From NCBI GenBank assembly GCA_001825675.1, contig MHYA01000173.1:1-32486 (forward strand): a stretch of 32,486 bases of DNA. The letters run 5' to 3'. Within the stretch, counting starts at the first letter, position 1. Every line of letters starts with the position of its first letter. This document shows positions 1-32,486 of this stretch, in pieces. The translations under genes and the position numbers were made by a program. Below the pieces are notes generated by a model, which was given only the letters and a program-made list of their open reading frames with translations, made no database searches and was not told the origin of the DNA. Origin of the DNA: Planctomycetes bacterium GWF2_42_9 (lineage in GTDB: Bacteria > Planctomycetota > Phycisphaerae > Sedimentisphaerales > UBA12454).

Positions 1-319
1 CAATAAGAATATAACCGTTCTTATCTGGCTTTTTGAAAAATAACTCCACCCAGCTTAGTGGAGATAGAAAGGAAAAACTTTCTATCCTAAGGAGTGATAA
101 AAGAACACCCATTTCATTACAGTAGTCAGTCTGCAAGGTAAAGTATGTACCAGAGCAGTTCTGATCTAGAGACAGAGCTAAAGAACGACGCATAATAGTT
201 TTCCCTACACTCCCAGTACAGACCACAAATTTTACTTCTTCAGAAGAAAGGCTTTTTGAGCGTAGAAAAAAAATACAACTAGCTATATAACGAATTAATG
301 TTGATTTATATGTAGACAT
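1..319 (-). CDS. MurF-like Mur ligase, N-terminal fragment (runs off left edge)
   Basis: This reading frame starts at the ATG at 319-317 and stays open to the window edge, giving about 106 residues. After a short hydrophobic N-terminus (residues about 8-20) comes a P-loop, TGSVGKT, near residues 36-42, followed by a Y-C-N-E-M-G-V stretch that corresponds to the NYN.EIG region of MurF-type ligases. The usual N-terminal substrate domain is absent, because the P-loop lies only about 35 residues from the start. From memory, this compact layout with a short membrane-like segment before the GSVGKT loop is common in Patescibacteria MurF homologues. MurF adds D-Ala-D-Ala to the UDP-MurNAc tripeptide in the cytoplasm. 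The start overlaps the stop of the upstream MurE-like gene by 25 bases, so the two look translationally coupled. Membership of the Mur ligase family is fairly sure; MurF over a related ligase is inferred. Confidence 0.65.
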   Translation of the reverse strand, partial: MSTYKSTLIRYIASCIFFLRSKSLSSEEVKFVVCTGSVGKTIMRRSLALSLDQNCSGTYFTLQTDYCNEMGVLLSLLRIESFSFLSPLSWVELFFKKPDKNGYILI

Positions 320-1407
320 TGTGTAACAAAATTTCTTTCATTATATGGTCGTTTACTTCTCCTGGGTCCGGCAATAACCACCTCTGATCCCTTTGCGGTA
401 CAAACTATTAAGTCATACTTTTTCGCGAGTGAGAACGCTTTTTTGATTGCTTCTTCTCGTTTATATTCTATATATACTTCGGCATTTTTTGAAAACCCTT
501 TTTGAATGTTAGAAATAATAGTACGTACTGGTTCATCAAATGAATTTTCTTCGGTAAGGATTTGAACATCAGCATACTGTTCAGAAAGTTGAGCAAGTAT
601 AGGACGTTTCCATGAATCGCGTCCACCACCCGCTGCACCAAAGACATGGATGAGTTTACCCGAAGTTAATTTTCGAGCAGCTTCAAGACACATCTCAACC
701 GCTCTGGGGGTATGTGCATAGTCTACTAGGACAGACGGGTTAGCCCTAAATAATTCGAAACGACCAGGTAAGAACTTTTCTTCATCATCTAAATCAGCAG
801 TCACATGTAATTGTGATGCCACACACTTTGCAAGCTGGTAGTTTATCCCAATGAAAGGATTTTTATCGTTTTCAGAAGGTTTGATATATACTCCTTGATT
901 AGCATATTGTGTAAATGTAGAACGCTCTTTCCACAGTTCACTATCTGAAGCATTCCACAGTACAACACCGCCACATGTACTTTTGAAGTGTGGCTTTAGT
1001 GCCTTGAGTAATGATAGTTTTGTTCTTTTATACTTGATAAAAGACCCATGCCGTTCAGTATGTTCTGGAGTGATGTTCGTATAAACGAGAACATCAAAAA
1101 GAATTCCAAAATGTCTCCATTGTTTAATACCCTCTGAGGTAATTTCAACTATTGCGTGTGTTGCACCTCGTTGTACAGAATCTGCGAGAAATTTATGTAG
1201 ATGCCCTCTACCCGGCGTAGTCATTTTGTTCTCATTTACGGTTTCCTTTTCACTATTATGAATACTTATAGAGGAGTAGTGTGCAGTTTTAATACCAGAT
1301 TTTCTTAATAATCTCGCTGCGAAGTTTATTATAAGCAATGTCTGGAGAGTGCTGCGTTGAAACAACGACAGTATGGATTCTGAATGGTTTGCCATCTTTG
1401 TATTCAA
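295..1407 (-). CDS. MurE-like UDP-MurNAc-tripeptide synthetase, 5' end lost at a junction
   Basis: The frame contains the middle and C-terminal parts of a MurE-type Mur ligase: TNITPEH at residues 110-116, DYAHTP at 229-234, an [14 protein letters not shown] loop near 256-269, and a late KGSEVVIAG segment. The essential ATP-binding loop GTxGKT, which should precede these by about 60-80 residues, is missing. Residues 1 to about 28 look like antisense translation of the neighbouring metK rather than Mur sequence, so the annotated ATG at 1407 is probably not a real start and true homology begins near 1,310-1,320. The family ligates the third amino acid to UDP-MurNAc-dipeptide in the cytoplasm. 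Motif variants such as TEENSFDEP, in place of TxDNPRxEDP, resemble CPR/Patescibacteria MurE homologues as I remember them. The next gene on the strand is the MurF-like fragment, overlapping by 25 bases. Confidence 0.7.
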
Positions 1408-1957
1408 CAGTTACCTGGCTTTTGCCGTCCGGACGGAGCCATTTCATTTTGCCGCTTTGACGCATTTGAGCAAGTTTGGCACAAATGGTATGTGCAAGCT
1501 GAATAGGCATTGGCATAAGCTGCGGTGTTTCTTTGCAAGCGAAACCGAACATAATCCCCTGATCGCCGGCGCCCTGTTCTTTGTGCATTCCCTGACCTTC
1601 GGTAACGCCCTGCGAAATATCCGGGCTTTGTTTGCCGATTCCAACGAGAACGGCACAATTATCATAATCAAAACCCATCATTGGGTCATCGTAGCCGATT
1701 TCTTTTATTGTTTGTCTTACAACAGCGGAAATATCAACTGTGGCTTTTGAGGTGATTTCACCTGCGACCAAAGCCATACCGGTTTTGACTAGAGTCTCAC
1801 AAGCAACTCTGCTTTCCTTGTCCTGTGCCAAATGCGCATCGAGTATAGCATCGGAGATGTGATCCGCGACTTTATCTGGATGGCCCATTGTTACAGATTC
1901 ACTTGTAAACAAATAATTGCCATTTTTAATTTTTACATTACTACTGACTTTTGACAT
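1289..1957 (-). CDS. metK: S-adenosylmethionine synthetase, C-terminally truncated
   Basis: MetK makes S-adenosylmethionine from methionine and ATP in the cytoplasm. The 222-residue frame begins with the family N-terminus, including [20 protein letters not shown] (residues about 17-36, with the ATP-binding His in GHPDK), and continues through [20 protein letters not shown] and STQHSPD. Full-length MetK is usually about 380-400 residues, so roughly the last 45 percent, including the second half of the active site, is absent. Homology stops at about residue 219, at the junction with MurE-like sequence, and the protein could not be active as written. The start at 1957 follows the DUF547 stop by 18 bases on the same strand, with an AAGGAG-like ribosome site, so the two genes would be cotranscribed. 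Because the truncation coincides with a suspected assembly junction, the organism's real metK is probably intact. Confidence 0.9.
1300..1320. other. Probable chimeric junction between metK and MurE-like sequence
   Basis: On the minus strand the metK frame reads good MetK sequence up to about [10 protein letters not shown] and then meets a stop after two unrelated residues. The MurE-like frame becomes recognisable at about the same bases, reading [11 protein letters not shown]. Roughly 20 bases are compatible with both proteins in different frames. Two unrelated genes, each cut in the middle of a domain and joined through a short shared word, is what a k-mer overlap misassembly produces. Illegitimate recombination in a real genome is the alternative. 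Confidence 0.6.
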
Positions 1958-1975
1958 TACAAACTCCTTATTGTG

Positions 1976-2944
1976 TTAATCATTCTGCTGATCATTCAGC
2001 TTCCAATCATATTTTAAATATTCGATAGTATATTTGTTTTGTTTTAAATATTGAGCATTCGCCGGTGAGACATAATCCTTTATAAAATTAAGGATCGCCC
2101 TTTCGACAGGTTCTCTTTCTCTAAAAAGTTTATTAGTTCCATAAGCCTTTACAAACGCATCTTCGTGCCATTTATACATTCTAAAAATGGGTGAAACGCG
2201 AACGATATTATTATTTTGGTCTATCTGGAGCCCATTAGGTGTGGAGAAATAATTGCGTACCTGTTCATCGAGCTGATTATCAATCACTTTGCCAATATAC
2301 GGTTCGGCACGCAGAGGAGCACTGCTTATAGTTCCATAGTTCACAGCGAGACAAATTCTTGGGTCTTCAAAACGAGCAAGCAAGGCCTCGCTTTCGATCT
2401 CATCCAAAGTATATTGAATTCCCATTATCATAAAATATGTCTCGTCTCGAAGGCCGCGGATATGCATAACACTGTCGGCCGGGTAGAACAAGAGCATAAA
2501 TCTCGAAGGGCTGATTGGATATTCTTCTACGATTCCTTTCAGTGTGCAAACATTGTACGTATTTATCCAAAAGGCGATTTTTTCATTACGCGACCAGGTA
2601 ATAAAAACTTCCGGTTCAATATTGGCAAGTCTTTGGAGCATATTGCCTATAATTGCGCGATGTCTTCTTAGTTTCGCATAATTAACAAGGCCTTTAGGGT
2701 CGACATAGTTTTTGAATATTGGTTCGAATTCAAGATTGAATGCATCTCCGCCAATATATTGACTCGTATTGTTCGGGCCTTCAACTTCAGCGATACCGAT
2801 GATATTGTTGGTGTCGTTGATGTCATTCGGGTCGGAATTGGACATATTTGGCGCAATCATATTAGTTGGATTTTGGGCACAGACGGGCAGAACCGAAGCG
2901 CCGACAAAGACAACAACAAATAATAATGCTAAATATTTAACCAT
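1976..2944 (-). CDS. Exported DUF547-family protein
   Basis: The 322-residue protein starts with a clear signal peptide (hydrophobic residues about 4-21, then VCAQ), followed by an Asn/Asp-rich linker to about residue 60. The rest matches the DUF547 pattern: YVDPKGLVNYAKL (80-92), EKIAFWINTYN (121-131), YTLDEIE (178-184), DPRICLAVNYG (194-204), a PLRAEPYIG segment, and a late RVSPIFRMYKW segment. DUF547 proteins are exported and of unsettled biochemical function; some have been compared to cysteine peptidase-like folds. Most members carry an NCxSxxCP-type motif, but here the equivalent positions are Tyr203 and Ser208, so both cysteines are missing. The gene lies 18 bases upstream of metK on the same strand and diverges from the gene at 3164. 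Family assignment is confident; function is unknown. Confidence 0.8.
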   Translation of the reverse strand: MVKYLALLFVVVFVGASVLPVCAQNPTNMIAPNMSNSDPNDINDTNNIIGIAEVEGPNNTSQYIGGDAFNLEFEPIFKNYVDPKGLVNYAKLRRHRAIIGNMLQRLANIEPEVFITWSRNEKIAFWINTYNVCTLKGIVEEYPISPSRFMLLFYPADSVMHIRGLRDETYFMIMGIQYTLDEIESEALLARFEDPRICLAVNYGTISSAPLRAEPYIGKVIDNQLDEQVRNYFSTPNGLQIDQNNNIVRVSPIFRMYKWHEDAFVKAYGTNKLFREREPVERAILNFIKDYVSPANAQYLKQNKYTIEYLKYDWKLNDQQND

Positions 2945-3085
2945 ATTTTCCTAAGCTATTTTAAACCAAGGACCATTTTTTACGTATTGAGCAATGAATT
3001 CTAATAAAAAACAGGCAAATATCCAGCCTAAATTTTAATTAAAGGGTAAATATAGAGCACTAAATAGTTGAATTAGCGAAATAAC

Positions 3086-3114
3086 TTGACAGAAAGATAT
3101 AATTTTATTATTTT
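3086..3114 (+). promoter_or_regulatory. Putative sigma70 promoter of the 3164 gene
   Basis: A perfect TTGACA at 3086-3091 is followed after 17 bases by TATTTT at 3109-3114, in a very AT-rich stretch. It lies about 50 bases upstream of the ATG at 3164. The rest of the 219-base divergent intergenic region (2945-3163) shows no clear promoter toward the DUF547 gene and no riboswitch-like structure that I can recognise. Confidence 0.45.
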
Positions 3115-3163
3115 TTGAGTCGTTATTTTACCTATTTTCAAGTTTTGACGGGATTTACAAACT

Positions 3164-4267
3164 ATGCACAATAAAAAAATCTTTCTTAGCTTTCTGTTAA
3201 TATTCGCAATTTTTAACCCCCTTTTCGCGGTCAGTAATACTCAAATTGATACCGTACGCGGCAAAGAATCGATTGCTGACGCTGATGCGGCAATTATCGA
3301 GGAATATGTAGCGGACGTATTTGCTGAACTAATGATCAAAACAGATTTTTCAGATGCTTCTGTTTTGCGTAATTCTATAGTTAGTAAAAGCACATCGACA
3401 AATCCAACCGGAAAAATCCTTTATGACGCAAAGTATCTTGCGGCATTCCAAAATGAACTTAAAGACGCTTCTTCAAAAGCCAATGCGATGAAGGATGGGC
3501 AAACAAAAACTTTGCTTATCACAAATTTATTAATTTTATCGTACGACATCAGCAATCCTGACAGTTACAAAACAGCGGCCGATTATCTGCAAAATTCTTC
3601 CACGCTGATAAGGTATTGGGCGGCAAAGAATTTTGAAAATGGAAACGTAATACGTAAACTGAACGAGGGCAATGAGGCTGACCGGAAAAACGCAGCAAGC
3701 AAAATCCTCAAAGCGGTGCAATCGGAACAGTCGCCGGAGGTTTTGGCGATTTACGCTCAATTTGCATCAGGAATAAAATATCCAGGCGGCAATGAGATAT
3801 TGACGGCAATCGCACAAAAAAGGATTGACCAGTATGTTGCGTGGACGGTTAAAGAAGAAATCACGGATGATGTCATTTTAAAAGCATTAGCTGATAGAAC
3901 GAAAACAGAGCCTGAAAGCACCAAGACTATGGCGAAATATTTCGCGTCGCTGCTTTCAGTGGCGATACAAAGATATACGACAGGTCAGCAGGTTATCGGC
4001 GATACAAGCAAAGGTTATCTCGCTTCTGTAATTACACAAAGCGATAAATATATGCCGACGTTTGTGCCGGAGTGGAGCGGAAATTTCAAACGAGCAATCG
4101 ATAAAGATACGGCTTCACTGGTTACGGAAAGTGATTCGGCATTCGGCTCGGCTTCAGGAAGCGGTAAAATGCCGGCATCTGTTGGATTTGATTATGGTAA
4201 AAATGCGGATGGAACCGCTAAGACTGTTCCGCCGGCGTTGTCTAAATCACAGGCAAATGCGAATTAG
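3164..4267 (+). CDS. Exported alpha-helical protein of unknown function
   Basis: I do not recognise a named family. The 367-residue product has a signal peptide (residues about 5-23, cleavage near LFAVS). The body is almost entirely helical, with short helix pairs between about residues 120 and 260 that recall HEAT/ARM-type repeats: TLLITNLLILSYD, TLIRYWAAKNFEN, AASKILKAVQ, PEVLAIYAQFAS. A flexible Ser/Gly/Ala/Asn-rich tail follows from about residue 325. This suggests a periplasmic scaffold or adaptor rather than an enzyme, and no catalytic motif is visible. It precedes the two solute-binding proteins by 75 bases in the same orientation, that gap being filled by a short degenerate repeat, so it may be cotranscribed with the importer. 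The start is supported by the signal peptide and an upstream promoter; no strong ribosome site is visible. Confidence 0.75.
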   Translation: MHNKKIFLSFLLIFAIFNPLFAVSNTQIDTVRGKESIADADAAIIEEYVADVFAELMIKTDFSDASVLRNSIVSKSTSTNPTGKILYDAKYLAAFQNELKDASSKANAMKDGQTKTLLITNLLILSYDISNPDSYKTAADYLQNSSTLIRYWAAKNFENGNVIRKLNEGNEADRKNAASKILKAVQSEQSPEVLAIYAQFASGIKYPGGNEILTAIAQKRIDQYVAWTVKEEITDDVILKALADRTKTEPESTKTMAKYFASLLSVAIQRYTTGQQVIGDTSKGYLASVITQSDKYMPTFVPEWSGNFKRAIDKDTASLVTESDSAFGSASGSGKMPASVGFDYGKNADGTAKTVPPALSKSQANAN

Positions 4268-4316
4268 TCGCTAAACTAGTCGCTAGTTGTTAGTTGATAG
4301 TCGTTAGTTACGGAAG
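4268..4316 (+). repeat. Degenerate intergenic repeat (AGTTGTTAGTTGATAGT type), copy 1
   Basis: Directly after the stop codon the sequence cycles through words such as AGTCGCTA, GTTGTTAG and TTGATAGTCGTTAGT. Related words follow the stops at 6067 and 7857. The unit is imperfect and has no coding potential. Confidence 0.55.
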
Positions 4317-4342
4317 ATTAAATTACTTGGGAGGTTTATTGG

Positions 4343-6067
4343 ATGAACGGACGCTCATCATCGAAAGAACTAATAGTTCTGTTAATAGTTCTCGTTGTAT
4401 TGGGTCTGCAAATCTCGTCGCGTTCCAAATTAAAGACCTTTGAAAAGCAACTTCAAACACTTGAAAATTCATTCTCCAACTCCCCTATTAAAATCAGCAG
4501 TACGTCAAACGCCGTGGTAAACGAAAGTAATGAAGGCGATTGGCTTGTATGGGGTTTGGCGGTCGAACCAAAGACGCTAAATCTTATTTCTGTTACATCT
4601 GATATGTATGCGCGATGGATGATGTTCGAGAATGTTTTCGAGCCATTGATGGTGTATGATTTCGATGAGGTCAAACTCAAGCCGATGCTTGCGAAAAGTT
4701 ATGATTTTTCGCCGGACGGGCTGGAATTAACTTTTACACTTCGTGATGATATAAATTTTTCAGATGGAGTACCGATAACGGCTGATGATGTGCTTTTCAC
4801 TTATCACACGATCATAAATCCAAAAATCGATGCGGCGGATTTAGCACAATTATTCATTGAAGTAAAAGATGTTCAGAAAATCGATGATAAAACTGTCAAA
4901 TTTTATTTTCACAGGCCGTACTTTAAAGCGCTTGAAATCGCATCATTCTGGGTAATCGGTATTTTCCCAAAACACATATATGAATTTGCAGATGCGGAAG
5001 AATTTAATAAGAGGATTTCAAATCATATCGGAAGCGGGCCTTATGTTCTTGAAAAATGGGATACCGGCGATAAGGCGGTTTTTGTACGAAATGAAAATTA
5101 CTGGGGAACAAAACCAAAGATAAAGAAACTTATCTATAAATTCATAGTCAACGATAAGGCACGCATACAGGCGATTCGCAGCGGCGATGTTGATATGATA
5201 ATACCCGCACCTGAACAGTATGTCGATGTTGTTAAAGATAAAAGTTTCACGGAAAAGTATAAATGCCTTGCTTATTGGAGTCCGGGTACGCCTTACATAT
5301 ATTTAGGATGGAACGAGCGAACGCCATACTTTGCTGACAGGCGTGTACGGCTGGCAATGACTCAAATGCTGGACAGGAAAGGCATATTGCAGCATATTCT
5401 GAAAGGAAGCGGAAAAGAGGTAACTGGGCCGTTTTACGTTTTCGGCAAGGATAACGACCCAAATATCAAGGCGTGGCCCTATGACGTTAATGAGGCAAGG
5501 AGGCTGCTTGATGAGGCGGGTTGGAAAGATACCGATGGCGACGGTATTCGCGATAAAGACGGGGTTGCGTTCAAATTCAAATTCTCTTACTCATCCGATT
5601 ATATTTTGTACCAGAATATAGCGAATGTTATTAAGGATTCAGCGGCCAAAATCGGGGTTGAGGTAATTGCTGACCCGATTGAATGGTCAATTTTAATTAC
5701 AAGATTGCCAGAACATAAATTTGATGCTATTATTATGGGCTGGGGCGGCGATATTGTTGAAGACAATTATCAAATATTTCACTCGTCGCAAATCGATAAC
5801 AGAGGCGCTAATTATGTTTGCTTCAAGAATGATGAGGCGGACAGGATGCTTGAAGAGATACGGCGAACTATTGACGATGAAAAACGTATTGAGTTAAGCC
5901 GAAAATTTCACAGCCTCGTCCATTATGAACAGCCTTATACATTTTTGTTTACAAGGCCGACATACCGCATTATCGATCCACGATTTGAGAATGTAGTTGT
6001 TCATAAACTTGGCCTAAAACCGCAGGAATGGTTTGTGCCGAAAGAAAAGCAGCGATATAAAGATTAG
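4343..6067 (+). CDS. Membrane-anchored family 5 extracellular solute-binding protein (peptide/oligosaccharide ABC importer), copy 1
   Basis: This is a 574-residue SBP_bac_5 (OppA/DppA-like) protein, the substrate-capturing part of the ABC importer encoded downstream. It has one N-terminal membrane helix (residues about 9-24), a short coiled-coil-like stretch (about 28-45), a Ser/Asn-rich linker, and then the binding domain from about residue 66 (GDWLVWGLAVEPKTLN). Family signatures include LKPMLAKSYDFSPDGLELTF, ITADDVLFTYHTI and SGPYVLEKW. No lipobox cysteine is present, so it is probably held as a bitopic membrane protein rather than a lipoprotein. Residues about 396-407 form an aspartate-rich loop, DTDGDGIRDKDG, resembling a calcium-binding EF-hand-type loop. 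The GGGAGG ribosome site nine bases upstream supports this start. Substrate cannot be read from sequence: family 5 proteins bind peptides, nickel, heme or oligosaccharides. Confidence 0.9.
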   Translation: MNGRSSSKELIVLLIVLVVLGLQISSRSKLKTFEKQLQTLENSFSNSPIKISSTSNAVVNESNEGDWLVWGLAVEPKTLNLISVTSDMYARWMMFENVFEPLMVYDFDEVKLKPMLAKSYDFSPDGLELTFTLRDDINFSDGVPITADDVLFTYHTIINPKIDAADLAQLFIEVKDVQKIDDKTVKFYFHRPYFKALEIASFWVIGIFPKHIYEFADAEEFNKRISNHIGSGPYVLEKWDTGDKAVFVRNENYWGTKPKIKKLIYKFIVNDKARIQAIRSGDVDMIIPAPEQYVDVVKDKSFTEKYKCLAYWSPGTPYIYLGWNERTPYFADRRVRLAMTQMLDRKGILQHILKGSGKEVTGPFYVFGKDNDPNIKAWPYDVNEARRLLDEAGWKDTDGDGIRDKDGVAFKFKFSYSSDYILYQNIANVIKDSAAKIGVEVIADPIEWSILITRLPEHKFDAIIMGWGGDIVEDNYQIFHSSQIDNRGANYVCFKNDEADRMLEEIRRTIDDEKRIELSRKFHSLVHYEQPYTFLFTRPTYRIIDPRFENVVVHKLGLKPQEWFVPKEKQRYKD

Positions 6068-6095
6068 TTAGTTGATAACAGATAGTTGATAGTTT
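6065..6095 (+). repeat. Degenerate intergenic repeat, copy 2
   Basis: Words TTAGTTGATAACAG and ATAGTTGATAGTTTTT begin inside the stop codon of the first solute-binding protein and fill the gap to the ribosome-binding region of the second. They match the repeats at 4268 and 7855 in type. Confidence 0.5.
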
Positions 6096-6108
6096 TTGGA
6101 AGAACATA

Positions 6109-7857
6109 ATGAATAATAAAGGTTTGATAACGTTTTTACTGTTCATCCTTTTACTTGGGATGATTGGTCTTCAAATACTTACAATGATTCAATCGGACAG
6201 GCTGTACGAAAGATTGAATCGATTAATGGATTTAACCTCCAGCAGACAGATTTCAACACAAAATCAGACAGTAACACCCGGTCAAACATCAAGCACTAAA
6301 ACTGAAAATAAATACCCCGGCGATGAAGGAGATTGGGCAGTTGCGAATCTTTCGGGGGAACCTAGGACATTGACCCCTATTTCGGTTGACTGGAGTTCAG
6401 ACAGTACGCAAGTTTGTATGCGAAATATCTACGAGACATTATTTTATTATGATAACGATTTTGACGGAGTCAAACTTAAGCCTGTTTTAGCCAACAGTAT
6501 GACTGTTTCAGATGACGGTCTGGAAATGACTGTCAAACTCAAGGATAAAATCTGGTTTTCTGACGGCAAGCCGATAACCGCTGATGATGTGGTTTTCACA
6601 TTTCAAACAATGATGGATCCGCGTGTCGATGCGGCAAATATAAGAAACTATTATCAAAACGTACAGGATGTTATAAAAGTTGACGACAAAACAATCAAAT
6701 TTACTTTCAAAGAACTTTATTGGAAAACGCTCGAATCAGTAGGAGTTACGGAAATATTGCCTAAGCATATTTATCAATATACCGACGCAAATGAATTCAA
6801 CAAACGTGTTACGAATCCGGTCGGCAGCGGCCCTTATGTATTTGAAAGATGGGATGTAGCACAACAAATTATACTTAAGCGAAATGAAAATTACTGGGGC
6901 AAAAAACCTAATATAAATAAATTAGTATTTAAGATCATTTCTAACAGTACCGCCGCCCTTCAGTCGCTTCGTTCCAACAGTATTGATTTTATGGAGCCAT
7001 CTTCTGAACAGTTTACAGATATGTCCAAGAATGACGAGTTCAAGAAGAACTTCAATATTTTTTCTTATTGGGAGCCGAGCGGGGGTTATGGTTATATAGG
7101 CTGGAATCAATCAAGTCCGTTCTTTAAAGACAAAAATGTAAGAGTGGCAATGACGCTATTGATCGACAGATTTTCTATCGCTAAATTTATTTTAAAAGAA
7201 AAAGCGACTGTTGTTTCGGGGCCGTTTTATTTGCACGGAAAACAAAATGATCCTAACGTTAAGCCGTGGCCATTCGATCTTAAAAAATCGGCGGCATTGC
7301 TTGATGAGGCAGGCTGGAAAGATACTGACGGCGATGGTATTCGTGATAAAGACGGCATACCTTTTAGATTCAAATTATCGTATACGACAGCAAGTCCCAC
7401 TGCTGAAGCTATTGTAAAGGTAATTAAAGATGATGCCGCGAAAATCGGAGTCATTGTTGAGCCAGACCCATTTGAATGGTCTATATTTATCGAACGAATG
7501 AACAGCAGTCAATTCGACGCGTGTATGGCAGGATGGGGTGGGACAATTGAAAGCGACCCCTACCAGATTTTTCATTCTTCACAAATTGCAGACCGCGGCA
7601 GCAACAGGGTAGGTTTTAATAACAAAGAAGCTGACAATCTTATTGAAGAAGCCCGGAAAACTCTTGATGAAAAAAAGAGATATGACCTGTATCGTCAATT
7701 ACACAGGTTACTGCACGAAGAACAGCCTTATACGTTTATGTTCAGCAGGCCGACATTTTTATTCATAGATAAAAGATTTGAAAATGTGAAAGTGCATCAG
7801 CTCGGTGTCGATCCGATGGAATGGTATGTACCGAAAGATAAACAACGATATAAATAG
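6109..7857 (+). CDS. Membrane-anchored family 5 extracellular solute-binding protein, copy 2
   Basis: This 582-residue paralogue of the preceding gene is collinear along its whole length. It has an N-terminal membrane helix (residues about 5-25), a short amphipathic segment LYERLNRLMDL (about 33-43), a Ser/Thr/Gln-rich linker to about residue 75, then the SBP_bac_5 domain with GDWAVANLSGEPRTL, ITADDVVFTFQTM, GSGPYVFERWD and NENYWGKKP. The calcium-type loop DTDGDGIRDKDG recurs at about residues 405-416. It also lacks a lipobox cysteine. The two copies share matching segment order but differ at many positions, so this is an old tandem duplication, and two binding proteins probably serve one permease/ATPase set with different substrate preference. 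A GGAAGAAC ribosome-like site precedes the ATG. Substrate is unknown. Confidence 0.9.
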   Translation: MNNKGLITFLLFILLLGMIGLQILTMIQSDRLYERLNRLMDLTSSRQISTQNQTVTPGQTSSTKTENKYPGDEGDWAVANLSGEPRTLTPISVDWSSDSTQVCMRNIYETLFYYDNDFDGVKLKPVLANSMTVSDDGLEMTVKLKDKIWFSDGKPITADDVVFTFQTMMDPRVDAANIRNYYQNVQDVIKVDDKTIKFTFKELYWKTLESVGVTEILPKHIYQYTDANEFNKRVTNPVGSGPYVFERWDVAQQIILKRNENYWGKKPNINKLVFKIISNSTAALQSLRSNSIDFMEPSSEQFTDMSKNDEFKKNFNIFSYWEPSGGYGYIGWNQSSPFFKDKNVRVAMTLLIDRFSIAKFILKEKATVVSGPFYLHGKQNDPNVKPWPFDLKKSAALLDEAGWKDTDGDGIRDKDGIPFRFKLSYTTASPTAEAIVKVIKDDAAKIGVIVEPDPFEWSIFIERMNSSQFDACMAGWGGTIESDPYQIFHSSQIADRGSNRVGFNNKEADNLIEEARKTLDEKKRYDLYRQLHRLLHEEQPYTFMFSRPTFLFIDKRFENVKVHQLGVDPMEWYVPKDKQRYK

Positions 7858-7886
7858 TTATTAGAAGTTAGTTGTTAGGCGATAGT
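7855..7886 (+). repeat. Degenerate intergenic repeat, copy 3
   Basis: Words TAGTTATTAGAAGTTAG and TTGTTAGGCGATAGT follow the stop of the second solute-binding protein, just ahead of the permease start at 7895. It is the third occurrence of the same word family in this operon. Confidence 0.5.
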
Positions 7887-7894
7887 AAAAAAGA

Positions 7895-8893
7895 ATGACG
7901 ACATATATAATAAGACGAATACTTTTGATGATACCGACGATGCTGGGCATAACCATAATGGTTTTTGCGATAAGCAGAGCTGCGCCTGGCGATCCCGTGA
8001 GTTTGTCTATGGGGCCGGGCGGACAAATGGACGCATCGAGAGCGGCCGATGTTCGCAAAGCACGTATGGCATTATACGGGCTTGACAAGCCTATTCCTGT
8101 GCAATACTGGACTTGGCTAAAGCGGGTTGTAAAACTCGATTTCGGCGATTCGATCAAGCATCATCAGCCGGTGATCAAATTAATCGCAAAAAGATTACCT
8201 GTAACAATTACGCTGAACATTATCGCGATTTTTATCATTTACTCAATTTCGATCCCGCTTGGGGTATTGACGGCGGTTAAGCAAGGCAAATTCACAGACC
8301 GGGTAAGTTCGATCATACTGTTTATGTTATGGTCGCTGCCGAGTATGTGGGTCGGGCAGATGCTGATTGGATATTTCTGCGGGCCGACGTTTAAGAATTG
8401 GTTTCCCCCTGCCGGTTTGAGCAGTAATTTTGCGGATTCGCTGCCGTTCTTCCCGTGGCTTGCGGATAGGCTCTGGCATTTAGCTCTGCCGGTGATTTGT
8501 ATGAGCTACGCAGGGTTCGCCTACCTGACCAAACAGGTGCGGGCGGGAATGCTTGATAATTTACGAAGCGATTATATCAGGACAGCACGTGCAAAAGGAC
8601 TTGGCAATGGAACGGTTATATTCCGCCATGCGTTCAGGAACAGCATTATCCCTGTCATTACAATTATGGCTACATTGCTGCCTGCGATGATCGGCGGATC
8701 GGTTATCATTGAAAGCATTTTCAGTCTTCCTGGAATGGGCAGGCTCGCATTTGAAGCAATCACTACCCGTGATTATAATGTTGTAATGGCTGTTGCGACA
8801 ATAGCCGGCTTTTTATCCCTTATCGGCTTGCTGCTGGCAGATATTGCTTATGCGATCGCAGACCCAAGAATTAGTTTTGAACGGATGGATTAA
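7895..8893 (+). CDS. ABC importer permease, DppB/OppB type
   Basis: This 332-residue inner-membrane protein has the usual DppB/OppB length. It opens with YIIRRILLMIPTMLGITIMV (first membrane helix), followed by the family segment around APGDPV, a periplasmic region with YGLDKPIPVQYWTWL, and then five more helices. The cytoplasmic coupling (EAA) loop YIRTARAKGLGNGTVIFRHA sits near residues 228-247 and is the site where the ATPases dock. The C-terminus NVVMAVATIAGF...DIAYAIADPRI is typical. It forms the translocation channel together with the OppC-type gene at 9034. The gap on either side is repeat-derived. Assignment to the peptide/nickel/oligosaccharide subfamily is secure; the substrate is not. 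Confidence 0.93.
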   Translation: MTTYIIRRILLMIPTMLGITIMVFAISRAAPGDPVSLSMGPGGQMDASRAADVRKARMALYGLDKPIPVQYWTWLKRVVKLDFGDSIKHHQPVIKLIAKRLPVTITLNIIAIFIIYSISIPLGVLTAVKQGKFTDRVSSIILFMLWSLPSMWVGQMLIGYFCGPTFKNWFPPAGLSSNFADSLPFFPWLADRLWHLALPVICMSYAGFAYLTKQVRAGMLDNLRSDYIRTARAKGLGNGTVIFRHAFRNSIIPVITIMATLLPAMIGGSVIIESIFSLPGMGRLAFEAITTRDYNVVMAVATIAGFLSLIGLLLADIAYAIADPRISFERMD

Positions 8894-8897
8894 TTAA

Positions 8898-9010
8898 CCA
8901 CGAATGAACACGAATATACACAGATTAATATCGTTTGGCGGTTGCGGTAACGCAGCTTGTATCGTAAGACGTATGACGTTTAACGTAACGAGCATCGCAA
9001 CCCTAACCGC
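8898..9010 (+). repeat. Composite intergenic repeat: CCACGAAT words plus an imperfect inverted repeat
   Basis: The 140-base gap between the two permease genes begins with a CCACGAATGAACACGAATAT type word (8898 on) ending in ACACAGATT near 8928. Related CCACGAAT/CACAGAT words are widespread intergenic repeats in many environmental bacterial genomes, as I recall. The second part has arms GCGGTTGCG (8938-8946) and CGCAACCCTAACCGC (8996-9010), able to pair with a bulge, around a region rich in ACGT words. It has no ORF. It could be a REP/MITE-like unit or a processing hairpin between cistrons. Confidence 0.5.
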
Positions 9011-9033
9011 AGTACGAAAGTTATAAAGAGAAT

Positions 9034-10236
9034 ATGAATAACAGTGCCAATATAAAAAATGACTGGGGTACTTCATACGGACAGCTTGTCTGGCAGCAGT
9101 TTACTAAAAACCTCGCGAATATGATATGTATGTGGTTTTTAATCGTGCTGTTTTGCATTGCGGTGCTTGCTCCATTTATAGCGAATGATAAGCCATTTGC
9201 GATAAGCGTCGACGGCAAGATACAGTTTCCTGTCTTCAAGACATTAACGGCTAATGATTACAGTGTTTTTCTGGCGGCGATAATCGCATTTACACTTGTA
9301 ATGCTTGTACGAAGGAACAGCAGAAAGATCGATCCATTCCTCCGTGCAGGTGTGCTTTCAAAGCAGATTTTCATTTGCGGTACTATTTTGATTGTCGGCA
9401 TAGCAGCTTTGCAGGTTTTTATTCCACGTAAATTAGACGCGACAGATTACAGGGCAATGCTCGCAAGCGGCAAAGCGACTAACGCGATTTTTCCTGTCGT
9501 ACCTTATGGCTACGCGCGAACGGATATTAAATTAACACAACTGCCGCCAAGCAAGGAACACTGGCTCGGTACGGACGATGTCGGTTCGGACGTTTTGTGC
9601 AGACTTATACACGGCACGAGAGTTTCGCTTTCGGTTGGGTTTGTAGCGGTCGGCATTTCGAGTGTTATTGGAATTATATTCGGGGCTGTAATGGGTTATT
9701 TCGGCGGCAAAATCGACTTTTTAGGAATGCGTCTGCTTGAAATTATGATGTGTGTGCCTACGTTCTTTTTAATCATTACTATTGTCGCGTTTTTTCCGCG
9801 AAGCCTTATAAATATTATGATTATCATAGGTCTGACAAGCTGGACGGGCGATGCTAGATTTGTACGAGCGGAATTTTTCAAACTGCGAAATCAGGATTTT
9901 GTTCAGGCGGCAATTTCACTGGGGCTGCCCCTGCGAAGCATACTTTTCAGACATATGCTGCCTAACGGTATCGCACCTGTACTTGTTAATATGACTTTCG
10001 GTATCGCGGGCGCAATATTCATCGAATCGGCATTGAGCTTTCTGGGGTTCGGTGTTGCCCCGCCTACGCCAAGCTGGGGACAAATGCTAAGCACAGGCGT
10101 AAGCACCAGCGGGCAATTTCTATGGTGGCTGACGCTTTTTCCCGGCCTTGCGATATTTTTCACAGTTACAGCATATAACCTGCTCGGTGAAGGTTTGCGA
10201 GACGCGATCGATCCGAAGTTGAGGAAGGCAGTATGA
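9034..10236 (+). CDS. ABC importer permease, DppC/OppC type, with an N-terminal insertion
   Basis: The C-terminal two thirds is a standard OppC/DppC domain: HWLGTDDVGSDVLCRLIHGTR (about residues 178-198), the coupling loop FVQAAISLGLPLRSILFRHM (about 289-308), then ESALSFLGFGVAPPTPSWG. The protein is 400 residues, about 100 more than the usual 280-300. The extra part lies between the first helix (about 30-50) and the HWLGTD motif and contains two further hydrophobic stretches (about 75-92 and 110-130) separated by a basic loop. It partners the OppB-type permease in the inner membrane. The stop overlaps the next gene by four bases (ATGA), showing translational coupling with the first ATPase. 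Identity is firm; the role of the inserted helices is unknown. Confidence 0.92.
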   Translation: MNNSANIKNDWGTSYGQLVWQQFTKNLANMICMWFLIVLFCIAVLAPFIANDKPFAISVDGKIQFPVFKTLTANDYSVFLAAIIAFTLVMLVRRNSRKIDPFLRAGVLSKQIFICGTILIVGIAALQVFIPRKLDATDYRAMLASGKATNAIFPVVPYGYARTDIKLTQLPPSKEHWLGTDDVGSDVLCRLIHGTRVSLSVGFVAVGISSVIGIIFGAVMGYFGGKIDFLGMRLLEIMMCVPTFFLIITIVAFFPRSLINIMIIIGLTSWTGDARFVRAEFFKLRNQDFVQAAISLGLPLRSILFRHMLPNGIAPVLVNMTFGIAGAIFIESALSFLGFGVAPPTPSWGQMLSTGVSTSGQFLWWLTLFPGLAIFFTVTAYNLLGEGLRDAIDPKLRKAV

Positions 10237-11240
10237 CCAATAACAATGTAATTTTATCTGTGCAGAATCTTTCGACGTGGTTCGAAACGGAACTAGGCAC
10301 GGCCAAGTCTGTGCAGAATGTTTCGTACGATATTGAGAAAGGCAAAACGCTTGCGCTGGTAGGTGAAAGTGGGTGCGGCAAAAGCGTATCCGCCCTTTCG
10401 ATAATGCGTTTGATACCAACGCCGCCGGGTAGAATTGTCAGCGGTAAAATCATATTCAACGGTGAGAATATTCTTGATTATACCGAAAAACAGATGCGGA
10501 AAATTCGCGGAAATAAGATCGGAATGATTTTCCAGGAACCGATGACGAGTCTGAATCCGGTTTATACTATCGGCCAGCAGATCATCGAAACGATCACGCT
10601 GCATCAAAATAAAACAGAAGAACAGGCGTGGGCTATTGCCGAGGAAATGCTTGAGAAGGTTCATATCCCTGACCCCGCGCGAAGGATGAATGAATACCCG
10701 CATTTGCTTAGCGGCGGTATGAGGCAGAGAGTTATGATTGCGATGGCGATTTCGTGCAAACCTTCACTGCTGATAGCCGATGAGCCGACAACTGCATTGG
10801 ACGTAACTATTCAGGCACAGATACTTGATTTGCTAGATGAGCTGGGGCATAGCGAGAATATGAGTATTCTGCTGATAACGCACGATTTGGGCGTTGTTGC
10901 GCAGAGAAGCGACGATGTTGTTGTGATGTACGCGTCGCGAATTGCGGAGAAATGTTCGTGCAAGGAGCTTTTTAATAATCCGCTGCATCCATATACGCAG
11001 GGACTTTTAAAATCTCTGCCGCAGCTTGGCACAAATCAGAAACGTTTGAATACAATCGCGGGAAATGTGCCGGAGCCAATGAATTTTCCGACAGGATGTA
11101 AATTCCATCCGCGCTGCCCTATCGGGTGCAATGATAAAAGATGCCAGAGCGAAGAGCCGGAATTAAAAGAAGTATCGAAAGGTCATTTCGCGGCCTGCTG
11201 GTATGCTCCGGGATACGAAAAAGTGAAAAGCGATAAGTGA
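10233..11240 (+). CDS. ABC importer ATPase, OppD/DppD type
   Basis: This 335-residue cytoplasmic ATPase energises the importer. Walker A GESGCGKS lies at residues 44-51, the Q-loop in IFQEPMTSLNP, the signature LSGGMRQRV near residues 158-166, Walker B and D-loop in LLIADEPTTALD, and the switch His in THDLG. The C-terminal oligopeptide/dipeptide extension has NPLHPYTQGLLKSLP and a cysteine-rich CKFHPRCPIGC...C cluster; this part has been reported to hold an iron-sulfur cluster in some DppD homologues. The start overlaps the OppC stop by four bases. The last residues (EKVKSDK) fall in GTGAAAAG-type repetitive DNA shared with the beginning of the next gene, so the C-terminal tail is probably repeat-derived. 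Confidence 0.94.
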   Translation: MTNNNVILSVQNLSTWFETELGTAKSVQNVSYDIEKGKTLALVGESGCGKSVSALSIMRLIPTPPGRIVSGKIIFNGENILDYTEKQMRKIRGNKIGMIFQEPMTSLNPVYTIGQQIIETITLHQNKTEEQAWAIAEEMLEKVHIPDPARRMNEYPHLLSGGMRQRVMIAMAISCKPSLLIADEPTTALDVTIQAQILDLLDELGHSENMSILLITHDLGVVAQRSDDVVVMYASRIAEKCSCKELFNNPLHPYTQGLLKSLPQLGTNQKRLNTIAGNVPEPMNFPTGCKFHPRCPIGCNDKRCQSEEPELKEVSKGHFAACWYAPGYEKVKSDK

Positions 11241-11254
11241 AAAAGTTAAAAGTA
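11222..11254 (+). repeat. Low-complexity AGTGAAAA words across the ATPase gene junction
   Basis: AAGTGAAAAG, AAGTGAAAAAG and AGTTAAAAGTAA follow one another at the end of the OppD gene and the beginning of the OppF gene. They encode the Lys-rich tail of the first and, if the GTG start is used, the first six residues of the second. This is a different word family from the GTTGATAG repeats. Confidence 0.4.
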
Positions 11255-12211
11255 ATGACTAACGACATTTTAAAAGTTGAAAATTTAAAAACATGGTTTG
11301 CCATTCGTAAAGGTATTCTGCGCAGAACCGCGGGGTATGTGCGAGCGGTCGACGATGTCAGTTTTAAGATACCGGCAGGCAGCACGTTCGGGCTTGTTGG
11401 TGAAAGCGGATCGGGCAAAACAACTACGGCAAGAACTATCGCTAAGCTAATACCGGCAACAAGCGGCGAAGTTGTTTTTGAAGGTAAAAGCATTCTTAAT
11501 CTGCATCAATCGAAGCTTCGAGCCATTCGCAAAGATATAGCTTATGTCTTCCAGGATCCATACAGTTCATTGAATCCGAGAATGACGGTCGGGTCGATTT
11601 TAGCTGAACCGCTGCGAGTGCATAAGATAGCAAAGGGATCGGAACTGATCGACAGGATTGCCGGATTGTTACAAAAAGTCGGGTTGTCGCCGAGCCATAT
11701 AAATCGTTATCCGCACGAATTTTCCGGCGGTCAGAGGCAGCGAATCGGTATCGCCAGGGCTCTTGCATTGGAACCGAAACTGGTTATTTGTGATGAGCCG
11801 GTAAGTGCGCTCGATGTTTCGATCCAATCTCAAATTTTAAATCTATTAAAAGATTTGCAGGATCAATTTAATCTCACGTATCTGTTCATAGCACATGATT
11901 TGTCGGTTGTTGAATTTATCAGTAATACCGTTGCCGTAATGTATTTAGGCAAAATTGTTGAAATAGCACCCTCTGCGATGCTATACGAGAAACCATTGCA
12001 TCCTTATACGAAATTGCTTTTAAGCGCAATCCCAAGACCTATCCCTGAAAGATTAAAAAATACCGGCCAAACAGCCCCAACCGGTAAGGATAACCCGCAT
12101 GGATGCCCATTTTTAGGCCGATGCCCTGTCTCAGACGGTTTTTGCTGCAAACAAATACCGCCGCTTCGCGAGGTCGAACCGGGTCATAGTGTAGCATGCT
12201 TTAAAGTATGA
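11237..12211 (+). CDS. ABC importer ATPase, OppF/DppF type
   Basis: This 324-residue second ATPase of the importer (318 from the internal start) carries Walker A GESGSGKTT (near residues 56-64), Q-loop YVFQDPYSSLNP, signature FSGGQRQRIGIARAL, Walker B VICDEPVSALDVS, switch segment IAHDLSVVE, and a C-terminal HPYTKLLLSAIP extension with cysteines in CPFLGRCPVSDGFC. The longest frame begins with GTG at 11237, overlapping the previous stop, but it translates repeat-derived DNA; the ATG at 11255 (MTNDILKVENLK) aligns better with family N-termini and is the likelier start. It would form a heterodimer with the OppD-type protein under the two permeases. No further importer gene follows, and a new promoter appears at 12228. 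Confidence 0.94.
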   Translation: MKKLKVMTNDILKVENLKTWFAIRKGILRRTAGYVRAVDDVSFKIPAGSTFGLVGESGSGKTTTARTIAKLIPATSGEVVFEGKSILNLHQSKLRAIRKDIAYVFQDPYSSLNPRMTVGSILAEPLRVHKIAKGSELIDRIAGLLQKVGLSPSHINRYPHEFSGGQRQRIGIARALALEPKLVICDEPVSALDVSIQSQILNLLKDLQDQFNLTYLFIAHDLSVVEFISNTVAVMYLGKIVEIAPSAMLYEKPLHPYTKLLLSAIPRPIPERLKNTGQTAPTGKDNPHGCPFLGRCPVSDGFCCKQIPPLREVEPGHSVACFKV

Positions 12212-12227
12212 TTTTTGTAAAACTTTC

Positions 12228-12256
12228 TCGACTTTTGTGACGATACCATTTATAAT
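12228..12256 (+). promoter_or_regulatory. Putative sigma70 promoter of the STAS gene
   Basis: A consensus TATAAT at 12251-12256 lies 17 bases after TCGACT (12228-12233, four of six matches to the -35 consensus). It sits in the 73-base gap between the importer and the STAS gene, so the latter pair can be transcribed independently. Confidence 0.5.
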
Positions 12257-12284
12257 GTAATCATCGATATTTATATTTATTATT

Positions 12285-12650
12285 ATGACCGACTGCAATA
12301 TTACTAAAATAACGACAGATAAAACAATAACAACGGTTTCATTTAACGTTGCAAGTTTGACCGCAGGTTCAGATATGGACGCGGTAGCCAAACAAATTTC
12401 AGATTTAATTGCCACCCAGAAGCCGAAAAATCTGATCGTGGATTTTACAGGCGTCAAGTTCTTTTCATCACAAACACTTGGCATACTTCTCGATGCCAGA
12501 AAAAAAATTACCAATATAAAAGCAACGATGGTCATCAGCGGAATCAATCCGCAGCTTTACCGTGTTTTTAAAATTACGAACCTTGATAAATTATTCAGCT
12601 TTTATCCAGACGCGCAAAGTGCGATTAGTGAACTTTCAAAGAAAAACTAA
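12285..12650 (+). CDS. STAS-domain protein, anti-sigma-factor-antagonist-like
   Basis: The 121-residue protein is a single STAS domain. The core strand-helix segment NLIVDFTGVKFFSSQTLGIL spans about residues 49-68. In SpoIIAA-type antagonists this region reads DSSGLG, with the first Ser phosphorylated by an anti-sigma kinase; here it is FSSQTLG, keeping Ser61 and Ser62 but replacing the preceding Asp with Phe and the following Gly with Gln. It would act in the cytoplasm by binding an anti-sigma factor or another partner, but no kinase, phosphatase or sigma gene is nearby. No clear ribosome-binding site precedes the ATG at 12285. The tandem-ACT gene follows after 35 bases. Domain call confident, partner unknown. 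Confidence 0.82.
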   Translation: MTDCNITKITTDKTITTVSFNVASLTAGSDMDAVAKQISDLIATQKPKNLIVDFTGVKFFSSQTLGILLDARKKITNIKATMVISGINPQLYRVFKITNLDKLFSFYPDAQSAISELSKKN

Positions 12651-12685
12651 GCCGCGCTGAACCGAAAGTTTGAAAGGAGTACGGT

Positions 12686-13141
12686 ATGGAAATGGTAAAA
12701 CAATTCTCGATTTTTATGGTAAATAAGCCCGGTATATTGTCTCGTATTTTAGACGAATTCACGAATGCCAAAATAAATATTAAAGCATTGACGGTTATGG
12801 ATTCTGTTGAGCACGGAGTTTTGAGGGTGGTGGCTGAAAACCCGGAAAAAATGCGAAATATTTTAAGTCAAACCAACATTCAGTTCAATGAAACCGAGGT
12901 ACTTAGCGTAACACTGCCGAACCAATCGGGCGCGTTTGCGGCTGTTACGGATAAACTTGCAAAGGCGCATATCAATATAGCTTATGCTTATGTAACAAGC
13001 GGCGCAAAAGGCGGAAAAACAACAGCGATTCTGAAAGTCGCTGATGTTAAAAAGGCAATGAAAGTGCTTAAAACCACCGGCTCGCCTTCGGACGACAGAA
13101 GATTCGCCGAACGCAGAACACACGCAGCAAGAAGAGGCTAA
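12686..13141 (+). CDS. Tandem ACT-domain protein
   Basis: The 151-residue product consists of two ACT domains, about residues 5-68 (FSIFMVNKPGILSRILDEF) and 72-135 (VLSVTLPNQSGAFAAVTDKL), each with the characteristic glycine turn (KPGIL, QSGAF) where small ligands such as amino acids bind. A short basic tail rich in Arg and Asp follows. There is no catalytic domain, so it is a stand-alone small-molecule-sensing regulator; in other bacteria similar proteins of about 140-150 residues are annotated only as ACT-domain proteins. A GAAAGGAG ribosome site precedes the ATG by six bases. Which amino acid it binds, and whether it works with the STAS protein, cannot be told from sequence. Confidence 0.85.
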   Translation: MEMVKQFSIFMVNKPGILSRILDEFTNAKINIKALTVMDSVEHGVLRVVAENPEKMRNILSQTNIQFNETEVLSVTLPNQSGAFAAVTDKLAKAHINIAYAYVTSGAKGGKTTAILKVADVKKAMKVLKTTGSPSDDRRFAERRTHAARRG

Positions 13142-13163
13142 AATAAAAAAATAAAAATATTTC

Positions 13164-13196
13164 TTGACAATATCTTGCGCGAAATATATTTATGAT
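13164..13196 (+). promoter_or_regulatory. Putative promoter of the small transcript unit
   Basis: A perfect TTGACA at 13164-13169 is followed by overlapping -10 candidates (TATATT at 13185, TATGAT at 13191) in an AT-rich region just after the ACT gene. Together with the terminator at 13370-13405 it delimits a transcript of about 200 bases. Confidence 0.5.
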
Positions 13197-13227
13197 TGTT
13201 TGTTAAACACCTTAACGTGGAAATTTA

Positions 13228-13338
13228 ATGTTCGAGTCTAAGAAAAACTGGCAAAACCATCTTACAATCCTCACAGAGGACAGGAATGTGGTCTGTTTGT
13301 TTGCCATTATGCCGGTAATTGTGGAGAATAACCCCTAA
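13228..13338 (+). CDS. Possible 36-residue small protein
   Basis: The ATG at 13228 opens a 36-codon frame ending in TAA at 13336-13338, inside the promoter-terminator unit. The product starts MFESKKNWQNHL and has a hydrophobic centre, VVCLFAIMPVIV, that could insert in the membrane. The ribosome site is weak (GTGGAA, about ten bases upstream). It competes with the interpretation of the same bases as a structured RNA. Confidence 0.25.
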   Translation: MFESKKNWQNHLTILTEDRNVVCLFAIMPVIVENNP

Positions 13339-13369
13339 GAGACTTTTGAACATATATTTTGATTTTTAG

Positions 13370-13405
13370 AAGCCTTGCAGGGAACCGACCTTGCAAGGCT
13401 TTTTT
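13370..13405 (+). terminator. Intrinsic terminator
   Basis: AAGCCTTGCA (13370-13379) pairs perfectly with TGCAAGGCTT (13392-13401). The stem extends by a GG/CC pair across a bulge, and a run of six T follows. It ends the small transcript and separates it from the methyltransferase genes. Confidence 0.85.
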
Positions 13406-13433
13406 GTTGTATCCGAATGAAAGATGAAAAATT

Positions 13434-13601
13434 ATGAGCCTGGTTACATTTTTGTTGGTAAATAAAATTAAGCGTGAAAAGCAAAATGATGATAAACGTG
13501 GTTTGTTTAATATAATAGCAAATCGAACTGCAAAGTCTATACTAAGAGACAATGAAGCAGATATTATTGAAAAGGAACATAAAAATGAAACAATGGTATG
13601 A
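13434..13601 (+). CDS. Possible 55-residue Lys-rich small protein overlapping the methyltransferase start
   Basis: An open frame from the ATG at 13434 to TGA at 13599-13601 encodes 55 residues beginning MSLVTFLLVNKIKREK and ending with a charged helix-like region. It runs past the methyltransferase start at 13585 in another frame, which would fit translational coupling, but no good ribosome site is visible and the family is unknown to me. Low confidence; it may be chance. Confidence 0.2.
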   Translation: MSLVTFLLVNKIKREKQNDDKRGLFNIIANRTAKSILRDNEADIIEKEHKNETMV

Positions 13602-14322
13602 AACTTTGTATGAGAATAACGCGAAGAAATATGACTCTGAACGTTTTGTACAGGGAACAGTTGGCGAAGTTGATTTTATTGAAAAGGAGTTGAATTTTGA
13701 CAAGACAAAAGCAATTTTGGATGTTGGCTGCGGTACCGGCAGGCATTCCATTGAATTAGCCAAAAGGGGCTATAAAGTTACAGGGATCGATTTGTCAAAA
13801 GCACAGCTTGAAAGAGCAAGGCATAAAGCCAAAGAGGCAAACGTGCAAATTGACTTCATACAAAAGGATGCGCGTAAATTACAGTTCAAAGAATGCTTTG
13901 ATATGGCAATTTTGATTTGCGAAGGCAGTTTCGCATTAATGGAAACAGATGAAATGAATTTTAAGATCCTTCAAAATGTCTCAAAGGCTTTAAAGAAAGA
14001 TGGAAAATTCATTTTAACAACATTAAACGCTTTATTTCCGCTTACGCATGATCAAACGATTGACGACCCCAATTTTAAAAAAATAGATTTCGATATAACG
14101 ACTTTGAGGGAAACAGCTATTCTGAAATTCAGAGATGATTCTGAAAAAGAAAACCAGATTACCTGCAACATGCGGTATTACTGCCCTTCTGAAATTACAT
14201 GGTATTTGAAATCATTGAAATTCAAAGATATAGGAATGTTCGGCTGTAAACTCGGCGCGTTCAATAGGGAAGATAAACTGTCAAAAGATGATTATGAAAT
14301 ACTGGTTATAGCGCAAAAATAA
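13585..14322 (+). CDS. Class I SAM-dependent methyltransferase, first of two
   Basis: The SAM-binding motif AILDVGCGTGRHSIEL (about residues 43-58 from this start), followed by GIDLSKAQLERAR, marks a Rossmann-fold class I methyltransferase. Later motifs are FDMAILICEGSFALMETDE and LKKDGKFILTTLNALFP. The frame could begin at 13552, but the ATG at 13585 is preceded by AAAAGGAAC at proper spacing, giving 245 residues (MKQWYETLYENNAKKYD), which matches how such proteins usually begin. The substrate is not evident; the YENNAKKYDSE opening is seen in small-molecule methyltransferases of the UbiE/Methyltransf_25 type. A TATAAT at 13511-13516 may be its -10 element, though no good -35 is seen. A second methyltransferase gene follows after about 31 bases. 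Confidence 0.85.
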   Translation: MKQWYETLYENNAKKYDSERFVQGTVGEVDFIEKELNFDKTKAILDVGCGTGRHSIELAKRGYKVTGIDLSKAQLERARHKAKEANVQIDFIQKDARKLQFKECFDMAILICEGSFALMETDEMNFKILQNVSKALKKDGKFILTTLNALFPLTHDQTIDDPNFKKIDFDITTLRETAILKFRDDSEKENQITCNMRYYCPSEITWYLKSLKFKDIGMFGCKLGAFNREDKLSKDDYEILVIAQK

Positions 14323-14353
14323 CTGAAAGCAATCGATGAAGGGTAAATATATT

Positions 14354-15061
14354 ATGGCTAAAATACCTGAATGGCAATATGACGAGTTTAAGCACTGCGG
14401 CGTGGATTTTTCCAATCCTAATGAAGTCGAACGATATCAGAATACACATCAACAGATGCGGGATTTCAGACGTGAAACCCTTGATATGATAAAACTGATT
14501 GGGATAACCAAGAAAGACACTGTTATTGATTTCGGCTGTGGAACCGGTGCGTTTGTTTTTAATGCTGCGGATAAATGTGGAAAAATTCACGCTGTTGACG
14601 TGTCGAAGGCAATGCTCGGCTTTTGCCAAAAGAAATGTAAAGAAGCGAAAATCTCAAATGTCAAATTTCATCGGGCAGGCTTTTTGACTTACGAACACAA
14701 GACGAAACCGGTCGATGTTATTATTAGCAAGTTAGCATTGCATCATTTGCCGGATTTTTGGAAACTAGTTGCGTTAAAACGGATGGCGTCAATGCTGAAA
14801 AAAGGCGGTAAGTTTTATCTTTCCGATGTAGTGTATTCATTCAAAGTCAATGCATTGAAGAATGCGGTACAGCAATGGATAAGGAAAACGTCCGCAAAAG
14901 GTCAATCTGACTTCAAACGCAGAATCGAAATCCATATTGGGCAGGAATTCAGCACTACCAACTGGATAATGGAAGGTTTGCTGAAACAGGCGGGTTTTAA
15001 AATATTGAAAGCCGAGTATAAAGATGGTTTCTTCGCAACGTATTTATGCAAGAAAAATTAA
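14354..15061 (+). CDS. Class I SAM-dependent methyltransferase, second of two
   Basis: The SAM site is TVIDFGCGTGAFVFNAA followed by HAVDVSKAMLGFCQKK; a post-I segment DVIISKLALHHLPDFWK and a LKKGGKFYLSDV strand complete the class I fold. The protein is 235 residues from the ATG at 14354, which follows GAAGGG by ten bases; an in-frame ATG at 14336 would add MKGKYI. It is only distantly similar to the preceding gene, so this is not a simple tandem duplication. HHLP and LSDVVY resemble UbiE/Coq5-like and small-molecule methyltransferases, but the substrate is unknown. The gene ends 38 bases before a strong hairpin and converges on glmS. Confidence 0.85.
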   Translation: MAKIPEWQYDEFKHCGVDFSNPNEVERYQNTHQQMRDFRRETLDMIKLIGITKKDTVIDFGCGTGAFVFNAADKCGKIHAVDVSKAMLGFCQKKCKEAKISNVKFHRAGFLTYEHKTKPVDVIISKLALHHLPDFWKLVALKRMASMLKKGGKFYLSDVVYSFKVNALKNAVQQWIRKTSAKGQSDFKRRIEIHIGQEFSTTNWIMEGLLKQAGFKILKAEYKDGFFATYLCKKN

Positions 15062-15098
15062 GGAATGACACATTGCACTTAAACATGCAAAAAAATAA

Positions 15099-15119
15099 CC
15101 CCCAGCATAAAGCTGGGGG
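15099..15119 (-). terminator. Intrinsic terminator of glmS (convergent junction)
   Basis: CCCCCAGC (15099-15106) and GCTGGGGG (15112-15119) form an 8-bp GC-rich stem with a five-base loop. On the minus strand it is followed by TTATTTTTTT, a good U-tract. On the plus strand the downstream tract is weaker, so it mainly serves glmS but may also stop readthrough from the methyltransferases. Confidence 0.85.
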
Positions 15120-15137
15120 CTAACAAAATTTATTCAA

Positions 15138-17000
15138 TTATTCAACTGTTACGCTTTTCGCGAGGTTACGAGGCTTATCGACATCGTGGCCGCGAAGAAC
15201 GGCTGCGTGATAAGCAAGTATCTGCAATGGTACGACTGTAACCATCGGCTGAAGTTCTTCTGCAACTTCAGGGACAGGTATCAGGAAGTCCGCATACTGT
15301 TTAATGTTCTCGTCGCCCTGATTTGCAACAACAATGGTTCTTCCTCCGCGAGCACGAACTTCTTCGATGTTGCCGATGATCTTCTCGTACTGTGAACATC
15401 TTGTCGCGATAAATACCGCGGGCATACCTTCGTTAATCAATGCGATCGGGCCGTGTTTCATTTCAGCGGCAGGCAGGCCTTCGGCGTGAATATAACTAAT
15501 CTCTTTTAATTTTAGCGCACCTTCCAAAGCTACAGGATAATTAAAACCGCGGCCCAAAAACAGCCAATTCTCGCGATCACAAGTTGCTTCGGCAATTTTC
15601 TTGATATGTTCAGAAAGAGAAAGTATCTGCTCAATTTTTGCAGGTATCTTTGAAAGCTCTTCTATATAAAATCTTGATTGCTCACTGCTCAAGTGTCTGC
15701 GTCGGCCAAGTTCGATAGCGAGCATCGCAAGAACAGCGACCTGCGCGGTAAATGCTTTCGTGCTGGCAACACCAATTTCAGGGCCTACTCTCAAATACAC
15801 GCCAGTATCGGTTGTTCGTGCAATAGTAGAGCCTACAACGTTGACGATACCTAATGTCACGGCGCCTCGTTCTTTTGCCTGTTCGACTGCGGCCAATGTA
15901 TCCGCTGTTTCGCCGGACTGACTAATCGCGATTACAATGGTATCATCTTCAATAATTGGATTACGGTATCTGAACTCGCTTGCGTATTGAGTTTCTGTAT
16001 TGATCCTTGCCAACTGCTCGATCAAAAATTCGCCAATCAGGCCGGCGTGCCAGGCGGTTCCGCAGGCGTTGATGACTATGCGTTTTGCCCTTGTAAGCTC
16101 ACGCCAGTATTTACTGATACCGCCAAGGATTATTCTGCCATCTCTTAAATCCAAACGGCCGCCTAAACAAGTGGCTAAAGATTTCGGCTGTTCGCAAATT
16201 TCCTTGAGCATATAATGCTGGAAACCGTCAAGTTCAATAGCATCAAGTGAAAATTCAAGTTGTTTAAGCTCTTTGTGTATCTCAACATTGTCAATGGTTT
16301 TGGTGTGGAAGCCTTTTGGTGTAATTGTAACCATTTCGTTATCGGCAAGATAAATAACCTGTGCAGTATGCTGAACGATGGCCGAGGCATCAGAAGCTAT
16401 GATATATTCATTTTTGCCGAGACCTAAAATCAAGGGACTGCCCTTTTTGGCTCCAATAAGCATATCGGGATAATCGGTGCAAACAATTGCTAAACCATAA
16501 GTGCCGACCAATTCATTCAATGCGTGCTGAACGGCCCATTCAAAACGGTTTTGGCCATCTTTGGGGCATTCCTCGCTATCTGTATTTGCGTATAAATAAC
16601 CAATTAGATTTGATATCACTTCTGTATCTGTTTCGCTTTGGAACTTACAGCCTTTGCCAATTAAGAAAGTCTTTAAGGCACTGTAATTTTCAATAATTCC
16701 ATTGTGAACAAGCGCAATCTTGCCGGTGTAATCGAGATGCGGATGAGCGTTTACGGTATTTGGTTCGCCGTGAGTCGCCCAACGGGTATGACCAATTCCT
16801 AAAACTTCTTCATTGTTTGGCTGCGATAAAAGTGATTCAAGAACACTGATTCTGCCGCTAGACTTGGTGATTCTCAACACATGGTCATTGAGGAGACATA
16901 CACCAGAGGAATCATAACCCCTGTACTCCAAACGCTTTAAGCCTTCAATCAGAATGGGTTGAGCAGGTTTGTTACCCAAATAAGCTACAATGCCGCACAT
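15138..17000 (-). CDS. glmS: Glutamine--fructose-6-phosphate aminotransferase (isomerizing)
   Basis: GlmS makes glucosamine-6-phosphate from fructose-6-phosphate and glutamine, the entry step to UDP-GlcNAc for peptidoglycan. The 620-residue length is normal. Cys2 of MCGIVAYLG is the glutaminase nucleophile once Met is removed; GHTRWATHGEPN and the SETDTEVISN segment complete that domain. Two SIS sugar-isomerase domains follow, with NACGTAWHAG, ISQSGETADTL, GVASTKAFTAQ and a late AEMKHGPIAL. The terminus DKPRNLAKSVTVE is the classic GlmS end. GAGG lies eight bases before the ATG. The leader from the predicted promoter is only about 35 bases, too short for a glmS ribozyme. A strong terminator sits just downstream. 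Confidence 0.97.
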   Translation of the reverse strand: MCGIVAYLGNKPAQPILIEGLKRLEYRGYDSSGVCLLNDHVLRITKSSGRISVLESLLSQPNNEEVLGIGHTRWATHGEPNTVNAHPHLDYTGKIALVHNGIIENYSALKTFLIGKGCKFQSETDTEVISNLIGYLYANTDSEECPKDGQNRFEWAVQHALNELVGTYGLAIVCTDYPDMLIGAKKGSPLILGLGKNEYIIASDASAIVQHTAQVIYLADNEMVTITPKGFHTKTIDNVEIHKELKQLEFSLDAIELDGFQHYMLKEICEQPKSLATCLGGRLDLRDGRIILGGISKYWRELTRAKRIVINACGTAWHAGLIGEFLIEQLARINTETQYASEFRYRNPIIEDDTIVIAISQSGETADTLAAVEQAKERGAVTLGIVNVVGSTIARTTDTGVYLRVGPEIGVASTKAFTAQVAVLAMLAIELGRRRHLSSEQSRFYIEELSKIPAKIEQILSLSEHIKKIAEATCDRENWLFLGRGFNYPVALEGALKLKEISYIHAEGLPAAEMKHGPIALINEGMPAVFIATRCSQYEKIIGNIEEVRARGGRTIVVANQGDENIKQYADFLIPVPEVAEELQPMVTVVPLQILAYHAAVLRGHDVDKPRNLAKSVTVE

Positions 17001-17040
17001 AATGGTTTACCTCAAAAAAATATCAAAAAAGTATTAGCCT

Positions 17041-17068
17041 ATTATATCGGCCAAAATTAGAATGTAAA
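17041..17068 (-). promoter_or_regulatory. Putative sigma70 promoter of glmS
   Basis: On the minus strand TTTACA (17068-17063) is followed after 16 bases by a consensus TATAAT (17046-17041). The start codon is 41 bases further on. Confidence 0.6.
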
Positions 17069-17083
17069 TAATCAAAGTCTTTG

Positions 17084-17112
17084 TTGCAAATTGAATCTAA
17101 ATATAGTACTAT
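17084..17112 (+). promoter_or_regulatory. Putative sigma70 promoter of tRNA-Pro
   Basis: TTGCAA (17084-17089), a 17-base spacer and TACTAT (17107-17112) place initiation about six bases before the mature tRNA 5' end at 17125. Confidence 0.6.
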
Positions 17113-17124
17113 TCAGCACCTAAA

Positions 17125-17199
17125 CGGGGTGTAGCTCAGCTTGGCTAGAGCGTCTGGTTTGGGACCAGAAGGCCGTAGGTTCGAATCCTATCACCCCGA
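17125..17199 (+). tRNA. tRNA-Pro (anticodon UGG)
   Basis: The acceptor stem CGGGGTG pairs with CACCCCG, with discriminator A at 17199. The D-stem is GCTC/GAGC, the anticodon stem TCTGG/CCAGA with loop TTTGGGA (anticodon TGG), and the T-arm GTAGG-TTCGAAT-CCTAT. The 3' CCA is not encoded. It is transcribed divergently from glmS. Confidence 0.95.
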
Positions 17200-17345
17200 T
17201 TGCCTTAAAGGCGATTGTCGCATTTAATCATTTCCAGCTTAAAGAGGAATAAAATAGGAAATAACTAAATTTTCTATGTTACCCAATCTATCTTTTCATA
17301 TACTATAATAATACGTTAAATAGTCTATACTCAATTAAAAGGTTT

Positions 17346-19244
17346 ATGAAAAGAATCACTCATAACTTATTTTTTAAAAAGCACTTAAGAAGCAGGCTGC
17401 TTTTTGTGTTGACGACAATTGTTGTCATTAATTCATTAATTGGATGCAGTGCAGACAAACGAAGAGAAGAAATAGACAAAAAAGCTGAAAAAATATTGGC
17501 AGACAAGCAATTTGAGGCGACAGGCAAAAAAAGCCCATTCTCGATAGAACGACCCAGTGATATTCTTCGCAAAAGACTGCTGAAGGGTCAAAACCTCCCT
17601 ATTTCCGGCAAAGCATCTTTGGGGGCCGAAAATTTAGATAAAATTGAACACTGGCCGGAGAAAAATTATCCCGCACCAGTAATCAGTGGCAAAACCGCAG
17701 ATATAAATGATGTAAATAATGCAGTTGTGATTTCACTTTTACAAGCATTAGAAATCGGAGCTTACAACAGCTTTGATTATCAAACACGAAAAGAAAATAT
17801 CTTCCGAAGCGCGCTTGATCTCGAACTGGAACGCAACGAATTCAGGAATATTTTCTTTGCGCAAATTCAAAATCTAACCAGCACAGACACGACAGGCAAT
17901 AGAACTGTTAGCGGAAATGTTTTGAGTCCATCGGCAGGCGTAAACAGAAGATTTATGAACGGTACGGAAGTCGCATCATCTATTGGTATCGATTTGGCAA
18001 AACTGCTTACCGCTGATAAAGAATCTTCTTACGGACTTTTCACAGATATGAGCATTACGATCCCGCTTATGCGAGGGTCTGGAAGGCATATTGTAACAGA
18101 ACCGTTGGTACAGGCAGACAGGAATGTTATTTACGCATTTTGGGATTTTGAACAATTTAAAAAAGATTTCGCTGTTAATGTCGCCACCAATTATCTTTCG
18201 GTATTACAACAATTAGATGTTATAAAAAATAATATTGCGGATTACCAAAGCAGAATTGCATCGGCGAAAAGAAGCAGAATACTTGCGGACGCAGGCAGAA
18301 TACAGGAGATAGAAGTTGATCAGGCCGTTCAGAACGAGTTAAGTTCAAGGCAAAGATGGATACGTTCATTCCAATCATATAATGAACAGTTAGATAATTT
18401 TAAAGTGTTCCTGGGATTGCCGCCAGATGCAAATCTAGTGCTTGATCCAAATGAGTTGGATAAAATTGTTGAATTATACAAAAAAATAATCGCTGATACA
18501 CAAGCACAATCGCAAAGTGAAAATTTAGACGCTAATGATGCCAATAGTTTTGTACAACTAATTGAGCCTGAATATGAAAACAAAGGACGTTATGAGATTG
18601 AGGAAGTTAACGCCGTTCGATTGGCATTTTTTAACAGGCTTGATTTGAGAACCGTCGAGGGCCAGGTATATGATGCTCAAAGAAAAGTAACGGTCGCGGC
18701 TGATGCTTTAAGAGCCGAGTTGACATTATTCGGCAGTGCGAATATAGGATCGCGAAGGGCTTCAGTTGGTTCGGCGGCAAATGACAATGCGCGTTTTGTA
18801 ACTAATGAAGGATTATTTCAATCGCTTGTAACATTGGATTTGCCAATCGAAAGAACGGCCGAGGCCGTTGCATACAGGGACAGCTACATAAACTTGCAGC
18901 AATCTGTACGCGATGTTCAATCTTTAGAAGATTCGATTAAACTTGATATAAGGAATGCTTTGCGGAGTCTGCTTGAATCGCGAGAAAATATGTATATTCA
19001 GGTAAAAGCGGTCGAAGTTGCACAAAAGCGAGTGCGAAGCGTAAACTTATTTCTCGAAGCAGGCCGGGCACAAATACGTGATTTGACGGAAGCACAGGAC
19101 GCCCTGCTTTTGACACAAAACAATTTGACATCGGCGATTGTGCAGTACAGAATTGCGGAACTGGAGATTCAAAGAGATATGGGTGTTTTGGAAATAGATG
19201 AAAATGGTCTTTGGAAAGAATTTGTTCCACTTTCGCGGGAATGA
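17346..19244 (+). CDS. TolC-family outer-membrane efflux lipoprotein
   Basis: This 632-residue protein has an N-terminal signal ending in a lipobox-like SLIGC (Cys near residue 34), so it is likely lipidated. The body shows the long amphipathic helices and repeated halves of TolC/OEP channels: a first half around VATNYLSVLQQLDVIKNNIADYQSR (about 275-300) and a second around LEDSIKLDIRNALRSLLESREN and VRSVNLFLEAGRAQIRDLTEAQDAL (about 540-595). It is longer than E. coli TolC (about 470 mature residues), with extra N-terminal sequence to about residue 130 and an insertion between halves. In the tripartite pump it forms the outer-membrane exit duct. AAAAGG lies five bases before the ATG. The adaptor gene follows after 35 bases. 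Between tRNA-Pro and this gene, a TATAAT at 17304 is the only promoter-like element. Confidence 0.85.
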   Translation: MKRITHNLFFKKHLRSRLLFVLTTIVVINSLIGCSADKRREEIDKKAEKILADKQFEATGKKSPFSIERPSDILRKRLLKGQNLPISGKASLGAENLDKIEHWPEKNYPAPVISGKTADINDVNNAVVISLLQALEIGAYNSFDYQTRKENIFRSALDLELERNEFRNIFFAQIQNLTSTDTTGNRTVSGNVLSPSAGVNRRFMNGTEVASSIGIDLAKLLTADKESSYGLFTDMSITIPLMRGSGRHIVTEPLVQADRNVIYAFWDFEQFKKDFAVNVATNYLSVLQQLDVIKNNIADYQSRIASAKRSRILADAGRIQEIEVDQAVQNELSSRQRWIRSFQSYNEQLDNFKVFLGLPPDANLVLDPNELDKIVELYKKIIADTQAQSQSENLDANDANSFVQLIEPEYENKGRYEIEEVNAVRLAFFNRLDLRTVEGQVYDAQRKVTVAADALRAELTLFGSANIGSRRASVGSAANDNARFVTNEGLFQSLVTLDLPIERTAEAVAYRDSYINLQQSVRDVQSLEDSIKLDIRNALRSLLESRENMYIQVKAVEVAQKRVRSVNLFLEAGRAQIRDLTEAQDALLLTQNNLTSAIVQYRIAELEIQRDMGVLEIDENGLWKEFVPLSRE

Positions 19245-19279
19245 CAAACAATGGCTGGATATATTCCAGGAGCTAAATT

Positions 19280-21055
19280 ATGAAAATATTGAATACGAAA
19301 TACATAATCGGCGTAGCGGTAGTCGCGGCGGCGATTTTGCTGACAACCGGATACTTGCTCACAAAAAGAGATGCGCCTTCTGAATTAAGCGGCCCAACAT
19401 ATACAGTAAAGAAAGGCCCTTTAAGAATCAGCTTTGTGGAATCTGGAACGATAAAGGCCAGAGATCAAATCATACTTAAGAATGAAGTTGAAGGTAGAAC
19501 ACTGATCACTTATGTTGTGCCTGAAGGAACACGCGTAAAAAAAGGCGAACTGCTGATTGAATTAGACGTTAGCGATCTTGAAGACAAAAAAATAGACCAG
19601 GAAATATCGGTACAGAACGCGGAAGCGGAATATGTAAGCAAAAAGGAAAATCTTGAAGTTGTAAAAAATCAGGCAAAAAGCGATGTTGACCTTGCGGAAC
19701 TGACTTTGGATTTCGCAAAACAGGATTTGGAAAAATATATCAAAGGCGATTACCTGAATGAACTGCATAAGGCCGATGCGGCGATTACGCTCAATAAGGA
19801 AAAATTTGAGCGTGCAAAAGATACGCTAATGTGGTCTGAAAAACTGGCAGAGGAAGAATTTATTTCCATTACCGAACTTCAAGGCGACAGACTTGCAAAA
19901 GATGAAGCAGAAATGAACGTTCAAATAGCGGAGAGAGATAAAAAACTGCTCGAAGAGTATACGTACAAACGAAACCTTGCGAAATATCAGAGCGATGTAA
20001 ACCAGGCGGAAATGGCCCTTGAGAGAACCAAACGCAAGGCGCACGCCGACGTCATACAGGCTGAAGCAGAGCTGACAGCCAAGACAGCCGAGTACGGCCG
20101 ACAAAAAGACAAGCTAGCTAAAGTCGAAATGCAGATTTCCAAAACAAAAATATACGCACCTGACGATGGCTTGGTTATTTATGCAAGCAGCGCAAAAAAT
20201 ACAGGCGGCTGGCGAGGCTCAAATTCGGAACCGCTTGACGTAGGACGGGAAGTATCGGAACGCGAGGAACTGATATATCTGCCGACAGGCAGCGCATCGG
20301 ATGCCGAAATTATGGTTCACGAATCATATTTGAAAAAGATCAGCATCGGAATGCCAACAATTATTACGGTTGATGCCTTGCAGGGTAAGGCGTATTACGG
20401 AACGATACAATCAGTTGCGCCGCTGCCTGACGCGAAAAGTATGTGGATGAATCCTGATTTAAAACTGTACAGTACGAAAGTAACTATCGATGGGGAAGAT
20501 TTAACGCTGCGAAGCGGTATGAGCTGCCAGGCGGAAATTATCGTTCAGCAGGAGAAAGAGGCGTTGTATGTTCCGCTGCAGGCGGTTATAAGGATCGGAC
20601 AGGAACCGACAGTGTTTGTGAAGAATGGAAAATCATTCGAAGCAAAAACCGTAAAAGCAGGATTGGATAACAACAAGGTAATTCATATTACCCAAGGCCT
20701 GAAGGACAGAGATGTTGTGCTGCTGAACCCGCCATTGAAATCTGCGGCAATTTATACAAGGGAAGATTCAGAATATGGCGATAAAATCACTAGTGGTTTG
20801 AAAAATGTCGAAACAACCAATGCACAAGCTGCAACTGTTGTGCCTGAATCGCAGGAAAAGGTTCAAGATGAAGAGCGAAAACATAAGCGCAATCGACAAG
20901 ATAGTAATGAGCCCCAAAAAGAGACTGCGATGCAGTTTGGAAATATGACTCCTGAAAAAATGGAAGAGATGAAGAAAAAGTTTGAAAGTATGAGCCCGGA
21001 AGAACAGGCAAAGGCAATCGAGAAATTTCGTAAGATGGCTGAAGGCGGAAATTAA
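19280..21055 (+). CDS. Periplasmic adaptor (membrane fusion protein), MacA/HlyD type
   Basis: The 591-residue adaptor links the inner-membrane MacB-like pair to the TolC-like duct. An N-terminal anchor helix (about residues 9-27) is followed by a barrel-sandwich half (RISFVESGTIKARDQIILKN, GRTLITYVVPEGTRVKKGELL), a very long coiled-coil hairpin (about 100-285, almost all charged helix), the second lipoyl half KTKIYAPDDGLVIYA, a beta-barrel and a membrane-proximal domain to about residue 500. The tail (about 520-591) is unusual: a charged linker, then MTPEKMEEMKKKFESMSPEE, a Met/Glu/Lys helix found at the ends of some planctomycete-type adaptors. It is longer than E. coli MacA (371 residues). 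AGGAG eight bases before ATG supports the start. The transported substrate is unknown. Confidence 0.87.
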   Translation: MKILNTKYIIGVAVVAAAILLTTGYLLTKRDAPSELSGPTYTVKKGPLRISFVESGTIKARDQIILKNEVEGRTLITYVVPEGTRVKKGELLIELDVSDLEDKKIDQEISVQNAEAEYVSKKENLEVVKNQAKSDVDLAELTLDFAKQDLEKYIKGDYLNELHKADAAITLNKEKFERAKDTLMWSEKLAEEEFISITELQGDRLAKDEAEMNVQIAERDKKLLEEYTYKRNLAKYQSDVNQAEMALERTKRKAHADVIQAEAELTAKTAEYGRQKDKLAKVEMQISKTKIYAPDDGLVIYASSAKNTGGWRGSNSEPLDVGREVSEREELIYLPTGSASDAEIMVHESYLKKISIGMPTIITVDALQGKAYYGTIQSVAPLPDAKSMWMNPDLKLYSTKVTIDGEDLTLRSGMSCQAEIIVQQEKEALYVPLQAVIRIGQEPTVFVKNGKSFEAKTVKAGLDNNKVIHITQGLKDRDVVLLNPPLKSAAIYTREDSEYGDKITSGLKNVETTNAQAATVVPESQEKVQDEERKHKRNRQDSNEPQKETAMQFGNMTPEKMEEMKKKFESMSPEEQAKAIEKFRKMAEGGN

Positions 21056-21066
21056 TTATATTTGCA

Positions 21067-21747
21067 ATGAATATAGTAAAGTTTGAAAATATTCGGAAGA
21101 TATATGAGATGGGAAGCGAACCTGTGCGGGCGCTTGATGGGGTAAGTATGTCTTTTGAAAAAGGAAGTTTTTGGGCGATAATGGGGCCAAGCGGGTCGGG
21201 CAAAAGTACGATGATGAATATTCTGGGCTGCCTTGACCGCCCTACTTCTGGGCAATATTTTCTTCAGGATAAAGATGTAAGTACGCTTGCAGATGATGAA
21301 CTTAGCGACATAAGATTGAAATACATAGGCTTCATTTTTCAAAGTTTCAACCTGATTCCACAGTTGACGGTTCAAAAAAATATTGAACTGCCTTTGTATT
21401 ATCTTGGATGGAGCGCAGAGGAAAGCGCCATAAAGGCACAGGAACTGGCGGCTAAAGTCGGGCTTGAGAGCAGACTTAATCACAGGCCTGCGCAGCTTTC
21501 AGGCGGTCAGATGCAAAGAGTCGCGGTCGCAAGGTCGCTGGCGGCTGATCCCCATATAATTCTTGCCGATGAGCCGACGGGTAATCTCGACAGTCATACC
21601 GGCGATCAGATAATGCAACTCTTGACAAATTTGAACCGCGAAGGCGTTACGATCATAATGGTAACACACGAGCCGGACATAGCGGCTTATGCGCACTTTA
21701 GATTGCATATGAAAGATGGAAAAGTTGAAAGAATAGACCAAAACTAA
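21067..21747 (+). CDS. ABC ATPase, MacB/LolD type
   Basis: This 226-residue ATPase belongs to the MacB/LolD/FtsE branch. It has Walker A GPSGSGKS (residues 40-47), Q-loop FIFQSFNLIPQL, signature LSGGQMQRVAVARSL, Walker B IILADEPTGNLDS and switch VTHEPD. It dimerises under the FtsX-type permease encoded next. The start lies 11 bases after the adaptor gene and its stop overlaps the permease start (TAATG), so the pair is translationally coupled. In E. coli the equivalent ATPase is fused to its permease in one MacB polypeptide; here it is split, as is common outside enterics. Members of this family drive mechanotransmission rather than transport through the membrane. Substrate unknown. Confidence 0.93.
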   Translation: MNIVKFENIRKIYEMGSEPVRALDGVSMSFEKGSFWAIMGPSGSGKSTMMNILGCLDRPTSGQYFLQDKDVSTLADDELSDIRLKYIGFIFQSFNLIPQLTVQKNIELPLYYLGWSAEESAIKAQELAAKVGLESRLNHRPAQLSGGQMQRVAVARSLAADPHIILADEPTGNLDSHTGDQIMQLLTNLNREGVTIIMVTHEPDIAAYAHFRLHMKDGKVERIDQN

Positions 21748-23018
21748 TGAAAATACATCAATCAAAATTTATGCGAAACATTTGGTCGGGCATTGAAAAT
21801 TTGCTGCTGCATAAGCTGCGGTCGTGTCTGACAATGCTGGGTGTTGTATTTGGTGTAGGCAGCGTTGTAGCGATGCTGGCGGTTGGTGAGGGTGCAAGCA
21901 AAGATGCACTTATGCGAATTCAAAAGCTGGGCAGCAATAATATTATAATTAATTCCATAAAATCGATCGAAGAAGCACAATCTTCGCAGCATTCGCATAT
22001 GAGTATTTATGGTTTGACTTATCTGGATTACGACAGAATAAAATCTAATTTTCCAACTGTTAAACAAGTAGCGCCGGCAAAATTAATTCGCAAAGAGTCT
22101 AAAGTAGGTGGAAATACGCTGGAACTGCGAATTGTAGGCACAACAAGCGAATGGTTTGAATTAGTGCCGAGGCAGATACTGGCGGGAAGAGTTTTCGATC
22201 AAAGGGATGTCGAAAATATTTCGGCGGTCGCGGTGCTTACTGAATTTGGCGCAAGGAGACTGCTGGCAAACAAAAATACAATCGGTCAGCCAATTAAAAT
22301 CGGCGGCGACAGCTTTGAGGTGGTAGGGATTCTCAAAAACGAAGAAGGAATGGCAGGCAACATTCAAATACCTGACCAGCAGGTTGACGCGTATGTGCCG
22401 ATCAGCACGGTAAAAAAATATTTCGGCGATACGTTCTTTAAAAGAACAAGCGGTACGATGACTTTTGAACTCGTTGAACTGCATCAGATCATAGTGCAGG
22501 TGGATGATATTAAAAATGTCGAGATTTCAGCGGCAGGTATAGAAAGGATGCTCAAGAACTTTCATAAGAAAGATGATTATGTTATGAGTGTTCCGCTGGC
22601 ACTGCTGAAAGAAGCCGAGGCGAACAAACGAAGATTTAATATTGTTCTTGGTTCTATCGCCAGCATAAGTCTGCTTGTAGGCGGTATCGGAATTATGAAT
22701 ATTATGCTTGCGTCTGTTACTGAACGAACGCGAGAAATCGGAATCAGGCGTGCTATCGGCGCAAAGAGACGGCAAATCATAAGCCAATTTCTCATCGAAA
22801 CGGTTGTGCTTTCCACATTGGGGGGAATTGTGGGACTTGCAATGGGGATTACAATTCCTTTGATCATCACTTATTTTACGAAAATGCCGACGGTTGTTAC
22901 GCCGATGAGTATTTTTCTGCCGTTGTGCATAAGCGTCGGTATCGGTATAATATTCGGGCTTTACCCTGCGATAAACGCCGCTAAAGTTGACCCTATTATC
23001 GCCCTTCGGCACGAATAG
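21747..23018 (+). CDS. ABC permease, MacB/FtsX type
   Basis: This 423-residue protein has the MacB topology: one helix near residues 28-50, a large periplasmic MacB-PCD domain (about 55-285), then three C-terminal helices (about 297-320, 345-370 and 385-408). The conserved coupling region ASVTERTREIGIRRAIGAK follows the second helix, and the C-terminus is NAAKVDPIIALRHE, both typical of the family. It works with the 226-residue ATPase, the MacA-like adaptor and the TolC-like channel in the same operon to expel a substrate such as a peptide, lipid or antibiotic from the periplasm. Four genes in this order, with short gaps, are a complete tripartite exporter. No terminator is visible in the 97 bases that follow. 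Confidence 0.92.
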   Translation: MKIHQSKFMRNIWSGIENLLLHKLRSCLTMLGVVFGVGSVVAMLAVGEGASKDALMRIQKLGSNNIIINSIKSIEEAQSSQHSHMSIYGLTYLDYDRIKSNFPTVKQVAPAKLIRKESKVGGNTLELRIVGTTSEWFELVPRQILAGRVFDQRDVENISAVAVLTEFGARRLLANKNTIGQPIKIGGDSFEVVGILKNEEGMAGNIQIPDQQVDAYVPISTVKKYFGDTFFKRTSGTMTFELVELHQIIVQVDDIKNVEISAAGIERMLKNFHKKDDYVMSVPLALLKEAEANKRRFNIVLGSIASISLLVGGIGIMNIMLASVTERTREIGIRRAIGAKRRQIISQFLIETVVLSTLGGIVGLAMGITIPLIITYFTKMPTVVTPMSIFLPLCISVGIGIIFGLYPAINAAKVDPIIALRHE

Positions 23019-23059
23019 CAAGAATCCGCTTTGCTCCGACACTTCTATATATTTCAATA

Positions 23060-23087
23060 TTGTTATTTAAACTGATTTTGTTATACT
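23060..23087 (+). promoter_or_regulatory. Putative promoter of the muropeptide-sugar cassette
   Basis: TTGTTA (23060-23065), a 16-base spacer and TATACT (23082-23087) lie 28 bases before the GH20 start. This fits a separate promoter for the GH20-anmK-murQ-symporter operon, although readthrough from the exporter operon cannot be excluded. Confidence 0.4.
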
Positions 23088-23115
23088 AATTTTTTACATT
23101 ATTCAAGGACGATAT

Positions 23116-24789
23116 ATGTTTAAAAAATTATTGATACCTCCGAGAAAAGTTTCGTTGAGAAAAGGATTTTACAAGCTGACGGATACAGCGGTTTTAAAGT
23201 TTTATCAGGACGATTCAATCAGCAGCGAAGGATATAAAATCGAAATCCTTCCTGATGGTACACAAATTTATTCCGCAACTGAAGCGGGAAGTTTTTACGC
23301 AATTCAAACCCTGAAAGACCTTGCCGTAATTTATAACGATAAAGTGCCCTGCTGCGTTATAGATGATAAGCCCGATTTTGCAAGGCGAGGAGTTTATCTT
23401 GATTGTTCGCGGGGAAAAGTTCCGAAATTAAGCACGCTGAAGCATCTAGTCGAAAGGCTTGCGCACTGGAAAATCAACGAGCTGCAATTATACATCGAAA
23501 ATGTTTTCACTTTCAAAAAGCATCCTGAAATCGGAAAAGGTTACAGTCCTTTTACGCCGGCGGAAATTCTGGATTTGCAGGAATATTGCAAAAAATACCA
23601 TATCAGACTTGTCGGTTCGTTGGCAAGTTTCGGGCATTTTGAAAGGGTTCTGTCTTTGCCGAAATATCAGAATCTTGGCGAATTGGCAGGATATAGAGGG
23701 TATCCGGGCGGAACTACGCTTTGCCCTACTGACCCAGGTTCGATAAAACTTGTGAGCGATTTATACAGTGAATTTGTTCCGTTGTTCGAAGCGGATGATT
23801 TTAATGTTTGCTGTGATGAGACGTGGGAATTGGGTGAAGGCAGAAGTAAAAAACTGGCGGACAAAATCGGAAAAGGCGAACTGTATCTGCAATTTCTGTT
23901 AAAGATTTATAATTTGTGTCAAAAGTATGGAAAGCGGATGAATGTCTGGGCCGATATTGTTTTGAAGCATCCTGAACTGCTAAAGAAACTGCCTAAAGAT
24001 ATTGTGATGCTGAACTGGGAATATGAAGCGGAAGGTAAAAATATTTACAGAACGAAAGAAATTGCCAAAGCGGGTCTGCCGTTTATGGTTTGTCCGGGTA
24101 CGAGCAGTTGGCTGACGCACGGGACTCGAATGCCGGCTTCGATGGGAAATATCACGAATTTTGCCAAACAGGGAAGAAAATTCGGAGCCGAAGGTTTGCT
24201 GAACACCGATTGGGGCGATCAGGGACACAGGAATTTACTCGGCGTAAGTCTGCATAGCTTTGCACACGGTGCTGCTCAAAGCTGGAATGGCAAAGCGGTT
24301 GATAATGAGAATTTCACGGATAATTTCTGTTTCAATTTCTTCAGTCAGAAGGATAATAAACTTTCCAAGGCAATTCAAAAACTTGGCAGAAATTATATTA
24401 CTTGCGGAACAAATGTACCAAATAGAAGCTGGCTTTATCTTGCACTGATTGAGCCTGCAAAGAATATTGAGCCGGATAGTTATATTTATCAAATGAACGA
24501 TAAAGGGTTGAAGGAAATAATAAATAGAACCGCATTGGCTAAAGCCCGCCATACAAATAGTTTTGAAAATATAGCACTAGAAGAAATCGTACTTGCGCAA
24601 GAAATGGATAAGCTGGCGGCAAAAAGAGCATTGGCTCTGAAGCATAAAAATTATTCAGAGTTAAAGAATGTCAGCAAAGAAATACAGAAGATGGCGGACG
24701 AATTTAAAAGATTGTGGCTAATAAGAAATAAGCCGTCGAGATTGAAAGATAATTTGAAATTATTTAAAAAAGCCGCAGAAAATTTTTAG
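23116..24789 (+). CDS. Family 20 glycoside hydrolase (beta-N-acetylhexosaminidase-like), no signal peptide
   Basis: GH20 enzymes remove terminal GlcNAc or GalNAc using the substrate's own acetamido group. The 557-residue protein has an N-terminal GH20b-like domain (to about residue 85), then the barrel beginning RRGVYLDCSRGKVP (90-103), with SLASFGHFERV (168-178) and the catalytic pair Asp234-Glu235 in NVCCDETWELGEG. Aromatic residues for the sugar pocket appear in NWEYEAEG and NTDWGDQGH. There is no signal peptide, so it is predicted to be cytoplasmic, unlike most GH20 enzymes. The anmK gene follows 20 bases later and murQ and a transporter come next, which points to muropeptide-derived disaccharides as the substrate. 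That would give it the role GH3 NagZ plays in E. coli; this is inference. AAGGA lies seven bases before the ATG. Confidence 0.85.
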   Translation: MFKKLLIPPRKVSLRKGFYKLTDTAVLKFYQDDSISSEGYKIEILPDGTQIYSATEAGSFYAIQTLKDLAVIYNDKVPCCVIDDKPDFARRGVYLDCSRGKVPKLSTLKHLVERLAHWKINELQLYIENVFTFKKHPEIGKGYSPFTPAEILDLQEYCKKYHIRLVGSLASFGHFERVLSLPKYQNLGELAGYRGYPGGTTLCPTDPGSIKLVSDLYSEFVPLFEADDFNVCCDETWELGEGRSKKLADKIGKGELYLQFLLKIYNLCQKYGKRMNVWADIVLKHPELLKKLPKDIVMLNWEYEAEGKNIYRTKEIAKAGLPFMVCPGTSSWLTHGTRMPASMGNITNFAKQGRKFGAEGLLNTDWGDQGHRNLLGVSLHSFAHGAAQSWNGKAVDNENFTDNFCFNFFSQKDNKLSKAIQKLGRNYITCGTNVPNRSWLYLALIEPAKNIEPDSYIYQMNDKGLKEIINRTALAKARHTNSFENIALEEIVLAQEMDKLAAKRALALKHKNYSELKNVSKEIQKMADEFKRLWLIRNKPSRLKDNLKLFKKAAENF

Positions 24790-24809
24790 CCACAGAGAAA
24801 TACAATAAA

Positions 24810-25907
24810 ATGAGAGTAATTGGTTTGATGTCCGGAACAAGTGCCGATGGGGTTGATGCGGCAGTTGTCGAAATAAAAGGAACACAAGTGAAAACACTTG
24901 CGTTCGATACCTTTGAGTTTTTGCCTGAAGTGCGGAAGCAAATTCTTGAACTTGGTGAGCAAAAATGCGTATCTGCGGGCATAATTTCTGATTTTAACTT
25001 TCAGCTTGGCGAGATTTTCGCCGACGCGGTTATTAAATTGTGCAAAAAAAATAAAATCAGCCTTAAAACTATCGATTTGATCGGTTCGCACGGCCAAACG
25101 ATTTTTCACAGACCTTCAACAAGTACGCTTCAAATTGGCGAATCTTCTATAATCGCATACAGAACGGGTATAACAACGGTTTCTGATTTCAGGCCTAAAG
25201 ATATTGCGGCAGGCGGTCAAGGCGCACCGCTTGTGCCGTTCGCTGATTACTGGCTTTTCAAGAATAAAAAGAAAAGCCGAGCGGTTCAGAATATCGGCGG
25301 GATTGCAAATGTCGCATATCTGCCGGCTGGTTGTTCGTCGAATGACATTATCGCGTTCGATACAGGGCCGGGGAATATGATTATCGACAGGCTGGTATTT
25401 CTGCTGACGAAAGGCAAACAGCATTTTGATAAAGGTGGAAAAATCGCGGCACAGGGGAAAATTAATTATAAAATATTGAAGCAGATGCTCTCCAATTCAT
25501 ATTTTAAAATCAAGCCGCCAAAATCAACCGGCCGGGAGTTTTTCGGAAAAGAATATACGGATATTTTTTATAAAAAGCTGCCTAACGAAGATATTATAAC
25601 TACAGCGACAGCTTTTACAGCGATGAGTATCGCGGACGCATATAACAGATTTTTGCCCGCGATTCCAGATGAAATAATCCTTTGCGGCGGCGGTGCGAGA
25701 AATAATACTCTTGTAGAAATGCTGAAAGAAAATATTAAAGGCAAAATATTGTTTTCCGATGATTTCGGAATAAACACTGACGCGAAAGAAGCGGTATCTT
25801 TCGCAATCCTGGCTTACGCGACAATAAAACGAATAGCTAATAACGTCCCCAGTGCAACGGGTGCGAAGAATGCGGTAGTTTTAGGGAAAGTAACATACGC
25901 AAAATGA
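24810..25907 (+). CDS. anmK: Anhydro-N-acetylmuramic acid kinase
   Basis: AnmK opens the 1,6-anhydro ring of anhydro-MurNAc and phosphorylates it with ATP to give MurNAc-6-phosphate, in the cytoplasm. The 365-residue length is normal. Motifs are GLMSGTSADGVDAAVVEI (residues 5-22, nucleotide binding), GSHGQTIFH (92-100), DFRPKDIAAGGQGAPLVPFAD (126-146), NIGGIANVAYL (161-171) and FDTGPGN (183-189), in which Asp184 is the likely catalytic base. ICGGGARN-like sequence (ILCGGGARNN) closes the ATP site. Its stop overlaps the murQ start by four bases (ATGA), so kinase and etherase are coupled and match consecutive reactions. Anhydro sugars arise from lytic transglycosylases, so wall turnover or foreign wall fragments are the source. 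Confidence 0.96.
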   Translation: MRVIGLMSGTSADGVDAAVVEIKGTQVKTLAFDTFEFLPEVRKQILELGEQKCVSAGIISDFNFQLGEIFADAVIKLCKKNKISLKTIDLIGSHGQTIFHRPSTSTLQIGESSIIAYRTGITTVSDFRPKDIAAGGQGAPLVPFADYWLFKNKKKSRAVQNIGGIANVAYLPAGCSSNDIIAFDTGPGNMIIDRLVFLLTKGKQHFDKGGKIAAQGKINYKILKQMLSNSYFKIKPPKSTGREFFGKEYTDIFYKKLPNEDIITTATAFTAMSIADAYNRFLPAIPDEIILCGGGARNNTLVEMLKENIKGKILFSDDFGINTDAKEAVSFAILAYATIKRIANNVPSATGAKNAVVLGKVTYAK

Positions 25908-26800
25908 AACGCATATTACCAACAACAGAAAAACGTAACAAGAAAAGCGCAAATATTGACAAACTTTCAACGCTTGAAATTGTCAAACTTATCAACAGCG
26001 AAGATATGCTCATCGCCGGTGCTGTCGGCAAAGAAGCGAAAAAAATCGCGGCGGCGGTCGAAATGATCGTCGAACGATTTAAAAAAGGCGGAAGACTGTT
26101 TTACGTTGGCGCAGGTACAAGCGGAAGATTAGGAGTATTGGACGCTTCGGAATGTCCGCCGACGTATGGGGTAAATCCCCTGCTTGTCCAGGGAATCATT
26201 GCGGGCGGCAAACGTGCACTGGTGCGGGCAGTTGAAGGCGCTGAAGATAAAATCAACGACGGCATCACGGCAATCGCGAAGAAAAAAATTAAAACGAATG
26301 ATGTTGTTGTCGGAATCGCGGCCTGCGGATTGACGCCTTTTGTTCGAGCGGCTTTGAAAGAAGCTAAAATACGGAAAGCAGGTACAATTTTCGTAACTTG
26401 TGCGCCCGAGGTTGCAAACGGTAATGATGCTGAAATTCTTATCAACCCTGTTGTTGGGCCGGAAGTTATTACTGGTTCAACACGGATGAAGGCGGGAACG
26501 GCAACCAAACTCGTCTTAAATCTGCTTACAACTACAACGATGATCAAGATGGGAAAAGTTTACGGCAATCTAATGGTCGATTTAAAAGCAACAAATAATA
26601 AATTGAAGGATAGGTCTGTCAGGATTGTTGCCGAGATAACTGGACTTCCGAAAAGCAAAGCAAACGCCCTTTTGAAAAAAGCTGACGGCAAAGTTAAAAT
26701 TGCGATAGTAATGTATTTTAGAAAATGCGATTTGCAAAAAGCGATAGAAATATTAGATAGTTGCGGACAATCTTTGCGTAAGGCTATTGAAAACAAATGA
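25904..26800 (+). CDS. murQ: N-acetylmuramic acid 6-phosphate etherase
   Basis: MurQ splits MurNAc-6-phosphate into GlcNAc-6-phosphate and D-lactate. The 298-residue protein is a SIS-domain enzyme of standard length. GRLFYVGAGTSGRLGVLDASE (about 63-83) carries the first catalytic Glu at residue 83, and RAVEGAED gives Glu114, the same numbers as the two catalytic glutamates known from the E. coli enzyme. The phosphate-site STRMKAGTATKLVLNLL segment is intact. It overlaps anmK by four bases upstream and the symporter start by four bases downstream, so three genes are translated as one coupled block. Later steps (NagA deacetylase, NagB) are not in the window; GlmS, encoded at 15138, consumes or supplies the same pool. 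Confidence 0.97.
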   Translation: MKRILPTTEKRNKKSANIDKLSTLEIVKLINSEDMLIAGAVGKEAKKIAAAVEMIVERFKKGGRLFYVGAGTSGRLGVLDASECPPTYGVNPLLVQGIIAGGKRALVRAVEGAEDKINDGITAIAKKKIKTNDVVVGIAACGLTPFVRAALKEAKIRKAGTIFVTCAPEVANGNDAEILINPVVGPEVITGSTRMKAGTATKLVLNLLTTTTMIKMGKVYGNLMVDLKATNNKLKDRSVRIVAEITGLPKSKANALLKKADGKVKIAIVMYFRKCDLQKAIEILDSCGQSLRKAIENK

Positions 26801-28233
26801 ACGGAATTGATTTTATAATTGTAGCGGCATCGGTCGCGTTGCTTTTTGTTATTTCTTACGTTTTTGGGCGAAAAGAAAACAATACGGATGATTTTTTTCT
26901 TGGTCAAAGAAAAGTGCCGTTGTTTGTGGCGTGTCTTTCTTTTATCGCAACAGAAGTCAGCGCATTGACAATCGTGGGCGTACCGGCAACTGCTTACAGC
27001 GAAAATTGGGAGTATCTGCAATTTTTTGTGGGATCGGCGGCTGCCAGGATTTTAGTCGCCTTTCTTTTTATACCAGTATTCTACAAATACAACTGCACAA
27101 GCATCTATGAATTTTTGCGGCATAGATTCGGATCACAAACTCAATACGCAGGTTCGATTTTTTTCTTTATCACACGATTAATCGGTTCAGGTGTGCGACT
27201 TTATGCGGCCTGTATGGCGATTGGCATTATTATGGGATGGCGGATCGATCTTACGATCGCATTGTTTATTATAGTAAGCATTATATTTATCGCTTATGGC
27301 GGCGTTAAGGCGGTTGTTTGGGCGGGAGCTTATCAGGCTATCGCATTTTTCACCGCGGGTATTGCACTGCTTATTTATCTCTACTTGCATATCAATGGAG
27401 GGCTATCGGCAATATGGCAGACGGCAGGCGAAGCAGGCAGGCTAAGTGTTTTCAATTTGAAACTCGATTTTAATAATCCAACGACATTCTGGGCAGGGAC
27501 GGCAAATGCGTTCTTTATTGGCTTGGCCGTGTTTGGAACGGATCAGGAACTGATGCAAAGACTTTTAACGGTTGAAACAAGACGTAAAAGTCAAAACGCG
27601 ATAATGCTGACGATATGCGGAGCGCTGCCGATTTTGTGCATTTATCTGGCTATCGGAACATTGTTTTATGTTTTCTTCACACAGAATCCGAATATACCGG
27701 GACCTGAAGAGACAAAAAAAGTATTATCGTATTACACGGCTAATTTTCTGCCTGCGGGTTTAAAAGGACTTGTGCTTGCGGCCATTGTTTTGGCAAGTAT
27801 CGATTCGCCTTTATCTTCGCTTTCTTCTTCATTTGTAATGGATATTTACAAGCCGTTAATAAAAAAACAGGCATCAGAAAAACATTATCTTAATGTTTCA
27901 CGCGGCGGTATCATAGTTTTTGGGCTTATACTCGCTGGAATCGCACTTGCGTGTCAGCCGATAAAAAATATTTTGTGGTTTGCATTCGAGATTATATCGG
28001 TAACAGGCGGCGCTACACTTGGGATTTTCTTATTAGGTGTTTTAACGAAGCGTAAATCAAATATTGGTAACGTAGCGGCAATGATTATAAGCACCGTATC
28101 AATGACCACATTATTGCTTTTAAAGCATAACGGAATCATAGGCCTTGCTTGGAGTTGGCTGATAGTTCTTGGCACGATCGAGACATTCGTTTTAGGATTT
28201 GTTTTCAGCTATATTCCTGATTTCCATAAGTAA
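26797..28233 (+). CDS. Sodium:solute symporter family transporter, likely for an amino sugar or muropeptide sugar
   Basis: This 478-residue SSS-family protein has about 13 hydrophobic segments. Characteristic regions are FFLGQRKVPLFVACLSFIATEVSAL (residues about 33-57, first inverted-repeat unit), a GGVKAVVWAGAYQ segment, GTDQELMQRLLTVET, and the late IDSPLSSLSSSFVMDIYKP, whose serines correspond to the Na2 sodium site. It imports a solute with Na+ across the inner membrane. Its start overlaps the murQ stop by four bases, so the imported compound is probably a substrate of GH20, AnmK or MurQ, such as GlcNAc-anhydro-MurNAc or MurNAc. From memory, Tannerella forsythia also has a non-PTS transporter gene (murT) by murQ. 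AmpG (an MFS protein) or a PTS component would be usual in enterics. Specificity is inferred. Confidence 0.88.
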   Translation: MNGIDFIIVAASVALLFVISYVFGRKENNTDDFFLGQRKVPLFVACLSFIATEVSALTIVGVPATAYSENWEYLQFFVGSAAARILVAFLFIPVFYKYNCTSIYEFLRHRFGSQTQYAGSIFFFITRLIGSGVRLYAACMAIGIIMGWRIDLTIALFIIVSIIFIAYGGVKAVVWAGAYQAIAFFTAGIALLIYLYLHINGGLSAIWQTAGEAGRLSVFNLKLDFNNPTTFWAGTANAFFIGLAVFGTDQELMQRLLTVETRRKSQNAIMLTICGALPILCIYLAIGTLFYVFFTQNPNIPGPEETKKVLSYYTANFLPAGLKGLVLAAIVLASIDSPLSSLSSSFVMDIYKPLIKKQASEKHYLNVSRGGIIVFGLILAGIALACQPIKNILWFAFEIISVTGGATLGIFLLGVLTKRKSNIGNVAAMIISTVSMTTLLLLKHNGIIGLAWSWLIVLGTIETFVLGFVFSYIPDFHK

Positions 28234-28245
28234 TCCTCAAAAATA

Positions 28246-28277
28246 TTCCAGGCAGGATATTTTAACCCCGCCTGGAA
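28246..28277. terminator. Convergent hairpin between symporter and chemoreceptor genes
   Basis: TTCCAGGC (28246-28253) pairs with GCCTGGAA (28270-28277). On the minus strand a TATTTTT tract follows, giving a reasonable intrinsic terminator for the chemoreceptor operon; on the plus strand the tract is poorer but the stem may still act for the symporter operon. Confidence 0.65.
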
Positions 28278-28296
28278 CATTAAGGGGAATAAAATT

Positions 28297-30321
28297 TTAG
28301 TTAAATTCTTTTAAGGCATCATTTTTCCCTTCTTCTAAAGGGATAACGCTTTTAGCCGCTTTAGTTTTGGCGGTAAAAGCAATTTTCTTTTCAGCTTTCT
28401 TTGCTGTGCCTGCGGCAATATGATGAATTGTATGGTCAAAGTTTGTTAATTTCTGTGTATGGCTTCGTTCGATTTTAGGAACGGAATTCTTAATAGTTTG
28501 TTTGCCGTTGTTTCCGCCGACAAGATTTACCAAATCCTGTACTATCAGATTCATCTGCTCAGATTGTGCGCTTAATTCTTCGGAAGCACTTGCGGATTCC
28601 TCGGCGCTGGCAGCGTTCTGCTGGGTAACTTTATCCATTTGAGCAACCGCGGTATTGACCTGATCAATACCTTGAGCCTGTTCAGATGAAGCAGCAGCTA
28701 TCTCACCGACGAGGTCGGTTGTCTTGCCGATGCTTTGAACTATTTCATCAAGAACTTTGCCAACCTCGGCAGCGATATCAACGCCATTCTTTGAATTCTT
28801 TACAGATTCTTCAATCATATTGGCGGTATTTTTTGCTGCTTCTGCCGAACGCATCGCTAAATTGCGAACTTCCTCAGCAACAACCGCGAAACCTTTGCCC
28901 GCTTCGCCCGCACGTGCTGCTTCAACGGCGGCATTCAACGCGAGCAGGTTTGTTTGGAATGCTATTTCATCAATGACCTTTATGATTTTCGCTGTTTCAT
29001 CAGATGATTTTTGTATATCTTTTATCGCATCGCTCATTCGGCCCATAGCTTCTGTTCCGTTGCCGGCAGCTTTACGTGCTTCGGCGGCGAGAGTGTTTGC
29101 CTGTTGTGCGTTGTCAGCATTTTGTTTTGTCATTGAAGCCATTTCTTCAAGACTCGACGACGTTTCTTCCAAACCGGCTGCCTGTTCTGTCGCACCTTCT
29201 GCCAATGACTGCGAAGCACTAGATACCTGGCCAGCGGCAGAAGAAACCTGCTGCGAACCGTCCGTGAGGCCCGCAATGACACGATTGATCGGTCTGACTA
29301 TGCTTATTGAAAGGAAAATGCCGAGGAACAAAGCAAGAACTGTACCGACAACAAGCGTTATTACCATAACAACGCTGCTGAAAGTCGCCTGATTGATCGC
29401 TTTATTCTTTGCTGTATTTGCGTTTTCAACATTGAATTTCGCGAGTTTTTCCAATGCCTCAAATGTAGCAGCATCTTTTTCTTTTGTATCTACCATAATC
29501 AGCTTGTTGGCGGCTGTATATACGTTTGATGCTTTATCAATTTCATTGTAGATAGTTTGAAACCCTTTAAATACTCCGTCTGCGGAAATTTGCATTTCAC
29601 TGTAAGCGGCATTTTGACCATCAACATTCGCGGCAGTCGCGTTTTGTCGTATTTTCGCAACGCAGCTATGGAAATGTTCGTGAGCAAGCCGCATATCTTT
29701 TAAAGCATCCGAGATAACGGGATTTGTAGTCTGAAAAGTGCCGCTCCACTTGGCAAAATTGCAGCCGGTATGATCGTCTCCGCCGTGGAAATCATTTTTA
29801 GTACGAATAAATTCGCTAACATTATTGAGCAGTTTGTAATGATCCGCTTTGAAAGATTCTATTTTGTTTTTCAAATCATCAGGATTGAGAATATTGACTT
29901 TATCAAGTTCCTGGCACATCTTCATAAACTTATCGTTTTCTTCTCGCCAGTCAGTGATGAGAGAATTAAGCTGTTGATATATTTTATCTTCCTCGGAGCT
30001 TCGCGGGAGGGTTTCATAAGTTTCCTTTGCCGCGGCATAACTTTCACGAGCACGGTTTATAAGCGCATATTGTTCCTGTCTTTGTTCAGGTGTAAGATTA
30101 GGATTGAGCAGGCCTCTTAAACCGCCCTTTAATTCGGCTAAATACTTGCTGATTTCCTGCATACTCTGAACGCTTGGCAGATAGACATTGCCAATACTGT
30201 TGATTTGTTTTTTAGCGGTTTTAAGGCCGAAAAAGCCCGTTAAACCGATAACACATATAATGACTGTAGCAAGCGAAAAACCGGTAATCAGCTTTGTGCT
30301 TAGTTTCATATTCTTAAACAT
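28297..30321 (-). CDS. Methyl-accepting chemotaxis protein with an extracytoplasmic CZB-like zinc-binding domain
   Basis: This 674-residue transmembrane chemoreceptor has helix one at about residues 11-33 and helix two at 314-342. Between them lie a four-helix-bundle-type part (about 45-150) and a CZB-like motif: His161, then Cys187 in CNFAKW, then His214-xxx-His218 in LAHEHFH. Spacings (26 residues from His to Cys, 22 from Trp192 to His214) fit the published CZB consensus as I recall it, with Gly replaced by Ala190. After a short HAMP-like linker comes the signalling hairpin [20 protein letters not shown] (about 450), with heptad Glu/Gln methylation-type sites. The tail lacks an NWETF pentapeptide. 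GAAAGGAAA precedes the start. The cheW gene is 56 bases upstream on the same strand. Confidence 0.92.
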
Positions 30322-30377
30322 TTTAATTTCCTTTCAAATTATTATTGAACTGTTTTTTTTTGAATTGGATTTTGAGA

Positions 30378-30893
30378 TTAATCCGCTACGGCGTTAAGAG
30401 CAGTTAAATTTGTGCCGCCGAGAACTTTATCGATATCGAGCAGAATTTTTACCGATTCGCCGACCTTACCCATACCAAGAATAAAATCCGTGTTTACGGC
30501 TGCATCAAATTGCGGCGCCTCTTCTATATTCTCGCCGTCAATATCGAGCACTTCCTGAACATGATCGACAACGATGCCGGTACTGAATTTTCGGCCCTCC
30601 TGATGAATTTCGACTACGATGATGCACGTTTCTTCAGTAACTTCTGCGGTTTCCATACCGAATTTCGTCCGCAAGTCTATTACAGGTATAACCTGTCCGC
30701 GGAGATTTATTACGCCTTTAACATACGAAGGCGTTTGGGGTACAGCGGTTATATCCATATAACCTATAATTTCACGGACTTTGAGAATTTCCAGGCCGTA
30801 TTCTTCGCAACCGAGAGCGAAAGTTAAATACTTGCCTTCTCTATCCTGCAGGGTTTTGCTTGTCTGCTCTTTTTGAGATGCTGCATTTGACAT
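30378..30893 (-). CDS. cheW: CheW-like chemotaxis coupling protein
   Basis: The 171-residue protein is a single CheW domain, with YLTFALGCEEYGLEILKVRE (about 24-43), then AVPQTPSYVKGVINLRGQVI (about 53-72) and PVIDLRTKFGM. CheW joins chemoreceptors to the kinase CheA. It is slightly longer than E. coli CheW (167 residues), with an N-terminal Ser/Lys/Glu-rich extension. AGGAG lies seven bases before the ATG. The gene is promoter-proximal to the chemoreceptor, separated by 56 bases with no terminator, so they form a two-gene operon; CheA, CheY and CheR/B are not in the window. No convincing promoter can be assigned upstream on the minus strand. Confidence 0.93.
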   Translation of the reverse strand: MSNAASQKEQTSKTLQDREGKYLTFALGCEEYGLEILKVREIIGYMDITAVPQTPSYVKGVINLRGQVIPVIDLRTKFGMETAEVTEETCIIVVEIHQEGRKFSTGIVVDHVQEVLDIDGENIEEAPQFDAAVNTDFILGMGKVGESVKILLDIDKVLGGTNLTALNAVAD

Positions 30894-31294
30894 AATGCGT
30901 CTCCTATAAAATAAAAAAAATCTTAAGCTGAAACCGTTCCAGCATATATCAACAGCGCTGACTGTAATTTTTAGCTGACAGGGCTAACATAACAAAAAAC
31001 AGTAACGCCAGTCTTTTTTGAAATGGATTACTTCTTGCTGAAATACGGTGGATCACTTTTTGCGGAACTAATTGCTGCTGCCAAGCCTTGAATTGCTGTG
31101 AACATTTCTTTGGCTTTGCTGTTACGTATCTTCGGCCAACTTTTGGAGCAACATTATTTCGGGTAATACCAGATTTTCAGAATGGTTGTGCAAAAACTTC
31201 TTGTAAAAATGAGTATTTCGGTTATTATAGCCTATAACCCTTGCACAATCTTTTGTGCTGTTTTGTACCACTTAAAAGGTCTTAACATAAATAC
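30894..31294. other. Intergenic region, about 400 bases, no supported gene
   Basis: This divergent gap separates cheW from the glycosidase gene. I see only short frames: a 25-codon minus-strand frame at 31028-31105 whose product starts MFTAIQGLAAAISS, without a ribosome site, and an overlapping minus-strand frame at 31232-31429 that conflicts with the glycosidase. It is AT-rich, with no recognisable transposase remnant, tRNA or riboswitch. Two inverted repeats near its right end are listed separately. Confidence 0.6.
31220..31258. promoter_or_regulatory. Two adjacent inverted repeats upstream of the glycosidase promoter (operator candidates)
   Basis: GGTTAT (31220-31225) and ATAACC (31234-31239) form one inverted repeat with an eight-base centre. 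GCACAA (31243-31248) and TTGTGC (31253-31258) form a second with a four-base centre. They lie 37-75 bases ahead of the -35 element, where an activator or repressor of a sugar-utilisation gene might bind. Confidence 0.35.
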
Positions 31295-31323
31295 TTGACA
31301 ATTTTTGGATATAATTATATTAA
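31295..31323 (+). promoter_or_regulatory. Putative sigma70 promoter of the secreted glycosidase gene
   Basis: A perfect TTGACA (31295-31300) is followed after 17 bases by TATTAA (31318-31323), about 38 bases before the start codon. Confidence 0.55.
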
Positions 31324-31360
31324 CTGGATACGTAAATATCATCAAATGAAGGGATTTAGA

Positions 31361-32486
31361 ATGAAACAGACGGTAATCTTTGTTTTTATAGCATTCATAA
31401 TTTTTGGCAATTCTTTTGCGGGAACACAAGATTATGTCAAGGCGGGCGAATTCAAAAGAATTTACGATCCCTCATTCGGTGAAGACAGAAGATGGTATAT
31501 TAACGATCATTGCTTTATCCGCGACGCAAACGGCACTTGGCATATGTTCGGCATCACTCATCAGGAGCCGATGAACCCGCACGATGAAGATTATTTCGCA
31601 CACGCGACTTGCTCCACTCTTACAGGCGTATGGAAAAAAGAACCGTTTGCGATGAAGGTCGATCCAAACTTTGGCGAGATACATCTTTGGGCTCCGCACG
31701 TAATATATCACAACGGCCTTTATTATATGTATTATTGCGGCGGCAGCGACAAAGGTAGTACCAAATATCAAATCAATCTCGCGACTTCAAAAAATCTTTA
31801 CGACTGGACAAGAGTAAAAGAAAATCCGATGGTTGTCGATGGCTTCGATGCAAGAGACCCGTTTATTTACCGTATGAAAGACAAATGGGTGATGTACTAC
31901 ACTGCCAACAGTAAGCCAGAAGGCGGCAACCATGTAGTTTATGCAGTTACGAGCAAAGACCTTCTTCATTGGTCGGACAGAAAACTTGTTTACACAGACC
32001 CCGGCGTTGGAACTTGGGGTGGAAATACCGAATCGCCGCAGGTTATTCGCAGGGGCAAATATTATTATCTGTTCATCGGGCCGGGCGCAGCCTATACGCA
32101 AACAACCGTCTATCGCAGCACCGACCCATTCAACTGGGTATATGACGCAAATGTTCCTGTTCTCAAAACACATGCCGCTGAAATCGTTCGCGATATAGGC
32201 GGACAATGGTATATAAGCCATTGCGGCTGGGATCAGGGCGGAGTTTACCTTGCGCCATTAATTTGGAATGACGGCGTTGATGATAATGACACATCGCTTC
32301 CGCCCGGCGGCGAAGTCAAAAAGCTATCGCGTGCAACTTATATAGACAAAATGAAGGCAGGCTGGCTCGGTCAAATGGTTGGCGTAACATGGGGATTTCC
32401 CACCGAATTTAAATGGAATGGCAAGATAATACCTGACGCGAATGTGCCGGTATGGACTTCAAACATGTTTGATGGAGCTTTTTGGC
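31361..32486 (+). CDS. Secreted GH43/GH32-like beta-propeller fused to an ADP-ribosylglycohydrolase-like domain (runs off right edge)
   Basis: The frame is open to the window end, giving 375 residues of a longer protein. A signal peptide (residues 1-20, FGNSFA cleavage) directs export. Residues about 40-310 show the repeated strand pattern of a five-bladed propeller glycosidase: WYINDHCFIRDANGTWHMF, WAPHVIYHNGLYYMYYCG, then DARDPFIY and TESPQVIRRGKYYYLF. Asp49, Asp166 and Glu224 occupy the places of the nucleophile/base, transition-state Asp and acid of GH43/GH32 families. After a Pro/Gly linker, YIDKMKAGWLGQMVGVTWG (about 327-345) begins an ADP-ribosylglycohydrolase-like domain, comparable to the DKxxGxxxGxxxGDAxG opening. 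GAAGGGA eight bases before the ATG at 31361 favours it over the in-frame ATG at 31346. Substrate is probably a plant or algal glycan; the second domain's role is unknown. Confidence 0.82.
   Translation, partial: MKQTVIFVFIAFIIFGNSFAGTQDYVKAGEFKRIYDPSFGEDRRWYINDHCFIRDANGTWHMFGITHQEPMNPHDEDYFAHATCSTLTGVWKKEPFAMKVDPNFGEIHLWAPHVIYHNGLYYMYYCGGSDKGSTKYQINLATSKNLYDWTRVKENPMVVDGFDARDPFIYRMKDKWVMYYTANSKPEGGNHVVYAVTSKDLLHWSDRKLVYTDPGVGTWGGNTESPQVIRRGKYYYLFIGPGAAYTQTTVYRSTDPFNWVYDANVPVLKTHAAEIVRDIGGQWYISHCGWDQGGVYLAPLIWNDGVDDNDTSLPPGGEVKKLSRATYIDKMKAGWLGQMVGVTWGFPTEFKWNGKIIPDANVPVWTSNMFDGAFW

Follow-up and report, generated by a model that had tools for sequence, protein, structure and literature searches.

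Organization of the fusion gene

The window analyzed here, a stretch of 32,486 nucleotides from Planctomycetes bacterium GWF2_42_9, ends inside a gene that joins a propeller glycosidase of the GH43/GH32 superfamily to an ADP-ribosylglycohydrolase (ARH)-like domain behind a predicted signal peptide. We propose that the encoded fusion is an exported bifunctional debranching enzyme whose ARH-like domain would be a metal-dependent glycosidase, most likely a ribose-releasing one, and give this reading slightly less than an even chance. The ARH fold itself is known but stands in an unexpected setting: in a literature search of partial coverage the propeller-ARH pairing was found nowhere described, and no open paper was found that joins an ADP-ribosylglycohydrolase with GH43 or other glycoside hydrolase families or that deals with PF03747 in polysaccharide loci. 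Nor was any enzyme of the fusion's ARH branch found described in the literature searched.

The open reading frame starts with an ATG at position 31361 of the forward strand, has a Shine-Dalgarno-like AAGGGA upstream and is still open at the window end (32486), where a run of 19 N (contig 32487-32505) begins exactly. The contig (C173) continues to 59,927 bases within a 4.86-Mb draft genome. Read in frame through the 19 N, the gene spans contig 31361-33463 and encodes 701 amino acids, in which the signal peptide is followed by a five-bladed propeller of GH43/GH32 type and then by an almost complete PF03747 domain. Seven codons inside the ARH-like domain, including the first metal motif, are hidden by the gap; a gapless paralogue on contig C214 of the same genome (L005) reads QDDMYVE there, and the length of the gap matches this paralogue (FCQDDMYVEMTF).

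As the 19-N gap sits within the ARH-like domain, the fusion could be an artefact of scaffold assembly. However, the propeller and the N-terminus of the ARH-like domain are already joined before the gap, so that the fusion is independent of scaffolding, and the gap keeps both frame and length. Gap-free fusions in five other genomes finally rule out an artefact, to which we assign practically no probability.

Conservation and history of the fusion

A search for the fusion across genomes, as suggested with the original prediction, recovered these five full-length, gap-free proteins among 198 related genomes, all in other Sedimentisphaerales (G039, G057, G082, G090 and G094; loci L009, L010/L040, L011/L076, L012/L039 and L013/L042) and with 56-62% identity. 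A mixture-model tree of the ARH domains groups all six fusions in a single clade (bootstrap 97, SH-aLRT 90) and is most simply explained by one fusion event. A set of 392 genomes sampled from the phylum contained the fusion only in the window's own genome, but stand-alone relatives of the ARH domain turned up in further families and classes. A second, independent association is seen in Botrimarina colliarenosi (L054), where a propeller-GH172 gene is immediately preceded by an ARH gene belonging to another branch. Viral contigs searched with the ARH relative L005 gave no match.

The N-terminus of the fusion protein (residues 1-20, 31361..31420, forward strand; MKQTVIFVFIAFIIFGNSFA) has a positive start, a long hydrophobic core and a cleavage-like site between NSFA and G. 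All five fusions assessed have a comparable N-terminus, and in a crude scan 76 of the 79 members of the ARH branch showed a signal-peptide-like start, many of them with a lipobox. Judged from these N-termini, export is predicted to be the rule in this ARH subfamily, and location alone is therefore weak evidence on the substrate.

The propeller domain

The propeller covers residues 21-312 (31421..32296, forward strand). It matches PF04616 (Glyco_hydro_43) with 50.2 bits for the part in the window and 48.4 bits for the whole protein (residues 100-290), passing the cut-off of 32.2 only modestly. PF00251 is matched with 53 bits (cut-off 22.1) when the part in the window is taken alone. PF08244, the C-terminal beta-sandwich module of GH32, has no match in the 701-amino-acid protein, and the ARH-like domain follows the propeller directly. 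The first catalytic Asp (Asp49 in YINDH, 31505..31507), the second (Asp166 in ARDP, 31856..31858) and the catalytic acid Glu224 (TESP, 32030..32032), all on the forward strand and numbered D29, D146 and E204 in the alignment, are invariant in 44 homologues.

An AlphaFold2 model was built on the gap-free relative L039 (mean pLDDT 87.5, pTM 0.75). It consists of the propeller (~25-301), an all-helical domain (329-670) and, from ~725, a C-terminal beta-sandwich that is missing from the window protein. VIA-align superimposed the model propeller on a GH32 endo-levanase (Z 26.5), a GH159 enzyme (Z 25.9) and GH43 enzymes. A five-bladed propeller with an Asp, Asp, Glu trio is thus supported by Pfam, by residue invariance and by the structure of the model. 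The family is well conserved, with 50-60% identity across many phyla (L038-L094), and looks like an uncharacterized glycosidase family. GH172 (DUF2961) is fused to or near the propeller in 20 of 52 propeller loci from many phyla, and propeller relatives that carry no ARH domain are fused to it as well.

The ARH-like domain

Enzymes of the ARH fold are known for removing ADP-ribosylation. The ARH-like domain of the fusion starts at residue 334 (32360..32486, forward strand, continuing to contig 33220) and matches PF03747 (ADP_ribosyl_GH) with 87.8 bits (cut-off 26.2) over residues 334-620, that is, profile positions 2-286 of 287, so that a chance motif match as source of the similarity is ruled out. 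The original prediction had seen a signal peptide, the GH43/GH32-like trio Asp49, Asp166 and Glu224 and the first ARH-type motif in one protein. This combination is borne out, and beyond position 32486 the profile match runs almost to its end, with the metal-binding Asp residues of GQDSDC lying downstream. The ARH relationship escaped single-sequence searches of solved structures and was recovered by a profile search, which aligned Glu349 with the Glu of MJ1187. The helical domain of the L039 model superimposes on ARH3 with Z 30.0 and 2.8 A over 297 residues (VIA-align).

In ARH1 and ARH3 two Mg ions are surrounded by Glu25/41, Ser/Thr-Asp-Asp and Asp-x-Asp-Ser/Thr, the residues of the ARH3 site being E41, T76, D77, D78, D314, D316 and T317 (PMC9738213). 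Of the corresponding residues in the window protein, the Glu-flap glutamate (Glu349 in PTEF, 32405..32407, forward strand; E32 in the alignment) and the C-terminal Asp pair (GQDSDC), downstream of the gap, are invariant in 24 aligned domains. The first Asp pair falls within the gap; the gap-free relatives have it intact, as QDD. Both metal motifs have lost their Thr, in the place of which stand Gln (QDD) and Cys (DSDC). These changes are what a non-catalytic binding or structural module might show, but distant paralogues all keep the Glu-flap Glu and the C-terminal Asp pair, and nearly all of them the first Asp pair, and we consider a loss of catalysis very improbable.

The canonical PF03747 proteins aligned carry an NGxxMR motif that is absent from the fusion's ARH branch, the aligned members of which have an acidic, DYQIEAD-like stretch (HADDIDYQIEAD) at this site. 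Phe143, Ser148 and Tyr149 of ARH3 presumably adjoin the position of this motif. These three residues hold the adenine in ARH3, and placement of its substrate requires both metals and the cis 2'',3'' hydroxyls of the distal ribose (PMC7050489). The loss of NGxxMR fits a substrate other than ADP-ribose and supports, short of proof, a loss of ADP recognition in the branch. It also bears on the idea that the domain is a true (ADP-ribosyl)hydrolase or a scavenger of NAD or ADP-ribose, merely placed outside the cytoplasm. Fold and metal ligands are the same as in ARH3, and fusions of sister domains to nucleoside hydrolases would suit nucleotide salvage. However, the acidic stretch stands in for NGxxMR, and the domain is joined to a propeller glycosidase in a setting of mannanases, GH9 and GH172, which leaves this idea unlikely in our view.

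Stand-alone relatives and a possible link to ribose

In four genomes, stand-alone ARH sisters are fused to nucleoside hydrolase (IU_nuc_hydro) domains. In the genomes G132, G119 and G087 the ARH gene is accompanied by a RhaT/ureide-permease-like transporter and a ribokinase, and the kinases pass both curated ribokinase cut-offs (380-400 bits vs 341 and 360-379 vs 299.65). The same link is present in G051 and, with a more distant ARH, in G044. The permease-ribokinase pair occurs with a nucleoside hydrolase and no ARH in ten other loci, and the permease is likely a ribose transporter. For 60 ARH-centred loci (709 kb) 4 ribokinases above the cut-off were counted vs ~0.09 expected and 3 permeases vs ~0.03 expected, where related loci were treated as independent and expectations came from genome-wide counts and an approximate mean genome size. 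The link is confined to sister lineages and to a minority of loci. These gene associations suggest that the sister enzymes release ribose outside the cytoplasm.

Several further arrangements were seen around these genes. The operon of nucleoside hydrolase, ribokinase and RhaT/ureide-permease-like permease recurs in Sedimentisphaerales (L203, L204, L209-L214, L217 and L226), and that of the distant ARH, ribokinase and permease in G044 (L218) has a GH32 gene on either side. An LptE-FtsH-DsbD-endonuclease III cluster adjoins many stand-alone ARH genes (L101-L118); it was judged to be apparently conserved synteny and not a functional association. A stand-alone ARH gene for a predicted exported protein lies beside a DUF4434 protein gene in L005 and L220 (G007), followed by a GlcNAc-2-epimerase-like gene in L005 and with a DUF2961 gene near in L220. 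The window's own genome has a further PF03747 gene, from a different branch (L001, contig C37), flanked by genes for two repeat-rich proteins that, their fold judged by eye, resemble right-handed beta-helix enzymes.

Gene neighborhood of the fusions

Directly downstream of the window's fusion gene lies an open reading frame for 958 amino acids (contig C173 33485-36361; L007:5486-8362) with a GH5-type and a GH113 mannanase domain (GH113 317 bits, Pfam), the best PDB matches of which are endo-beta-1,4-mannanases; an overlapping SSF symporter gene follows. G082 and G090 encode the GH5-GH113 modules within the fusion polypeptide, which there reaches 1790-1818 amino acids. Near the other three fusions, which lack these mannanases, GH9 is encoded. 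No ribokinase and no RhaT/ureide-permease-like permease was found near the fusion at any fusion locus, and in the window's genome no kinase reaches the ribokinase cut-off and the permease is missing as well.

The mannanase setting would suit a mannose-directed activity and thus speaks against ribose. The ARH-like domain of the fusion clade could be a metal-dependent mannosidase of a beta-mannan operon, with the metal site gripping the cis-2,3-diol that mannose has too. Such a role would agree with the direct linkage to GH5 and GH113 mannanase domains, even within one polypeptide, and with fusions that have no ribose genes alongside. We nevertheless regard it as rather improbable, as three fusions stand beside GH9 and not mannanases, the linked sisters go together with ribose or nucleoside genes, and the literature searched yielded no ARH-fold member specific for a pyranose.

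GH172 adjoins the fusions at L010/L040, L011/L076 and L013/L042; it is not found beside the window's gene but on other contigs of the same genome. Since GH172 acts on alpha-D-arabinofuranosides and alpha-D-fructofuranosides (PMC10115798, PMC8605356) and is fused to or adjoins the propeller in many phyla, the ARH-like domain might, together with GH172, remove another furanose (D-arabinofuranose, L-arabinofuranose, galactofuranose or fructofuranose) from a decorated polysaccharide, and GH32 or GH127 genes near some of the linked loci would be in keeping with this. However, the ARH metal site selects a cis-2,3-diol (PMC7050489), which is missing from arabino- and galactofuranose. GH172 also goes with the propeller where no ARH domain exists, so that its presence may be a clue to the propeller and not to the ARH domain, and we likewise consider this alternative rather improbable.

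Proposed function

The debranching enzyme that we favor would be exported and act on carbohydrate outside the cytoplasm. Its ARH-like domain would hydrolyze ribofuranosyl (or similar cis-diol) side groups by a two-metal mechanism, and the propeller, as a GH43/GH32-superfamily glycosidase with a complete trio, would remove a second, probably furanosyl, side group. A beta-1,4-linked backbone would thereby be exposed to the mannanases encoded alongside (or to GH9), and the SSF symporter may import the products. The identity of the sugar is the weakest step. Ribosyl linkages are indicated by the sister lineages, so that the domain may have retained its ancestral preference for ribose and lost that for ADP; in the partially covered literature no paper was found linking ribofuranosidase and polysaccharide.

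The original prediction had argued from export that the second domain acts on a sugar linkage rather than on ADP-ribose. The sugar linkage is favored by the conserved fusion with its intact catalytic residues outside the gap, the polysaccharide operon and the lost NGxxMR; the argument from export is weak, export being predicted to be typical of the ARH subfamily, and a specificity for ribose may have been kept. More tentatively, and with somewhat lower confidence than in the debranching function, we suggest that the members of the exported ARH branch make up a new glycoside hydrolase family with a binuclear metal site (alpha-D-ribofuranosidases or similar) that serves carbon scavenging; the fusion clade would have recruited it, along with a propeller furanosidase, to remove side groups from a beta-1,4-linked polysaccharide. 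If this is true, a conserved exported branch with ties to ribokinase, nucleoside hydrolases and polysaccharidases would imply that many genes annotated as ADP-ribosylglycohydrolases encode sugar hydrolases, and the ARH fold would be a glycosidase fold that works by a two-metal mechanism. Sediment bacteria would then, it seems, harvest some glycan with ribosyl or similar side groups.

Comparison with known systems

With ARH3, ARH1 and DraG (PF03747) the fusion shares the all-alpha fold, as seen in the L039 model, the Glu flap, the C-terminal metal Asp pair and, in its gap-free relatives, the first Asp pair. Unlike these enzymes it is predicted to be exported, is joined to a glycosidase and has no NGxxMR; identity over the aligned structure is ~12%, and the fusion clade has QDD/DSDC in contrast to TDDT/DTDT. 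The propeller resembles those of GH43 and GH32 (also GH117, GH130 and GH159) in its five blades, the Asp-Asp-Glu trio and the match to PF04616 and, on the window part, PF00251, but forms a separate branch with ~10-20% identity to solved members. The C-terminal sandwich of GH32 was not found in the fusion protein, and in difference to GH43/GH32 the propeller family, widespread in many phyla, is often linked to GH172. The GH172 D-arabinofuranosidases and difructose dianhydride I synthase/hydrolase are different proteins that recur as fusion partner or neighbor of the propeller. In operons of nucleoside hydrolase, ribokinase and sugar permease, sister ARH domains replace or join the nucleoside hydrolase, whereas the fusion clade itself stands outside such operons.
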